Assembly (NCBI RefSeq): GCF_026965535.1
Contig: NZ_CP114039.1
Coordinates: 7,626,001-7,690,000, forward strand
Reading direction: 5' to 3'
Length of the DNA: 64,000 bases
Origin: Corallococcus sp. NCRR
Lineage (GTDB): Bacteria > Myxococcota > Myxococcia > Myxococcales > Myxococcaceae
Of the stretch, positions 1 through 64,000 are shown piece by piece. The position numbers and the translations under genes were made by a program. The notes under the pieces are model-generated. The model saw nothing but the letters and a program-made list of their open reading frames with translations, made no database searches and was not told the origin of the DNA. Numbering within the stretch: position 1 is the stretch's first letter; the number at the start of each line of letters is the position of its first letter.

Positions 1-370
1 GGCTCACCCCCGGCATCACCACCTGGAAGCGCGGGCCCGTATCCCCGAAGTCGTCCGGCGGATCCACCACCACGCGCACGGCCGCCGCCGGGGACGGGGC
101 CACGTCCGCCGCGTGGGCGACGAGGAGCAGGAGCACCTGCTCCAGGCGGCGCCGGCTGACCCGGGCCACCACGGGATCCTCCGGAAGCTCCAGCGACACC
201 GTCACACCGTGCAGCCGCCGCGTCGCGCCCAGCAGCCCCAGCGCGTCCCGCACGCAGACCGCCACGTCCACCTGGAAGACGTCTGGAAGGTCCACGGACT
301 CGAGCCCCTGGCCACTCAAGGAGACTCGCGCGTCCCCCGGCGATCCCTTCACATCCAGCGCTGCGCTCAT
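1..370 (-). CDS. Histidine-kinase-like ATPase domain protein (partial, C-terminus outside window)
   Basis: The gene starts at an ATG at 370, with GGGAG about 8 nt upstream, and runs off the left edge, so only the first 123 residues are visible. The segment LEQVLLLLVAHAADV at about residues 77-91 resembles the N-box region of GHKL ATPases (usual form LxQVLxNLxxNAxxA). However, the Asn residues that normally bind Mg-ATP are replaced. Before it lies a helix-rich stretch resembling the part that precedes HATPase_c in hybrid kinases. No phospho-acceptor H-box is visible in the part present. It could be a degenerate kinase or a non-kinase scaffold; the missing C-terminus (G boxes) would decide. It is transcribed divergently from the PilZ gene. 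Confidence 0.55.
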   Translation of the reverse strand, partial: MSAALDVKGSPGDARVSLSGQGLESVDLPDVFQVDVAVCVRDALGLLGATRRLHGVTVSLELPEDPVVARVSRRRLEQVLLLLVAHAADVAPSPAAAVRVVVDPPDDFGDTGPRFQVVMPGVS

Positions 371-712
371 TCGCGGCTCCCTTCCCCAGCCAGTCCCAGA
401 TGCACCGACCATAACGGCGCCCCCTGACACGGTCCATCGCACGTCAGCCCCGGGTCGCCACCGCTTATTCACGTGAAGGAGGGTTACAGCCCTGCGACAC
501 TTTGCTGATAAGGATGCGCACGCTGGGTCCGGATTGCTCCTCGGAAAACCCGTATACCATCGGTCAACTACGACCCAGGGTGAGTCAGGGCCCAAGGCGG
601 AAAAACAGCCCCGGCATATAAATTCGATTTGACTGTTACGGCCGAGATCTCCAATATGTCTTCCCAGAATCCAGAGCCGTCAGCGTCTCCAGTGAATCAG
701 GGAGGAAGTGTT
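371..712. other. Divergent intergenic region
   Basis: About 340 bp between the kinase-like gene and the PilZ gene. It is less GC-rich around 500-640 (for example the TATAAATTCGATTT stretch near 617-630), as expected for a promoter zone. No -35/-10 pair with correct spacing could be defended. It also contains alternative upstream start codons for the PilZ gene: TTG at 629 and ATG at 656, neither with a good ribosome binding site. Confidence 0.5.
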
Positions 713-2920
713 GTGCTCGCAACATCGCCGACCACCAATGGTGTCGCTGCCCGCAAGAGGGGAGTCCTGACGATGGATGGAGGGATCCCGGCATCCTCGA
801 AGTTCCGGCATGCGATTGAATTCGGCAGTGGCGACGCGCTGCGCAACGTGATTCCCCTTCCCCCCGCTGAAGCCGCCCTGGATGACTCGGGCTATTCGCT
901 GCACGGCAGCGGTCCCACGGCCATCACCTGCGCGGTGGGCCGGCCGGACGCGGTGCTGGGTGAGGTGACGCGGCTGTCCCCGACGGTGGTGTGGGTGGCC
1001 CCGCGGCAGCCGCTGGCGGAGGCGACCGAGTCGCGCACCTTCCCGGTGTACCTGGCGTGCAACGGCGCCACGATCGGTCCGCTCAATGGCGCCTTCATCC
1101 GGACGGACATGGACGTCCCGAACGCGCCGGTGGGCCTGCAGTTGGTGGGCGTGACGCTGGAGCAGGGCCGGCAGATCCTGGGCTTCCTGTCGGACGCGCT
1201 CCGCCAGGGCGTGGCGGTGCCGGCGGCCTCCGCGCTGCCCGTGCAGGACATCATCACGGATGGGGAGCGGATCCGCTCCATCTTCACCGCCATCTGCGCG
1301 TCCGGGAACAAGGGCGTGCTGCGCCGCCAGGGCCGGGTGGTGCGCATGGTGCTGGAGCGCTTCCACGCCTCCTCCGGTCAGCTCGAGTGGCGCACGGAGG
1401 AGTCCACCCCGGACTTCGGCGAGCCGGCGTACGACATCGACGTCATCGGCTACAACTCCGCGTACCGCCTGCGCGTGGAGACGGGCCGGACCGAGGGTGA
1501 CCGCCTCTTCACCCCGCTGCCCGAAGAGCTGTTCCGCATCCGTCACCGCTGGCACCGCCGCGTCCCCGCCCCCGAGGGCGTGCGCGCCCGGTTCCACCAC
1601 CCGCTCTGGCGGGAGCAGGGGCTGATGCGCCGCGAGGTGCTGGACATCTCCTTCTCCGGCCTGTGCATGCGCTGCCAGCCGCAGGACCTGCTCTTCCCCG
1701 GCCTGCTGCCGCCCCTCATCGAGCTGGAGCTGGGCGACGGACAGCGCGTCAGCGTGCGCGGGGAGATCCGCTACGTCAGCAGCCTGCGCGCGGACGGCAC
1801 CGTGCTGTGCGGCCTGAGCGTGCTGCCCTACTCTTCCGACGAGGCGCGCTGGGTGCGCTTCGTGTCCCAGACGCTGTCCCCGGCCACGCGCACCAGCGAG
1901 GGCCTGGTGGATCAGCTGTGGGACCTGTTCAACCGCTCCGGCTTCTTCAGCCTGGGTGGCAGCACCCCGGCGGAGTTCGAGGAGCTGAAGCAGAACTTCG
2001 CGTCGCTCGCGAAGCGCGCCGCGGAGGTGCCGCAGCTCTTCTGCAATGCCGTATGGCCGTCCGAGCGCGGCATTGAAGCGACGCTGTCCTTCACCAAGCC
2101 GTACCGCAACGCGTGGCTGGGCCACCAGGTGGCGAAGCGGCCCGGCAAGCCGCCGGAGGGGTTGAAGGAGGCGGGCGCCATCATGCGCGACCTCTACCTG
2201 CGCACCTTCGAGCACCCGCAGAGCGACCCGGACTTCCACTGGGTGGTGGCCTACGTGGAGGCCCTCAACCCGTGGATCAACAAGGCGCACGTGAAGTACG
2301 CGCAGCGCCAGATGGAGGCCGGCTCGTCCCTGGCCTTCACGCGGAAGATCCAGAAGATGAAGGCCTTCAGCCACGAGCTGACCGGCCGCGTGCACCCGTA
2401 CACGGTGGGCCCCGCCACCGCGAGCGAGCTCTCCCTGCTGGCGGCGACCATCGCGCAGCAGTTCCCCGAGTGCTACGTGCAGTCGTTGGACCTCACCCGC
2501 GACCGGCTGGACATGGGCCCCGTCACGGCGAAGTGGAAGAGCTTCGGCATGGAGCGCGAGCGCACCGTCCTGGTCGCCCGCCGCGACGGCGTCCCCCACG
2601 CCGCCGCCGTGGTGGAGCTGGGCCAGTTGGGCGCGAACCTCTTCCGCCTGCTGGACAACACGCGCTTGTTCTCCCTGCTGGGGGATGGAACGCGCGCGTA
2701 CTCGGCGCTCCTGGACGCGGCCCGCCGCTGGTACGCCGCGCGCAACCGCCCCTCCTTCCTCTATCTGCGCGAGGACGAGGGTGGCGACTACGTGCAGGAG
2801 TGCGGCCTGCACGACGGGCCGGATCCCTACCTGTGGATCATCTCCGCCAAGCTCGTCCCGGACTTCCTGGAGCACATCAGCGAACTCACCATCGGGCGCC
2901 GTGGTGCCCACTCCCGTTGA
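713..2920 (+). CDS. PilZ-domain protein with C-terminal GNAT-like region
   Basis: Multidomain cytoplasmic protein of 735 residues from GTG 713, chosen because GGAGGA sits 6 nt upstream. ATG 656 and ATG 773 are in-frame alternatives; 773 has GAGGGGAG upstream. The middle carries a PilZ domain: an RWHRR (RxxxR) motif encoded near 1546-1560 and DISFSG (D-x-S-x-x-G) near 1645. These are the two canonical c-di-GMP-contacting motifs. A YcgR-like beta-rich region precedes it. The last ~180 residues look like an acetyltransferase (GNAT) fold, but without a clear acetyl-CoA P-loop signature. The stop lies 11 nt before the start of a heme-oxygenase-like gene, so the two are probably co-transcribed. PilZ is confident; GNAT is tentative. 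Confidence 0.8.
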   Translation: MLATSPTTNGVAARKRGVLTMDGGIPASSKFRHAIEFGSGDALRNVIPLPPAEAALDDSGYSLHGSGPTAITCAVGRPDAVLGEVTRLSPTVVWVAPRQPLAEATESRTFPVYLACNGATIGPLNGAFIRTDMDVPNAPVGLQLVGVTLEQGRQILGFLSDALRQGVAVPAASALPVQDIITDGERIRSIFTAICASGNKGVLRRQGRVVRMVLERFHASSGQLEWRTEESTPDFGEPAYDIDVIGYNSAYRLRVETGRTEGDRLFTPLPEELFRIRHRWHRRVPAPEGVRARFHHPLWREQGLMRREVLDISFSGLCMRCQPQDLLFPGLLPPLIELELGDGQRVSVRGEIRYVSSLRADGTVLCGLSVLPYSSDEARWVRFVSQTLSPATRTSEGLVDQLWDLFNRSGFFSLGGSTPAEFEELKQNFASLAKRAAEVPQLFCNAVWPSERGIEATLSFTKPYRNAWLGHQVAKRPGKPPEGLKEAGAIMRDLYLRTFEHPQSDPDFHWVVAYVEALNPWINKAHVKYAQRQMEAGSSLAFTRKIQKMKAFSHELTGRVHPYTVGPATASELSLLAATIAQQFPECYVQSLDLTRDRLDMGPVTAKWKSFGMERERTVLVARRDGVPHAAAVVELGQLGANLFRLLDNTRLFSLLGDGTRAYSALLDAARRWYAARNRPSFLYLREDEGGDYVQECGLHDGPDPYLWIISAKLVPDFLEHISELTIGRRGAHSR

Positions 2921-2931
2921 GGATTCCCCCC

Positions 2932-3675
2932 ATGACCAAGCCCCTCGTCGAAGAGCAGTACCTCCCCCACGTCACCGACGTCCGTCACCTGCTGGCGACC
3001 GGTCCCCACGTGACGACGCTGCTGGACCCCAACGTGGAGCCCGCCCTGCTGGAGGCCTTCCTCATCCAGTTGTGTGCCCTGGGCGTGTACATGACGGAGC
3101 CCGTGGACGGTTGGATCCGCCGCGCCGGTGAGGCGTGCGTGAAGGCGGGGATGGTGGACGTGGGCGAGAAGCTCATCACCCACGCCAAGCACGAGGCCGG
3201 TCACCACCTGATGATGGTGGAGGACACGAAGAACCTGGTGGCCAGCTGGAACGCGCGCCGCTTTCCCAAGCTGGACGCGGAGGCCCTGATGGCGCAGGCC
3301 CCCACCCGGGCCATGCAGGAGTACCGGGAGATCCACGAGGAGACCATCGCGGGCCCCATGCCGGGCGGCCAGGTCGCCATCGAGTACGAGATTGAGAACC
3401 TGTCGGTGGTGTTCGCGCCCCGGCTCATCGAGCAGTGCAAGGCCGTGCTGGGCCCGGACGTGATGAACTCGCTGTCCTTCATCAAGGAGCACGTGGAGCT
3501 GGACGTGGGCCACACGGCGCTCAACGAGGTCATGCTCAACAAGCTGCTGGGCCAGAAGCCCGAGCACGCGGCGACCATCGCGAAGACGGGCGCCCGTGCG
3601 CTGGACATCTACCTGCGCTTCTACGGCGACTGCATGGCGAAGGCGAAGCAGCTGCTCCAGTCCGCCGCCGCCTGA
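2932..3675 (+). CDS. Heme-oxygenase-like putative diiron oxidase (HDO/iron-redox family)
   Basis: All-helical protein of 247 residues. The segment EHVELDVGH contains H187-x3-D191-x2-H194. This matches the metal-binding H-x3-D-x2-H pattern of heme-oxygenase-like diiron proteins (CADD, SznF type). E155 lies 32 residues upstream, where the family's bridging Glu is expected. H84, H87, E88 and H91 in THAKHEAGHH could supply the first-helix ligands, although the usual Glu-x6-His pair is not exact. The family performs oxygen-dependent oxidations or is TenA/PqqC-like; no substrate can be assigned. The gene follows the PilZ gene after 11 nt (GAGG about 10 nt upstream of the ATG) and converges on an FAD monooxygenase. 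Confidence 0.7.
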   Translation: MTKPLVEEQYLPHVTDVRHLLATGPHVTTLLDPNVEPALLEAFLIQLCALGVYMTEPVDGWIRRAGEACVKAGMVDVGEKLITHAKHEAGHHLMMVEDTKNLVASWNARRFPKLDAEALMAQAPTRAMQEYREIHEETIAGPMPGGQVAIEYEIENLSVVFAPRLIEQCKAVLGPDVMNSLSFIKEHVELDVGHTALNEVMLNKLLGQKPEHAATIAKTGARALDIYLRFYGDCMAKAKQLLQSAAA

Positions 3676-3688
3676 AGAAGCCTTCAGG
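3671..3688. terminator. Hairpin shared by two convergent genes
   Basis: CCTGAAG-AAGC-CTTCAGG is a perfect 7-bp inverted repeat with a 4-nt loop that contains the stop codons of both flanking convergent genes. There is no U tract on either strand, so it is at most a weak bidirectional terminator. Confidence 0.35.
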
Positions 3689-5323
3689 CCCCGAGCTGCG
3701 CCGTCCGCCGGGAGCCGCGGTTGCCCCAGCGGGTGAGCGGGCGGATGGCCTGCTTCAGCGAGGCGTGGACCTGCGCGACGCCCGCGCTGTTCGTGGCCGC
3801 GTAGACGTAGCGGTCCGGGCGCAGGACGACCAGGTCCGAGCCGTGCTGGGCGAACCACTCGCCCAGCTTGCCCTCCAGGTCCACCACCTCGCCGGAGCGG
3901 CCCGCGCCGGAGCGCGCCGCCGGCGCCACGGACAGCCACACGCCGCCGATGTCCTCCGCCAGGGTCCTGGCGGCCTGCTGGACGTCCGCGGGCGCACCCG
4001 GCCGCGTCAGCACCGCGAAGCGGTGGCCGATGATGTCATCCAGCGGGCGCTCCCCTTCCTCGCCGTGCTCCACGCGCGGCTGCGGGAAGTAGGCGCCCTC
4101 CGCCGCCTGCTTGGACTTGCCGCGCTTGCCGCCGAAGAGGAAACCCTCCGCGTGGAAGAGGTTCGGCTTCATCTTGTACTCGCGGATGAAGGGGCCGGTG
4201 ACGGGCATGTGGTACAGCAGCTTGATGAAGGCGTTGCGCGCGCGGGCCACGAACGGACCGCCCGACGCCAGCATCGAGCCCAGCGAGTCCGACATCTTCA
4301 TCATCTCCGCGGCGTGCGGCCGGCGCTCCACCTCATAGGTGTCCAGCAGCGACGCGTCCGCCGCGCCGCCCAGCACGTGCGCCAGCTTCCAGGTGAGGTT
4401 CGCCGCGTCGCGCAGGCCGGAGCACAGGCCCTGCCCCAGGAACGGCGGCATCAGGTGCGCCGCGTCTCCGAGCAGGAACACCCGGCCCACGCGCCACTTC
4501 TCCGCCATGCGGCTGTGGTAGGCGTAGAGGTTGACGCTCTTCACCTTCACGGTGTCCGGGTCGATGAAGGGCGCGATGATGCCGCGCACGTACTCGGGCG
4601 TCTTCACGTACTCCAGGTCCTGCCCCGGCTTGACCAGCGTGTCGAAGCGCATCTCGTCGTGCGCGGTGCGCGTCACGATGCCCACGCGCTCCGGGCCGCA
4701 GGGGTAGTAGGTGAAGTCCGGAGCGGACGACGCCGTCTCCACGGAGACGGCCAGCGCGTGCTCCAGCGCCGTGGTGCCCTCCAGCTTCAGGCCCAGCCGG
4801 CGGCGGATGCCGCTCTTGGCGCCGTCGCACGCGAGCAGGTAGCGCGCGCGCACCGTCAAGGTGCGGCCGTTGACGTTGTCCTTCACGCGCACGGACACGC
4901 CTTCGTCGTCCTGCATGAAGGACTCGACTTCATGGCCGCGCCACATGCTGACGTGCGCGAAGCGCTCCATGCCCCGGTGCAGCGAGGCCTCCAGGCGGGG
5001 CTGGTTGAAGAGCGCGCCGATGTAGTGGCCGTTGGGGCGCTCCACCTTGGTGAAGTCCACCTCGGCGAGCATCCGCATCTCGTCGTCCACGTAGGTCATC
5101 TTCAGGCACGGGTGGAAGCCCGGCCCCAGCTCGCCCGTGAGCCCCGCGGCCTGGAAGATGCGCTGCGCTTCGTCGTCCGCGTTGATGGCGCGGGACTGCG
5201 TGTGCGCGGTGGTCTCCTTCTCAATGACCACGGTGCGCAGGCCGTACTGGCCGAGCAGGTTCGCGGCATGGCACCCACCGGGCCGCTTCCGACGACGATC
5301 ACATCAACAGATTCCGGAGCCAT
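3684..5323 (-). pseudogene. FAD-dependent aromatic hydroxylase, single frameshift near the N-terminus
   Basis: Class A flavoprotein monooxygenase of the MhpA/PheA type, about 546 residues if the frame is restored. It starts at ATG 5323 with GGGAGGGAG just upstream and begins MAPESVDVIVVGSGPVGAM (GxGxxG FAD site). The frame is then lost around 5266: the minus strand reads GCCATGCCGCGAAC, and one added G would continue AANLLGQYGLRTVVIEKE. Downstream everything is intact: the DG motif (LLACDGAKSGIRRR), the GDAAH motif followed by PPFLGQGLCSGLRDAANLTW, and a C-terminal thioredoxin-like domain. The expected reaction is NADH-dependent ring hydroxylation of a phenolic acid; the substrate is unknown. 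Either a true pseudogene or a 1-nt assembly error. Confidence 0.8.
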
Positions 5324-5767
5324 TACTCCCTCCCGTTGTGTGCGAGCTGATCCGTTTTGAACCGAGCGACCGAACGACCGAAGCCCCCCTCGGTCGTAAG
5401 TAATAATACCTATAAATTCCGGCAACCCCACTCCAGATACGCGATCTCTACGCGTTTCCGGTTGCCCCGCCCCCGAGTCAGAAACACCCGGTCCGCGTCA
5501 TTCCGACCGCCTGATAATCAAACGCACCCCTCCAGAAACCTTGCAGGGCTGATCAGCACTCGCGGTCCGCTGTCTGCCTTTCGGGCAGTGATTTCCTGCG
5601 AGGCTTCAAAGTTTCGCATCAGCGGCAGAGACACAGGTTTTTGCTTGTGTTCCCTGCACTGGGGATGTGTGCCAATCCCCCTGGAAGGCGGCCCTTGTAC
5701 GTCGCTCGGGACTGCGGGACAGTGCGGGAGTTGTCTCCCCCTGAGCCCCTTGGAGCGCCCAGCGATT
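5324..5767. other. 444-bp divergent regulatory region
   Basis: Separates the FAD monooxygenase (minus) from the methyltransferase (plus). It is more AT-rich than the genes, especially 5395-5425 (TAAGTAATAATACCTATAAATT). On the minus strand TATAGG and TATTAT there are possible -10 elements for the monooxygenase. The ACCGA repeat cluster at 5361-5397 would fall in its 5' leader. The half towards the methyltransferase holds no convincing promoter or small gene. Confidence 0.5.
5361..5397. promoter_or_regulatory. Tandem ACCGAnCG repeats plus inverted copy (putative operator)
   Basis: Three head-to-tail 8-nt units, ACCGAGCG, ACCGAACG and ACCGAAGC, run from 5361 to 5384. The inverted copy TCGGTCGT at 5390-5397 pairs with ACGACCGA at 5374-5381 (8-bp stem, 8-nt loop). 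It sits 40-75 nt upstream of the monooxygenase start. It could bind a repressor or fold in the leader RNA. Confidence 0.4.
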
Positions 5768-6562
5768 ATGCCCAGACTGCAACTTTTTGAATTAGAGGAT
5801 CAGCCCTGGTTCCCGAAGGTGCTGCGCCGGGGGGTGACGGACTTCCTCGCGTACGTGTGGAGCCTGTCGGATGACCGCTATTCGGAGTTCGTGAAGCGGC
5901 TGAAGGGCGCGATGGCGGCGATGGGCGAGACGCAGCTGTTGGACATGGCGTCCGGCAGCGCGGGGCCGGTGCCGAAGCTGCTGGAGATGCTGGAGTCGCA
6001 GGAGGGCTACCAGGCGACGGCGCTCCTGACGGACCTGTACCCGGAGGTCTCCGCGTTCGAGAAGGCGAAGGCGGCGAACCCCGGCCGCATCGACTACGTG
6101 ACGACGCCGGTGGACGCGACGGCGGTGCCCGCGACGTACAAGGGCTTCCGCATCATGTGCAATTCGTTCCACCACCTGCCGCCGGACATGGCGCGCAAGG
6201 TGCTGGCGGACGCCGTGGCCCAGCGCCGGGGCATCGCCATCATGGAGCTGGTGGAGCGGCGCGGGCCGGCCATCGCGATGACGGCGGCGGCGCTGATCAA
6301 CGTGCCGCTGACGACGCCGTTCATCCGCCCGGTGCGCATGGACCGGCTCGCCCTCACCTACCTCATGCCGCTCATCCCCATCGCGGCGGCGTTCGACGGC
6401 GTGGTGTCCTGTCTGCGCACGTACTCCGTGGAGGAGATGCGCGAGCTCACCCAGGGCCTGAGCGACGACTACATCTGGGAGATCGACCGGCTCACCAACC
6501 CGGGGAACCCCTTCGGCCTGATGATGCTCATTGGCCGACCCGCCACCCCCTCGCAGGCCTGA
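5768..6562 (+). CDS. Class I SAM-dependent methyltransferase-like protein
   Basis: 264 residues from ATG 5768. Motif I of a Rossmann methyltransferase is visible as LLDMASGSAGPVPKLLEML, followed by an acidic loop LLTDLYPE that would hold the SAM ribose. The FHHLPPDMARKVLADAV segment matches the post-motif helix seen in UbiE-like enzymes. A hydrophobic segment (ALTYLMPLIPIAAAFDGVV) near residue 200 suggests a lipid-like substrate or membrane contact. Substrate unknown. It is transcribed away from the FAD monooxygenase and ends at a strong hairpin. The ribosome binding site is poor (GGAG about 14 nt upstream). Confidence 0.65.
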   Translation: MPRLQLFELEDQPWFPKVLRRGVTDFLAYVWSLSDDRYSEFVKRLKGAMAAMGETQLLDMASGSAGPVPKLLEMLESQEGYQATALLTDLYPEVSAFEKAKAANPGRIDYVTTPVDATAVPATYKGFRIMCNSFHHLPPDMARKVLADAVAQRRGIAIMELVERRGPAIAMTAAALINVPLTTPFIRPVRMDRLALTYLMPLIPIAAAFDGVVSCLRTYSVEEMRELTQGLSDDYIWEIDRLTNPGNPFGLMMLIGRPATPSQA

Positions 6563-6586
6563 GTGGCCTGTCAGCAGGAGGTCACT

Positions 6587-6612
6587 GACGCCCCGGGCCG
6601 ACGCGGGGCGTC
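6587..6612 (+). terminator. Intrinsic terminator-like hairpin
   Basis: GACGCCCCG pairs with CGGGGCGTC over 9 bp around an 8-nt loop, 24 nt after the methyltransferase stop, followed by a short T run (GTGATTT). Good candidate for the end of that transcript. Confidence 0.6.
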
Positions 6613-6669
6613 GTGATTTCCGGGTTTGAAGTGGGTTCAATGGCCGCTCCTTCAACGAGGAGCAGGCTC

Positions 6670-6870
6670 ATGGAATGGCTCGAATTCAAGCGTTGGTCAC
6701 CCGAAGTCCAGCACGCGCTGGCACTGCAGGCGGCCCGGTTGGGCCAGACGGCGATGCACGCCGAGCCGCCGCGGCCGTCCGCCACGATGGTCGCCGCGCA
6801 CCGCCTGTGCACGCTGCTGCGCCAGTATCCGCGCACCAACCCCTGGGGACACCCCGCGTCGGAGTGCTGA
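6670..6870 (+). CDS. Small hypothetical protein (66 aa)
   Basis: Begins MEWLEFKRWSPEVQHALALQ. ATG 6670 has GAGGAG exactly 7 nt upstream, a strong reason to take it as a real gene. An in-frame GTG at 6613 would add residues without an RBS. The product is soluble, largely helical, and ends YPRTNPWGHPASEC. No family recognised. It stands alone between a terminator and the convergent P450 gene. Confidence 0.5.
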   Translation: MEWLEFKRWSPEVQHALALQAARLGQTAMHAEPPRPSATMVAAHRLCTLLRQYPRTNPWGHPASEC

Positions 6871-6940
6871 GACGCGGACTGAAGCACCCGGCCCGTCCGT
6901 GGGGGCACCACGGGCGGGGCGGGAGCCTCACGGGTGGTGT

Positions 6941-8266
6941 TCAGGTCCCGGTGGGCGTCCAGTTCACGCGCAGGTGCTGGATGGTGCGGATGGTCAGCGA
7001 CTGCGTGTGGCCGAAGCCCGCGTTCTCTTCCAGCTTCAGGTCCGGGAGCTGATCCAGCAGCAGGTTGGTGGCGATGAGCGCCTCCAGCCGCGCGAGCGGC
7101 GCTCCGATGCAGAAGTGGATGCCCCGGCCGAAGCCCAGGTGCGTCGGGTGGTGCCGGGAGATGTCGAAGTGGTCGCCGTCCGCGAGCAGCGCGGCGTCAC
7201 GGCTTCCGGACGCGTAGAGCAGCAGCAGCCGCGAGCCCTTGGGCAGCGCGACGCCCGCGAGCTCCACGTCCTCCAGGGTGGTGCGGATCATCCCGTGCGC
7301 CACCGAGTCGAAGCGCAGCGTCTCCTCGATGAGGTGCGGCACCAGCGAGCGATCCTCGCGCAGCTTCTGCCAGAGGCCGGGCTGGAGCAGGGCCTGCTTC
7401 CAGCACTGGGCGAGCAGCGCCGTCGTCGTCTCATGGCCCGCGGCCAGCATGCTCCCGGCGATGGCGATGATCAGCTCCGGCAGCGTGAGCGCTTCGCCGT
7501 CCGCGTCGGTGGTGACCAGGTAGCTGATCAGGTCGTCGCGGGGCTCGTCCGTGCGGTCGCGGATGAGGCGGGCGACGTAGTGCTGGAAGGTGACCCAGCT
7601 GCGGGCGAGCGGCGGCTGCTCCTCCGCGGGGACGCGGGTGAAGATCATCCGGAAGAAGTCGTCACACCAGCGCTTGATGTCCGCCATGTCCTCCTGGGGC
7701 ACGCCCGCCATGCCGAGGATGACCCGCACGGGCAGCGGGTACGCGAACTCCGTCACCAGGTCCGCGTGGCCCTTGCTCGCGAAGGCCTGGATGAGCTCCT
7801 GGGAGACGGCGCGGATGGGCGCTTCCTGCGCGGCGATGCGCTGGGCGGAGAAGCCTCGGCCCAGCAGCTTGCGCAGCCGGGTGTGCGCGGGCGGATCCGA
7901 GTTGATCAGGCTGTCCGCCAGGGGATAGCCCTCGGCGAGCACCGCGAGCGTCGCCGGGGACAGCACCGAGCCCATGTTGCCCAGGTCCGCCGACGAGTAG
8001 CGCGCGGGATCCTTGAGCACGTGGCAGATGTCGTCGTAACGGCTCACCAGCCACATCCCCAGCATGGGGTTGTAGCTGACGGGCGCGTCCCGCCTCAGCT
8101 CCGCGTAGAACGGATGAGGGTCCTCGACGTGCGGTCCCGCGAACGGGTTGTACTGGGCGCCCAGATGGGGGCACTTCATCGCGCCAGCGGCTTTGCTGGC
8201 GTGCACATCGATGTGGATCGACTCCGACTGCCCTTCCACCTTCACTGCTTCCACTGCGGTACTCAC
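6941..8266 (-). CDS. Cytochrome P450
   Basis: Soluble bacterial P450 of 441 residues. The heme loop FGRGIHFCIGAPLAR carries the axial Cys (about residue 386). The I-helix has AGHETTT with the acid-alcohol pair replaced by E-T, and the K-helix ExxR is EETLR. The start is taken as GTG 8266 because AGAGGAA lies 8 nt upstream; a TTG at 8314 in the same frame would overlap the -10 box. It lies 105 bp downstream of menE on the same strand but has its own promoter, so it need not serve menaquinone synthesis. The substrate cannot be inferred. No ferredoxin or ferredoxin reductase is adjacent. Confidence 0.93.
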   Translation of the reverse strand: MSTAVEAVKVEGQSESIHIDVHASKAAGAMKCPHLGAQYNPFAGPHVEDPHPFYAELRRDAPVSYNPMLGMWLVSRYDDICHVLKDPARYSSADLGNMGSVLSPATLAVLAEGYPLADSLINSDPPAHTRLRKLLGRGFSAQRIAAQEAPIRAVSQELIQAFASKGHADLVTEFAYPLPVRVILGMAGVPQEDMADIKRWCDDFFRMIFTRVPAEEQPPLARSWVTFQHYVARLIRDRTDEPRDDLISYLVTTDADGEALTLPELIIAIAGSMLAAGHETTTALLAQCWKQALLQPGLWQKLREDRSLVPHLIEETLRFDSVAHGMIRTTLEDVELAGVALPKGSRLLLLYASGSRDAALLADGDHFDISRHHPTHLGFGRGIHFCIGAPLARLEALIATNLLLDQLPDLKLEENAGFGHTQSLTIRTIQHLRVNWTPTGT

Positions 8267-8302
8267 CGTGAGCTTCCTCTCAGGATCCCCCCACAACGGA
8301 AT

Positions 8303-8332
8303 ATTATAACCCAACCTGACAGGTCTTCTCAG
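8303..8332 (-). promoter_or_regulatory. Promoter of the P450 gene with a palindrome in the spacer
   Basis: On the minus strand CTGAGA (-35, 4 of 6), 18 nt, then a perfect TATAAT (-10, plus positions 8303-8308). Transcription would start about 30 nt before GTG 8266. The spacer contains ACCTG-A-CAGGT (8314-8324), a possible repressor site. Confidence 0.55.
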
Positions 8333-8371
8333 CGAGTCCTGCGAACCCCATCCATCCTGAATTCAGGGTTG

Positions 8372-9835
8372 CTAGGACCCAGGCTGATACAGGGGATGAG
8401 AGCGGGCGTGTTTTCTCAGGACGGGGCGCTCCACCTTGCTCATGGCGTTCCGGGGCAATGTTTCAAGTGCAACAAATCGGGCGGGCACCTTGAAGCGCGC
8501 GAGCGACTGGCTGCACCAGGCGTCCAGGTCTTCGGGGAGGGCGTGGCCGGAGCGGAGGACGACGAAGGCCACGGGGAGTTCGCCCCAGTGGGCGTCCGGC
8601 ACGCCGACGACGGCGGACTCGAGGATGGCCGGGTGGTTGGCGAGGACGGCTTCGATTTCGGCCGGGTAGAGGTTCTCCCCTCCCCGCACGATGAGGTCCG
8701 TGCGGCGCGACAGGAGCGTGAGGCGCCCCTTCGCGTCCAGGACGCCCACGTCGCGCGTGCGCAGCCAGCCGTCATGGAGGGCGTCACGCGTGGCCTCGCG
8801 CTGACGCCAGTAGCGGGCCATGAGCGTGGGGCCACGGACCTCCACGTCCCCTTCCTGGCCTTCACCGAGCGGCGCACCGTCCGTCCCGACGATGCGGACC
8901 TCCAGTCCAGGCAGGGGTGGACCCGCGGTGCGGCCATCGGCTTCACCGGGGCGTTCGGTGGTGACCTGGGAGCAGGCCTCGGTGAGGCCGTAGGTCTGCA
9001 GGGCCAGGAGTCCCGCGGCCCGTGCCCTCGTGAGTAGGGCCGTGGGGACGGGGCCTCCGCCGATGAGCGCGCATTGGAACGTCGCGGGCAGCCGGCGGTC
9101 CTGCCGCGCGTCCAGCACCCGCTCCAGCGTGGTGGCGACGAAGCTGGCGTGGGACGCGCCCTCCGTGTCGATGGCGCGGTTGACGGCGTCCGCGTCGAAG
9201 CGCTCGTGCAGGAGGAGGCAGCCGCCTTCGTAGGCGGTGCGCGTGAGCATGGCCAGGCCACCGACATGGAAGAGCGGCAGCGTGCCCAGCCAGCGCGGCG
9301 CGGGGTGCGCGCCCAGGTTCGCGGCGGAGGCGCGGCATGAGGCGCGGAAGGCCCCTTCCGTGAGGACGGCGCCCTTGGGCCTTCCCGTCGTCCCGCTGGT
9401 GAAGAGGATGACCCGGGCCGTGTCCGCGTCCCAGGCGCGCTCGGGCACGGGGGCGGCTGTCACGCCGTCGGGGAAGGACTCCAAGGCCTCTGCGTCCGGG
9501 AGCCGGTCGTGCAGGGCCCCGAGTGCCAACATGAGCCGGGGCTCGACGTCCTCCAGCAGGGGCTTCAGCTCCGTGGGCGTGAGCCGGGCGTTGAGCGGCG
9601 CGAAGAGCGCGCCCAGACGACCGAGTGCCCAGAAGAGGAAGGTCACCGCCGGGTGGCTCGTGGACAGCAGCGCCACGCGGTCACCCTGCCCGATTCCTCG
9701 CGCGTCCAGGGCTTGCGTCCAGCGCGTCACCTCTTCGTCCAGCGCGCGGAAGGTCCAGGTCCGTCCCGCGAAGCGCAGCGCCTCCGCGTGGGGATGCAGC
9801 CGCGCGCCTTCGCGGATGGGGCAGTCGTAGATCAT
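8372..9835 (-). CDS. menE: o-Succinylbenzoate-CoA ligase
   Basis: Acyl-adenylate-forming ligase of 487 residues, the usual MenE size. It activates o-succinylbenzoate to its CoA thioester with ATP. The AMP-binding P-loop is FTSGTTGRPKGAVLTE (about residues 148-163). QTYGLTEACSQ is the A5-type motif, DGWLRTRDVG the A7-type motif, and the C-terminal catalytic lysine region ends NAMSKVERPVLRK. Assignment to MenE rather than a general acyl-CoA ligase rests on size and on its place as last gene of the men operon, 30 bp after menC. Confidence 0.92.
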   Translation of the reverse strand: MIYDCPIREGARLHPHAEALRFAGRTWTFRALDEEVTRWTQALDARGIGQGDRVALLSTSHPAVTFLFWALGRLGALFAPLNARLTPTELKPLLEDVEPRLMLALGALHDRLPDAEALESFPDGVTAAPVPERAWDADTARVILFTSGTTGRPKGAVLTEGAFRASCRASAANLGAHPAPRWLGTLPLFHVGGLAMLTRTAYEGGCLLLHERFDADAVNRAIDTEGASHASFVATTLERVLDARQDRRLPATFQCALIGGGPVPTALLTRARAAGLLALQTYGLTEACSQVTTERPGEADGRTAGPPLPGLEVRIVGTDGAPLGEGQEGDVEVRGPTLMARYWRQREATRDALHDGWLRTRDVGVLDAKGRLTLLSRRTDLIVRGGENLYPAEIEAVLANHPAILESAVVGVPDAHWGELPVAFVVLRSGHALPEDLDAWCSQSLARFKVPARFVALETLPRNAMSKVERPVLRKHARSHPLYQPGS

Positions 9836-9865
9836 GGCCTCGCACCTCCGAGGAGTGGGAGCCGC

Positions 9866-11020
9866 TCAGTGTTCCCGGTTGAAGTCCGGGTTCAGTCCGA
9901 GCCCGGGCAGGTCGCGCAGCCGCACGAGTCCCCCCCGGGGTTGATACGGATGATCTCGCGGCTCGTCAGCGAAGAGCCGTCCCACGGCGAGGCCGGAGGC
10001 CAGCTCTCCCGACGGCAGCGCGGAGGCCAGATGCGCGGCGCCCGCGCGGGCCACCACGCCGTCGATGGAGCTGGTGACGTACGCGTGCATGCCCATTCGG
10101 GCCGCTCGCAGCGCCACCACCATGGAGGGCAGCAGCCCTCCGAGCACCATCGGCTTGATCACCACCGCGCCCACCGCGGGCCCGCCGCCCAGGTCCATCG
10201 TGAGGAGCGTGCGCACCGCGGCGGGCGTGGCGAGCGTCTCGTCCGCGGCGATGATGCACGGGGCGCGGCGCTGCACCCGCCACAGCGCCTGCAGGTCCTC
10301 CGGCGGCGTGGGCTGCTCCACCAATTCCAGGTCGTACCAGCCCAGCCGATCCAGGGCGCGGTTGGCTTCGGGCTCCGTCCAGCCGCCGTTCGCGTCCAGC
10401 CGCAGGCGCACGCGCGGCCCCACCGCGTCGCGCACGGCCCGGACCCGGGCTTCGTCCTCGTCCAGCGAGCGGCCCGCGACCTTCACCTTCAGCGTCTGAT
10501 ACCCCTCCTCCACCGCCGCACGCGCTTCCCGGGCCAGGGCTTCCGGGTCCTCCGCGCTCAGCAGCGCGTTCACCAGGACCTCCTGCCGCGCCTCCTCCGC
10601 GAGCAGCCAGCACAGGGGCACGCCCTTGCGCTGGGCCACCAGATCCAACAGCGCCAGCTCCAGGCCATGCTGCGCGGCGGGGACAGGCTCCTCCGGGTCG
10701 ATGCCGCGGATCCGCGCGCCGCGCTGGCGCAGCTCCTCGCTGGCGGACGGGACGAGCGTGGCTTCGACGCCCTCGATGCTGTCCTCCAGCGTCTGCCCCT
10801 TGAGGGCGCTCAGCCACCCGCGCAGCACCGTGTGCGTCAGGGCCAGGGACTCCGTGCCGAACTCGGGCAGCGGCATGGCTTCACCCTGCCCTACGTGGCC
10901 CTCCTCGTCCCGCAGCCGCACGAGGAACCCGTCGCGCGTGGAGTAGGACCCCCTCGCCGTCTTCAGGGGGTTGGCCAGCGTGAGGTGCAGCGGAGTGAGG
11001 GTCGCCTCGATGATGCGCAT
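9866..11020 (-). CDS. menC: o-Succinylbenzoate synthase
   Basis: Enolase-superfamily dehydratase of 384 residues converting SHCHC to o-succinylbenzoate. The Lys pair is LKVKVAG. The metal ligands are RLDANGGW (Asp), ELVEQPTPPEDL (Glu) and AADETLAT (Asp-Glu). The second Lys is in VIKPMVLGGL. The start ATG 11020 has AAGGGG upstream and lies 9 nt after the menA stop. Some members of this subgroup also racemise N-acylamino acids, but the men context favours MenC. Confidence 0.93.
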   Translation of the reverse strand: MRIIEATLTPLHLTLANPLKTARGSYSTRDGFLVRLRDEEGHVGQGEAMPLPEFGTESLALTHTVLRGWLSALKGQTLEDSIEGVEATLVPSASEELRQRGARIRGIDPEEPVPAAQHGLELALLDLVAQRKGVPLCWLLAEEARQEVLVNALLSAEDPEALAREARAAVEEGYQTLKVKVAGRSLDEDEARVRAVRDAVGPRVRLRLDANGGWTEPEANRALDRLGWYDLELVEQPTPPEDLQALWRVQRRAPCIIAADETLATPAAVRTLLTMDLGGGPAVGAVVIKPMVLGGLLPSMVVALRAARMGMHAYVTSSIDGVVARAGAAHLASALPSGELASGLAVGRLFADEPRDHPYQPRGGLVRLRDLPGLGLNPDFNREH

Positions 11021-11029
11021 GACGCCCCT

Positions 11030-11950
11030 TCAGCGCAGGTACAGCCCGGCCGCGAACAGCAGCCCGAACACCATCTGCAGCTTCGCCGTCCCGCCCAGCG
11101 CGGGGTTGAGCGCCGCGCCCTCGGCCTTCAGCATCAGCTTCAGCGGCGGCGCCACCAGCGGCAGGCTCAAGAGCGGCAGGAAGACCCAGGCGCTCGCGTA
11201 GCCCCTGGCGAACAGCACGAACGGCGTGACATAGGAGGCCACCAGCAGCAGCACGTACTCCGCGCGGCCGAAGCCCTGGCCGAAGCGCACCGCCATCGTT
11301 CGCTTGCCGGCCTTCACGTCCGTGCTCGCGTCGCGCTGGTTGTTCACCACGATGAGGCACGTGCCGATGGCGCCCACCGGCACCGACGCCCACCAGGCCG
11401 CCGGGCTCACGACGCCGGCCTGCACGTAGTACGTGCCCGTCACCGCGACGATGCCGAAGAAGATGAGCACGAACAGGTCGCCCAGGCCCAGGTAGGCCAG
11501 CGGGAACGGGCCCCCCGTGTACGCATAGCCGCACAAGAGCGAGGCCACGCCGATGGCCACGATGGGCCAGCCGCCCACCGCCACCAGGTACAGCCCCACC
11601 AGCGTCGCCAGCGCGAAGCACCCGAGGCCGCCCAGGAGCACCGTGCCCGGCGCGATGAGCCCGCTCTGCGTCACGCGCTTGGGCCCCAGGCGCTCCTCGG
11701 TGTCCGCGCCCTTCTTGTAGTCATAGAAGTCGTTGATGAAGTTGGTGCCGATCTGGATCAGCACCGCGCCCACGAGCGCCGCGAGCGCGGGCAACAGGCG
11801 CCCCACCCCGTTGCCGTACGCGAGCGCCGTGCCCACCAGCACCGGCACCGCGCCCGCCGTCAGCGTCTTCGGACGCACGGCCATCAGCCACGTCTTCAGC
11901 GTGGGCCGGGGAGGAGCCGCATCAGGAGGAGTGCTCACCAGGGTCGTCAC
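11030..11950 (-). CDS. menA: 1,4-Dihydroxy-2-naphthoate polyprenyltransferase
   Basis: UbiA-family membrane prenyltransferase, 306 residues, with eight to nine hydrophobic segments. The first Asp-rich motif is [14 protein letters not shown]; the second is [16 protein letters not shown]. It attaches the isoprenoid chain to DHNA in the inner membrane. The GTG start at 11950 overlaps the menH stop by 4 nt (GTGA), which fixes the start and implies translational coupling. The N-terminus is Pro/Ala rich for about 12 residues before the first helix. Confidence 0.94.
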
Positions 11951-12798
11951 GAGTGGGTCGCCTCTCGCGCCAGGATGGCGTGTTCGAACTGCGGCGCTTC
12001 GTACCAGGGCGTCTGGAGGAACGAGAGCACTTCGCGCACGTACGCCTCCGGCGCCTCCAGGTGCGGGGCGTGGGTGACCCCGGCGAAGGCGTGGCGCCAC
12101 ACCACCGGCAGCTCCGCCGCCATGCGCCTGGCCAGGGCCGTGAACTTGAGGTCCTGCTCACCGGTGAGCAGCAGCGTGGGCAGCCGCTGTCGGTGCAGCG
12201 CGGGCCAGTAGTCGGGCTGCACGCCCAGTCCCAGGGTCTCCAGCGCTCCGGCCAGTCCCTGCGCCGTGCACGCCTTGCGGCGCTCACGCAGCGCGGCCTG
12301 CTCCGGCTCCGGCAGGCGGCGCAGTCCGTCGAAGAGGGGCAGCGCCTCCCAGCGCTCCACGAAGGCGTCCACGCCCTTCGCGCGGATGAAGTCCACGAGC
12401 TTCGCGTCGGCTTCGCGCCGCTCGGAGCGCTCCTGGCGGCGGTGCAGCCCGGGCGAGCCGCTCTCCATGATCAGCCGGCCGAAGCACTCCGGCGCGCGCA
12501 CCGCGGCGCCCAGCGCCACCCGCGCGCCCTGCGAATAGCCGAGCAGATCCACGTGGCCGCCCAGCTCGCGGGCCAGGCGGACCACCGCGTCCACCGTCTC
12601 CAGGAAGCCGTCGCGCCCTGTCTTCTCCGGCAGCGGCGTGCGGCCGTGGCCGGGCAGGTCCACCGCCACCACGCGCACGGAGCGGCCGAGCAGCGGACGC
12701 AGGTGCTCGAACGAAGCGCCGCTGCCGGTGAAGCCGTGCAGCGCCAGGAGCGTATGGGGGCCTTCACCCCAGATGTCATAAGCGAGCGTCACGCCCAT
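11947..12798 (-). CDS. menH: SHCHC synthase (alpha/beta hydrolase)
   Basis: 283-residue alpha/beta-hydrolase that eliminates pyruvate from SEPHCHC to give SHCHC. HGFTGSG near residue 21 is the oxyanion region, [11 protein letters not shown] holds the nucleophile Ser, and [12 protein letters not shown] near the C-terminus holds the catalytic His. The Asp is probably in TGEQDLKF. It overlaps the menD stop by 10 nt and is followed by menA with a GTGA overlap, so its role follows from both motif and operon position. Confidence 0.92.
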
Positions 12799-14558
12799 GG
12801 TCCTTCTCCCAGTGCGGCGGCCATCCGCGTGAAGAGGTGCCGGTGCGCATCCACGTTGGTGGCCCGGTCCACTACGACCTCCACCAGATGGAGGCCTCCC
12901 TCCAGCCCGGTGCGCACCGCCGCGCGCAGGGCCGTGGGCGTCGTGGGCCGCTCGAAGCGAGCCCCCGCGAGCGCCGCCGCGTGCGACAGGTCCACGCCGT
13001 GCGGCGTGCCGAAGAGGGCCTCGAACTCGTCCGGCTTCGCCACCTGCGCCAGCGGCAGGAAGGAGAAGATGCCGCCGCCGTCGTTGTTCACCACCACGAC
13101 CGTCAGGGGCACGCGCGCCCGCGCCGCCGAGACGAGCCCACCCACGTCGTGCAGGAGCGCCAGATCACCGGAGAGGAGCACCGCGGGCCGCCCCGCCGCC
13201 GCGGCCATGCCCGCCGCGCTGGACACGATGCCGTCGATGCCGTTGGCCCCTCGATTCGCCAGCACGCGCAGCGGGACACCGCCCCCGTGCGCGAACGCGT
13301 CCACCGCGCGGATGGGCATGCTGCTGGAGACAAAGAAGAGCGCGTTCGCCGGCAGCGCCGCCACCACCTCGCGCGCCAGCCGGGGCTCGGTCAGTCCATC
13401 GGACTGTTCAGCGAGCGCCGTCTCCAGCGCGTTGCGCGCCACCCGCTCCGCGTTGACGAAGTCCTGCGCCCAGCGGCCGGGGCCTCGCGACAGCGCTTGC
13501 GTCAGCGCACGGCACGCGAGCACCGCGTTGCCTTCCACCACGCGCGTGGCCCGGTGCGCCGGGTCGTACAGCGCGCCCTCATCGCTGAAGACGGTGATGT
13601 CCGCGCCGGAGGCGTCCAGCCACTGCTGCGGCGACTTGGGCGTCAGGCCTCCGCCGAAGCGCAGCACCACCTCCGGCGTGTGGCTCCGCGCGAACGGCTC
13701 GTGGCGCAGGAGCGCGTCGTAGAGCGACACGGTCAGCGGGCCGCCTCCGTAGCGCGCCTGCGACGTGGCCTCCGCGAGCACCGGGTAGCCCGTGGCCAGG
13801 CTCAGCGCGGTGATGGCCTCCGCGAAGCCGTCGTCCTCGTCGCGGGGACCGCACACGATGACGCCGCGCTCGGTGGTGGCGATGCGCGCGCGCACCTCAT
13901 CCAACGCCGCCGCGTCCGGGGCCCGCGACGACTGCGAGATGCGGGTGAGGGGCGCGTCCGTCCGCCCTTCCCTCGCGAGCGCCGTCAGCTTCTCCGCGCC
14001 GAAGTCCTGCGCGATGGGCGCCAGCGGCTCGCGGAACGGCACGTTGAGCTGCACGGCGCCCCGGGGCGCGCGGCACGCGGTGCTCACCGCGCGGGCGGCC
14101 GTGGCGCGCAGGTGCGCGATGGCGGCGCTGCTCGCCTCGGGCATGCCCACGTCCGCGAACATCCTCGCGAAGTCGCCGTAGAAGCGCGCCTGGGGCACCG
14201 TCTGCGGCGCGCCCCAGCCCTGCAGCTCCAGCGGCCGGTCCGCCGTGAGGATGATCAACGGCACCTGGGCCATGGCCGCCTCGACGACGGCCGGGAAGAA
14301 GTGCGCGCCCGCGGAGCCGCTCGTCGCGACCAGCACCACCGGCTGACGCGACTGCTTCGCCATGCCCAGCGCGAAGAAGCCCGCGCTCCGCTCGTCGATG
14401 ACGGACCAGACTCGCAGGCCCGGCGTGTGCGCGCAGGCGAGCGCCAGCGCGGACGAGCGCGAACCCGGACACACCACCGCGTGCCGCACGCCGCCACGCA
14501 CCAGTTCTTCCAGCAGCGCACGCGACCACAGCACGTTGAGGTTGGCGTCCAGGGACAT
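12789..14558 (-). CDS. menD: SEPHCHC synthase (ThDP-dependent)
   Basis: 589 residues, a normal MenD length. It joins isochorismate and 2-oxoglutarate using thiamine diphosphate. The catalytic Glu lies in DERSAGFFALGMAK. TSGSAGAHFFPAVVEA and TADRPLELQGWG are MenD signatures. The ThDP/Mg motif runs from SGDLALLHDVGG to VVVNNDGGGIFSFLP. Start ATG 14558 overlaps the menF stop as ATGA. An upstream in-frame start at 14615 would lie inside menF and is rejected. Confidence 0.96.
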   Translation of the reverse strand: MSLDANLNVLWSRALLEELVRGGVRHAVVCPGSRSSALALACAHTPGLRVWSVIDERSAGFFALGMAKQSRQPVVLVATSGSAGAHFFPAVVEAAMAQVPLIILTADRPLELQGWGAPQTVPQARFYGDFARMFADVGMPEASSAAIAHLRATAARAVSTACRAPRGAVQLNVPFREPLAPIAQDFGAEKLTALAREGRTDAPLTRISQSSRAPDAAALDEVRARIATTERGVIVCGPRDEDDGFAEAITALSLATGYPVLAEATSQARYGGGPLTVSLYDALLRHEPFARSHTPEVVLRFGGGLTPKSPQQWLDASGADITVFSDEGALYDPAHRATRVVEGNAVLACRALTQALSRGPGRWAQDFVNAERVARNALETALAEQSDGLTEPRLAREVVAALPANALFFVSSSMPIRAVDAFAHGGGVPLRVLANRGANGIDGIVSSAAGMAAAAGRPAVLLSGDLALLHDVGGLVSAARARVPLTVVVVNNDGGGIFSFLPLAQVAKPDEFEALFGTPHGVDLSHAAALAGARFERPTTPTALRAAVRTGLEGGLHLVEVVVDRATNVDAHRHLFTRMAAALGEGPWA

Positions 14559-15853
14559 CACCGGCCCCCCAGCGCGCGCAACATCGCCAGACTCTTCATC
14601 TCCGTCTCCCGCCACTCGGACTCCGCGCTGGAGCCCGCGACGATGCCCGCGCCCACGAAGAGCCGGGCCTTCGCCCCGCGCACCAGCGCCGAGCGCAACG
14701 CCACCACCAGGTGCGCACGCCCGGGGCCCACCCAGCCCACCGGCCCCGCGTACCAGCCCCTGTCCAGCGACTCGTGCTCCACCAGGAACGACAGCGCGCG
14801 CTCGCGCGGCGTGCCGCCCACCGCCGGCGTGGGGTGCAGCGCCGTGACGACCTTCGCGGTGTCCACGCCGTCCGCCAGCTCCGCGCGGATGCCCGTGCGC
14901 AGGTGCACCACGTTCTTCAGCGCGAGCACGGACGGCTGCGCGTCCGCGGACACGCTCGCCGCCACCGGCGTCAGCGCCTGGAGGATGTAGCGCACCACCG
15001 CGTCATGCTCGCGCCGGTCCTTGTCGCTCGCGTCCAGCGCCTCCGCGCCGCCCGGCGCCGCGGACCCCGCGAGCGCTTCGGTCTCCAGCCTGCGCCCGTC
15101 CACCCGGCACAGCGTCTCCGGCGTCGCGCCCAGGAAGCCCGTGCCGTCCGGCGCGCGGAAGAGGAACGTCGCGCATCGCGGGTTCTGCTCGCGAAGCCGC
15201 GCCAGCACGTCCACCACGTCGAAGGGCTCCGGCCCCTCCGCCTCCAGCGCCCGCGCCAGCACCACCTTGTTCAACTGGCCGGCGCCAATGGCCTCCACCG
15301 CGCGGTCCACCAGCGCCTCGAAGTCCGGCCGGGACGAAGCCGTGCGCAGCGCGACCGGCGCGCCCACCGGATGGCGGTAGGACGAAGGGAAGGACGCTCG
15401 CACGCGCTCCAGCCGCGAGCGCACCACGTCCTCCGCGCCCTGCCCCTCCGGAGCGAAGACCGCGACCGCCAGCGCGCTGCCCTCGCGCCACACCAGCACC
15501 TCCGGCAGCGTCCAGCGCGCCAGCCCATGCGAACGCCACGCGCCATCCACCGGCTGCGTGGGGCTGAAGCGCATGCCGCCGAACCAGGGGCCCGGCATCT
15601 GGGGGGACACCGCGTCCAGCCACCGCACGCTGTCGTGACCGAGCGCGCCCAGCACCGCGGGCAACTCACCGGGCGCATGCGCTTCGAGCACGCCCGCCTC
15701 GCCCCACCCCGCCACCGCCTCGCGCGCCACCGGCCGCTCCCAGTACACGGAAGGAACGCCGAGGCTGCCCGCTCCGGCCAGCGGATCCACGCCGGGCAGC
15801 GGCATCATCCCGGCGACCCATCGCGGATCCTCAGCGGGACTGAGCGGCGTCAT
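14558..15853 (-). CDS. menF: Isochorismate synthase
   Basis: 431-residue chorismate-utilising enzyme, first gene of the men operon. AGQLNKVVLARALE contains the general-base Lys. FLGATPETLCRVDG, HPTPAVGGTPRERAL and GWYAGPVGWVG are the conserved active-site blocks of isochorismate synthases, with the Mg-binding Glu in SEWRETEMKSL. Start ATG 15853 has CAGGAG 9 nt upstream. It draws chorismate off the product of the divergent aro operon, which makes the shared upstream region the natural control point. Confidence 0.95.
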   Translation of the reverse strand: MTPLSPAEDPRWVAGMMPLPGVDPLAGAGSLGVPSVYWERPVAREAVAGWGEAGVLEAHAPGELPAVLGALGHDSVRWLDAVSPQMPGPWFGGMRFSPTQPVDGAWRSHGLARWTLPEVLVWREGSALAVAVFAPEGQGAEDVVRSRLERVRASFPSSYRHPVGAPVALRTASSRPDFEALVDRAVEAIGAGQLNKVVLARALEAEGPEPFDVVDVLARLREQNPRCATFLFRAPDGTGFLGATPETLCRVDGRRLETEALAGSAAPGGAEALDASDKDRREHDAVVRYILQALTPVAASVSADAQPSVLALKNVVHLRTGIRAELADGVDTAKVVTALHPTPAVGGTPRERALSFLVEHESLDRGWYAGPVGWVGPGRAHLVVALRSALVRGAKARLFVGAGIVAGSSAESEWRETEMKSLAMLRALGGR

Positions 15854-15900
15854 CAGCCATTCTCCTGCACCTCGGGGGAGGCGAGTGACATCACCTTCGA

Positions 15901-15928
15901 TTGTCTTCTAAGCGATCTCGGCTATACA
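15901..15928 (+). promoter_or_regulatory. Promoter of the aro operon
   Basis: TTGTCT (15901-15906), 16 nt, TATACA (15923-15928); each hexamer matches the consensus at 4 of 6 positions. Transcription would start near 15935, just before the inverted repeat and about 65 nt before the aroF GTG. Confidence 0.5.
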
Positions 15929-15936
15929 TGCACCAA

Positions 15937-15960
15937 GGAGTTCAAAACCGCTTGAACTCC
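15937..15960. promoter_or_regulatory. Perfect 9-bp inverted repeat between the men and aro operons
   Basis: GGAGTTCAA - AACCGC - TTGAACTCC, a perfect inverted repeat with a 6-nt centre. It lies at the predicted +1 of the aro promoter and about 85 nt upstream of menF. A further half-site, TTCAAG, follows at 15973-15978. It could be a repressor operator or the first hairpin of the aro transcript. Confidence 0.55.
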
Positions 15961-16000
15961 ATGGAATCTGAATTCAAGTAACTCCAGCGAGGGAGCCGCC

Positions 16001-16897
16001 GTGGGAGGCCAGCAACCAGACGACCCAGCCGGGCGGCGTGACCCGGGTGCACACCGCGTCCTTCGCGCAGCGCGTCCAGCCGGCACCCGCGTGCAGGTGG
16101 GGGCCGTGGAGGTGGGCGGGCCCGGCTTCGTGGTGATGGCGGGGCCGTGCGCGGTGGAGGGCGCCGAGCAGTTGGAACTGGCGGCCCGCGCGGTGGCGCA
16201 GGCGGGCGCGCACATGCTGCGTGGAGGCGTGTTCAAGCCGCGCACCAGTCCGTATGCGTTCCAGGGCATGGGGGAGCCGGGGCTGAAGCTGTTGGTGGAC
16301 GCCGGGCGGCGCCACGGCCTACCCATCATCAGCGAGGTGATGGAGACCGAGCAGCTGCCCCTGATGGCGCAGCACTCGGACATCCTCCAGGTGGGCGCGC
16401 GGAACATGCAGAACTTCGGGCTCCTGCGCGCGCTGGGGAAGCTGCGCAAGCCGGTGCTGCTCAAGCGCGGGCTGTCCGCCACGGTGCAGGAGTGGCTCAA
16501 CGCCGCCGAGTACATCCTGGCGGGCGGCAACGAGCAGGTGATGCTCTGCGAGCGCGGCATCCGCACCTTCGAGACCGCGATGCGCAACACGCTGGACCTG
16601 GCCGCGGTGGCGTGGGCGAAGGAGCGCACGCACCTGCCGGTCATCGTGGATCCCTCGCATGCGACGGGCATTCCTTCCCTTATCGCGCCCATGTCGCTGG
16701 CGGCGGCGGCCTGCGGTGCGGATGGATTGTTGATTGAAGTCCACCCCCGGCCGGAGCAGGCGCTGTGCGACGGTCAGCAGGCGATGTCGCCCGGGGATTT
16801 CGCTACGTTGATGCAACGGCTGCCGGGCGTGCTCGCCGCGGTGGACCGTCACCTTTGGACGCCGGCGGGGCCGGCACAGATCGCGGGGGCGCGATGA
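16001..16897 (+). CDS. aroF: 3-Deoxy-7-phosphoheptulonate (DAHP) synthase, class I-beta
   Basis: 298-residue DAHP synthase condensing PEP and erythrose-4-phosphate, the first step of the shikimate pathway. MAGPCAVE and [20 protein letters not shown] are hallmark KDO8P/DAHP synthase I-beta motifs. [11 protein letters not shown] and [11 protein letters not shown] complete the barrel active site. The GTG start at 16001 has GAGGGAG 7 nt upstream. Only about 40 residues precede the barrel, so it lacks both the ferredoxin-like and chorismate-mutase regulatory domains. Feedback control may therefore be transcriptional, or be exerted through the upstream repeat. It overlaps menG by ATGA. Confidence 0.94.
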
Positions 16898-17583
16898 GCA
16901 CCGAAGTCCGTCAGATGTTCTCCTCCATCGCCACGCGCTACGACGTGACGAACGAAGTCCTCTCGCTCGGCATCCACCGCCTGTGGCGGCGCGCGGCGGT
17001 GAAGCTCAGCGGCGCGAAGGAAGGCAGCCACGTGCTGGACTGCGCGACCGGCACGGGCGACCTGGCGCTGGCGTTCAAGCGCAAGGTGGGCTCCACGGGC
17101 CGCGTGGTGGGCACGGACTTCTGCCCGGAGATGCTGGAGAGCGCGCCGGCCAAGGCGGCCAAGGCGGGGCTGGAGGTGGAGTTCCAGGTGCAGGACGCCA
17201 TGGCGCTCACCCTGCCGGACAACACGTTCGACGTGGCGTCCATCTCCTTCGGCATCCGCAACGTGGATGATCCGGTGAAGTGCCTCCAGGAGATGGCGCG
17301 CGTGGTGCGCCCCGGAGGCCGCGTGGTGGTGCTGGAGTTCGGCCAGCCCACGGGCCCGTACGGCGCGCTGTTCCGCTTCTACAGCAAGACGGTGATGCCG
17401 GCGATTGGCGGCCTGCTCACGGGCAACCGCGCGGCGTACCAGTACCTGCCCCGCACCGCCGCGGCCTTCCCCGCCGGCGACCGCTTCCTCTCCCTGATGG
17501 ACCAGGCCGGCGCCTACTCCGAGCGCGCCGCCCACCCCCTGCTGTTTGGAACCGCCTACGTCTATGTCGGCACCGTCCGTTGA
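16894..17583 (+). CDS. menG: Demethylmenaquinone methyltransferase
   Basis: 229-residue UbiE/MenG methyltransferase, the last step of menaquinone synthesis. Its N-terminus [22 protein letters not shown] is typical (usual form FdxIAxrYDxxNxxlSlG). [14 protein letters not shown] is the SAM motif I, FGIRNVDD the family signature, and VVVLEFGQP the post-motif strand. It is separated from the other men genes and embedded between aroF and aroK on the opposite strand, so methylation capacity is tied to chorismate production. Overlaps: ATGA with aroF, about 20 nt with aroK. Whether it also methylates ubiquinone precursors cannot be seen; nothing here suggests ubiquinone synthesis. Confidence 0.94.
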
Positions 17584-18163
17584 GGCCCGACGCCTCCTCG
17601 TCCAGCAACTCGTCGCGTCGGTAGACCCCAGACTCCAGCAGGCGCTCCAGGGGGCCCTTTCGTCCCCGGGGCCCTGCCCCCGCCCCATGGGCGCGCAGAC
17701 CGTCGTCATCGCGGGCCACCGCGCGGCCGGCAAGACGCGCCTGTTGCCGCTCGTCTCGAAGCTGCTCGGGCGCACCGGGCTGGACCTGGACGCGGAGCTG
17801 GAGCGCCGGCATGGGCGCCCGCTCCGCACCTGGGTGGCTGAATCCCCCACCACCTTCCGCGCCGCCGAGCGCGAGACGCTGGGCCTCCTGCCCCAGGGCA
17901 GCGTGGTGGCGGTGGGCGGCGGCTTCCTGTCGCATCACCCGGAAGCGCTCGCGGGGCACTTCACGCTCGTCGTCCCCGTCACCTTCGACACGTATCGCGA
18001 GCGGCTGATGGCGGACACCACGCGCCCCCGGCTGCGCACGGATGTGTCGCTGGAGGAGGAGCTCCACTCGCTGTTCCATGAACGCGAGGCGCTGCACGCC
18101 CGCGTCCCCACCATCTCCCTGGCGGACTTCCTCCGGGGCTGCCTTGCCCAGGAGCCTGACTGA
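17564..18163 (+). CDS. aroK: Shikimate kinase with N-terminal extension
   Basis: 199 residues. The P-loop GHRAAGKT sits at residues 51-58, after a ~42-residue extension absent from E. coli AroK (where the P-loop is near residue 10). LDLDAELERRHGRPL carries the shikimate-binding Asp. RAAERETLGLL and AVGGGF supply the Arg and the Gly-rich loop. ATG 17564 lies within the end of menG (20-nt overlap). An in-frame ATG at 17687 (MGAQTVVIAG) would give a standard-length enzyme, so the true start may be internal. Its end shares an A with aroDE (TGATG). Confidence 0.9.
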   Translation: MSAPSVEARRLLVQQLVASVDPRLQQALQGALSSPGPCPRPMGAQTVVIAGHRAAGKTRLLPLVSKLLGRTGLDLDAELERRHGRPLRTWVAESPTTFRAAERETLGLLPQGSVVAVGGGFLSHHPEALAGHFTLVVPVTFDTYRERLMADTTRPRLRTDVSLEEELHSLFHEREALHARVPTISLADFLRGCLAQEPD

Positions 18164-19410
18164 TGGCCACCCGGCGCATCATCACCCTGCCCCCCACGCT
18201 CACCGGCGCGGACGCCGTCACCTTCGCGCGCGACGGCCTCCAGCGGGGCGCGGACGTCATCGAGGTGCGGACCGACCTGCATGCTCCCGGTGATATCGAT
18301 CCGGACGCGCTCGCCCGCGTGATGCCGCTGCTCGTCTCCGAGCGGGGCAAGCCGCTGCCCGCGCCGTGGATCCAGGCCGCGTGGCGCGTGGACCGCGACG
18401 TGGAGCGCGCGCAGGACATGGACGCGCCGCCAGGGAAGCTGCTCGCGTCACACCACGCGGAAGGTCCGCTGACGACGACGGAGGCGCTCCAGCGCTGGTC
18501 CCGCCCCATTCCGCCGGATGCGCTGGTGAAGCACGTGGAGCCCATGGACGGGCCCGCGCACCTGGAGGTGCTGCTCCAGACGCAGGCCGCATTGTCCCAG
18601 CGCTTTGGCGCCGAGCGCGTCACCGTGCTGGGCATGGGGCCGGTCGCCATCCCGGCGCGCGCGGTGCTCTCGCGCAGGAACGGCCTGGAGTACGTGGCCA
18701 TGGGTGGCCCGTGGACGGCGGCCCCGGGACAGCGCCTTCTGGACGACGTGGTGCGCGAGCACCGCAAGGCGAAGGATCCGCACGCGCCGCGCCTGGGCAT
18801 CCTGGGCACGGCCATTCCGCACTCGCGCTCGCCGCGCATCCACCGACAGCCGTTCGACCGCATCGACCTGGCCGAGGACGCGCCGGTGGAGGCGGTGGTG
18901 GACGCGCTCTTGCCGCACTACGCGGGCTTCGCCGTGACGAGCCCGTTCAAGATGCGGCTCGCGAAGCACACGGGCTCGTCGCTGGACGCCATCAACACGC
19001 TGGTGCGCCGGGGCTCGCGGTGGGAGTCCTTCAACACCGACACGGAAGGCGCGCGCGCGGTGCTGGAGCGCCTGGGCGCGAAGGACGTGTCGGTGCTGGG
19101 CGACGGCGGCTCCACGCAGGCCCTGCGGCTGGTGGCCGCTGAACATGGATTCGCCCTGCGGGTCGTGAAGCGCGCGGAGATACAAGCCCCGCTGTCCGGG
19201 GATTGGGTCTGGACATGGCCGGACCGCGTGGCCCCCCCCGAAAACCTGCGATTCCAGGGGGCACGCGTGGCGGTGATCGCATACGGTGCGCCCGGCCGGC
19301 GCGTCGCCGCGGAGATCGTTCGCCGCGGGGGCACCCCTCTCCTGCTAGGTGCGGCGTGGTTCGTCGCCCAGGCCCGGCGGCAGCGACAACTCTGGGAAAC
19401 GGCGACATGA
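18163..19410 (+). CDS. aroDE: Fused type I 3-dehydroquinate dehydratase / shikimate dehydrogenase
   Basis: One 415-residue chain performs two consecutive shikimate steps. Residues 1-205 form a type I dehydroquinase with E34 (IEVRTD), H97/H98 (LLASHHAEG), Schiff-base K123 (LVKHVEP) and a late APGQ. Residues 210-415 form an AroE unit: GILGTAIPHSRSPRIH, FAVTSPFK with catalytic K263, the AINTL loop, SFNTDTEG, then a nucleotide-binding loop LGDGGSTQA. Separate enzymes usually total about 520 residues, so this fusion is compact, and the AroE C-terminal half looks shortened. Coupled on both sides (TGATG with aroK, ATGA with aroC). The fusion is read straight from one uninterrupted frame. Confidence 0.92.
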   Translation: MATRRIITLPPTLTGADAVTFARDGLQRGADVIEVRTDLHAPGDIDPDALARVMPLLVSERGKPLPAPWIQAAWRVDRDVERAQDMDAPPGKLLASHHAEGPLTTTEALQRWSRPIPPDALVKHVEPMDGPAHLEVLLQTQAALSQRFGAERVTVLGMGPVAIPARAVLSRRNGLEYVAMGGPWTAAPGQRLLDDVVREHRKAKDPHAPRLGILGTAIPHSRSPRIHRQPFDRIDLAEDAPVEAVVDALLPHYAGFAVTSPFKMRLAKHTGSSLDAINTLVRRGSRWESFNTDTEGARAVLERLGAKDVSVLGDGGSTQALRLVAAEHGFALRVVKRAEIQAPLSGDWVWTWPDRVAPPENLRFQGARVAVIAYGAPGRRVAAEIVRRGGTPLLLGAAWFVAQARRQRQLWETAT

Positions 19411-20426
19411 ATACCTTTGGCACCCTCTTCCGGTTGACGACGTTCGGCGAAAGCCATGGCCCCGCGCTGGGCTCCGTCATCGACGGCTGCCCCGCGGGCG
19501 TTCCGCTCACGCGCGAGGTGATCCAGGCGGCCCTGGATCGCCGGCGTCCCGGGCAGTCCGCCCTGGTGACCCCGCGCAACGAGCCCGACACCGTGGAAAT
19601 CCTCTCCGGCGTCTTCCAGGACAAGACGCTGGGCACGCCCATCGCGGCCATCGTGCGCAACGCGAACCAGCGCTCGCAGGACTACAACCAGCTGGCCAGC
19701 GTGGACCGGCCGGGTCACGCGGACGCCGTGTGGCGCGAGCGCTACAAGCACCGCGACCACCGGGGCGGCGGCCGCACCAGCGGACGTGAGACGCTCTGCC
19801 GCGTCATCGGCGGCGCCATCGCGGAGGCGTACCTCGCGCGCGACCTGCCCTCCATCAGCACCGTGGCCTACGTCTCCCAGGTGGGCGAGCTGGTCGCGCC
19901 CGTTCCGGCGCCGGGCCTCACCCGCGCCATGGTGGACGCGCACCCCACCCGCTGCCCGGATGAAGCCGTCCGTGAAGAGATGGCCCGGCAGATCCTCGCC
20001 GCGAAGGAGGCTGGCGACAGCCTGGGCGGATCCATCGACGTGCGCGTGGAGGGCCTGCCCGTCGGCCTGGGCGAGCCCATCTTCGGCAAGCTGAAGGCGC
20101 TCATCGCGCAGGCGCTGGGCAGCATCGGCGCCGTCACCGGTGTCATGTGGGGTCCGCCGGATCTGCTCCAGCGCATCGGCCAGCCCGGCACGAAGTTCCA
20201 CTCCGTGAAGGACGCGTACGGCGGCATCCAGGGTGGGCTCGCCAACGGTGAGCCCATGCAGGTGCGCGCCTTCTTCAAGCCGCCCGCGACGCTGGCGGAT
20301 CACGCCAAGGGCGGCCGTCACGACCCGTGCATCATGCCCCGCGCCGTCCCGGTGCTGGAGGCCATGGTGTCGCTCGTCATCGCCGACCTCGTCCAGCAAC
20401 TCAACGCCCGCCCCCACTCCGCATGA
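19407..20426 (+). CDS. aroC: Chorismate synthase
   Basis: 339 residues, FMN-dependent enzyme that converts EPSP to chorismate. The N-terminal signature FGTLFRLTTFGESHGPALG, DRPGHADAVWRERYKHRDHRGGGRTSGRET and HAKGGRHDPCIMPRAVPVLE cover the flavin and substrate sites, including two conserved His. Overlaps aroDE and aroB by ATGA at each end. Confidence 0.97.
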   Translation: MNTFGTLFRLTTFGESHGPALGSVIDGCPAGVPLTREVIQAALDRRRPGQSALVTPRNEPDTVEILSGVFQDKTLGTPIAAIVRNANQRSQDYNQLASVDRPGHADAVWRERYKHRDHRGGGRTSGRETLCRVIGGAIAEAYLARDLPSISTVAYVSQVGELVAPVPAPGLTRAMVDAHPTRCPDEAVREEMARQILAAKEAGDSLGGSIDVRVEGLPVGLGEPIFGKLKALIAQALGSIGAVTGVMWGPPDLLQRIGQPGTKFHSVKDAYGGIQGGLANGEPMQVRAFFKPPATLADHAKGGRHDPCIMPRAVPVLEAMVSLVIADLVQQLNARPHSA

Positions 20427-21493
20427 GCCCGCTTCCTCCCGGTTCCTACCGCCCCCCCAACGACCGCTGGGGTTCCTTCACGAAGCTCGTCGCCAGGCTG
20501 CCCGAGGGCAGCGTCGCCGTGGTGGACCGCACCGTCGCGAAGTTCCACCCCACGCTCCTCCCCGCCATCGAGGCCCGCAAGCCCCGCGCCATCATCCAGC
20601 TGGTCGGCGGTGAGCGTGCCAAGAGCCTCATCTCGCTCCACAAGGTGCTCACGGGCGGCATCAACCTGCCGCGCTCCGGCACGCTCGTCGCCGTGGGCGG
20701 AGGCACCGTGGGCGACGTGGCCACCGTGGCCGCGCACCTGCTCAAGCGTGGCGTGCGGCTGTTGCAGGTGCCCACCACGCTGCTCGCGGCGGTGGACAGC
20801 AGCCTGGGCGGCAAGGGCGCGGTGGACCTCGTCGTGCGCGGCCGCGTGGTGAAGAACCCCGCGGGCGTCTTCCACTACGCGGACGAGACGTGGCTGTGCC
20901 CGGAGCTGTACGCCACGCTGTCCGACGCGCAGGTGCGCGAGGGCTCCATCGAGGCGTGGAAGATGGTCGCGTCGCTGGATGCGTCCCTCTTCAAGCGCTA
21001 CGTGCGCACGCCTCCGAAGCTGGAGAAGCTGGTGAAGGACGCGCGCGGCCTGAAGGAGGACGTCTGCGCGAAGGACCCGTACGAGCATCAGGGCCTGCGC
21101 CGCGTGCTCAACTTCGGCCACACCTTCGGACACGTGCTGGAGAGCCTGTCGCGCTTCAAGCTGTCTCACGGCGACGCGGTGGGCCTGGGCATCCTCTGGG
21201 CCCTGGACGTGGGCCGGCACCTGGGCATCACGCCGGAGCCCGTGGCGCATGACGTGGAGCGCGCGCTGGCCCGGGGCCCGGGGGTGCTCGGACGCGACCG
21301 CGCCGCGGAGATCGCCCAGCGCGCGCCGCTGAAGGACGTGGTCGCGCTGCTGGACGCCGACAAGAAGGCCGGCGCCAACGGCGAGCTGCGCATGGTGCTG
21401 CTCACCGCCGTGGGCACCGCCGAGGTCGTGGATGTGATGCCGAAGACGTGGCGGGCCCTGTGGCCCGCCTGGACCCGTGGAGCCCGCCCGTGA
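20423..21493 (+). CDS. aroB: 3-Dehydroquinate synthase
   Basis: 356 residues, NAD- and Zn-dependent carbacycle-forming enzyme. AVGGGTVGDVATVAA is the NAD-binding motif and QVPTTLLAAVDSSLGGKGAVDL the substrate loop. The zinc ligands are in REGSIEAWKM (Glu), LNFGHTFGHVLE (His) and KLSHGDAVGLG (His). Start ATG 20423 overlaps the aroC stop as ATGA. The nucleotide-binding N-terminus is slightly short compared with E. coli AroB. Confidence 0.95.
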   Translation: MSPLPPGSYRPPNDRWGSFTKLVARLPEGSVAVVDRTVAKFHPTLLPAIEARKPRAIIQLVGGERAKSLISLHKVLTGGINLPRSGTLVAVGGGTVGDVATVAAHLLKRGVRLLQVPTTLLAAVDSSLGGKGAVDLVVRGRVVKNPAGVFHYADETWLCPELYATLSDAQVREGSIEAWKMVASLDASLFKRYVRTPPKLEKLVKDARGLKEDVCAKDPYEHQGLRRVLNFGHTFGHVLESLSRFKLSHGDAVGLGILWALDVGRHLGITPEPVAHDVERALARGPGVLGRDRAAEIAQRAPLKDVVALLDADKKAGANGELRMVLLTAVGTAEVVDVMPKTWRALWPAWTRGARP

Positions 21494-22785
21494 GCCACGC
21501 CTCTCCGAACCGCCTCACCGTCGACCCGAGCGCCTTGAGCGCCTCACCGCTCACCCCGCCCGTGTCGAAGTCGGACGCCCAGCGAGCCCTGGTGTTGGGA
21601 CACCTCACGGGCGCCTGGCCGCTGCCGTCGGTGCAGGCGGAATCGGACGAGGACCTCCCCGCCGACGTGCGCGTGCTGCGCCGGGGCGTGGAGGCCCTGC
21701 GCCTTCCCGCGGGCCCCGTGCGCGACGTGGACTGCGCGGACGGAGGTGCTCCGTTCCGCATCCTCGTCACGCAGGCCGCGGTGACGCCCGGCGCGCGCGT
21801 GCGCTTCACCGGCACCCCCCGCCTGGGCGAGCGCCCGCACGGCCCGCTCTTCACGTCGCTGAAACAGGCCCTGGGCCCCGCGGGCCTCACGCTCACCGAG
21901 GGCACCCCGTGGCCGGTGGAGCTGCACGCGCCCCAGGACACGACGAAGGTGCCGCCGGTGTTCCGCGTGCCGGGCGCGCAGAGCAGCCAGTACGCCTCCA
22001 GCCTGCTGTTGGGCTGCGCCGAGCGCTTCCTCCGGGAGAAGCGCTCGTGGAGCGTGGAGATCGAAGGCACGCTCACCAGCGCCGGCTACATGGACCTCAC
22101 GGTGGCGTGGCTGCGCCGCTTCGGCTTCACCGTGGAACAGTCCGAAGGTCACTACTCCGTCACGGGGTATCAGGCGCCCGAATCCGTCCCATCACTGCCG
22201 GGCGACTGGTCGTCGCTGGGCTACCTGGTGCTCATCGCCTGGCGCACGGGCGGCACGGCGGAGCGCGCGGAGCCCCAGAGCGCCCACCCGGACCAGGCGA
22301 TCCTCCGGCTGGCCGCTGAAGTGGGCCTGAAGATGCTCCCGTCGGGCGCGCCCAACACCTGGCGCTTCGAGGGTGAGGCCACGGGCGAGCTGCGCGCGAC
22401 GGGCAAGGAGTGCCCGGACCTGCTGCCCACGCTGGCGGCGCTCGCGTGCGTGCTGCCCCGGCCCACCACGCTCAGCGACGTGGGCATCCTGCGGGTCAAG
22501 GAGAGCGACCGGCTGGAGGGCATCCGCACGTTGGTGTCCGCCTACGGCGGCACCACGGAGCTGTCGGCCGGAGCCGACAGTGAGACGCTCCGCATCGTCC
22601 CTCCGAAGGTGAAGCCCGCGCGCTTCGCCATGGACAGCCGGGGTGACCACCGCCTGGCGATGTCAGCGGCCACCCTGTGTGTGCTGTCCGGGGTGCCTCT
22701 GGATCTGACGGGGCCGGAGTGCGTGGAGAAGAGCTTCCCGGGCTTCTGGCGGCAGCTCGCGCGGGCCGGCGTCCGCTATTCCTGA
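21490..22785 (+). CDS. aroA: EPSP synthase (3-phosphoshikimate 1-carboxyvinyltransferase)
   Basis: 431 residues from GTG 21490, which overlaps the aroB stop (GTGA). PPVSKSDAQRALVLGHL corresponds to the S3P-binding KSxxxR motif, and DCADGGAPFRILVT replaces the usual LxNxGTxxR segment. VKESDRLEGI and DSRGDHRLAMSAAT are the C-terminal catalytic motifs. The PEP-loop sequence DGGAPFR differs from the E. coli NAGTAMR and from the usual class II sequence, so it is an unusual EPSP synthase. Last gene of the aro operon. Confidence 0.92.
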   Translation: MSHASPNRLTVDPSALSASPLTPPVSKSDAQRALVLGHLTGAWPLPSVQAESDEDLPADVRVLRRGVEALRLPAGPVRDVDCADGGAPFRILVTQAAVTPGARVRFTGTPRLGERPHGPLFTSLKQALGPAGLTLTEGTPWPVELHAPQDTTKVPPVFRVPGAQSSQYASSLLLGCAERFLREKRSWSVEIEGTLTSAGYMDLTVAWLRRFGFTVEQSEGHYSVTGYQAPESVPSLPGDWSSLGYLVLIAWRTGGTAERAEPQSAHPDQAILRLAAEVGLKMLPSGAPNTWRFEGEATGELRATGKECPDLLPTLAALACVLPRPTTLSDVGILRVKESDRLEGIRTLVSAYGGTTELSAGADSETLRIVPPKVKPARFAMDSRGDHRLAMSAATLCVLSGVPLDLTGPECVEKSFPGFWRQLARAGVRYS

Positions 22786-22871
22786 GCGGGCGCGCGGACC
22801 GGAAACTTCGCCTCTAAGACTTATCGTTCTTTTTTGTTGAAAGCGTCCTCCGCCCTGTGAAATCTCCGCCC

Positions 22872-24167
22872 ATGCCCAAGGACACGCTGACCGTCACCGA
22901 CAATCGGACCGGGAAGACGTACGAGATCCCGATCGAGAACGGCTGTATCCGCACCCCCGACCTGCGCCAGATCAAGACCGGCAGCGATGACTTCGGTCTG
23001 ATGGGTTACGACCCCGCGTTCCTGAACACGGCGAACTGTAAGAGCGCCATCACGTTCATCGACGGCGACAAGGGCATCCTGGAGTACCGCGGCTACCCCA
23101 TCGAGCAGCTCGCGGAGAAGTCCTCCTTCCTGGAGGTGGCCTACCTGCTGCTGAAGGGCCAGCTGCCCACGCAGAAGGAGCTGGAGAACTTCACGTTCAA
23201 CGTGACCCACCACACGCTGGTGCACGAGAACATCAAGTCCTTCATCGACGGGTTCCGCTACGACGCGCACCCCATGGCGATGCTGGGCTCCACGGTGGCG
23301 GCGCTGTCCGCGTTCTACCCGGACGCGAAGAACATCAAGGACGCGCGCAGCCGTGAGATCCAGATCACGCGCCTCATCGCGAAGATGCCCACCCTGGCCG
23401 CGTTCTCGTACCGCCACGCCATGGGCCTGCCGTTCGTCTACCCGGACAACGACCTGTCCTACGTCGCCAACTTCCTGGCGATGATCAAGCGCATCGGCAC
23501 GAGCGCCTTCAAGGTGCACCCCACGCTGGAGAAGGCGCTGGACGTGCTCTTCATCCTGCACGCGGACCACGAGCAGAACTGCTCCACCACGTCCGTGCGC
23601 ACGGTGGGCTCGTCGCAGGTGGACCCCTACTCCGCGGTCGCCGCGGGCGTGGGCGCGCTCTACGGCCCGCTGCACGGCGGCGCCAACGAGGCGGTGCTCC
23701 GCATGCTCCGCGAGATTGGCAGCAAGGCCAACATCCCGGAGTTCATCAAGCAGGTGAAGGGCGGCGAGGGCGAGAAGAAGCTCATGGGCTTCGGCCACCG
23801 CGTCTACAAGTCCTACGACCCGCGCGCGAAGGTCATCAAGCGCGTGGCGGATGAAGTGTTCGACGTGACGGGCAAGAACCCGCTGCTGGAGATCGCCCTC
23901 GAACTGGAGCGCATCGCGCTCGAGGACGAGTACTTCGTGAAGCGCAAGCTGTACCCCAACGTCGACTTCTACTCGGGCCTCATCTACGAGGCGATGGGCT
24001 TCCAGGCGGAGATGTTCCCCGTCCTGTTCGCCATCCCCCGCACGGTGGGCTGGTGCGCGCAGTGGGAGGAGATGGTGACGGACAACGAGCAGAAGATCGC
24101 CCGTCCCCGCCAGGTCTTCACCGGCGCCGCGCGCCGCGACTACGTGGCGCAGGACAAGCGCAAGTAG
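22872..24167 (+). CDS. gltA: Citrate synthase
   Basis: 431 residues, hexameric-type bacterial citrate synthase. HADHEQNCSTTSVR and GALYGPLHGGANEAVLRML carry the two catalytic His, GFGHRVYKSYDPRAKV the citrate-binding region, and DFYSGLIYEAMGF the catalytic Asp. Start ATG 22872 preferred; a GTG at 22857 is in frame. The 85-bp upstream gap contains a T-rich stretch (TTCTTTTTTGTTG near 22826) that may end the aro transcript or form part of the gltA promoter. Followed by a strong terminator. Confidence 0.96.
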   Translation: MPKDTLTVTDNRTGKTYEIPIENGCIRTPDLRQIKTGSDDFGLMGYDPAFLNTANCKSAITFIDGDKGILEYRGYPIEQLAEKSSFLEVAYLLLKGQLPTQKELENFTFNVTHHTLVHENIKSFIDGFRYDAHPMAMLGSTVAALSAFYPDAKNIKDARSREIQITRLIAKMPTLAAFSYRHAMGLPFVYPDNDLSYVANFLAMIKRIGTSAFKVHPTLEKALDVLFILHADHEQNCSTTSVRTVGSSQVDPYSAVAAGVGALYGPLHGGANEAVLRMLREIGSKANIPEFIKQVKGGEGEKKLMGFGHRVYKSYDPRAKVIKRVADEVFDVTGKNPLLEIALELERIALEDEYFVKRKLYPNVDFYSGLIYEAMGFQAEMFPVLFAIPRTVGWCAQWEEMVTDNEQKIARPRQVFTGAARRDYVAQDKRK

Positions 24168-24196
24168 CCACCGGCTGCACAGGCCGCTGAAGCACG

Positions 24197-24236
24197 AAGG
24201 GGCGTAGGACTCGAAGCTCGGGTCCCTACGCCCCTT
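24197..24236. terminator. Terminator between gltA and the acyl-CoA ligase
   Basis: AAGGGGCGTAGG pairs perfectly with CCTACGCCCCTT over 12 bp around a 16-nt loop. It lies between two convergent genes and, being symmetrical with A and T at the outer ends, can act in both directions. Confidence 0.75.
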
Positions 24237-24245
24237 TCGCTTTGC

Positions 24246-26063
24246 CTAGCCGTGGGCGGCGACGGCCCCCGGCTCGCGGTAGAGCGCTTCGATGACGTCC
24301 GCGTACTTCTGCTCCACCACCTTGCGGCGCATCTTCATGCTGGGCGTGAGCTCCCCGCCGTCGATGGAGAACTCCCCCGTCAGCACGCGGAAGCGCTTGA
24401 TGGTCTCGAAGCGCGACAGCTTCGGGTTCACCTCCCGCTCGAAGGACTCCTGCAGGTGCTGCTGGAGCCGCGCGTCGTTCACCAGCGTGGCCACGTCCTC
24501 CGGCCAGCCCTTCTCCCGCGCCAGCTTCCGCACCCGGTCCGGCTCCAGCGTCACCAGCGCCACCAGGTAGTTGCGCCTATCGCCCACCACCAGCGCGTGC
24601 CCCACCGGGGACACGGCCTTGAGCAGCTCTTCGATGTTGGCGGGGGACGTCTTCTTGCCGCCGGAGGTGACGATGATCTCCTTCTTGCGCCCGGTGATGC
24701 GCAGGAAGCCCTCGGAGTCCAGCTGCCCCACGTCACCCGAGTGCAGCCACCCGTCCGCCAGCAGCTCCTGCGTGGCCTCCGGGTTGCGGTGGTAGCCCAG
24801 GCACACGTTGCCGCCCTTCACGAGGATCTCCCCGTCCTCCGCGATGCGCACCTCCACGCCCAGCATGGGGCGGCCCACCGTGCCCAGCCGGGCACACTCG
24901 GGGGTGCTCACCGTGGCGGGGCCGGACACCTCCGTCATGCCCCAGACCTCCAGGAGGACGACGTCGATGGAGGCGAAGAAGTCCAGCACGTCCCGTCCAA
25001 TGGGCGCCGCGGAGGTGGAGAACAGCTTCGCCTTCTCCAGGCCGATGCGCGTCTTCAACGGCTGGAACACCAGCCGCTGGGCCAGCGCGAACTTGGCCTC
25101 CATGAACGACGGCACGCGCTCCTGGCTGAGGACGCGCGTGTTGCGCTCCAGCGCCGTGGCGCGGGCCCACTCCACCAGCCGGCGCTTCATGGGCGGCTGC
25201 GCGGCCAGGCCCTCCTCCGCCTTCGTCTTGAACTTCTCCCAGACGCGCGGCACGGCGAAGAAGAGGGTGGGACGCACCTCCGTGAGGTTCTTTCCCAGGG
25301 CGTCCAGCGAGTCCGCGAAGTACACCTGCATGCCCAGCAGCAGCGGGCTGTGCAGGGAGACGATCTGCTCCGCGACGTGGGACAGCGGCAGGTACGACAC
25401 CAGCCGCTCGTCCTCCATGTCCCGGAAGCCCAGGGTGTCGCCCAACTGCTTGGACGTCCAGGCGAGGTTGCGGTGGCTCAGGGCCACGCCCTTGGGCTGG
25501 CCGGTCGTCCCAGACGTGTAGATGAGCGTGGCCAGCGCGTCCGGGTGGAGCGCGTGGACGCCGTCCCAGTAGGGGGCTTCATCCGCGTTCGCGCCGGAGG
25601 TCAGCACGTCCGCGTAGCGCAGCACGCCCTCGGGCAGCGGGGTGGGCGCGTCCACCACGATGAGGTGCTTGAGCGCGGGCAGCCGCTTCTGGACCTCCAG
25701 GCCGGTGGCCAGGTGCTTCGCGTTCTCCACCAGCAGGAAGCGGGCCTCACAGTGGCCCAGGATGTAGACGAGCTGATCCACGCTGCTGGTGGTGTAGAGC
25801 CCCACCGGCACGCCGCCCAGGGCCATGGCCCCCAGGTCCGCGACGTGCCACGCCTCGCGGTTGAAGCTCAGGATGCCCAGCGGGTCGCCGTCCTGGAACC
25901 CCAGCGCGTGCAGCCCCAGGGCGAAGCGCTTGACGCGCTGGGCATAGTCGAACCACGAGGTGGGGACATAGGCGCCTCCATGGCGGGACCAGAGCGCCGG
26001 GCGGTGTTCCAGCCGCGCGGCCTGGTCATGGAGCGCATGCAGCATCGTCTTGGGCAGGTCCAT
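24246..26063 (-). CDS. Long-chain fatty acid-CoA ligase (FACS/AMP-dependent)
   Basis: 605 residues; class I adenylate-forming enzyme activating fatty acids to acyl-CoA. IYTSGTTGQPKGVALSH is the ATP P-loop, LLEVWGMTEVSG the A5 motif, DGWLHSGDVGQLDSEGFLRITGRKKEIIVTSGGKKTSP the long A7/A8 FACS region, and the end contains LTPSMKMRRK with the catalytic Lys. Its length and the GRKKEIIVTSGGK variant place it with the FadD15/ACSBG-type long-chain ligases. Predicted peripheral membrane association. Stand-alone gene, divergent from the zinc-ribbon gene. Confidence 0.92.
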   Translation of the reverse strand: MDLPKTMLHALHDQAARLEHRPALWSRHGGAYVPTSWFDYAQRVKRFALGLHALGFQDGDPLGILSFNREAWHVADLGAMALGGVPVGLYTTSSVDQLVYILGHCEARFLLVENAKHLATGLEVQKRLPALKHLIVVDAPTPLPEGVLRYADVLTSGANADEAPYWDGVHALHPDALATLIYTSGTTGQPKGVALSHRNLAWTSKQLGDTLGFRDMEDERLVSYLPLSHVAEQIVSLHSPLLLGMQVYFADSLDALGKNLTEVRPTLFFAVPRVWEKFKTKAEEGLAAQPPMKRRLVEWARATALERNTRVLSQERVPSFMEAKFALAQRLVFQPLKTRIGLEKAKLFSTSAAPIGRDVLDFFASIDVVLLEVWGMTEVSGPATVSTPECARLGTVGRPMLGVEVRIAEDGEILVKGGNVCLGYHRNPEATQELLADGWLHSGDVGQLDSEGFLRITGRKKEIIVTSGGKKTSPANIEELLKAVSPVGHALVVGDRRNYLVALVTLEPDRVRKLAREKGWPEDVATLVNDARLQQHLQESFEREVNPKLSRFETIKRFRVLTGEFSIDGGELTPSMKMRRKVVEQKYADVIEALYREPGAVAAHG

Positions 26064-26118
26064 CTGGCGAAACGTAGTGGAAGCTCCCCGCTCGTTCCAT
26101 GTCCCCCCGTCTCAGGCG

Positions 26119-26148
26119 TTGACAGCATGTTCACCGGCTTTGTATGCC
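26119..26148 (+). promoter_or_regulatory. Promoter of the acidic zinc-ribbon gene
   Basis: Perfect TTGACA (26119-26124), 18 nt, TATGCC (26143-26148). The predicted +1 at 26154-26156 is only a few nt before ATG 26159, implying a leaderless or near-leaderless message and excluding the upstream ATG at 26144. Confidence 0.5.
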
Positions 26149-26158
26149 GCGCCCGACC

Positions 26159-26515
26159 ATGAGCATCGACTTCACCTGTCAGAAGTGCGAGGCCAGCTTC
26201 GAGTTGGAAGCCCAGGACCTCATCGAGGGGACGGAGAAGATTGTCTGCCCCCACTGCGACGCGAAGGCGCCCGCGAACCTCTCCGAGGACTTCGTCGCCG
26301 CGCTCACGGAGATGCGCGCGCAGATCGCCACCCTGAGCAAGAAGTTCGCGGTGACGATGACGCTCGAAGCCGAGGAGCTCGAGGACGAACTCGACGACGA
26401 GGACGAAGACGAGGAGGAGTCCGACGAGGACGAGGACCTCGACGAGGACGACGACGACGAGGAGTCCGAGGACGACGAGGACTACGACGACGAGGAGTCC
26501 GAGGACGACCGCTAG
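26159..26515 (+). CDS. Zinc-ribbon protein with a long acidic tail
   Basis: 118 residues. The N-terminus MSIDFTCQKCEASFELEAQD has CxxC at residues 7-10 and a second CPHC about 25 residues later, forming a zinc ribbon of the MJ0042/FmdB kind. A helical linker follows, then about 45 residues made almost only of Asp and Glu (D/E runs from 26385). There is no Shine-Dalgarno sequence, consistent with the near-leaderless promoter. Function unknown; such acidic tails suggest contact with basic proteins, nucleic-acid-binding surfaces or ribosomes. The GAC/GAG-rich DNA is coding, not a repeat element. Confidence 0.75.
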   Translation: MSIDFTCQKCEASFELEAQDLIEGTEKIVCPHCDAKAPANLSEDFVAALTEMRAQIATLSKKFAVTMTLEAEELEDELDDEDEDEEESDEDEDLDEDDDDEESEDDEDYDDEESEDDR

Positions 26516-26644
26516 TCGCCTCGCGCCCCTTGTTCCCGGCTGCCCGCCTGCCCTCCTACCGGGTGGGCCAGGGCCCGGGGGCCGCTCGCGACGGCGCGGG
26601 GGCGGCGCCCTCCCGGTGAAGGGGGAGGTGCGTAGCTTAGGGAT

Positions 26645-27439
26645 GTGAAAACGTCCAACCGCGCCAACTTCTTCGTCGCTCCGTTCACGGCCGTGGTGCT
26701 GGCGCTGGGGGGAGCGTTGTTCCTTCCCGCGTTCGGGATCCCCGGCGCCATCGCCGCCTCCGACAAGGCGGAAGGGAACAAAGAGAAGCCCTGCGTCACC
26801 GAGAAGGGCAGCGACCCCAAGGCCTGCTCGGAGCTGGTGGAGCTGGAAGTGAAGGACGTGGTGCCCTTGATGGAGGCGCAGACGCACGCCGTCGTGCTGA
26901 CCACCAAGGACGGGGAGACGGTGCTGCCCCTCTTCGTGGACGAGGGCGCGGCGGTCTCCATCGCCTTCCGCCTCGCGGAGCGTCCGCCCCCGCAGCCCCT
27001 GTCCCAGGACCTGCTGGACGACGTGGTGTCCAAGCTGGGCGGGAAGGTGACCGAGGTCCGCATCGATGACCTGCGCGACAACGTCTACTCCGGCCGCGTC
27101 TTCCTCCAGCAGGGCAAGAAGGAGCTGGCGCTGGACGCGCGGCCTTCGGACTCCATCGCCATGGCCATGCACAGCCAGGCCCGCATCCGCGTGACGCGCA
27201 AGGTGCTGAGCATGGCGGGCATCAGCCGCGCGGAGATTGAGGCCCTCCAGAAGCAGCAGGACCTGGGCGTGGGCGGCAGTGGCGGCCTGGGCGAGGAGGA
27301 CATGGGGCCCCTGCCCCCGCCGCCGCCCATGGGCCCCAGCGCCGGCCACCCGAAGCCGCCCTCGGAGGACATCGGCATGGACCACTCCGTGCAGCCGCTG
27401 ATGGAGCCCATGGGCAAGGGCCAGGAGATCGACCTCTAG
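26645..27439 (+). CDS. Exported bifunctional-nuclease (BFN/DUF151) domain protein
   Basis: 264 residues. The N-terminus has basic residues then a hydrophobic stretch (APFTAVVLALGGALFLPAF), consistent with a signal peptide or anchor. The BFN domain follows: EAQTHAVVLTTKDGETVLPLFVDEG, AVSIAFRLAERPPPQPLSQDLLD, and YSGRVFLQQGKKELALDARPSDSIAMAM, matching the conserved ARPSDAIALA motif. A Pro/Gly-rich tail ends the protein. GTG 26645 is forced because the preceding ATG reads ATG-TGA. TAGCTT at 26633-26638 could be a -10 box giving a leaderless GTG. BFN homologues have RNase and DNase activity; a secreted version is unusual. Confidence 0.82.
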   Translation: MKTSNRANFFVAPFTAVVLALGGALFLPAFGIPGAIAASDKAEGNKEKPCVTEKGSDPKACSELVELEVKDVVPLMEAQTHAVVLTTKDGETVLPLFVDEGAAVSIAFRLAERPPPQPLSQDLLDDVVSKLGGKVTEVRIDDLRDNVYSGRVFLQQGKKELALDARPSDSIAMAMHSQARIRVTRKVLSMAGISRAEIEALQKQQDLGVGGSGGLGEEDMGPLPPPPPMGPSAGHPKPPSEDIGMDHSVQPLMEPMGKGQEIDL

Positions 27440-27470
27440 CCGTCCGCGGACAGGCCCATGCTGAAACGAT

Positions 27471-27508
27471 GAAAGCCCGGCCCCCCCTCCCAGGGTAGCC
27501 GGGCTTTC
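27471..27508 (+). terminator. Intrinsic terminator after the BFN gene
   Basis: GAAAGCCCGGC pairs perfectly with GCCGGGCTTTC (11 bp, 16-nt loop) and is followed by TTCGTCTC. It separates the BFN gene from pyk. Confidence 0.75.
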
Positions 27509-27649
27509 TTCGTCTCAAGCGTCTGAGAGCCACGAATGGCGTGCGCCAGCTCGCGGTAACTTTCCGCCCAGCGCGTGAGGCGAAGAGTTAGTCCTTCGGG
27601 CGCAAGCCTGTCAAGACGCCCACCCCGTGGCGCTAGGATGGGTCGCCTT

Positions 27650-29050
27650 ATGCGCAAGGCGAAGATCATCTGCACGCTGGGTCCGGCGTCGGACTCCAGG
27701 GAAGTCATCGAGGGGCTGGTGAAGGCGGGCATGAACGTGGCCCGGCTCAACTTCTCCCACGGCACGCACGACGAGCACCGCCAGCGCGTCCAGCGCATCC
27801 GCGCGGTGTCGAAGAAGCTGGGCGTGCCGGTGGCCATCCTCCAGGACGTGCAGGGCCCCAAGGTGCGCCTGGGGCGCTTCGAGGGCGGTCAGTTGATGGT
27901 GACGGCCGGCGACACGGTGACGGTGACGACGCGCGCGGTGATGGGCCAGGGGAAGCTCATCCCCACCCCGGTGCGCACGCTGCCCCGGGACGTGGCGAAG
28001 GGCCACGAGGTGCTCCTGGACGACGGCCGGGTGCGACTGCGCGTGCTGAAGGTGAGCGGCCAGGACGTGTCCTGCCGCGTGGAGGTGGGCGGGCTGCTCA
28101 AGGACCACAAGGGGCTCAACCTGCCCGGCACGGCCATGTCGGTGCCCACGCTGACGGAGAAGGACAAGGTGGACCTCGCCTTCGGCCAGGAGGTGGGCGT
28201 GGACTACGTGGCGCTGTCCTTCGTGCGCACCGCCCAGGACGTGCGCCAGGCGCGGGCGCTGGTGGCCAAGGGCAAGACGCCCATCATCTCCAAGATCGAG
28301 AAGCCCCAGGCGGTGGAGAACCTGGACGCCATCGCCAGGGAGTCGGACGGGGTGATGGTGGCCCGCGGAGACCTGGGCGTGGAGATGCCGCTGGAGCAGC
28401 TGCCGGCCATCCAGAAGCGCGCCGTGCGCGAGGTCAACCGCCTGGGCGGCATCGTCATCGTCGCCACGGAGATGCTGGAGAGCATGGTGCTCAACGCCCG
28501 GCCCACGCGCGCGGAGGTGTCGGACGTGGCCAACGCCATCCTCGACGGCGCGGACGCGGTGATGCTCTCCGGCGAGACGGCCGCGGGCCGCTACCCCGTG
28601 GACGCGGTGGCCACCATGGCGCGCATCGTGGAGGAGACGGAGCGCACCGGCCTCATCACCCTGCCCCACTCCCCCTTCGAGCGCTCCGAGGACCTGGGCA
28701 CCGGCGTCGCCGCGGCGGCGGTGGCCGCGTCCCGGCAGCTCAACATCCGGACCATCATCGCGTACACGGAGAGCGGCCACTCCGCGCGGCTCATCTCCGA
28801 GTTCCGCCCCGGCGGACGCATCCTCGGCCTGACGCCCAACGCGGACACGGTGAACCGGATGGCGCTCTACTGGGGCGTGACGGGCCACCTGGTGAAGCGC
28901 GTCAGCACCACGGAGGCCATGCTCAAGCAGGTGCGCCGGCTCTGTCAGGAGCTGCGCTTCTGCGAACCGGGCGAGCCCTTCATCCTGGTGGCCGGCGTGC
29001 CGCTCAACGTGCCGGGCAACACCAACATGATGAGCATCCACCGCATCTGA
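27650..29050 (+). CDS. pyk: Pyruvate kinase
   Basis: 466 residues; converts PEP and ADP to pyruvate and ATP. The N-terminus MRKAKIICTLGPASDS and ARLNFSHGTH are standard. The catalytic Lys is in ISKIEKPQAVENLDAI, Mg ligands in GVMVARGDLGVEMP, and VATEMLESMVLNARPTRAEVSDVANAILDGADAVMLSGETA follows in two blocks. The C-terminal allosteric domain is present but short. Start ATG 27650 has AGGATGG upstream; ATG 27638 is in frame but lacks an RBS. Confidence 0.95.
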   Translation: MRKAKIICTLGPASDSREVIEGLVKAGMNVARLNFSHGTHDEHRQRVQRIRAVSKKLGVPVAILQDVQGPKVRLGRFEGGQLMVTAGDTVTVTTRAVMGQGKLIPTPVRTLPRDVAKGHEVLLDDGRVRLRVLKVSGQDVSCRVEVGGLLKDHKGLNLPGTAMSVPTLTEKDKVDLAFGQEVGVDYVALSFVRTAQDVRQARALVAKGKTPIISKIEKPQAVENLDAIARESDGVMVARGDLGVEMPLEQLPAIQKRAVREVNRLGGIVIVATEMLESMVLNARPTRAEVSDVANAILDGADAVMLSGETAAGRYPVDAVATMARIVEETERTGLITLPHSPFERSEDLGTGVAAAAVAASRQLNIRTIIAYTESGHSARLISEFRPGGRILGLTPNADTVNRMALYWGVTGHLVKRVSTTEAMLKQVRRLCQELRFCEPGEPFILVAGVPLNVPGNTNMMSIHRI

Positions 29051-29075
29051 AGACAGCCCGCGGTGGAGGCTCGGG

Positions 29076-29100
29076 GCAGAAGGCCTACAGGACCTTCTGC
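29076..29100. terminator. Hairpin between convergent pyk and the pyr operon
   Basis: GCAGAAGG pairs with CCTTCTGC (8 bp, 9-nt loop). The loop holds the stop codon of the minus-strand gene, so the hairpin forms at the end of that transcript. No U run. Confidence 0.4.
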
Positions 29101-29750
29101 TCGAAGTCGTAGAGCTTCTCCACGGACAGCTGGCGGTAGCGCTCCACGTTGAGGGCCCGGCGGGCGCACTCCCACACCAGGTCCTTGGCGGGGCGCTCCG
29201 GCTCCTTCTTCTTGCGGCGCTTCACCTCGGCCTTGATGGCCTTGAGCGCCATGGCCGGGTGGTAGCAGAAGGCGGAGGAGAACAGCAGGTGGCCGCCGAA
29301 GGGCACCAGCCGCGCCTCCAGCACGTCCCCCGTCTCCAGGCCCGCGATGTGGCGGCGCTCCGTCACGTCGAAGTCCTTGCCGGAGAAGAGCTCGCGCAGG
29401 CGCACCATGCCCTTGCCCAGCTTGCGCACCTCGAAGAGGCCGTGGACCGTCTCCGTGAAGCTGCGGAAGGCGTTGGCCTCCTCCGGCGCCGCGGACTTCT
29501 GGCGCTCCTCGTACAGCTCCGCGGCCGGCGTCTTGCCGGTGAGCGGCGAGACGCGGTCGTAGAGGTAGTAGTCCAGGAACGACGCCATCCGCAGCTCGAA
29601 GAGCTTGTCGTCCTCGAAGACTTCACCGGTGAGGCGGAAGTACTCCGCCTTGGCCTCCAGGAGGTCTGGCTTGCGGGCCTCCTGACTGCCGAAGGCGATG
29701 AGCTGGTCCAGGTACGGCTGGTACGACAACGGGGTCAGCGCGGTGTCCAT
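29085..29750 (-). CDS. Conserved protein of unknown function, last gene of the pyr operon
   Basis: 221 residues, soluble. The N-terminal half is helical (LTPLSYQPYLDQLIAFGSQE, then FRLTGEVFEDDKLFELRMASF). A beta-rich stretch (GDVLEARLVPFGGHLLFSSAF) in the second half precedes a basic patch, KRRKKKEPERPAKD, and the C-terminus is helical again. No family, catalytic motif or membrane segment recognised. It starts 20 nt after carA on the same strand, so it is probably co-transcribed with pyrimidine genes, although nothing ties its function to them. The basic patch suggests nucleic-acid or acidic-protein contact. Confidence 0.75.
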   Translation of the reverse strand: MDTALTPLSYQPYLDQLIAFGSQEARKPDLLEAKAEYFRLTGEVFEDDKLFELRMASFLDYYLYDRVSPLTGKTPAAELYEERQKSAAPEEANAFRSFTETVHGLFEVRKLGKGMVRLRELFSGKDFDVTERRHIAGLETGDVLEARLVPFGGHLLFSSAFCYHPAMALKAIKAEVKRRKKKEPERPAKDLVWECARRALNVERYRQLSVEKLYDFEQKVL

Positions 29751-29770
29751 GGCCGTTGCGAGCTTTCTTC

Positions 29771-30898
29771 CTACGAACCCGCCATCAGCGTCGCGAAGCG
29801 GCTGAACAGGTAGCGCGCGTCGTGAGGGCCGGGCGAAGCCTCGGGGTGGTACTGCACGCTGAAGGCCCGCGCGTCCGGAACGGCCAGGCCCTCCACCGTG
29901 CCGTCATTCAGGTTGATGTGCGTGACGACGGCCTTGCCCTTGAGGCTGGCGTCGTCCACCGCGAAGCCGTGGTTCTGCGCGGTGATCTCCACCTTGCCCG
30001 TGGTGAGGTCCTTCACGGGCTGGTTGCCGCCACGGTGGCCGAACTTCATCTTGTACGTCCGGCCGCCCAGCGCGAGCGCCATGATCTGATGCCCCAGGCA
30101 GATGCCGAACACCGGCACCTTGCCCAGGAGCGCCGCCACCGTGCGGTCCGCGCCCTTCACCGCGGCCGGGTCGCCCGGGCCGTTGGCCAGGAAGACGCCG
30201 TGCGGCTTCTTCGCCAGCACCTGCTCCGCCGTGAAGTGGGACGGCACCACCGTCACGCGGCAGCCCACGTCCACCAGGTACTGGAGCATGGAGCGCTTGA
30301 GGCCGTAGTCGTACGCGATGACGTCGTACTTCAGCTCCGGCTCCGGGCGCTTGTCACCCGGGGCCAGGAACACGTCCGGGGACGGCGTGGTGAAGACGTA
30401 GGGCTCCTTGCAGGACACGCCCGTGGCCAGGTCCAGGCCCTCCATGCCGGTGGCGGCTCGCGCGCGCTCGGACAGGGCCGCGGCGGACACGTTCTCCGTG
30501 GAGATGATGCCCGTCTGCGCGCCGTGCGTGCGCAGGTGGCGCACCAGCCGGCGGGTGTCCACGCCTTCGATGCCCACGCGGCCATGGCGCGCGAGGTACG
30601 CGTCCAGCGTCTCCTGCGAGCGCCAGTTGGACGGCGTCTTCGTCAGCGAGCGCACCACCATGCCCACCGCGTGCGGCAGGCCCGCCTCCTCGTCCGCCGC
30701 GTTCGCCCCGATGTTGCCCATCTCCGGGTACGCCATGGTGACGATCTGCCCCACGTACGAGGGATCCGTGAGGATCTCCTGGTAGCCGTACATGGACGTG
30801 TTGAAAACCACCTCACCCACCGTCTCGCCGGATGCGCCAAAGGCGCGTCCCTCGAAGGTGGTGCCATCCGCCAGTGCGAGCACCGCCCGCTTCGTCAT
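29771..30898 (-). CDS. carA: Carbamoyl-phosphate synthase small (glutaminase) subunit
   Basis: 375 residues; hydrolyses glutamine and channels ammonia to CarB. The N-terminal CPSase domain shows [20 protein letters not shown]. The class I amidotransferase domain has the nucleophile in [17 protein letters not shown] and the His-Glu pair in [13 protein letters not shown]. Start ATG 30898 overlaps the pyrC stop (ATGA). The large subunit carB is not in this window. Confidence 0.96.
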
Positions 30899-32202
30899 CA
30901 CCGCGACTCCTTGAGCTGACCGTCCTCGAACACACACCGGCCACCCACCCACGTCTGCGTCACGCGGCCCTTCAGCGTGCGCCCGTGGAAGGGCGTGTTG
31001 CGACTGCGGGAATAGAACCGGTGGGCATCCACCGTCCACTCCTCCAAAGGGGACACCAGCGTGATGTCCGCCGGGGCACCAGGCGCCAGGTGACCGCCCG
31101 GCAGGCCGAATACCCTCGCCGGCCCGTCCGACAGGAGCTCCACCGCCCGGCGCGGGGTGAGCACGCCTTCGTGCACCAGCGCCAGCGTGAGCCCCAGGGA
31201 CGTCTCCAGCCCGACGATGCCGTTGATGCCCTTCTCGAACTCCACCAGCTTGTCGGACACGCCGTGCGGCGCGTGGTCCGTGGCGATGGCGTCCACCGTG
31301 CCATCCACCAGGGCCTCGCGCAGCGCCTTCACGTCCACGTCGCTCCGGAGCGGCGGCGCCATCTTCGCGTGGGTGTCGTAGTCCCCCACCGCCCGGTCAT
31401 CCAGGGTGAAGTGGTGCGGCGCCACCTCGCAGGTGACGCGCAGGCCGCGCTTCTTGGCCTCGCGGATGAGCCGCACGCTGCCCTCGCAGGACACGTGCGC
31501 CACGTGCAGGCGGCCCTTCGTCTCCTCCAGGAGCACCAGGTCGCGCGCCACCATGGCCACCTCCGCGGAGGACGGGATGCCGCGCAGGCCCAGCCGCGTG
31601 GACGTGGCGCCTTCATGCATGGCGCCACCGGCGGACAGGGTGAGGTCCTCCTCGTGCACCATCACCGGCACGTCGAACTGCGTGGCGTACTGGAGCACCC
31701 GGCGCATCAGGCCCGCGTTCATCACCGGGCGGCCGTCGTCGGTGAGGGCCACGCAGCCGGCGCCAATCAGCTCGCCCGCCTCCGACAGCTCCTCGCCCTT
31801 GAGCCCCTTGGTGATGGCGCCGGCCGGGTACACGTGGCACAGGCCCGCGTCCCGGGCGCGCGACAGCACCAGCTCCGTGACCATCGCGCTGTCGTTCACC
31901 ACCTTGGTGTTGGGCATGGCGACGACGCCGGTGAAGCCGCCCGCCACCGCCGCGCGGCAGCCGGTGAGGACCGTCTCCTTGCCCTCTTCGCCCGGCTCGC
32001 GCAGGTGCACGTGCAGGTCGATGAAGCCCGGCACCAGCCACTGGTTCGTGGCGTCCACCACCCGCCCGTCCTTGGGCACGGGCAGCGGGGCCTCCGACAC
32101 CTGGGCCACCCGTCCGTCCGTCACGAGCACGTCCCGAACGCCGTCCACGCCATTACGCGGGTCGATGACGCGCGCCCGCTGGAAGAGCACCGTGGGGGTC
32201 AT
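30898..32202 (-). CDS. pyrC: Dihydroorotase
   Basis: 434 residues, class I (type PyrC/allantoinase-like) dihydroorotase that cyclises carbamoyl-aspartate. The first metal-binding motif is [19 protein letters not shown]; later ligands are in [23 protein letters not shown] and [10 protein letters not shown] (catalytic Asp). A trailing beta domain ends [15 protein letters not shown]. It overlaps pyrB upstream and carA downstream by ATGA. In several bacteria this class complexes with aspartate transcarbamoylase, and the adjacent pyrB fits that. Confidence 0.95.
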
Positions 32203-33092
32203 GATGCGCACGCCTCCAGGATGGCCCGGCGCACCGCGACGCCGTTGGCCACCTGCTCCAGAATGACGCTGCGAGGCCCGTCCGCCACCACCGGCGACAG
32301 CTCCACGCCGCGGTTGATGGGGCCCGGGTGCAGCACGAGGGCGTCCGGCTTCATCCGCTCCGCGCGGGCGGGCGTGACACCGAACAGCCGCGAGTACTCC
32401 CGCTGGGACGGCAGGAAGGCTTCCGACATGCGCTCCGTCTGCAGCCTCAGGCACATCACCGCGTCCGCCTGGGGCAGCACGGCGTCCAACTGGTGCGTCA
32501 CCTCCCCGCCCATCTCCTCCAGCCCTGGCGGCAGGAGGGTGGGCGGTCCGCAGAGCACGACACGCGCCCCCAGCGCCTTCAGGCACAGGAGATTGGAGCG
32601 CGCCACGCGGCTGTGCAGCACGTCTCCGACAATCAGCACCGTGCGCCCGTCCAGGCGGCCCCAGCGCTGGCGCAGGGTGAAGGCGTCCAGCAGGGCCTGG
32701 GACGGGTGCTCATGCGCGCCGTCGCCCGCGTTGACCACCGCGCACTTCACGTGGCGAGCCACGAGCCCCGGCGCGCCCGAGGAGCGGTGGCGGATGACGA
32801 TGACCGCCGGCCCCATGGCTTCGATGTTGCGCGCGGTGTCCAGGAGCGTCTCCCCCTTGGACACGGACGAGCCCGCGTAGCTCCAGTTGAGGACGTCCGC
32901 GCCCAGCTTCCGCGCGGCCACCTCGAAGGAGGAGCGCGTCCGGGTGGAGTCCTCGAAGAAGAGGTTCGCCACGACGCGGCCCCGCAGCACGTGCGAGGCA
33001 TCCGGTCCGCCGGGCAGGTGTGCCTGGGCGCGGTCGAGCAGTGCTTCCAGCTCGTCCCGCCGCCAGCCTGCGATTCCGAGAAGATGTCTCAT
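32199..33092 (-). CDS. pyrB: Aspartate carbamoyltransferase catalytic subunit
   Basis: 297 residues. Carbamoyl-phosphate binding is FEDSTRTRSSFEVAA. HPSQALLDAFTL and VLHPGPINRGVEL are the aspartate and C-terminal signatures. Start ATG 33092 (MRHLLGIAGW) is chosen; the frame extends upstream but lacks family similarity there. No pyrI regulatory gene is adjacent, so a class B/C type complex with dihydroorotase is likely. It begins 76 nt after lepB on the same strand. No PyrR-type attenuator was recognised. Confidence 0.95.
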   Translation of the reverse strand: MRHLLGIAGWRRDELEALLDRAQAHLPGGPDASHVLRGRVVANLFFEDSTRTRSSFEVAARKLGADVLNWSYAGSSVSKGETLLDTARNIEAMGPAVIVIRHRSSGAPGLVARHVKCAVVNAGDGAHEHPSQALLDAFTLRQRWGRLDGRTVLIVGDVLHSRVARSNLLCLKALGARVVLCGPPTLLPPGLEEMGGEVTHQLDAVLPQADAVMCLRLQTERMSEAFLPSQREYSRLFGVTPARAERMKPDALVLHPGPINRGVELSPVVADGPRSVILEQVANGVAVRRAILEACAS

Positions 33093-33168
33093 GGGCCGGG
33101 GCCGCCGCGTACCGCGCGCCGCACGTTGCGTCAAGCACGGCGCGTGGTGGCCGCCCGCCCAGCGTCCG

Positions 33169-34416
33169 TCAGCGCACCGGTTCGAAGAAGCGGTCGACCC
33201 GCAGGCCCGTGCCGCCGAACAGGTTGCCCAGCAGCCCGCCCCAACCGAGCGACAGCCAGACGACCATGGCCTTGCCCTTGATGTGGCCGTACGGCACGTA
33301 GGCGACCTCGGCGCCGCCCGGGCCGCCCAGGTTGTAGCGGCTGTCCGCGCTGTTGTCCCGGTTGTCGCCCATCACGAAGACGCTGTTGGCGGGCACCGTG
33401 TAGGGGCCCTCGTGCTCGCGGCCCGGCAGGCGCATGGGGTGCTGGAGCGACGAGTGCACCACGCCGCCCAGGTCCTCGCGGTAGAGCACCTCTTCCTGGT
33501 CGAACCAGCGGCCCGTCAGGTCGTCCTGGTTGTGCACCACGTAGTCCGGCGTCACCAGCGTGCGCGGCTGCGCTTCGCCGTTGATCCGCACCACCCCGTC
33601 GACGAGCTCCACCGTGTCGCCGGGGATGCCAATGACGCGCTTGATGAAGTCCTTGGACTCGTCCACCGGGTTGTTGAAGACGATGACGTCCCCGCGCTTC
33701 GGCTCCCGCACGATGCGGAACGGGACATAGTTCGTGTACGGGATGCGCACCCCGTAGATGAACTTGTTGACGAAGACCTGATCGCCAATCTGCAGCGTGG
33801 GCAGCATGGATCCGGACGGGATGCGGTACGGCTCGATGAGCACCGTGCGGATGATGACCGCGATGAGCAGCGCCTTGCCGAAGCCGCCCAGGAAGTCCCA
33901 CACGGACTGCTTGCGGTACGCGCCCAGGTGCTCCTGGGTGAGCTTCTCCAGCGCCTGCGTCTCCGTGCGCAGTGCTTCCGGGTTGCCCGCCACGGACGCG
34001 TTCTCCACGCGCAGGGCCTGCTCGGTGATGCGCTCCGCCACGGCCGGGGACACCTTCGTGCCCAGGCGCGCGAGGATGCGCTCGTCCTCGGAGATGAGCT
34101 CGTGCGCCTCATGGCGCAGCGTGCGCAGCAGCGACTCCTTCTTGGAGGCGTTGCGCCACACCAGCAGCCCGAAGAAGGCCACGACCATCAGCAGGCCGAA
34201 GCCCTTCATCAGGGGCTGGGCCCAGGACGCGGTCCCGGGCGCCATCTCAATGAGCGTGACGTACGGGATGAACGCCAGGCCCACACCACACAGCGGGGCC
34301 CAGAGGCTGGTGAGCAGCTCGCGCCACATCAACTGACGGCGGGCCTTGAGCTGCTCCGGGGTGCGGCGCGCGGCCATGGCCGCTCCCAGCTTCATGGAAG
34401 GACTGGCCGTGCTCAT
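33169..34416 (-). CDS. lepB: Signal peptidase I
   Basis: 415 residues; cleaves Sec/Tat signal peptides at the periplasmic face. Two N-terminal transmembrane segments (about residues 35-58 and 70-88) enclose a ~75-residue cytoplasmic helical region. A third hydrophobic segment (FGKALLIAVIIRTVLIEPY) leads into the catalytic Ser motif IPSGSMLPTLQIGD. The catalytic Lys is in DFIKRVIGIPGDTVEL, and box E is VMGDNRDNSADSR. The large cytoplasmic insertion makes it longer than E. coli LepB (324). It starts 4 nt after lepA ends, an arrangement widely conserved. Confidence 0.95.
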   Translation of the reverse strand: MSTASPSMKLGAAMAARRTPEQLKARRQLMWRELLTSLWAPLCGVGLAFIPYVTLIEMAPGTASWAQPLMKGFGLLMVVAFFGLLVWRNASKKESLLRTLRHEAHELISEDERILARLGTKVSPAVAERITEQALRVENASVAGNPEALRTETQALEKLTQEHLGAYRKQSVWDFLGGFGKALLIAVIIRTVLIEPYRIPSGSMLPTLQIGDQVFVNKFIYGVRIPYTNYVPFRIVREPKRGDVIVFNNPVDESKDFIKRVIGIPGDTVELVDGVVRINGEAQPRTLVTPDYVVHNQDDLTGRWFDQEEVLYREDLGGVVHSSLQHPMRLPGREHEGPYTVPANSVFVMGDNRDNSADSRYNLGGPGGAEVAYVPYGHIKGKAMVVWLSLGWGGLLGNLFGGTGLRVDRFFEPVR

Positions 34417-34420
34417 GGGG

Positions 34421-36232
34421 CTACTGCTCCGTCTTGAGGACCGCGAGGAAGGCTTCCTGCGGAATCTCCACCGTGCCCACCTGCTTCATGCGCTTCTTGC
34501 CCTCCTTCTGCTTCTCCAGGAGCTTGCGCTTGCGGCTGATGTCGCCGCCGTAGCACTTGGCAAGGACGTTCTTGCGCATGGCGGAGATCGTCTCGCGGGA
34601 GATGATCTTCGCGCCGATGGCGGCCTGGATGGCCACCTCGTACATCTGCTTGGGAATCACTTCCTTGAGCTTCTCGCAGACCTCGCGGCCGCGCAGGTAC
34701 GCGCGCTCGCGGTGCACGATGACGGACAGCGCGTCCACCGGCTCCCCGTTGATGAGGATGTCCAGCTTCGCCAAGTCCGACTCCTGGTAGGACGACAGCT
34801 CGTAGTCCAGGCTCGCGTAGCCGCGCGACACGCTCTTCAAGCGGTCGAAGAAGTCGAACACCACTTCGGCCATGGGCATCTCGTACGTCACCTGCACGCG
34901 GGTGCCGCTGGAGCCCAGGTACTTCATGTCCTTCTGCACGCCACGCCGGTCCTGGCACAGCTTCAGGATGGCGCCCAGGTGCTCGTTGGGCACGTGGATG
35001 TGACAGGTGAGGATGGGCTCCTCGAACTTCTCGATGTTCTGCGTGGGCGGCAGCTTCGCCGGGTTGTCCACCAGCATCGTCTCACCCTTGCTGGTGGTGA
35101 TGCGGTAGACCACCGACGGCGCCGTGGTGATGAGGTTGAGGTTGTACTCGCGCTCCAGGCGCTCCTGGACGATCTCCATGTGGAGCAGGCCCAGGTAGCC
35201 GCAGCGGAAGCCGAACCCCAGCGCCGTGGACGACTCCGGCTCGTAGGTGAAGGCGGAGTCGTTCAGCGTCAGCTTCGCCAGCGCGTCGCGCAGGTTCTCG
35301 TAGTCCGCGGAGTCCACCGGGAAGATGCCGGAGAACACCATCGGCTTCACTTCCTTGAAGCCCGGGAAGGCGGTCTCCGTGGGGCGCGCCTCCTCCGTCA
35401 CGGTGTCGCCGACCTTCGCGTCCTGCAGCTCCTTCACGTTGGCGACGAGGACGCCCACCTCGCCCGCCATGAGCTGCTGCACGGGGCGCGAGAAAGGGCT
35501 GAACACGCCCAGCTCCTGCACCTCGAAGACCTTGTTGTTGCTGAACATCTTGATCTTCTGCTTCAGCTTCAGCGTGCCTTCCAGCACGCGCACCAGCGTC
35601 ACCACGCCCCGGTAGTTGTCGTACCAGGAGTCGAAGATGAGCGCCTTGAGCGGCGCGGCCGGCGAACCCTGCGGCGGCGGCACGCGCTTCACCACCGACT
35701 CCAGGATGTCGTGGATGCCCAGGCCCTCCTTCGCGGAGGCCGGCACCGCCACGGACGCGTCGATGCCGATGACGTCTTCAATCTCCCCGCGCGTGCGGTC
35801 CACGTCCGCGCTGGGCAGGTCGATCTTGTTGATGACCGGGATGATTTCCAGGTTGTGATCCAACGCCATGTAGACGTTGGCCAACGTCTGCGCCTCCACG
35901 CCCTGCGTCGCGTCCACGACGAGCAGCGCGCCCTCGCACGCGGCGAGGCTGCGGCTCACCTCGTAGGCGAAGTCCACGTGTCCCGGCGTGTCGATGAGGT
36001 TGAGGACGTAGTTCTGGCCGTCCTTCGCGGTGTACGTCATCCGCACGGACTGGGCCTTGATGGTGATGCCCCGCTCTCGCTCGATGTCCATGTTGTCGAG
36101 GAACTGGGCCTGCGCCTCACGCTTGGTCAGCGTGCCTGTCTTCTCCAGGAGGCGGTCGGCCAGCGTCGACTTTCCATGGTCGATGTGGGCGATGATGCAG
36201 AAGTTGCGGATGTGCGCGTTTTCAGCCGGCAT
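34421..36232 (-). CDS. lepA: Elongation factor 4 (back-translocating GTPase)
   Basis: 603 residues. GTPase boxes: AHIDHGKST (G1), RGITIKAQ (G2), DTPGHVDF (G3), NKIDLP (G4), SAKEG (G5). The LepA-specific C-terminal domain includes [24 protein letters not shown]. Start ATG 36232 ([11 protein letters not shown]) is chosen from the family N-terminus. It heads the probable lepA-lepB unit, with pyr genes 76 nt further downstream. Confidence 0.97.
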
Positions 36233-36385
36233 GGTCAGGGCGCTCGTCGGTCGCGAAGCGGGCGTAGGTAACACCGAACCGCCTGAAAATCCACGACCGG
36301 CGCACACCTGCCCGCCGGGCACTCCACCTGCCTGACGCCCCGCATTCCCCCCGGCGCCAGGGCCGGAGGGAGCCAGGCGGCGGCT

Positions 36386-37330
36386 TCAGCCCCGGGCGCG
36401 GACGGGCCCCGCGGCCTGATCGCGGAAGAACTGGAGGGTGTGGCGCAGGCCCTCCGCCAGTTGCACGGACGGCTCCCAGCCCAGCACCTTCTTCGCGTGC
36501 GACGCGTCGATGCACGAGCGCAGCTGCTCGCCCGGCTTGCCCGGCGCGTGCGCGGCCTTCAGCGAGCTGCCGCCAGCCTGCGCGATGAGCTCGTAGAGCC
36601 GGTTGATGTCCGTCTCCACGCCGGTGCCGATGTTCGCGGCGCCCACGTAGTCGCTCTGGAAGGCCAGGTAGTTGGCGCGGGCCACGTCCGGACCGAAGAC
36701 GAAGTCACGCGTCTGCTTGCCCTCGCCGAAGATGGTGCAGCCCTGCCCCGCGATGACGCGCTGGCTGAAGATGGCCACCACGCCCGCCTCGCCGTGCGGG
36801 TTCTGACGGGGGCCGTACACGTTGGCGTACCGCAGGGCGACGTACGGCAGGCCGTACTGCGCGCGGTAGTAGCCCAGGTACAGCTCGCCCGCCGCCTTGG
36901 AGACGCCGTAGGGCGACACCGGCCGCTGGGGGTGATCCTCCCGGGCCGGGAAGTAGTCCTGCTCGCCGTAGATGGCGCCGCCGGTGGAGCTGAAGATGAC
37001 CTTCTTCACGCCGGACTGGCGCGCGGCCTCCAGCAGGTTCGTCATGCCGCGGATGTTCACGTCCGCGTCGAAGCCGGGGTCCTCCACGCTGCGGCGCACG
37101 TCCATCTGGGCGGCCAGGTGGCAGAGCACCTGGGGCTTCTCCGTGCGGATGAGCTCCGCGGCCTCCGGGCTCCGGATGTCGTGCACGGCCAGCCGCACGC
37201 GCGGATCCAGGTTCTCCCTCTTGCCGCTCGACAGGTTGTCCAGCGCGATGACCTCATGGCCATTGCGGAGGAACTCATCGCACACGTGCGAGCCGATGAA
37301 GCCCGCGCCGCCCGTTACCAGGACTTTCAC
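36386..37330 (-). CDS. NAD-dependent sugar-nucleotide epimerase (UDP-glucose 4-epimerase-like)
   Basis: 314 residues, extended SDR family. The NAD motif is VTGGAGFIGSHVCDEF near residue 4. The catalytic Ser/Tyr/Lys are in IFSSTGGAIYGEQDY and SPYGVSKAAGELYL. KQTRDFVFGPDVARA and FGEGKQTRDF are typical of GalE/WbpP subfamilies. The GTG start at 37330 has GGGGAGAA 6 nt upstream. 72 nt separate it from the upstream decarboxylase gene on the same strand, so both may act in polysaccharide precursor synthesis. The exact sugar is not determined. Confidence 0.88.
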   Translation of the reverse strand: MKVLVTGGAGFIGSHVCDEFLRNGHEVIALDNLSSGKRENLDPRVRLAVHDIRSPEAAELIRTEKPQVLCHLAAQMDVRRSVEDPGFDADVNIRGMTNLLEAARQSGVKKVIFSSTGGAIYGEQDYFPAREDHPQRPVSPYGVSKAAGELYLGYYRAQYGLPYVALRYANVYGPRQNPHGEAGVVAIFSQRVIAGQGCTIFGEGKQTRDFVFGPDVARANYLAFQSDYVGAANIGTGVETDINRLYELIAQAGGSSLKAAHAPGKPGEQLRSCIDASHAKKVLGWEPSVQLAEGLRHTLQFFRDQAAGPVRARG

Positions 37331-37401
37331 GCCGTTCTCCCCAGGCCCGGCCGCCACGAGGGCCGGGCCGTCTACCTCGCGTTCACTCGCGCGCGGCCAA
37401 C

Positions 37402-38361
<960 letters not shown>

Positions 38362-38392
38362 GCTCGTCACGTCACGCCTCGTTCGTCAGGAG

Positions 38393-38427
38393 AGTTCGTC
38401 GAAGGTCAGGACAGTTCGTCGAAGGTC
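38393..38427. repeat. 20-bp tandem duplication at the end of the RHH gene
   Basis: AGTTCGTCGAAGGTC occurs at 38393-38407 and 38413-38427, a period of 20 nt. The inner copy encodes the last residues (TFDELS) and the outer copy repeats the same six residues in another frame beyond the stop codon. Confidence 0.7.
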
Positions 38428-38588
38428 GCCTGGCCCGGCAGCTGCGCCTTGTACTTCTCCAGGACCAGGTCGATGCCCTGCCGGATGTACTCGGCCACGG
38501 GCACCTTGGTCTTCTGGTTCAGCGCCTTGAGCAGTTCGTTCTGCTCCGGAGTGATGTAGATGGTGGTGCTGACTTTCTTTCGGGCCAT
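38406..38588 (-). CDS. Ribbon-helix-helix DNA-binding protein
   Basis: 60 residues: MARKKVSTTIYITPEQNELL gives the N-terminal beta strand (STTIYI) and first helix, and VPVAEYIRQGIDLVLEKYKA the second helix of an Arc/CopG-type RHH fold. The tail ends TFDELS. Usually a dimeric operator-binding protein. No toxin gene partner is adjacent, so this is not an obvious antitoxin. No Shine-Dalgarno sequence precedes ATG 38588, and the -10 TATATT is so close that the message is probably leaderless. Targets unknown. Confidence 0.82.
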   Translation of the reverse strand: MARKKVSTTIYITPEQNELLKALNQKTKVPVAEYIRQGIDLVLEKYKAQLPGQATFDELS

Positions 38589-38601
38589 GGCGATACGTGA
38601 A

Positions 38602-38607
38602 AATATA
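38602..38607 (-). promoter_or_regulatory. -10 element of the RHH gene
   Basis: TATATT on the minus strand (5 of 6 to consensus). A weak -35 (TTTCGC) lies 16 nt upstream. The predicted +1 is about 6 nt before ATG 38588, so the transcript has almost no leader. Confidence 0.4.
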
Positions 38608-38681
38608 TGGAATGACGTGGCCTGCGAAAGCACGGAAGTGAAGCGGCGCGAACATGGCGCCCCACCTGCTCGGGAGGCACC

Positions 38682-39281
38682 TTGGCTTCTAGCAACCGTT
38701 TGATTTTCCTGGGCTTCCTGGCGGTGGGCGCGCTCGCGGGCTGCGCCTCCCAGAAGGCCGCGGAGACCCCTGACGCGGTGCGCAAGCGCCCCGAGGGGGA
38801 GGCCATCCGGGGGAAGCAGGCGCCGGGGGAGACGGTCACGGAGCTGGACGCCAACGGCGACGGCCGCACGGACGTCTGGGAGTACCGGCTCAAGGACGTG
38901 CTGGTGCGCAAGGAGCTGGACCTGAACTGGGACGGCCGCGTGGACGTCACCCAGTTCCTGGATCCGCAGGGCGCGAAGGTCCGCGAGGTGATGGACCTGG
39001 ACTACGACGGCAAGGTGGACGCCACGTACCACTACGCCGAGGGCAAGCGCACGAAGGGCGAGCGGGACCTGGACGGCGATGGCCGCGCGGACTCGTGGCT
39101 GTACTACGAGAACGACACGCTCGTGCGGAAGGAGCGCGACGCGAACCACGACGGCCGGGTGGACTACTGGGAGTACTGGGAGAACGGCCAGGTGGATCGC
39201 ATTGGCGAGGACCTGGACGGCGACGGCACCGTGGACCAGTGGACCCGCAATCCGAACCCGGCGGCGAAGTCCAAGGAGTGA
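38682..39281 (+). CDS. Lipoprotein with EF-hand/thrombospondin-type 3-like calcium repeats
   Basis: 199 residues. The TTG start at 38682 has GGGAGG 4 nt upstream. A signal peptide ends in the lipobox LAGC (Cys about residue 21), so the mature protein is lipid-anchored. It then carries about six D-x-[DN]-x-DG-x-x-D loops: DANGDGRTDVWEY, DLNWDGRVDV, DLDYDGKVDATY, DLDGDGRADSWLYY, DANHDGRVDYWEY and DLDGDGTVDQW, spaced about 22-28 residues, each followed by an aromatic. Predicted to bind Ca2+ at the cell surface or in the periplasm. Divergent from the RHH gene. Confidence 0.85.
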   Translation: MASSNRLIFLGFLAVGALAGCASQKAAETPDAVRKRPEGEAIRGKQAPGETVTELDANGDGRTDVWEYRLKDVLVRKELDLNWDGRVDVTQFLDPQGAKVREVMDLDYDGKVDATYHYAEGKRTKGERDLDGDGRADSWLYYENDTLVRKERDANHDGRVDYWEYWENGQVDRIGEDLDGDGTVDQWTRNPNPAAKSKE

Positions 39282-39341
39282 CGTCGGGGGGCCGGCCGGC
39301 GCACCTCGAAGGGGCGCGCCAGCGGGCCGTGCGGCGAAGGA

Positions 39342-39704
39342 CTACGGGGCGCTGGTGCCCGTGCGCCCGTAGGAGTCCTCCAGCCGAACCACGTCATTGA
39401 GCTCGGGGGTGCTGACCTCGAGGATGTCGCAGTCGGTGATGGCGACCATGCGGTGCTTGGTCAGCGGCTTGATGTGGTAGCTCTCACCGGGGTTCATCTC
39501 CTTCTCGATGAGGCCCTGGCCCTCGTCCACGACGAAGAGGAGCTTGCCGCTCTGGACGTGGATGGTCTCGTCCTTCACGTTGTGGAACTGGAGGCTCAGC
39601 TTGTGGCCAGCCTTCACGTGCAGGAGCTTGCCCACGTAGCGCTCCGTGTGGGCCCAGATGAGCTCGTGCCCCCAGGGCTTCTCCACCCGCTTCGTCGTCG
39701 TCAT
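39342..39704 (-). CDS. Small cupin, mannose-6-phosphate isomerase type II-like
   Basis: 120 residues, a single cupin barrel: VEKPWGHELIWAHTERYVGK is the N-terminal signature of the C-terminal domain of ManC-type bifunctional enzymes. The metal site is in LSLQFHNVKDETIHVQSGKLL (motif 1) and the motif 2 His in KPLTKHRMVAI. It is stand-alone and lacks the nucleotidyltransferase half, so it could be a phosphomannose isomerase or a sugar-binding cupin. Upstream neighbour on the same strand is the SPOR gene. Confidence 0.8.
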   Translation of the reverse strand: MTTTKRVEKPWGHELIWAHTERYVGKLLHVKAGHKLSLQFHNVKDETIHVQSGKLLFVVDEGQGLIEKEMNPGESYHIKPLTKHRMVAITDCDILEVSTPELNDVVRLEDSYGRTGTSAP

Positions 39705-39733
39705 TTGCTTCGTCTCTTCCTTGCCCAGCAGCG

Positions 39734-40669
39734 CTAGTTCGTGCCGGCCACGTACGCGTCGAGCTGGGTCTCGCGCTTGAAGTCCGTCAGGTACCGACCC
39801 GCGGCTTCCTTGCTGGCGAAGCTGCCCATCCGGACGCGGTACCAGGTGCCCTTTCCAGGCACCTCCGCCGCCAGGATATAGGGGGCATAGCCCTTGTCGC
39901 GCAACCGCGCGGCGAAACGGTCGGCGTCCTGGCGGCTCTGGAAGGCGGAGAGCTGGAGCGTGAACGCCCCACCCTTCACGGCCTCCGACGGACGCGGCGG
40001 CTCCGCGGGCAGCGCCTGGGCGCGGGCGATGGCCTCCTTCATGCCTCCGTCACGCGCGGCGGTGCGGGTGGCGACCGGGGTCTCCTCCACCTTTCCCTTC
40101 ACCGGCTCCACGACCTTGGGCTCCGGCTTCGCGGCGGCGGCGACCTTGGCGGGCTCCGCGGGCTTGGGCTCCGGCTTCAGGAGCGGCTTGCCGTTGGCGA
40201 TGGCGTCCTCCTCGGCGGCGTCCATCGCGGGCAGCTCGCCCGTGTCGGGGTCCGGCGTGGGGGCCAGGGTGGGCTTCGTGGCGGCCTTGGGGGCCTCCGC
40301 GGGCTTGGGCTCCGGCTTGGCTTCTGGTTTCACCTCGGGCTTCGCGGCGACCTTGGGGGCCTCCGGCTTCGCGGCGGCCTTGGGCAGCGGCGGCAGGGGC
40401 TCCGAGCCCGTCTTGCGGGTGAGCTCGTCCGGGAAGGTGAGCGGCGGATCCTGGCGCGCGTCGTTGAGGACCTGCGCGTTGGCGTCCAGCGCGGAGAGCA
40501 GGTCCGGGGCTTCGGCCGTCTGCGCGTCGCTCGCGAGCTTCTTGCCCACCACCACGCCCAGCACGAACACGGCGCCCATCACGACGATGCCGGCGATCAA
40601 CAGGCTGACGATCTGCCGGTTGTCCAGCGAGACGTCGAACTTCTCCTTCATCCGGTGGGCGTCACGCAT
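39734..40669 (-). CDS. Membrane-anchored SPOR-domain protein
   Basis: 311 residues. A cytoplasmic N-terminus (MRDAHRMKEKFDVSLDNRQ) is followed by one transmembrane helix (IVSLLIAGIVVMGAVFVLGVVVG, about residues 20-42). A long Lys-Pro-Glu-Ala linker with PEPKPAEP-type repeats (about residues 95-200) spans the periplasm. The C-terminal SPOR domain (GGAFTLQLSAFQSRQDADRF to the end) binds denuded peptidoglycan glycans. Layout resembles FtsN/DedD divisome proteins. ATG 40669 is used; ATG 40651 is in frame. Expressed from the promoter at 40735-40763. Confidence 0.88.
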   Translation of the reverse strand: MRDAHRMKEKFDVSLDNRQIVSLLIAGIVVMGAVFVLGVVVGKKLASDAQTAEAPDLLSALDANAQVLNDARQDPPLTFPDELTRKTGSEPLPPLPKAAAKPEAPKVAAKPEVKPEAKPEPKPAEAPKAATKPTLAPTPDPDTGELPAMDAAEEDAIANGKPLLKPEPKPAEPAKVAAAAKPEPKVVEPVKGKVEETPVATRTAARDGGMKEAIARAQALPAEPPRPSEAVKGGAFTLQLSAFQSRQDADRFAARLRDKGYAPYILAAEVPGKGTWYRVRMGSFASKEAAGRYLTDFKRETQLDAYVAGTN

Positions 40670-40734
40670 GGCGGGGCAGACCTCGATCGCGCGCTCACGG
40701 CCCGTGTAACGGCCTGTAGCGACAGCGTGCGCGC

Positions 40735-40763
40735 AAGCTACGCCCCACCCCCAGGCGGGTCAA
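40735..40763 (-). promoter_or_regulatory. Promoter of the SPOR gene
   Basis: On the minus strand TTGACC (plus 40758-40763), 17 nt, TAGCTT (plus 40735-40740). Predicted +1 about 60 nt before ATG 40669. Confidence 0.55.
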
Positions 40764-40833
40764 ATTCGCGGAGGCGGCGAAAGTCCCAGTGCGCGCGAGG
40801 CCGGAAGTCCGGCGCGGGACACGCCAGGTCGGA

Positions 40834-41880
<1,047 letters not shown>

Positions 41881-41974
41881 GGGGCTCCTTCCTACACGCC
41901 CCCAGGCCGCGACGCACGGCCGGAGGCGCTCCAGGCCCCCTCCCCTGCCCTCCGGCCGGGAGGAGGCCCCCGTG

Positions 41975-43240
41975 TCATGACCCGCGCGCCGCCCAGGCCG
42001 TGAGCAGGGCGCGGAGCGCGTCCGCGGTGTTCAGCGACGGGTCATCGAGCACGGATTCGACCAGGTACCGGGTGGCCTCGCCCACCTTCGGCGAGGGGCC
42101 GATGCCCAGCGTCTTCATGATGTCGCCCCCGGTGAGCGCCAGCTCCTTCGCGGACAGGGGGGGCTTCGCGGCGGCCAACGCCTCCAGCCTTCCGGCCAGC
42201 GCCTCCACCGCGGGCAGCCGCTCCGGGGCCCGGACCTGGACGCGGGCCTTCGCCACGGAGAGGAGCGCGGGCAGGTTCGAAAGGCCCACGCGGGCGAGCA
42301 GCCGGCGCAGCGCGGGGTCCGCGTCGTCCACGCGTGTCTCCAGCTTCGCGTGCTCGACGAGCAGGCCGATGAGGTCCGCGGACTTGTTGGGGAACTTCAA
42401 GCGCAGACACAGCTCACGGGCCTGCGTCGCGGTGTCGATGTCCGACAGCAGCGTGGCCACGCGCAGGTCCGCGTCCAGCGGCGCGGCCTGCACGGCGGCG
42501 CGGGCCAACCGGGCGGTCTCCGGATCCGCCTGGGCCACCTCCGGCAGGAAGACGGCCATCAGCCCCGTGTCCGCCAAGAGGTGCAGCCCCATCTCCGCGC
42601 GGGGGGACACGAGCAGCTTGAGCAGTTCCTCGCGCACGCGCTCCAGCGCGACCTTGCGGAACACGGCCAGGGTGGCGGGGATGGCATCGCGGGTGTCGGG
42701 GTCCAGCGTGAAGCCCAGCACGGCGGCGAAGCGCACGGCGCGCAGGGGGCGCAGGCCGTCCTCGGAGAAGCGCTCCAGCGCGGAGCCCACGCAGCGGATC
42801 AGCTTCGCGGGCAGGTCCACCTGGCCGCCGAACGGATCCACCAGCTCGCGGTCGAGCGGGTTGTACGCCATGGCGTTGATGGTGAAGTCGCGCCGCGACA
42901 GGTCCTTCACGATGTCCCGCTCGAAGGACACGGAGCTGGGGCGCCGGCCATCCAGGTAGTCCCCTTCCGAACGGAACGTCGTCACCTCCACGTGGTTGCC
43001 GCCGGTGACGACGGTGACGGTGCCGTGCTGGATGCCCGTGGGGATGACCTTGCGGAAGGCGCGCTGGACCTCCTCCGGCAGCGCGCTGGTGGCGACGTCG
43101 AAGTCCTTCGGGTGGACCTTGCGCACCATGTCCCGCACGCAGCCGCCCACCAGGTAGGTGGGGTGGCCCAGCTCGCGCAGGCGGGTGATGACTTCGAGCA
43201 CGGGCTTCGGAATGTCGGCGTCGTGGAGGTTGGCGATCAT
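41975..43240 (-). CDS. cca: CCA tRNA nucleotidyltransferase / poly(A) polymerase family
   Basis: 421 residues. YLVGGCVRDMVRKVHPKDFDVAT contains the nucleotidyltransferase GG motif and catalytic Asp pair. SRRDFTINAMAYNP and DPFGGQVDL follow, then FSEDGLRPLRAVRFAAVLGF (motif binding RNA/NTP), and a helical C-terminus. Start ATG 43240 (MIANLHDADIPK) chosen. Class II; whether it adds CCA or poly(A) cannot be settled from motifs. Ends 94 nt upstream of mnmA on the same strand. Confidence 0.88.
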   Translation of the reverse strand: MIANLHDADIPKPVLEVITRLRELGHPTYLVGGCVRDMVRKVHPKDFDVATSALPEEVQRAFRKVIPTGIQHGTVTVVTGGNHVEVTTFRSEGDYLDGRRPSSVSFERDIVKDLSRRDFTINAMAYNPLDRELVDPFGGQVDLPAKLIRCVGSALERFSEDGLRPLRAVRFAAVLGFTLDPDTRDAIPATLAVFRKVALERVREELLKLLVSPRAEMGLHLLADTGLMAVFLPEVAQADPETARLARAAVQAAPLDADLRVATLLSDIDTATQARELCLRLKFPNKSADLIGLLVEHAKLETRVDDADPALRRLLARVGLSNLPALLSVAKARVQVRAPERLPAVEALAGRLEALAAAKPPLSAKELALTGGDIMKTLGIGPSPKVGEATRYLVESVLDDPSLNTADALRALLTAWAARGS

Positions 43241-43338
43241 GTCCGCGGGGGTGGGAGGAGGCGGGCGCGTACGTTGCCGTCTTCCGGCGGGCCTCGCCAC
43301 TGCGATGGCATCCCATGAAGGCCGGCATACGACAAATG

Positions 43339-43348
43339 ACGTATACGT
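43339..43348. promoter_or_regulatory. ACGTATACGT palindrome
   Basis: Perfect 10-bp palindrome, extended by outer T/A bases (TgACGTATACGTaA), about 100 bp upstream of each divergent start (cca and the 129-aa gene). The surrounding 43320-43400 is AT-richer than the genes, so this may be an operator or promoter core. Confidence 0.35.
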
Positions 43349-43450
43349 AAGTTTTGAGGAAACCCAGGCCCACATGGCCCGACAATCATTTCAAACGCAT
43401 CACCTACCGCGGGCGGGGCCAACGGGCCGCCGTCCCGAGCGAGGCAAACC

Positions 43451-43840
43451 ATGTTCAAGGTCACCAGCAACCACACGTTCAAGAACCCCTCCCGCCTGCA
43501 GATTGATCAGACGACGCAGGGCAAGACGAGCGACTACAGCCACGCGGTCAGCGGCGTGAACCAGATCCTCGACAAGGGCAACTTCGGCATCTCCGACCGT
43601 TCCAGGAACAGCGTCATCGACAACGTCAAGAAGGTGGAGACGGGCGCGCGCAGCGAGGTCAACGCGCACCAGCGCGAGGCACTCAACTTCGGCCGCGACG
43701 CCTTCGTGAGCGTCAGCAAGGGCCAGTTCAAGCAGGGCGCGGTGGAGGCGCTCGGCTCCGGCCTCAACGCCGCGGCCTCGGGGTTCAAGTCCACGTACAC
43801 GCAGACGCCGCACGAGAAGCAGGGCATCCACCCCTGGTAA
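43451..43840 (+). CDS. Hypothetical protein (129 aa)
   Basis: Begins MFKVTSNHTFKNPSRLQIDQ; polar, with SVIDNVKKVETGARSEVNAHQREALNF giving a central amphipathic helix and an Ala/Gly-rich stretch (GAVEALGSGLNAAASGF) before a polar tail ending GIHPW. No signal peptide, membrane segment or family recognised. The ATG is preceded by GAGGCAAACC (weak SD). The helix-amphipathic-Gly/Ala pattern resembles some secreted or phage-structural small proteins, but that is a guess. Followed by a strong hairpin. Confidence 0.65.
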   Translation: MFKVTSNHTFKNPSRLQIDQTTQGKTSDYSHAVSGVNQILDKGNFGISDRSRNSVIDNVKKVETGARSEVNAHQREALNFGRDAFVSVSKGQFKQGAVEALGSGLNAAASGFKSTYTQTPHEKQGIHPW

Positions 43841-43858
43841 CTCCTGACTGCGGCGTCT

Positions 43859-43889
43859 GGCGGGTGCATCTGTTAACGATGCACCCGCC
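43859..43889 (+). terminator. Perfect 12-bp hairpin touching the next start codon
   Basis: GGCGGGTGCATC - TGTTAAC - GATGCACCCGCC, 12 bp with a 7-nt loop. The last base (43889) is directly followed by the ATG of the DUF4326 gene. It can terminate the upstream transcript and, on a read-through message, would fold against the start codon with no room for a Shine-Dalgarno sequence. Confidence 0.7.
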
Positions 43890-44312
43890 ATGTCCAACTC
43901 CCGAACCACCGCGGTGCACGTCCACGACGCCTGTGAGGTGTACGTGGGCCGTGCCTTCCGCGCCTGGGCGAAGCCCGGGCCGCTCAACCCCGTGCCCGGC
44001 CGCTTCGGCAACCCGTTCAAGCCCGGGGGCGTGAAGACCTGGAAGGCGATGATCCGCACGTACTTCGAGCCGTGGCTGGCGAAGCTGCCCGCGGACGAAG
44101 CCCAGCGGATCCGCGACGAGGCCCAGCGGCGCATGGCGCCCGGCCCGGACGCGTTCGAGTCCTTCCGCTGGTACCTGGAGCTGCGCACAAAGCACGACCC
44201 GGACTTCCTGCGCGATGTGAAGACCTTGCGCGGAAAGCGATTGGGCTGCTGGTGCAAGCCGGGCCCGTGCCACGCGGACGTGCTGGCCGCGTGGCTGGAT
44301 TCAGGCCCATAG
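43890..44312 (+). CDS. DUF4326 domain protein
   Basis: 140 residues. GRFGNPFKPGG (residues ~38-48) and the C-terminal GCWCKPGPCHADVLAAWL are the DUF4326 hallmarks, with WCxxxxCHxD suggesting a metal or nucleotide site. The family is common in phages and mobile DNA; its biochemistry is not established. The start codon abuts a 12-bp hairpin, so translation may need hairpin opening, or the gene may be transcribed leaderless from within the hairpin. The stop TAG is immediately followed by the stop of the convergent esterase gene. Confidence 0.85.
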   Translation: MSNSRTTAVHVHDACEVYVGRAFRAWAKPGPLNPVPGRFGNPFKPGGVKTWKAMIRTYFEPWLAKLPADEAQRIRDEAQRRMAPGPDAFESFRWYLELRTKHDPDFLRDVKTLRGKRLGCWCKPGPCHADVLAAWLDSGP

Positions 44313-45359
44313 TCAGTGACGCGCGTTCTCCCGCTCGCGGACCTGCGCGGGCTGGGACGTGAGCGCCGCCTCCCCCTGCTTCCGCGTGCCCAGGACCTCC
44401 GACAGCGTCAGGCAGGCCTGCGCGATGGCGTTGCGCGCGGCGAGTGAGTCCGCCAGCGGATCCAGCATCACGAAGTCGTGGATCATCCCCTCGTACTGGA
44501 GGGCCAGCGCGGGGACGCCCGCGTCCACGAGCCTGCGCGCGTAGGCCTGCCCTTCGTCGCGGAGCACGTCGCACTCGCCGTTGAGGATCAACGCGGGCGG
44601 CAGGCCTCGCAGCTGCGCGTCGGTCGCGCGCAGGGGGCTGACGGTGGGCTGCGTGCGGACGGAGGAGTCCGGGGCGTAGTTGTCCCAGAACCACTGCATG
44701 CCGGCGCGGGTGAGGAAGTAGCCGTCCGCGTAGCGCGCGTAGGACCCCGTATCGAAGCGGGCGTCCATGACGGGATAGAACAGCACCTGCTGCAGGATGC
44801 GCGGACCGCCGCGCTCCTTCGCCACCAGCGTGAGGGCCGCCGCCAGGTTCCCGCCCGCGCTGTCCCCCACCACGGCGATCCGCTGGCCATCCAGGTCCGC
44901 CTCGCCGCCGTTCTTCGCGACCCACTGGAGCGCGGCGTAGGCCTGTTCGAGCTGCGCGGGGTACTGCCCTTCCGGAGCGGGCGTGTAGTTGACGAACACG
45001 ACCGCGCACCGCGTGCCCACGGCCAGTTCGCGGATCAGCCGGTCGTGCGTGTCCTTGTCGCCCAGCACCCAGCCGCCGCCGTGGAGGTAGAGCACCACCG
45101 GGAGCTTCTCCGACACATCCGCGGGCCGCACGATGCGGACGGAGACCTGGCCGTCAGGGCCCACCGGCAGGGAGCGGTCCTCGATGCGAGCCGGTTTCTT
45201 CGCGGTCTTTCCCGCCTGCACGCTCCGGAGCACGCCGCGCGCCTCCGAGGGAGGCAGGGTCTCGAGCGCGGGCCCGCCCGCCTTCTTCAACTGCTCCAGG
45301 AAGGCACGGGCGTGGGGATCCAGGCCGGAGTCGGAAGGCTGCTTCGTGTCGGTGGACAT
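44313..45359 (-). CDS. Alpha/beta-hydrolase, hormone-sensitive-lipase family esterase
   Basis: 348 residues. The HSL oxyanion motif is LYLHGGGWVLGDKDTHD, the nucleophile VVGDSAGGNLAAALTL, the Asp in LNGECDVLRDEGQ, and the His in YEGMIHDFVMLDPLADS. No signal peptide, so cytoplasmic. Start ATG 45359 (MSTDTKQPSDSGL) chosen; the frame extends upstream without family similarity. Probable carboxylesterase on short- or medium-chain esters; natural substrate unknown. Confidence 0.92.
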   Translation of the reverse strand: MSTDTKQPSDSGLDPHARAFLEQLKKAGGPALETLPPSEARGVLRSVQAGKTAKKPARIEDRSLPVGPDGQVSVRIVRPADVSEKLPVVLYLHGGGWVLGDKDTHDRLIRELAVGTRCAVVFVNYTPAPEGQYPAQLEQAYAALQWVAKNGGEADLDGQRIAVVGDSAGGNLAAALTLVAKERGGPRILQQVLFYPVMDARFDTGSYARYADGYFLTRAGMQWFWDNYAPDSSVRTQPTVSPLRATDAQLRGLPPALILNGECDVLRDEGQAYARRLVDAGVPALALQYEGMIHDFVMLDPLADSLAARNAIAQACLTLSEVLGTRKQGEAALTSQPAQVRERENARH

Positions 45360-45580
45360 GGCGTCTCTCCTCCTGGGCCGAGGATGGCCATGCACGGCAG
45401 GAGTGGGAGACGCAGGCACACGGTGGGCTTGCCTGATCGCCGCATCCGGGTGCCGCAGTAGCACGGGCCGGATGCCACCGGGCATGCCTCTCATGGGGGA
45501 TGTCCGGGCGCTCCGCGCTTTGGGAAGGAATGACGTGGGCCTGCTTCACGGGCCCTTCATTCCCAGACAGCGGAGTCACC

Positions 45581-45925
45581 ATGGCGGTCCAGTACGATCC
45601 CAGCATCATCACGAAGCACGCGCAGGCGCTGTACAACCGGGCCTCCGGCATCATCTTCGCGTGGAGCGTCATCGGCTTCATCGCGGGACTGGCGATGACG
45701 AAGGCCATGAGCAGCAACGCACCGGGCCCCATCCTGGTGCTGGGCGGACTGGTGGTGGCGTTGATCGGCGCCATGTTCGGCCGGGGCCGGGCCTTCGCGC
45801 TCCAACTCCAGGCACAGGTCGCGCTCTGCCAGGTCGCCACGGAGGCCAATACGCGGAGGGCCGCGAACGCGGCGGCCGCCGAGGTGTCGCCCCCCGCCCC
45901 TGAATCGGTGAACCGCGCGAGCTAG
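45581..45925 (+). CDS. Small membrane protein (114 aa)
   Basis: Two predicted transmembrane helices (SGIIFAWSVIGFIAGLAMT and GPILVLGGLVVALIGAMFG) with a short loop between. An amphipathic N-terminus and an Ala-rich tail follow (ANTRRAANAAAAEVSPPAPES). No family recognised. GGAG lies 8 nt before ATG 45581. In the 221-bp gap to the divergent esterase a GCATCCGG/CCGGATGC inverted repeat (45442-45475) might be an operator. Confidence 0.6.
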   Translation: MAVQYDPSIITKHAQALYNRASGIIFAWSVIGFIAGLAMTKAMSSNAPGPILVLGGLVVALIGAMFGRGRAFALQLQAQVALCQVATEANTRRAANAAAAEVSPPAPESVNRAS

Positions 45926-45962
45926 CGGATTTCATGGCGGCGGAGCTGCTAGGACGGGCCCC

Positions 45963-46583
45963 ATGGGACTTGATGCGAGCTACCAGGCCCTTCCCGGCGG
46001 CTCCCCGCTGCTGGAGCTGGCGCGGCGGAACAGGGGCGTGGGCGGATGGCTGATGTCCGTCACCCGGTTGCTCCGGGCTCCGAGCGAGGAGACCCTGGCA
46101 CCGGGCGGTCCGGACTCCGACGAGCTCTTGCTCCTGGACGCCGTGCGGGACGCGCTGCGCACCCGTCCCGACCTGGCGGCGCGACAGGTGGACCTGGGCC
46201 GGAGGTGGGATCACCTGCACTTCGTCCTCTCCGACCAGCGCCGGAACGCGCCGGGCACGGACGACGACTCGCTGGCCGGCATCGCGATTCACGGCGAGGC
46301 GGAGATCGCCCCGCACGTGGTGGCACCTCAGGGCGTACCCCTGCGCTACACGCGACCGGAGACGGTGGAGCGGATTGCCCGGATGCTGGAGGCCGTGCGG
46401 TTCGACGCCCTTCGCGAGCACTTCACCTTCAAGAACCTGAGCGACGCAGCCGTCTACAAGTGTCCGCATGAAGAGGGCATCGACGAGGCCTGGCAGTGGC
46501 TCACCGAGCGCTTCGACCGCTTCCGCGCCTTCCACGTCACGGCCGCGAAGCACGGAGACGGTGTCCTTGTCTGTGTGGACTGA
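45963..46583 (+). CDS. DUF1877 (YfbM-like) protein
   Basis: 206 residues. MGLDASYQALP and VDLGRRWDHLHFVLSDQRR with YTRPETVERIARMLEAVRFDAL are the DUF1877 pattern. Cytoplasmic, no catalytic site known. The gene begins 37 nt after the small membrane protein and ends 15 nt before the phosphatase, so the three may form one unit. No Shine-Dalgarno is visible; TAGGAC just upstream could be a -10 giving a short leader. Confidence 0.8.
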   Translation: MGLDASYQALPGGSPLLELARRNRGVGGWLMSVTRLLRAPSEETLAPGGPDSDELLLLDAVRDALRTRPDLAARQVDLGRRWDHLHFVLSDQRRNAPGTDDDSLAGIAIHGEAEIAPHVVAPQGVPLRYTRPETVERIARMLEAVRFDALREHFTFKNLSDAAVYKCPHEEGIDEAWQWLTERFDRFRAFHVTAAKHGDGVLVCVD

Positions 46584-46598
46584 ACCCTGGCGCCACGC

Positions 46599-47279
46599 AT
46601 GAAATACACCTTCGTCTTCACCACCGCGGCGGCACTCCTCACCTTCCTGGCGCAGCGGCTCCATGGCATTGGCTGGTTGCTGCTGTGGCCCGCGTTGAGC
46701 TTCGCCATCGTGGCGCTCGCCTATGCCGGCGTGGGCGCGGGGGCCTTCGGGAAGCAGACCGACGGACGGATGCAGCCGTGGGCATTGGTCGCGCTCCTGC
46801 CCTACCTGCTGCTCACGTGGGGCACCTGGCATCTGGCGCGGCGGTCCTCGCGGGAGCATGTCCTTGACGAAGTGGCGCCGGGGTTCCTGGTGGGGCGCAG
46901 GCTGCTACCCGGTGAGCTGCCCCCGGGTGTCACCGCCGTGCTCGACCTGACCTCCGAGTTCATCGAACCGGAAGCCATCCGTGGCGCCTGCCGGTACGTG
47001 TCCCTGCCCATCCTGGACGCATCGACGTTGCCCGTGGAGCAGGTGGCTCCGGTCCTTCGCGAGCTGGCCGCCCTGCCCGGCCCCCTGTACGTCCACTGCG
47101 CGCAGGGACATGGGCGCACGGGGATGATCGCCGCCGCGCTCCTCGTGGCCCGGGGTGACGCGCCGGACGCGAAGACGGCACTCGCGCGGGTGCGCCAGGC
47201 GCGGCCCGGGGTGCGGCTCTCCGCCTCGCAGGAGCGTGCGCTCGACGCGTTGTCGGCGGCACTCCGCTCCCCTCCCTGA
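46599..47279 (+). CDS. Membrane-anchored dual-specificity protein phosphatase
   Basis: 226 residues. Three hydrophobic segments in the first ~85 residues (starting TFVFTTAAALLTFLA; WLLLWPALSFAIVALAYAG; WALVALLPYLLLTWG) anchor it. The cytoplasmic domain has the CX5R catalytic loop VHCAQGHGRTGMIAAALL, with the general acid Asp likely in LPILDASTL. Predicted to dephosphorylate phosphotyrosine or phosphoserine/threonine. Follows the DUF1877 gene after 15 nt. Confidence 0.87.
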   Translation: MKYTFVFTTAAALLTFLAQRLHGIGWLLLWPALSFAIVALAYAGVGAGAFGKQTDGRMQPWALVALLPYLLLTWGTWHLARRSSREHVLDEVAPGFLVGRRLLPGELPPGVTAVLDLTSEFIEPEAIRGACRYVSLPILDASTLPVEQVAPVLRELAALPGPLYVHCAQGHGRTGMIAAALLVARGDAPDAKTALARVRQARPGVRLSASQERALDALSAALRSPP

Positions 47280-47280
47280 A

Positions 47281-47311
47281 CCGCGAGGCCTGGACACGGC
47301 AGGCCCCGCGG
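47281..47311. terminator. Terminator between convergent phosphatase and cysteine-rich gene
   Basis: CCGCGAGGCCTG pairs with CAGGCCCCGCGG: 11 bp plus one A-C mismatch around a 7-nt loop, starting 2 nt after the phosphatase stop. Confidence 0.6.
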
Positions 47312-47325
47312 ATGCTCAGGACGGC

Positions 47326-47616
47326 TCAGCTCTCGGCGGACGGAGTCTGCTCCGTGGCCGGATGGTCGGCGTCGCAGACCGGCGCGGTGTCCTCCGACTG
47401 CTGCGTGGAGACGGAAGCGGTCTCCTCGGAAGGCGCGGGCGCGAAGCACCAGCCCGCCTCCTCACAGGTGGTGCGGAAGGTCCCCTCGTAACAAGGCCCG
47501 GTGCAGCCGCGGGCCGGGCAGACGTCCATGCACTGCGGCGGATAGGCAAACGCGGCGGCGGGAGCCACGGCGAAAACAGCGGCGACGGCCATCAAGGACT
47601 TCTTCAGCGCGTTCAT
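47326..47616 (-). CDS. Secreted cysteine-rich small protein A
   Basis: 96 residues from ATG 47616 (CAGGAG 8 nt upstream). A signal peptide (LKKSLMAVAAVFAVAPAAAFA) ends near residue 24. The mature N-terminus YPPQCMDVCPARGCTGPCYE continues with TFRTTCEEAGWC; six Cys have spacing C-x3-C-x4-C-x3-C-x8-C-x5-C, consistent with three disulfides. A Ser/Thr/Glu-rich tail follows. Shares this pattern with the divergent gene at 47842, so the two are paralogues. Role unknown. Confidence 0.72.
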   Translation of the reverse strand: MNALKKSLMAVAAVFAVAPAAAFAYPPQCMDVCPARGCTGPCYEGTFRTTCEEAGWCFAPAPSEETASVSTQQSEDTAPVCDADHPATEQTPSAES

Positions 47617-47841
47617 CGACACTCCTGGGGTGTGGGATGTGCCCACGCGAAAGGCAGGCACGCCTCACAGCAGATGCCAGCCCCGGAAAACAAAGACAGA
47701 CACCCCACACCCGCGGCGTCCTCGACCCAACACTCGCATCGCCCTCAAGTCCGCGCCGCGAAAGTCAATAGTGGCAAGCCGCGATATCCGGCCCCCGTGG
47801 CGGGAACCAGACTGCGCATCCACCCATTCGTCGGAGCCGCC

Positions 47842-48189
47842 ATGTTCCTCACCCGTCTGTTGGCCGTCGCCGCTGCGTTTACCCTTTCGCCCACGGCCAG
47901 CTTTGCCATGCCCATCCAATGCAGCCAGGTCTGTCCCGAGACCTATGAATGCGACATGGCGTGCGGCGAGGGCTATCGCATCACCACGTGCCAGGCGGCG
48001 GGCTACGCCTGCTACTCCCCGGCCAGCGCTCCTGGGTCGAGCGGCGAGGAGCTGGTTTCGGCCTGTTCGGACTGCTCCGACGCACGGACAAGCTGCCTCT
48101 GGAACGCGGCGACCGGCTCCGCGGACGCCCAGTCGTGCGTTGACGCCTATGTCGCATGCGCCGAGAGTTCCTGCGGGAGCGCGAATTAG
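47842..48189 (+). CDS. Secreted cysteine-rich small protein B
   Basis: 115 residues, ATG 47842 with GGAG 6 nt upstream. A signal peptide (FLTRLLAVAAAFTLSPTASFA) is followed by MPIQCSQVCPETYECDMACG and EGYRITTCQAAGYAC: six Cys spaced C-x3-C-x5-C-x3-C-x8-C-x6-C, the same framework as protein A. A second Cys-rich block (ACSDCSDARTSC, then QSCVDAYVACAESSC) doubles the cysteine count. Divergent from protein A with a shared 225-bp promoter region; function unknown. Confidence 0.72.
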   Translation: MFLTRLLAVAAAFTLSPTASFAMPIQCSQVCPETYECDMACGEGYRITTCQAAGYACYSPASAPGSSGEELVSACSDCSDARTSCLWNAATGSADAQSCVDAYVACAESSCGSAN

Positions 48190-48271
48190 CGCGCCACTTT
48201 CAAACTGCGTTCAACAGCCTGTGGGTCTCCCGCGGTCTGGTCCTCCCGGGAGCCCGGACGCTGATGCGCTT

Positions 48272-49177
48272 TCACAAGGCCTTGCGCGCCAGCTCCCGCG
48301 CCGCTTCGACGAAGAGCCGCAGCGGCGCGGAGCGCTGTGCACGGCTGGGGTAGTAGAGGAAGAAACCGGGCACGGTGGGCGAATAGGCCTCCAGCACCCG
48401 CACGAGCTTCCCGGTGCGCAGCCCCTCCTCCACGGCCGGCTCGAAGGCGTACGTCAGCCCCAGGCCCTGCTCCGCCAGGATCGCGGGCAGGTGGATGTCA
48501 TTGGTGACGACACCGCCGCGCACCGGCACGCGCCAGTTCTTGCGCCCGCGCTCCAGCTCCCACGCGTAGAGCGTTCCGGTCGTCTGTGAACGGAAGGTGA
48601 TGCACTCGTGCTTCAGCAGGTCCTCGGGGCGCTGGGGCGTTCCGTGGCGCGCGAGGTAGCCGGGCGACCCCACCACCACGAAGCGGAAGGCCTCCGTGAG
48701 GCGCACCTGCACCATGTCGCGCTGGATGGCTTCGCTCAGACGCACGCCCGCGTCGTAGCCCTCCTCGACGATGTCCACGAAGCGATCCTCGATGACGACC
48801 TCCACCTCCACCCGCGGGTGACGCGCACGGAAGATGGGGACCACCGGGGTGATGACGTAGGGCACCGCCGCCGTCAGCACCGACAGCCGGACCCGGCCCA
48901 CGGCCTCTCCGGGCTGCGCGGCCACCTCGCGCAGCGTGGCCAGCGTCTGCCCCACGGCCGGGCCTGCTCCCTCCACGAGCCGCCGGCCTACGTCCGTCAG
49001 CGCCACACTGCGCGTGGTGCGCGTGAGCAACACCACCCGCAGCTGTTCCTCCAGTTGCCGCACCGCCTGGCTCACCGCGGCCGTGGAGACGCCCAGCTCG
49101 CGCGCGGCTCCGCTGAAGCTGCGCAGCCGGGCCACGGCGAGGAACACCTGGAGCTGGTTGAAAGGCGCCGTATTCAT
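48272..49177 (-). CDS. LysR-type transcriptional regulator
   Basis: 301 residues. The N-terminal winged helix NQLQVFLAVARLRSFSGAAR with STAAVSQAVRQLEEQL is classic LTTR, followed by LLTRTTRSVALTDVGRRLV. The C-terminal effector-binding domain includes VRLSVLTAAVPYVITPVVPIF and GYDAGVRLSEAI. The divergent neighbour is an alcohol dehydrogenase, and a perfect inverted repeat (49202-49222) in the 148-bp gap is its likely operator. Co-inducer unknown. Confidence 0.93.
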   Translation of the reverse strand: MNTAPFNQLQVFLAVARLRSFSGAARELGVSTAAVSQAVRQLEEQLRVVLLTRTTRSVALTDVGRRLVEGAGPAVGQTLATLREVAAQPGEAVGRVRLSVLTAAVPYVITPVVPIFRARHPRVEVEVVIEDRFVDIVEEGYDAGVRLSEAIQRDMVQVRLTEAFRFVVVGSPGYLARHGTPQRPEDLLKHECITFRSQTTGTLYAWELERGRKNWRVPVRGGVVTNDIHLPAILAEQGLGLTYAFEPAVEEGLRTGKLVRVLEAYSPTVPGFFLYYPSRAQRSAPLRLFVEAARELARKAL

Positions 49178-49201
49178 TCGCGAGGACCGTACCTGAAGCC
49201 A

Positions 49202-49222
49202 CTGTTAAGCACGCGTTAACAG
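49202..49222. promoter_or_regulatory. LysR operator
   Basis: CTGTTAA - GCACGCG - TTAACAG, a perfect 7-bp inverted repeat with 7-nt centre; it contains T-N11-A. It lies 25 nt upstream of the regulator start and about 105 nt from the dehydrogenase start, the usual place for an LTTR site controlling both. Confidence 0.7.
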
Positions 49223-49325
49223 CCTATTGGCTCCTCCACGCGTAGTCATCCCCAGGGCCGGCGCGTATCTCTCTGTCCATGAACGGGGCTGACCGGCCCC
49301 CATGATTCCTGGAGAGAGAAGCCCC

Positions 49326-50369
49326 ATGCCTACCGCCAACGCCTACGCCGCCACCTCCGCGAAGTCACCGCTCGGTCCCCTGGCCATCCAGCGCCGGGAG
49401 CTGGGCCCGCGCGACGTGCTCATCGAGATCAAGTACTGCGGCATCTGCCACTCCGACATCCACACCGTCCGCGGCGAGTGGGGCGAGACGACCTACCCCA
49501 TCGTCCCCGGTCATGAGATCGCCGGCATCGTCACCCGCGTCGGCGCCCAGGTGAAGAAGCACGCCGTCGGCGACCGCGTCGGCGTGGGCTGCATGGTGGA
49601 CTCCTGCGGCGACTGCGCGTCCTGCCGCAAGGGCGAGGAGCAGCACTGCCTCAAGGGGATGGTCGGAACGTACGGCGCCACCGGCCGCGACGGCCAGCTC
49701 ACGCAGGGCGGCTACTCCACGCACATCGTCGTGACCGAGGACTTCGTGCTCAAGATTCCGGAAGGCATCTCGCTCGACGCCGCCGCGCCGCTCCTGTGCG
49801 CGGGCATCACGACGTACTCACCGCTGCGCCGCTGGGGCGCGGGCCCCGGCAAGAAGGTCGCCATCGTGGGCCTGGGCGGACTGGGACACATGGGCGTGAA
49901 GTTCGCTCGCGCGATGGGCGCGGAGGTGACCGTCCTGTCACAGTCGCTGAGCAAGAAGGAGGACGGCCTGCGCCTGGGCGCGCACCACTACTACGCCACG
50001 AAGGACCCGGAGACGTTCAAGAAGCTCGCGGGCACCTTCGACCTCATCGTGAACACAGTGAGCGCGAAGATCGACGTGGACGCCTACCTGTCCCTGCTGG
50101 CCCTGGACGGCGCCCTGGTCAACGTGGGCGCTCCGCCGGAGCCGCTCGCGGTCAACGTGTTCTCGCTCATCATGCCCCGCCGCGTGTTCACCGGGTCGCT
50201 CATCGGCGGCATCCCGCAGACGCAGGAGATGTTGGACTTCTGCGCGAAGCACCACATCGGCGCGGACATCGAGGTCATCCCCGCCAGCAAGATCAACGAC
50301 GCCTACGAGCGGGTGCTCGCCTCCGACGTCCGCTACCGGTTCGTCATCGACACGTCGACGCTGAAGTAA
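49326..50369 (+). CDS. Zinc-dependent alcohol dehydrogenase (YahK/cinnamyl-type)
   Basis: 347 residues. Catalytic zinc: CGICHSDIH and GHE. The four-Cys structural zinc cluster is [19 protein letters not shown] fold: [21 protein letters not shown], followed by [10 protein letters not shown], where Ser and Lys favour NADPH over [29 protein letters not shown] is the YahK/CAD C-terminal signature. A broad aldehyde reductase is likely. Start ATG 49326 has GGAGAGA upstream. Controlled, by position, by the divergent LysR gene. Confidence 0.92.
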
Positions 50370-50450
50370 TTCCGTTGGGGGGAAGCCAGTGGAGGCGTCG
50401 TGAATAGCCTCTCCGCCGGTGGCCGGACGTCTCCGGCCCGGGGAGGCAGC

Positions 50451-51176
50451 ATGAAGCAGACGCGTGGATTCGCCGTGGCCGTGGCAGTGACCACCATCCT
50501 CACGGTGGCGCCGGACGTCCAGGCCCGCGGCGCGATTCCTTCCACGGCGTCCGGTGCGGCGACACCCTCACCACGAATACCCTTCTCACCCACAACCTCA
50601 ACTGCCCCAGCTCGGCGCCCTTCGCGCTTCAGATCGACGGCGACGGCATCGTCCTGGACCTGGTCCACAATAACAACTACGCGAACTTCCTCATCACCGA
50701 GTGCCGCCTGAGTGGGAACAACATCGGGCTGAGCAGCGAGTTCGACGCGTCCAATGGCAGCTTCGACGTGCGGTCGTCCGTGTTCACCCACAATGGGATC
50801 GCGATGTTCGCGGACTTCCACGACATCGACGCGCTCGACTCCACGTTCACGTCCAACGGGAGGGTCTTCTACTGCTGGCAAGGCATCATGCGCTTCAGGT
50901 CCAGCCCATGACAACGCGAGCGGCCTGACGCTCTCCGACCGTGAAGGGTTCCCCACCGGTCCGATGACGGGCATCGTCCGCGGCAACCAGTTCCTGGCCA
51001 ACGACGGCGACGGACTCCGGGTGCAGCCGCCCAGCACCCCCACGGTGATCAACAACCTCGCGCTGGGCAACACGGGCTTCGGTATCTACGCGCCCACCGC
51101 CTATGACGGCGACGGAAACGTCGCGCGTGACAACACCGCGGGCAACTGCGTCGGCATCGTCTGCGCCCCGTACTGA
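50451..51176 (+). pseudogene. Secreted right-handed beta-helix protein, two frameshifts
   Basis: GGGAGG upstream of ATG 50451 opens a signal peptide (FAVAVAVTTILTVAPDVQA). The mature protein then continues in the -1 frame from about 50534: CGDTLTTNTLLTHNLNCP, DGDGIVLDL, SGNNIGLSSEFDASNGSFDV and FTSNGRVFYCW are beta-helix coils. It returns to the original frame at about 50898 with RGNQFLANDGDGLRVQPP, GNTGFGIYAPTAYDGDGN and VGIVCAPY. The two shifts compensate. The usual NGHTI coil after the CGDTL segment is missing, suggesting a further internal deletion. Polysaccharide-binding or lyase-like fold; likely decayed. Confidence 0.75.
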
Positions 51177-51300
51177 CGTCCGGCTGCCCTGGCTGGAACA
51201 ATTCACCTCCAGATACCTGCACGCACCCGGGTCGCCTTGAGGCGCACCCGGGCGCATTCACTAGCGTGGCCTCCGTCCATTCCACCTTGGAGGTCGCGAC

Positions 51301-52170
51301 ATGGAAGAGGAACGCGGAAGGGCCTGGGTGCCCTGGTTGGTGACGGCGCTGGTGGCGGTGCTCGCGGGGCTGGTGCTCTATCTGTCGCATCGCAGCACGA
51401 CCCGCGCGGACGCGGAGGCGGCGGCCGCCGTTGCCCGGGCCAGCGAAGCGGAGACCGCGAAGCAGCAGTTGGAGGCGAAGCTGGCCGCGCTGGAGGCGGA
51501 CCACGCGAAGCTGACCACGGAGAAGGATCAGCTCAGCACGGAGAAGGAACAGCTCAGCCAGACGGTGCAGGAGCAGGAGGCGGAGCTCACCCGCCTCAAG
51601 GCCACCTACGAGGACCTCCAGGACAAGCTGAAGAAGGAGATCGCCGAGGGCGCCATCCGCCTGTCGCAGGACGGTGGCCGCCTCCAGGTGGACCTGGTCG
51701 ACAAGGTCCTCTTCGATTCAGGCGACGCCAGCATCAGCGCGCGCGGACAGGAGGTCCTCACCCGGCTGGGCGGCGTGCTGTCCAAGGTGGATGACAAGCT
51801 CATCCAGGTGTCGGGCCACACCGACGACTCGCCGCCCACGCTGAAGCTCCAGGCCACCTTCCCCACCAACTGGGAGCTGTCCGTCGCGCGCGCCGTCAAC
51901 GTGGTGCGCTTCCTCCAGGAGAAGGGCGGCGTGCCCGCGAAGCGCATGCTCGCGGCCGGCTACGGCGACACGCGCCCCCTGGGGGCCAATGCCTCGCCGC
52001 AGGGCCGTGCGCGCAACCGCCGCATCGAGCTGCTGTTGATCCCGGAGCTGGCCGCGAAGAGGAACCCCGCCATCGCGAAGGCGGCCCCCGCGAAGGCAAC
52101 CCCTGCGAAGGGCGCTCCCGCGAAGGCCTCCACCGTGAAGCCCGCCGTCGGGAAGAAGGCGGGCCGGTAG
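51301..52170 (+). CDS. OmpA/MotB-like membrane protein with coiled coil and Ala-Lys-Pro tail
   Basis: 289 residues. One N-terminal transmembrane helix (WVPWLVTALVAVLAGLVLYLS), then a heptad coiled coil (about residues 35-115, including LTTEKDQLSTEKEQLSQTVQ). The OmpA peptidoglycan-binding domain is VLFDSGDASISARGQEVLTR to GYGDTRPLGANASPQGRARN and NRRIELLLI. The C-terminal ~35 residues are Ala-Lys-Pro repeats (APAKATPAKGAPAKA), histone-H1-like, and probably bind negatively charged wall or DNA. Starts with GGAGG upstream of ATG 51301. Alternative role: stator- or gliding-linked anchor. Confidence 0.85.
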   Translation: MEEERGRAWVPWLVTALVAVLAGLVLYLSHRSTTRADAEAAAAVARASEAETAKQQLEAKLAALEADHAKLTTEKDQLSTEKEQLSQTVQEQEAELTRLKATYEDLQDKLKKEIAEGAIRLSQDGGRLQVDLVDKVLFDSGDASISARGQEVLTRLGGVLSKVDDKLIQVSGHTDDSPPTLKLQATFPTNWELSVARAVNVVRFLQEKGGVPAKRMLAAGYGDTRPLGANASPQGRARNRRIELLLIPELAAKRNPAIAKAAPAKATPAKGAPAKASTVKPAVGKKAGR

Positions 52171-53057
52171 TCAAACTCCGTCTTGCTTCAGCGTGCGGAA
52201 CACGGCGGGCAACTCCTGCTCACCCAGCCCCGCGCCGAGGGCCCGCCGGTAGTTCTCCAGCAGTTCCCTGGGGAAGCGCGCGCTGATGCGGGCGTCGGTG
52301 CTCAGCCGGACGATGTGCTCGATGGCCGCGACATGGGTGTTGAGGCTGCACTGCTGGCCGGTGAAGTCGTCGCGTCCAATCATGTCCTGCGCGGCGTCCG
52401 CGGTGACGGAGATCAACCCCAGGAAGGAGTTCTTCTGGGCGAAGAAGGCCTTCGGATCCAGCCCCTCGGACTGGCACATCGCCGCGGCGTGGAGGAGCGC
52501 CAGCGAGCCTCCGTAGTAGGCCTCGAGGATCGCGCAGTCGAGCGTCGCGGCGGAGCCGATCTTCTCGTCGACGTAGACGGAGTTCCTGGCGATGGCCTGG
52601 AGGGTTTCCACGTGCCGGTCGAACACCGCTCGTGCCCCGGCGTAGTAGACCGTCGCGTAGTCGGTGGCCACGAACGCGGGATAGGCGAGGATCGCCGCGT
52701 CCAGGTAGTCCACGCCATGGGCCCTCGCCCACTCCAGGCCTCCGCGCGCGTCCGCCGGTGAGCCGCTGGTGAGCTGGACCAGCGTCTTTCCGCCAGCGCC
52801 GCCGCGATGGCCGGCGACGCCACCACCTCCGTCCACGCCGCGTAGTTGGACAGCGAGACGACCACGAGCGCCCGCCCGGCGACGGCCTCCACCAGGGTCT
52901 CGAACGCGACCGTGCCCCCGCCCACGGCCCTGGCCCTGGCTGGCGTCCGGTTCCACACCGCGACGTCATGCCCCGCCGCCGCGAAGGCCCGCGCCAGCGC
53001 GCTGCCCATGAGACCACTGCCAATCACCGCGATCTTCGTCGAACGGCTGGACGTCAT
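52171..53057 (-). pseudogene. NADPH-dependent imine reductase-like enzyme, single frameshift
   Basis: Read with one nucleotide added at about 52790, the chain is 295 residues, a normal imine reductase length. ATG 53057 (AGGAG 8 nt upstream) begins TKIAVIGSGLMGSALARAFA (NADP Rossmann) and ends the first frame at AAIAAALA. The second frame continues GKTLVQLTSGSPADARGGLE, YLDAAILAYPAFVATDYATVYYAG and LDCAILEAYYGGSLALLHAA, the C-terminal helical IRED/beta-hydroxyacid dehydrogenase fold. The junction is GCGGAAAG, where one more G (GCGGGAAAG) restores the frame. Either decayed or an assembly error. Convergent with the OmpA-like gene, with no gap. Confidence 0.8.
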
Positions 53058-53213
53058 CGTCACGCTCCTGGGGTGAGGCCCCAGCCTCGAAGCGCGCGCA
53101 CTCCGCGTCAACCCGGCCGCCTGCTGAACGACCTGCCTGGCCAGGGCCTGCCCACCCTCACTCCAGGTGCGCCCGCACCGTGTCATCCCCATCCCTCCCC
53201 CCGAGGAGATGCC

Positions 53214-54230
53214 ATGGCCAGGAAGATGAAGGCGGTGCAGGTGCAGAAGAAGGGCGGCGCGCTCGAAGTGGTCGAGCGTGAGGTGCCCGAGCCCGGTCCC
53301 GGGCAGGTCCGGATCGCGGTGGAGGCGTGTGGCGTCTGCCACAGCGACGCCATCACCAAGGAAGGCTGGATGCCCATCCAGTATCCCCGGGTGCCGGGCC
53401 ACGAGGTCGTGGGCCGCATCGAACAGGTGGGCCCTGGCGTGACGGCCTGGAAGGAAGGACAGCACGTCGGCGTGGGCTGGCACGGGGGCCACTGCGGCCA
53501 GTGTGTCGCGTGCCGCAGCGGCGACTTCGTCACCTGTGAGAAGCAGCAGATCTGCGGCATCAGCTACGACGGCGGCTACGCGGAGTATCTGGTCGCGCCC
53601 CAGGAGGCGCTGGCCCGGGTCCCGGAGGGGATGAGCTCCGAGGATGCCGCGCCGCTGCTCTGCGCGGGCGTCACCACGTACAACTCCCTGCGCAACATGG
53701 GCGCGCGGCCGGGGGACCTGGTCGCGGTGCAAGGCATTGGTGGCCTGGGCCACCTGGCCATCCAGTACGCCAGCAAGTTCGGCTACCGCACCGTCGCCAT
53801 CTCACGCGGCGCGGACAAGAAGGCGCTGGCGATGGAGTTGGGCGCGCACGAGTACATCGACACGGAGAAGGGCAAACCCGCGGAGGCCCTCCAGAAGCTC
53901 GGGGGCGCGCGCGTCATCATGATGACCGCGTCGAGCAGCAGCCTCGCGGGCGAGCTGCTCGGAGGCCTGGGCCGCAACGGCACCCTGCTGCTGCTGGGCG
54001 CGGGCTCGGAGCCCATCCCCGTGAGCAGCATGTCCATGATTGGAAAGCGCACGCGCATCCAGGGCTGGCCCAGCGGCGTGCCCCAGGACTCGCAGGAGAC
54101 CATGGACTTCAGCGCGCTCGTGGGCGTGCGCTCGCGCAACGAGGTGTTCCCCCTGGACCGCGCCGCGGAGGCCTACGAGCGGATGATGAGCAACAAGGCC
54201 CGCTTCCGGGTGGTGCTCAAGATGCGCTGA
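53214..54230 (+). CDS. Zinc-dependent alcohol dehydrogenase (AdhP/propanol-preferring type)
   Basis: 338 residues. Catalytic zinc: EACGVCHSDAITKEGW and PGHEVVG. Structural zinc: CGQCVACRSGDFVTCEKQQ. NAD fold: VQGIGGLGHLAIQYASKFGY. The gene is divergent from the imine-reductase-like pseudogene, 156 bp away, and has GAGGAG 5 nt before ATG 53214. Its specificity cannot be assigned; it is a different subfamily from the dehydrogenase at 49326. Confidence 0.92.
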   Translation: MARKMKAVQVQKKGGALEVVEREVPEPGPGQVRIAVEACGVCHSDAITKEGWMPIQYPRVPGHEVVGRIEQVGPGVTAWKEGQHVGVGWHGGHCGQCVACRSGDFVTCEKQQICGISYDGGYAEYLVAPQEALARVPEGMSSEDAAPLLCAGVTTYNSLRNMGARPGDLVAVQGIGGLGHLAIQYASKFGYRTVAISRGADKKALAMELGAHEYIDTEKGKPAEALQKLGGARVIMMTASSSSLAGELLGGLGRNGTLLLLGAGSEPIPVSSMSMIGKRTRIQGWPSGVPQDSQETMDFSALVGVRSRNEVFPLDRAAEAYERMMSNKARFRVVLKMR

Positions 54231-54243
54231 AACAGGCGGCCCT

Positions 54244-54275
54244 CCAGGCCCCAGGCCTCTCGCCTGGGGACCTGG
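54244..54275 (+). terminator. Long hairpin after the alcohol dehydrogenase
   Basis: CCAGG+CCCCAGGC pairs with GCCTGGGG+CCTGG: 13 bp with one bulged A around a 5-nt CTCTC loop, starting 13 nt after the stop. No U tract. It also lies ahead of a convergent small gene. Confidence 0.55.
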
Positions 54276-54285
54276 TCCGGCGGAT

Positions 54286-54486
54286 TTAGAGCGCCGCCGG
54301 CTGCTCCTGGTGCAGCCGGGACTCCACCTGACGCTGGATGATCAGCAGCTGATCGAGCCTGCGCTTCAGCTCCTCACGCAGCTCGAGCTTGTCGGTGCGG
54401 ACGATCTCGTCCCGCAGCGCATCCGCGCCTTCGGCCAGCACGGCATGGAGCAGGTGGATCTGCTGCTGGGAGAACTCCAGGACCAT
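54286..54486 (-). CDS. Small helical hypothetical protein (66 aa)
   Basis: MVLEFSQQQIHLLHAVLAEG, followed by TDKLELREELKRRLDQLLII; nearly all helix, with heptad-like Leu spacing, so a two-helix hairpin or dimeric coiled coil. GAGG lies 7 nt before ATG 54486. No signal peptide. Downstream of hppA on the same strand (166 bp after it). No family recognised. Confidence 0.55.
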   Translation of the reverse strand: MVLEFSQQQIHLLHAVLAEGADALRDEIVRTDKLELREELKRRLDQLLIIQRQVESRLHQEQPAAL

Positions 54487-54652
54487 GGGACACCTCATCG
54501 TCAGGAGAACGGCGAGCGGCTCACACCATGAAGTGTAAGCACGCGCTCGCCCACTGCCCCTGACGCGGCCGGCGTTGCCTGGCCGGGTGTCTGGTCTGCT
54601 ACACCCAAGGGTGCGGCGCCCGAAGCCGGGTGGCCGCACCCCAGGGACCCAC

Positions 54653-56731
<2,079 letters not shown>

Positions 56732-57136
56732 CCGTTCCTCCAGAGCAGTCCCGGGGGCCTCCGACTGCTCGCCCTGCGGATCGCTCGCGTGCCGCGCGAA
56801 ATGTGCGGAGGGCCTATACGTGATTTCAGGGCAAGCGGGGAGCCTCCTCGGAGCGGTCGGCCCCACCGGGGTCCTTGACGCGGGAGGGCCCCCCGGGCGC
56901 CCAACGGGGCCGCCGGGGCTCGTCGAGTGAACCAAAGTGCCCGGATTCACTGACGATTCATCGCGATTGGGGGCCTGTCGTGGAGGCCGGAGCCGCCCTT
57001 GCGGCATGCCGGGGGCATTCGCTTGGGGCTCCTGGGATTGGCGTTGATTTCGGGCCGCGCGGCGAGCCGGGCCTCGTGTCCGGTCGAACCAGCCCCAGTT
57101 GACGGAAGGTGGCATGGGGCAGCTACACCGCGTCCC
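56732..57136. other. 405-bp divergent intergenic region
   Basis: Between hppA (minus) and the LamG-like lipoprotein gene (plus). The segment 56805-56835 is AT-richer; TATAGG on the minus strand could be a -10 for hppA, but no convincing -35 precedes it. GC-rich repeats (GGGCCCCC types) fill 56860-56930. No extra gene supported. Confidence 0.45.
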
Positions 57137-60100
57137 ATGCGTCCTCACCCTGTGTCCCGGATTTGCTGGCGAGCCTGTGCCCTGGCCCTGCTCTGCCTGA
57201 ACGTGGCGTGTGATTCATTGCCCGCCGCGGAGCCGTCCCCCTCCGCTCCACTCGCCACGTCCAAAGCCCGGCTGGATCCGCCGACGCAGTTCTCCGAAGT
57301 GGCCTTCGTGGGCACCGCCGCGTGTTCCAACGACTACAGCCGCATCGACAACTGTTACAACGCGGAGAACCCCCAGCGCCCCAGCATCCTCCGCGAGCTG
57401 TCGGCGGCCTGGCGCCCCTACCGCGCGTCCAGCACCACGCCCTTGTCCGTGCGCCCCTCGGCGCTCACCGGCGTGATGCAGCCCTTCCCTCCGTTCGAAT
57501 ACGACAACGGCTGGAACACGCCGCGCACGCCGGAGACGGCGGACGCGTCCCAGGCCATCCAGGTGATGCCCTTCAACCGGGGCAGCAACGACGGGCGGCT
57601 CTTCGTGCGCGGCGGCTGCCGTGGCTGCGGTGAGGGCTCCACCCTCTACACCTTCCGGCCGGAGCTGCTGGGCCCAGACTTCCGCTACGACTTCGCCCAG
57701 AAGGGCACCCGCTACGCGCAGCCCACGTGGCAGCCAGGGCTCCATCCCTTCGTCGCCTTCAACCCGATGCCTGGCTACACCCGGCTCACGGCGAAGAACA
57801 ACGGTGACTTCCCGGACATGCTCCACAGCACGCTGTGCGAGGACTCCGTGTCGTCGTTGAACGCGGCGGGCCGCGGCCGCAACCCGCTGGCGTGCCGGGC
57901 CCGCTATGAGGCCACTTCGCCGTGGGTTTCCGGTGACTGCTACGACATCTCGCTCGTCTACGGCATGGCCGCCTCCGACGGGAAGCGCTGGGAGCTGCGC
58001 TCGACGGCGCTCACCGTCTTCGTGCGCAATCCCAAGCTCGTGACGGCGGGCGACGCCGTGGGCGGAGGTACCGCGAACTGGGGCCTCTGGGTCTACCCGC
58101 GCAACCCCGAAGGCGAGTTCAAGTCCCTACCCACCTGGGACCTGCCGCCGTTCCGGCCGTTCAACCCCCACGACTCCAACTGGGGCGACATGAGCACCGG
58201 CTCCGCGTACAGCGTCCCCGGGACGCCGGACACCATCGACTGGCGCCGGCTGTTCACGCAGAACCCCAGCTTCCAGTGCTACGTCCCGAAGAAGATCCTC
58301 GGCATCACCTTCTATGTCCGCAACACCGCCACCACCGCGCCCAAGTGGTGCCAGTTCTTCGACCGTCAGAGCTTCGCGGGCGACCTGAAGGTGGAGGACG
58401 ACGAGGACGCTGTCATCGGCAACGGCTCCACCTGGAACGGCATCATCGGAAACGGGCCGGATGAGAAGCACCTGGCGATGTTCGAGCCCGCGACCAGCGG
58501 CGATGGCCGGATGCTCATCCTGAACATGGGCGGCCTCTTCTACGCGTCCTCGGAGGCTGTCTGCCAGGCCGCGGGCTGGAACCACTTCAAGCCCATCAGC
58601 ATGATGCCCATGGACCCCGCGGTGAACACCCGCTACGAGCTGGCCCGCTCGCAGGTCATCAACGGCCAGCCGCGCAACTTCCGCGACACGCTGGGCAACC
58701 CCATCCCCTTCGGCGTGCGCAACCAGGGCGCGTACGCGTGGCTGGACCGCGAGGGCAAGAACCTGTTCTTCGCGGCGAAGAACAACCCCCACGACGGCTA
58801 CTACGCGCGGCAGGTGTTGAGGGAGGAGCGCTTCGGGCCCTTCGCCCAACTCGATCAGCTCTGGAGCGCGCCCGCGTCCGACGCGGACCGGGCCCGCTTC
58901 AATCCGGACCGCGCGCCGGCGCAGTCCGTCAGCGTGCTGGGGGCCTGGACGCACGGCAAGGCCGTCATCCTGGACAACGGCATGAGCATCACCGACCTGG
59001 GGGGCAACAGCGAGGACCACTACCAGCGCACCTACTCCCTGCGCCTCTACGCCGGCGCGGACCTGCCCCTGACGCCCAAGGGCAGCTCGCAGCTTTTCTC
59101 GTTCGAGAACCAGCTCAACACCTTCAATGCCCTGCGGCCCACGCTGCCCTTCGACGTGGTGTGGAACTTCCAGTCCACCACCCAGCGCAACTCCGAGGTG
59201 GCCTTCGACGACTACCTCAACAAGCGCGCCTTCGTGGTGGCGCACATGAACGCGGCCATGCGGATGGACGTGTCTCCGGAAGGCCCGCAGCGCGCGGAGA
59301 CCTTCCCGCAGGATGGCTTCATGCCCACCCGCAACGCGTGGGCCTACGTGCGCGGAGGCGACGTCGCGGACTTCCGCTTCATGCGCAACCCGCTGGCGCA
59401 GAACGCGGCCACGGGCAGTCCGCTGTTCGGCACGGATGGGCCGCAGCCTCCAGCTTCCGTCCGGCTGCGGGGCGGTGCGCGCATCGAACCCGTGGCCCTG
59501 GGCGGCGTCAGCGGCAAGGGCGTCTGGCTGGATGGCCGCAATGACTTCATGGACATGGGCTACCCGGTGGACGGCTCGCGCCGCGACTGGCTGTTCGGCA
59601 TCTGGCTGGACTCCCGCATGGAGCCGCCGTTCGTTCGGCCCGGCGCCGTCTCACGCTCAATCCCTCGCACCCTGTTCTACTTCTCCGACAACTCGTGGGT
59701 GGGCCTGGTGCAGGCGGTCGACGGTTACTCCACGTGGCACGAGCTCACTGGCTACAACGGCCAGACGGGCTCCACGTTCACCGTGAACCTGGGTTCGCTG
59801 GTGCAGCCGGGCAAATACTTTCACTTCGGCATGAAGGTCTACACGCTCGCCGGGCAGCGGAAGCTCACGTTCTACATCAACGGCACGGCGCACACGTCGC
59901 TGACGGTGGCCTCGTGGGACGTGGGCTTCGACCCGATGTACAACTCCATGAACGGCTGGACGTGGATGACGGTGGGCGACCCGGGTCCCGACTTCGTCCG
60001 GGGCCAGGCGCGGCTGCCCTTCCATGGCTGGGTGGATGAGCTGCGCGTCTACGCGCTCTCCCCCGGAGACGCGGTGCGGCCCTGGGTGGAGGAGCTGCTG

Positions 60101-60643
60101 TGCAACCAGGCGCTGGGAACGACCGTGGACCTGACGTACCGCTCGCCGGAGGTGTACTCGCCGGTGTTGGAGACGCTGCGCTCGCGGTCGTTCCAATACC
60201 CGCTCTCCTTGGGCCGGACCCTGTGTGAGCAGATGCGGCTGGAGTCCTACGTGGAGCCGCTGGATTACCCGGCCCAGTCGGGCGAGCACCTGTGCATCGA
60301 CCGCGTGCACAAGAACCCCCAGCCCGTGCAGCAGTGGCGCGAGCGCTGCCTGCGTCCGTCGATGATGGCCATGCCCCACCTGGACGCGGACCTGCCTCGC
60401 CCGGACTCCACCAGCAACGCCTTCTGTCAGTCCTGCCACACGTCCGGCGCGCCGCTGCCGGGCCTGAAGATGACGGCCCTGACCGCGGGCAGCGTCAACC
60501 GCTACCAGGACCCACGCCGCCAGCCGATGAACGTCCCGGCGGTCCTGGGCGGAGCCGTGCCGCCCTGGCTGCTCGTGCGCATGGACCAGCCGGATGGGAC
60601 CTTCACGCTGGATCATCACTTCGACTGGCTCAACGCTCCGTAA
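57137..60643 (+). CDS. Large LamG-like lipoprotein with a C-terminal CxxCH motif
   Basis: 1168 residues. The signal peptide has the lipobox LNVACD near residue 22, so it is outer-membrane lipid-anchored. Most of the protein is an unrecognised beta-rich domain with paired Cys. Around residues 770-980 a LamG/concanavalin-like jelly roll is seen ([52 protein letters not shown]). At residues 1097-1101 FCQSCHTSG is a c-type heme or redox-active CxxCH motif. No sequence-homology family recognised beyond LamG. Its ends overlap the convergent hydrolase gene by 14 nt. The start lacks an RBS. Confidence 0.75.
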
Positions 60644-62327
60644 GGAGGAGCGCCTTCAACCGTGCCGTCTGGTCCGCGCTCCAGCCTTCGGGCCGCAGGA
60701 GCGCGGCCCAGCCGTCCACGTGCTCGGCGGTGTAGACGTGGCCGTGGCCCGCGGGCACCTCCATCCCCAGGGGGAGGTCCGCGGTCACCTGCCAGAACGT
60801 CACGAAGGGGATCCACACCATCTGGTCCAGGACGTCGTCGCCACGCGGCTCGCGCAGCCAGTCCGGCCGCTGCACCAGGAGCCGGGGGCTCCACCAGATG
60901 ATGGGGTCGGAGGGATGCAGCAGGTACAGCACGCGCGAGTCCCCCCACGGCGCGGACGCGGGCGGGATGTTCGTCCCAGGCCGGCGGCTGAAGCGGACGA
61001 TGCGGCCCTGCCGGTAGATGGGCTCCACCTCGGGGCTGCCCGCGTCCCGGTGGTCGGTGAACGCGCGATACAGGGTGTTGAAGTTCGGCGGCCCCACGAA
61101 GAGCACGCCGTCGGTGCGCTGGGCCATGTCCCGCTCGCCGCTGAACGCGGTCTCTCCGCCGTAGGAGCCCAGGCTCTCACCGAACACCAGCAGCTTCGGG
61201 CGCTGGCCGGGAGGCAGCCGCGACCAGCGTTCGTAGACTTCATCGAAGAGCGCCCGGCCGGACTCCCGGGCCCGCTTCTGATCCACCAGGACGGAGAGCC
61301 ACGACCACAGGTGCGAGTACTGCATGGCGACGATCGCGGAGTCGCCGCCGGTCATGTACTCGAAGGCATCCACGGCCTCCGGCACCACCCAGCCACTGCC
61401 CGTGGTCGTCACCACCAGCAGGTACGCGCGGTCGAAGCCGCCGGCCCGCTCCAGGTCGTCGACCGCGAGCGCCGCGCGGGCCTCCGCGTCCGGCGCGGAG
61501 GCATAACCGGCGTACGCGCGAATGGGCTCCCTCACCGCCGAGCCATGGAAGCGGGAGAGCGCTTCGACCGATGGCCCGCGTCCGATGAAGTTGCGCCCTT
61601 CCCTTCCCAGCGAATCCCACGGGATGCGGGAGCCCGCGCCTCCGGAGCGTAGTGCCGTGCGTGGAGGGACCACGCCCTCGTCGGTCAGCGTGTCCTGGAC
61701 CTCCAGGGTGCGGTCCGCCGCGGCGATGAGCCCGTCCCACAGCACGCCGCTGGCCACCAGCGCGGTGAGCACCACCACGGCCAGCCCGCTCGTCGCCCGG
61801 GCCGCGCGAGGCCCGATGTGTCTGGAGAGCAGCGTGGCCAACGCGCGGGACACGCCACGCAGGCCCCGCGCCACGGCGATGATCACGAAGAAGAAGGCCG
61901 CCGCGACGAAGGGAGCGAGCAGGTATCCCGCGCGGCCCGTTGAAGGCATGCCCATGAGCTCGCGCAGGCGCTGTTGCCAATGCCAGCCAAGCAGCACCGC
62001 GCCTGCCAACGCCACCGCGGCCACGATGAAGAAGCCCTGCCATGCGCGACGAGAGGGCGTCCTCGAGGGGCGGTCCGCGAACTCCCGCCAGAGCCAGGCG
62101 CCCAGGCACCCGAGCCCATAGCCGATGGCCGCGCTGAGGCCGCTGACGAATCCCTGGAACGGCCCGCTGCGCGGCAAGAGGGACGGAGTGAAAGCCAGAC
62201 AGGCGAAGAGGAGCGCCACCCAGGCCCCCGGCAATGTGTAGCGCAGCCAGCGAGGCCAGGTCCGGCTGGCACGTCTGGCGTGGCGCACCGCGACAGGTTG
62301 CTCGGCGTGGGTGAGGAAGTGCTCCAT
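60630..62327 (-). CDS. Membrane alpha/beta-hydrolase (PF10081-like)
   Basis: 565 residues. Five hydrophobic segments in the first ~230 residues, then a cytoplasmic/periplasmic hydrolase domain. KLLVFGESLGSYGGETAF holds the GxSxG nucleophile Ser, MVWIPFVTFWQVTADLPLG precedes GHGHVYTAEHVDGWAALL with the catalytic His, and an Asp in YLLHPSDPIIWW completes the triad. The family is known only as membrane hydrolases in myxobacteria and actinobacteria. Start ATG 62327 (MEHFLTHAEQPV); stop overlaps the LamG gene end by 14 nt. Confidence 0.85.
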   Translation of the reverse strand: MEHFLTHAEQPVAVRHARRASRTWPRWLRYTLPGAWVALLFACLAFTPSLLPRSGPFQGFVSGLSAAIGYGLGCLGAWLWREFADRPSRTPSRRAWQGFFIVAAVALAGAVLLGWHWQQRLRELMGMPSTGRAGYLLAPFVAAAFFFVIIAVARGLRGVSRALATLLSRHIGPRAARATSGLAVVVLTALVASGVLWDGLIAAADRTLEVQDTLTDEGVVPPRTALRSGGAGSRIPWDSLGREGRNFIGRGPSVEALSRFHGSAVREPIRAYAGYASAPDAEARAALAVDDLERAGGFDRAYLLVVTTTGSGWVVPEAVDAFEYMTGGDSAIVAMQYSHLWSWLSVLVDQKRARESGRALFDEVYERWSRLPPGQRPKLLVFGESLGSYGGETAFSGERDMAQRTDGVLFVGPPNFNTLYRAFTDHRDAGSPEVEPIYRQGRIVRFSRRPGTNIPPASAPWGDSRVLYLLHPSDPIIWWSPRLLVQRPDWLREPRGDDVLDQMVWIPFVTFWQVTADLPLGMEVPAGHGHVYTAEHVDGWAALLRPEGWSADQTARLKALLLTER

Positions 62328-62498
62328 GCGAACTCCCCGCGAGTGCGCCGGCCCTCCTGAGCGCACTCCAGAGGGTAGGCCCCAAGGCCACTCCTCAGCA
62401 GCGTGCGCACGCCGTGCCCGGCTCCGTGACTACCAATGGGGTCGGCCGCCCGGTGGACCCACTCACACTCGCGGCGAAGTGCCTGATAGCCTCACCGG

Positions 62499-63080
62499 AT
62501 GATTCCCCGCGCCCTCGCTCCCGTCCTGTTCGGTGCCTCGGTCCTCTGGCCGCTGCATGCGCTCGCCTGCATCAACGCAATGGACTACACGCCCAGGGAC
62601 TTCAGTCAGTCCTACTGGGCGGACCTGTTCTTCTGGTCGGTGGGCGCGGTGTTCATGAACCGCGTCGTCATCCGCAACGTCTGGAGCCCGGCCGTGAAGG
62701 GCCAGCCGGCGCCGCCGCAATCGCGCAGGACCTTCTTCATGGTCGTCGGCGTCGCGCTCATCCTGCTGCTGGAAATGGTCTCGGTGGGAGGGCCGCTGCT
62801 CAACTTCACCGCGAGAGACTTCTCCGAGTGCCGGATGAGCATCCCCAACCTGGTGACGCTGGTGGCGAGCCCCATCGTGCTCTTCCTCCTGCAGGCCGCG
62901 TTCTTCCAGGGGCCCGGCAAGCGGAGGTTCGGCGACACGGGGAAACGGCCGATCGTGGCCCTGGTGGTCACGTCCGTGGTGCTGGTGCTGGGATTGGGGA
63001 TGGTCCGGGAGTACATCATCCTCCCCTACCTCTGCGACAACATGTCGCTCGGGTTCGCGGACACCACGGGTTATTACTGA
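62499..63080 (+). CDS. Multi-pass membrane protein of unknown function
   Basis: 193 residues, about 4 hydrophobic segments: LFGASVLWPLHALACI (signal-like), YWADLFFWSVGAVFMNRVVI, FFMVVGVALILLLEMVSVGG, IPNLVTLVASPIVLFLLQAA, IVALVVTSVVLVLGLGMVRE. Lone Cys in each of two loops. Nine nt separate it from the downstream cytochrome gene on the same strand, so a role in the same electron-transfer unit is possible. No family recognised. Confidence 0.65.
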   Translation: MIPRALAPVLFGASVLWPLHALACINAMDYTPRDFSQSYWADLFFWSVGAVFMNRVVIRNVWSPAVKGQPAPPQSRRTFFMVVGVALILLLEMVSVGGPLLNFTARDFSECRMSIPNLVTLVASPIVLFLLQAAFFQGPGKRRFGDTGKRPIVALVVTSVVLVLGLGMVREYIILPYLCDNMSLGFADTTGYY

Positions 63081-63089
63081 GCGTCCGTC

Positions 63090-64000
63090 GTGGCATCGCG
63101 CTCGTTTCCGTTCGCCTCGCTCGCGGGTCTGGCCTTCGTGGTGGCCGCAGCCGGTGGTGGCTATGTGCTCGTCCGTGACGCGGACGTGCTGGCGCTGCGC
63201 CTGCGCACGCGGGTGCTCGCCCCAGCGAAACACTCACCGGCGACGCCACGGGAGGCCGTGGAGCATTTCCAGTGCAATCGCTGTCACGTCGTCCCCGGGG
63301 TTGAACCGGTGTCCGCGCGCCTCAGTGAGAACTGTGTCACGTGCCACCAGGCCATCGCCGCGGGGCGGATGGACCTCTGGTACAAGCAGGCGGAGGTCGA
63401 GCGGTGGAAGGGACACATCACCCACCTGGTGAGGACCCCGGACCTCGGCTCGCTGAGCCAGCGCGTCAAACGTGAGTGGCTCGTCTCCTGGCTCCAGGCG
63501 CCGCACGTGGTGAGGCCGCTCTACGGCGCCACCATGCCCCGGATGAAGGTGGGCCCGAAGGACGCGGAGCTCATCGCGGACTACTTCGCGGTGACCGAGC
63601 AGGAATCGGCGGAGCCCGCGAAGGGTGACGTGGAGGCGGGCCGGGCGCTCTATGCGGAGCACGCATGCGCGAGCTGTCATTACCGCGGGGACTTCCCGCT
63701 CGCGTCCCTGCGCTACGGCGCGCCGGAGCTCCAGAGCGCCTCGGCCCGGAGGCGGGCCCCCGACCTGCGCCACGTGCGCGACCGCATGTCCCTGGCGCAG
63801 CTGCGCGACTGGCTGACGGATCCGCACCGCATCCTCCCCGACACGGAGATGCCCACGTTCGCGTTCACGCCGAAGCAGGTCGAGGATCTGGCGGCCTTCC
63901 TGCGCGCTCCCCTGCCCCCCGTGGCCGCGGCGCCGCGCCCCCGCTACCAACCCAAGAAACTGGCGCGCGAGGTCCACTATCCAGAGGTGGCGAAGAAGCT
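63090..64000 (+). CDS. Multiheme cytochrome c (partial, 3' end outside window)
   Basis: Open to the right edge, 303 residues visible from GTG 63090. A hydrophobic N-terminus (FASLAGLAFVVAAAGGGYVL) is a signal or anchor. Three CxxCH heme sites: CNRCH, CVTCH and CASCH, the last in the region GDVEAGRALYAEHACASCHY, a class I cytochrome pattern. A mid-protein MPRMKVGPKDAELIADYF and a later TEMPTFAFTPKQVEDLAAFL supply Met ligands typical of cytochrome c lobes. Likely periplasmic electron carrier or oxidase partner. The truncated end may hold more domains. Confidence 0.85.
   Translation, partial: MASRSFPFASLAGLAFVVAAAGGGYVLVRDADVLALRLRTRVLAPAKHSPATPREAVEHFQCNRCHVVPGVEPVSARLSENCVTCHQAIAAGRMDLWYKQAEVERWKGHITHLVRTPDLGSLSQRVKREWLVSWLQAPHVVRPLYGATMPRMKVGPKDAELIADYFAVTEQESAEPAKGDVEAGRALYAEHACASCHYRGDFPLASLRYGAPELQSASARRRAPDLRHVRDRMSLAQLRDWLTDPHRILPDTEMPTFAFTPKQVEDLAAFLRAPLPPVAAAPRPRYQPKKLAREVHYPEVAKK

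Follow-up and report, generated by a model that had tools for sequence, protein, structure and literature searches.

What is the function of the palindrome that lies between the divergently transcribed menaquinone (men) and chorismate (aro) operons of Corallococcus sp. NCRR, and which regulator would use it? The first-pass annotation of the window (the whole stretch of 64,000 nucleotides that was analysed, whose positions are used below) proposed that a single regulator bound to a shared operator balances chorismate supply against its use in quinone synthesis. Comparison with related genomes indicates that the palindrome very probably serves as operator for a regulator that keeps the components of the respiratory quinone coordinated.

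The men/aro junction and its palindrome

The leftward men operon begins with menF coding for isochorismate synthase (14558-15853, minus strand; TIGR00543, 308.5 bits, cut-off 224.75), which is followed on the same strand by menD (12789-14615; TIGR00173, 459 bits, cut-off 244.2), menH (11947-12798; TIGR03695, 237.5 bits), menA coding for DHNA polyprenyltransferase (11030-12100; TIGR00751, 195 bits), menC (9866-11020; TIGR01927, 145.8 bits) and menE (8372-9835; TIGR01923, 357 bits), with the last four matches also above their cut-offs. The true start of menD may be further in, and that of menA probably is. On the plus strand the aro operon begins with aroF coding for DAHP synthase (16001-16897; PRK08673, 414 bits, above cut-off). 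The PRK08673 match starts only at model position 72, so aroF lacks the N-terminal part of this model, which is consistent with an earlier claim that the enzyme has no regulatory domain. The second gene is ubiE/menG coding for demethylmenaquinone methyltransferase (16894-17583; TIGR01934, 232.5 bits, above cut-off, with the start taken from the match), and the remaining aroK-like, aroDE/aroE, aroC, aroB and aroA genes occupy 17546-22785. Among these, the aroK-like gene (PF01202) and aroC match above cut-off, aroB and aroA match their TIGR models below cut-off, and the gene read as aroDE/aroE, which has no family match, was named by inspection. Since the aro operon contains menG/ubiE, it is partly a menaquinone operon even if the palindrome touches the aro side alone. 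The genome also has further DAHP-synthase-like genes (G000:C1:317203-318000 and 5602082-5602858, 55% and 40% identical to aroF), and thus the men-linked aroF may feed menaquinone preferentially.

The predicted operator occupies 15937-15960 (no strand assigned) and reads GGAGTTCAA-AACCGC-TTGAACTCC, with arms that are perfect over 9 bp, so the inverted repeat described by the first-pass annotation is present where it was claimed. Within the window only this one place matches the repeat at up to three mismatches, with none in 100 shuffles, and the same is true of the whole 9.79-Mb single-contig genome where the repeat occurs at this place alone. An additional TTCAAG half-site that had been noted at 15973-15978 did not hold up, as it is present in the window's genome only and absent from 11 aligned relatives of the same genus, seven of which have TTCCAG, TTCCCG or TTCTCG at this position and four of which have a deletion.

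The palindrome had also been placed at the predicted +1 of an aro promoter. A putative promoter, TTGTCT (15901-15906) and TATACA (15923-15928) separated by a 16-bp spacer (15901-15928, plus strand), is suggested by inspection of a conserved block and by its near-constant distance to the operator. Specifically, in an alignment of the region upstream of aroF from 12 genomes of the genus (that of the window included), compared with 15 others, hardly a letter changes within the genus from TTGTCT, via TATACAT, up to the palindrome, and the flanks are variable; this set comprises 27 of 30 loci, with L014-L016 left out because they end at the gene start. By inspection, the distance from the operator to the aro-side -10 is also nearly constant among the f1 promoters. 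With a predicted +1 near 15935, the conserved core of the palindrome, GTTCAAAACCGCTTGAAC at 15940-15957, would lie at about +6 to +23. The operator thus sits just after the predicted +1, close to where it had been put, but the putative promoter is a weak one recognized from its conservation, and a scan of the region for a strict sigma-70 consensus found none. The conserved TTGTCTTCTAAG block at 15901-15912 is longer than required for a -35 hexamer alone and may have a second role at the divergent men promoter. A leader peptide starting at an ATG after the palindrome was considered and rejected, as by inspection its reading frame is not conserved across the 12 promoters of the genus.

What is kept in relatives is a core, GTTCA-N8-TGAAC, that is shorter than the 9-bp arms, lies just downstream of the putative aroF promoter and is conserved well beyond the genus. 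Allowing one mismatch, this core or its variant TTTCA-N8-TGAAA is present in 56 of 60 men/aro promoters, these being the ones, out of 98 genomes, whose men or aroF region was fetched and readable; the four promoters lacking the site are those of G020, G058, G065 and G080. Left out of this count are G003 and G028 (contig ends) and G012 and G077 (no anchor). All four are draft assemblies in which a contig breaks off on the menF side of the junction or close to it. Three further genomes (G030, G045 and G052) were counted separately. The inner letters TTCA and TGAA are invariant in all 56 sites, which were preselected at no more than one mismatch to the core, and the three outer arm pairs are formed in 39, 36 and 28 of them. 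Alignment had been suggested as a check on whether both arms are conserved, and their core indeed is beyond the genus, with the outer arm letters pairing only in part in distant genera. Neither free variation of the arms nor conservation of pairing alone, the two patterns named as arguing against an operator, is observed.

A second site at a prenyl synthase-regulator operon

The exact 12-base palindrome was found in 48 of 98 genomes (including that of the window), in many of them twice, versus 5 of 98 for a reversed control pattern. In the loci that were read, the second copy lies mostly directly 5' of a polyprenyl synthetase gene (PPS) that is followed by a gene coding for a MarR/GbsR-like protein (REG). 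In the window's genome this second site, GTTCACGCGGTCTTGAAC, is located at C1:6706297, 0.94 Mb from the window site, where the polyprenyl diphosphate synthase matches PF00348 with 163 bits and the REG gene overlaps the PPS gene by 4 bases. No chain-length model reached its cut-off with this PPS, the product of which is presumably the menaquinone tail. Among relatives, 70 cases were examined and the core is present 5' of PPS with at most one mismatch in 64 of the 66 that were readable, the exceptions being G020 and G074; G003, G018, G024 and G040 were unreadable, and the f5 genomes were treated apart.

We also analysed named genomes, using the best 80 of 148 matches to an alignment of REG. These loci were searched by peptide patterns that include the REG helix, so the set favours one operator class. 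PPS adjoins REG in 79 of these best 80 loci, and among the best 80 the core is present with at most one mismatch in all 75 readable PPS upstream regions (exact in 70), whereas control windows from the same loci had 10 one-mismatch and no exact cores in 1500, and the same upstream regions read backwards had a one-mismatch core in 1 of 75. (One earlier tally scored 12 bases and has higher mismatch counts than the 10-base core.) Five loci that are unreadable or lack PPS (L209, L231, L242, L279 and L282) were left out of the 75; by inspection, REG itself is preceded by a one-mismatch core in L282. In these PPS sites the three outer arm pairs are formed in 52, 5 and 13 of 75. A third half-site, TGAAC, follows the core after 4 bp; it is degenerate in the window, with exact copies in 45 of 75 PPS sites and 16 of 56 men/aro sites. 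The named loci include Myxococcus xanthus, where the PPS-REG operon (L229) has an exact site, and extend to Lujinxingia (Bradymonadales), Candidatus Uabimicrobium amorphum (Planctomycetota) and a record labelled Planctomycetota (L284).

In several genomes the two loci are joined. REG and PPS are clustered with men genes in five relatives (L083, L139, L144, L151 and L153), and in two Planctomycetota records PPS and REG share one cluster with aroF and men genes. L286 has the order site-PPS-REG-aroF-menF-menD, and in L284 the site, which has one mismatch, separates REG from PPS-aroF-ubiE-menF-menD. Genome G050 has two PPS-REG operons (L093 and L094) with an exact operator upstream of each. The third gene after REG in locus L077 (L077:5950-6483) codes for an AIG2_2-family protein (PF13772, 64 bits), and by inspection AIG2_2 look-alikes adjoin PPS-REG in several genera.

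A search for further targets in the window's genome with a 14-base pattern at up to three mismatches returned 22 places, and the reversed control 18, which leaves only those with no or one mismatch as standing out. The exact 10-base core occurs at three places, two of which are the men/aro and PPS sites. The third, GTTCATCCTTGCCTGAAC at G000:C1:3196782-3196799 (L289), lies over the end of an open frame, with the next frame 2 bases further on, is common to the three same-genus genomes searched and is not in the list of G038. It may be a further target, and coding constraint is our guess for why it is kept. Exact 12-base palindromes away from men/aro and PPS number nine, on the order of the control matches (5 of 98 genomes). 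One of these (L089:2515-2532, in G037) lies about 120 bp upstream of a gene named by inspection as mraZ-like and is probably due to chance.

Co-variation of site, regulator and quinone genes

The two sites agree in type in all 53 genomes in which both could be classed, with 47 having G-type cores at both loci and six, all of family f7, having TTTCA-N8-TGAAA at both; the T class permits one mismatch and so takes in the f6 and f2 sites. Both regions were readable in 57 genomes, and the remaining four of these are missing one site or both. Two unlinked sites that change in step is the pattern expected from a trans-acting factor, although the restriction of the T/T genomes to one family means that the change may be a single evolutionary event. 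The recognition helix of REG also differs: at three positions (K75, V78 and R83 in M. xanthus) G-type proteins usually carry K, V and R, for which f7 has T or S at the first, A at the second, and A or S at the third. The correlation runs along family borders, with G076 of family f5 as an exception that combines a G-type PPS site with a T, L, A helix. Finally, the exact 12-base palindrome is present in none of the 12 relatives without a REG match versus 48 of 86 with one, in some of these at other places only.

The site is retained through loss of neighboring genes. In the reduced genomes of g21 (G035, G048 and G054) and in g12 (G026 and G044) it lies between menF and ubiE, with aroF not detected at that place. 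In g16, which comprises the three separately counted genomes, menF, aroF and ubiE were not found at that place and the core is kept with at most one mismatch in 3 of 3 between menD and aroK, where it faces aroK with a recognizable aro-type promoter (by inspection).

No MenD above cut-off was found in families f5 and f6, and the futalosine-pathway family PF02621 is present in 17 of 98 genomes, 15 of them f5 and two f6. REG lies within 3.5 kb of a PF02621 gene in all 13 f5 genomes with a REG match, as judged by comparing coordinates; of the two f6 genomes, it is 4.7 kb away in G062 and on a separate contig in G068. A related palindrome, TTCA-N8-TGAA, occurs at the PPS gene in 10 of 15 f5 genomes, shortly after TTGACC-N18-TATA; random windows contained this palindrome in 92 of 1500 cases (true sites included). 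Of the five f5 genomes without this palindrome two have no REG match, and three (G072, G087 and G096) have a REG homologue, which argues against a simple rule. In the two genomes with no REG match (G093 and G097; L314 and L316), the TTGACC-N18-TATA promoter of PPS is kept and the palindrome after it is absent, as if operator and regulator had been lost together.

The candidate regulator, its rivals and its likely role

REG is a protein of about 200 amino acids that matches MarR_2 (PF12802) with 39.3 bits (cut-off 27), and its closest relative among the best 80 of 148 named matches, from Corallococcus sp. AS-1-6, is 97% identical. Some of the weak REG matches may be paralogues. An AlphaFold model (pLDDT 81, pTM 0.66) predicts a MarR-superfamily fold with a winged helix and long dimerisation helices. 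Foldseek ranked 1ku9 (MJ223) first for this model (E 2.6e-8, TM 0.44/0.56) followed by 5jbr, 4nb5 and then MepR, with a better overlap on 4nb5 (TM about 0.58/0.75) than on 1ku9; MJ223 was also first in a PDB profile search (1.9e-20). MarR-superfamily dimers bind palindromes of about 16-20 bp, and the palindrome at the predicted operator is 18 bp.

Known regulators resemble REG in part. The choline regulators GbsR and CudC have an aromatic cage for choline or glycine betaine, and REG is not a member of the CudC equivalog (35 bits, cut-off 218). The GbsR/OpcR/OpuAR group of Bacillus shares with REG a winged-helix MarR-superfamily fold, a match to MJ223 and an inverted-repeat operator. REG differs from this group in being linked to quinone and prenyl genes rather than to choline or glycine betaine genes, and in a GTTCA-N8-TGAAC core rather than an A/T-rich repeat with a 4-bp spacer. 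GbsR was modelled on an MJ223 template, and the main text of that family paper contains no polyprenyl, menaquinone, isopren or Myxococc (PMC6207618). As described in the available part of another report, GbsR operators lie downstream of +1, like the window's operator relative to its predicted +1, and repression is said to be by roadblock (PMC7396694). Closer in theme is CrtR of Corynebacterium glutamicum, a MarR-type protein that, in the accessible text on it, adjoins crtE, a prenyl diphosphate synthase gene, represses the crtE operon as well as its own expression, and has its DNA binding interfered with by isoprenoid pyrophosphates (PMC5401885). REG, too, is linked to a prenyl diphosphate synthase gene (79 of the best 80 of 148 named matches); there is a site at its own operon, which it may autoregulate. 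CrtR differs, in the same text, in its divergent gene order, its carotenoid operon and its need for a TTAA motif, and no menaquinone or chorismate targets are named there (PMC5401885); we liken the two by description, not by homology. CrtR thus sets a precedent, in that a MarR-type protein represses the operon of a prenyl diphosphate synthase. MhqR shares the MarR fold and a quinone theme and, where it is introduced in PMC6798810, is a quinone-responsive repressor named as a regulator of quinone resistance, not synthesis. A more general regulator, SinR of Bacillus subtilis, affects menaquinone synthesis according to the accessible part of PMC8183045. Our literature search, which covered few subscription journals, found no transcription factor dedicated to menaquinone synthesis and no description of a regulator or operator of this kind, in line with the earlier statement that none with this site was known. 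REG would therefore be, on sequence grounds, a regulator of the MarR superfamily for which both operator and regulon are new.

Recurrence of the palindrome 5' of a PPS gene that travels with a MarR/GbsR-type regulator gene makes the men/aro palindrome very probably the operator of that regulator. The data do reveal a shared site and not its binder, so a different, unlinked transcription factor could bind both operators with REG as a passenger of the PPS operon, a reading that the genomes with REG but without a PPS palindrome and the deviating helix of G076 would fit. We consider this unlikely given the adjacency of PPS and REG as far as Planctomycetota with a site at every readable PPS among the best 80 of 148 loci, the confinement of the exact palindrome to relatives with a REG match, and the fact that in f5 it is REG, and not only PPS, that stays near menaquinone genes. 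More improbable still is that the repeat acts as an RNA hairpin in the aroF leader, be it an attenuator, a stabiliser or a protein-binding hairpin, rather than as a DNA operator. The window's leader does fold locally (-22.1 kcal/mol, z = -2.2; two other leaders have z = -1.8 and -1.5), and the outer pairs are often formed at men/aro sites. However, the letters of the core and not pairing alone are kept, the second and third outer pairs are rarely formed at PPS sites, and no terminator was found in the window's region. In addition, the f5, f6 and f7 PPS palindromes start some 1 to 8 bases past a -10-like hexamer (promoters by inspection), so that the 5' arm would often be only partly transcribed. 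A stem kept by compensatory changes with free sequence was not observed; in f7 the outermost core pair is changed on both sides from G-C to T-A, which a DNA palindrome explains as well. Chance or local sequence similarity without function has the shortness of the core in its favor and nothing else, and is negligible in view of the repeat's absence from shuffles, the core's excess over control windows, and conservation across families and at two unlinked loci.

A narrower version of the regulator reading, in which the aro-side promoter and PPS-REG are all that the site controls and the men operon is left out, is doubtful yet a good deal more plausible than these. It draws on the near-constant distance to the aro-side -10 in the f1 promoters and on the g16 site that faces aroK. 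Against it are the g12 and g21 genomes, in which no aroF was detected at that place and the site is kept between menF and ubiE, and the five relatives in which men genes and PPS-REG form one cluster.

Our preferred reading, to which we give a probability of roughly 80% based on sequence comparison, is that REG is an autoregulating and probably repressing regulator of menaquinone supply, with the men/aro palindrome as one of its two main operators. A REG dimer would probably bind GTTCA-N8-TGAAC at its own PPS-REG promoter, leading to autoregulation, and, in the menF-aroF intergenic region, immediately 3' of the putative aro-side promoter, where it would act mainly by roadblock or steric block. 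REG would thus repress PPS-REG and aroF-ubiE-aro. Control of the menF side is likely; here we infer, since the near-constant geometry is with the aro-side promoter. A pathway metabolite, our first guess being a prenyl diphosphate or a late quinone intermediate, would relieve or tighten repression, so that synthesis of the prenyl tail keeps pace with expression of the chorismate and menG genes and, probably, of the divergent men operon. The earlier proposal of one regulator with a shared operator is therefore strongly supported, as the site is kept, recurs at the unlinked PPS locus and agrees in type wherever both were classed. Its theme was too narrow, however, since the regulon also holds PPS and the candidate regulator, which makes menaquinone supply (ring precursors plus prenyl tail) the theme rather than chorismate balance only.

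More tentatively, and at somewhat less than even odds, REG may be a dedicated menaquinone regulator that is independent of the head-group route (Men or futalosine), is kept with PPS and a nearly constant operator from Myxococcota to Planctomycetota even where that route was lost or replaced, and senses a molecule shared by both routes, for example the quinone or a long prenyl diphosphate. The analysis supplies a concrete candidate menaquinone regulator together with its operator and main targets, and with M. xanthus as a ready genetic system the balance of quinone head and tail in the cell becomes testable.
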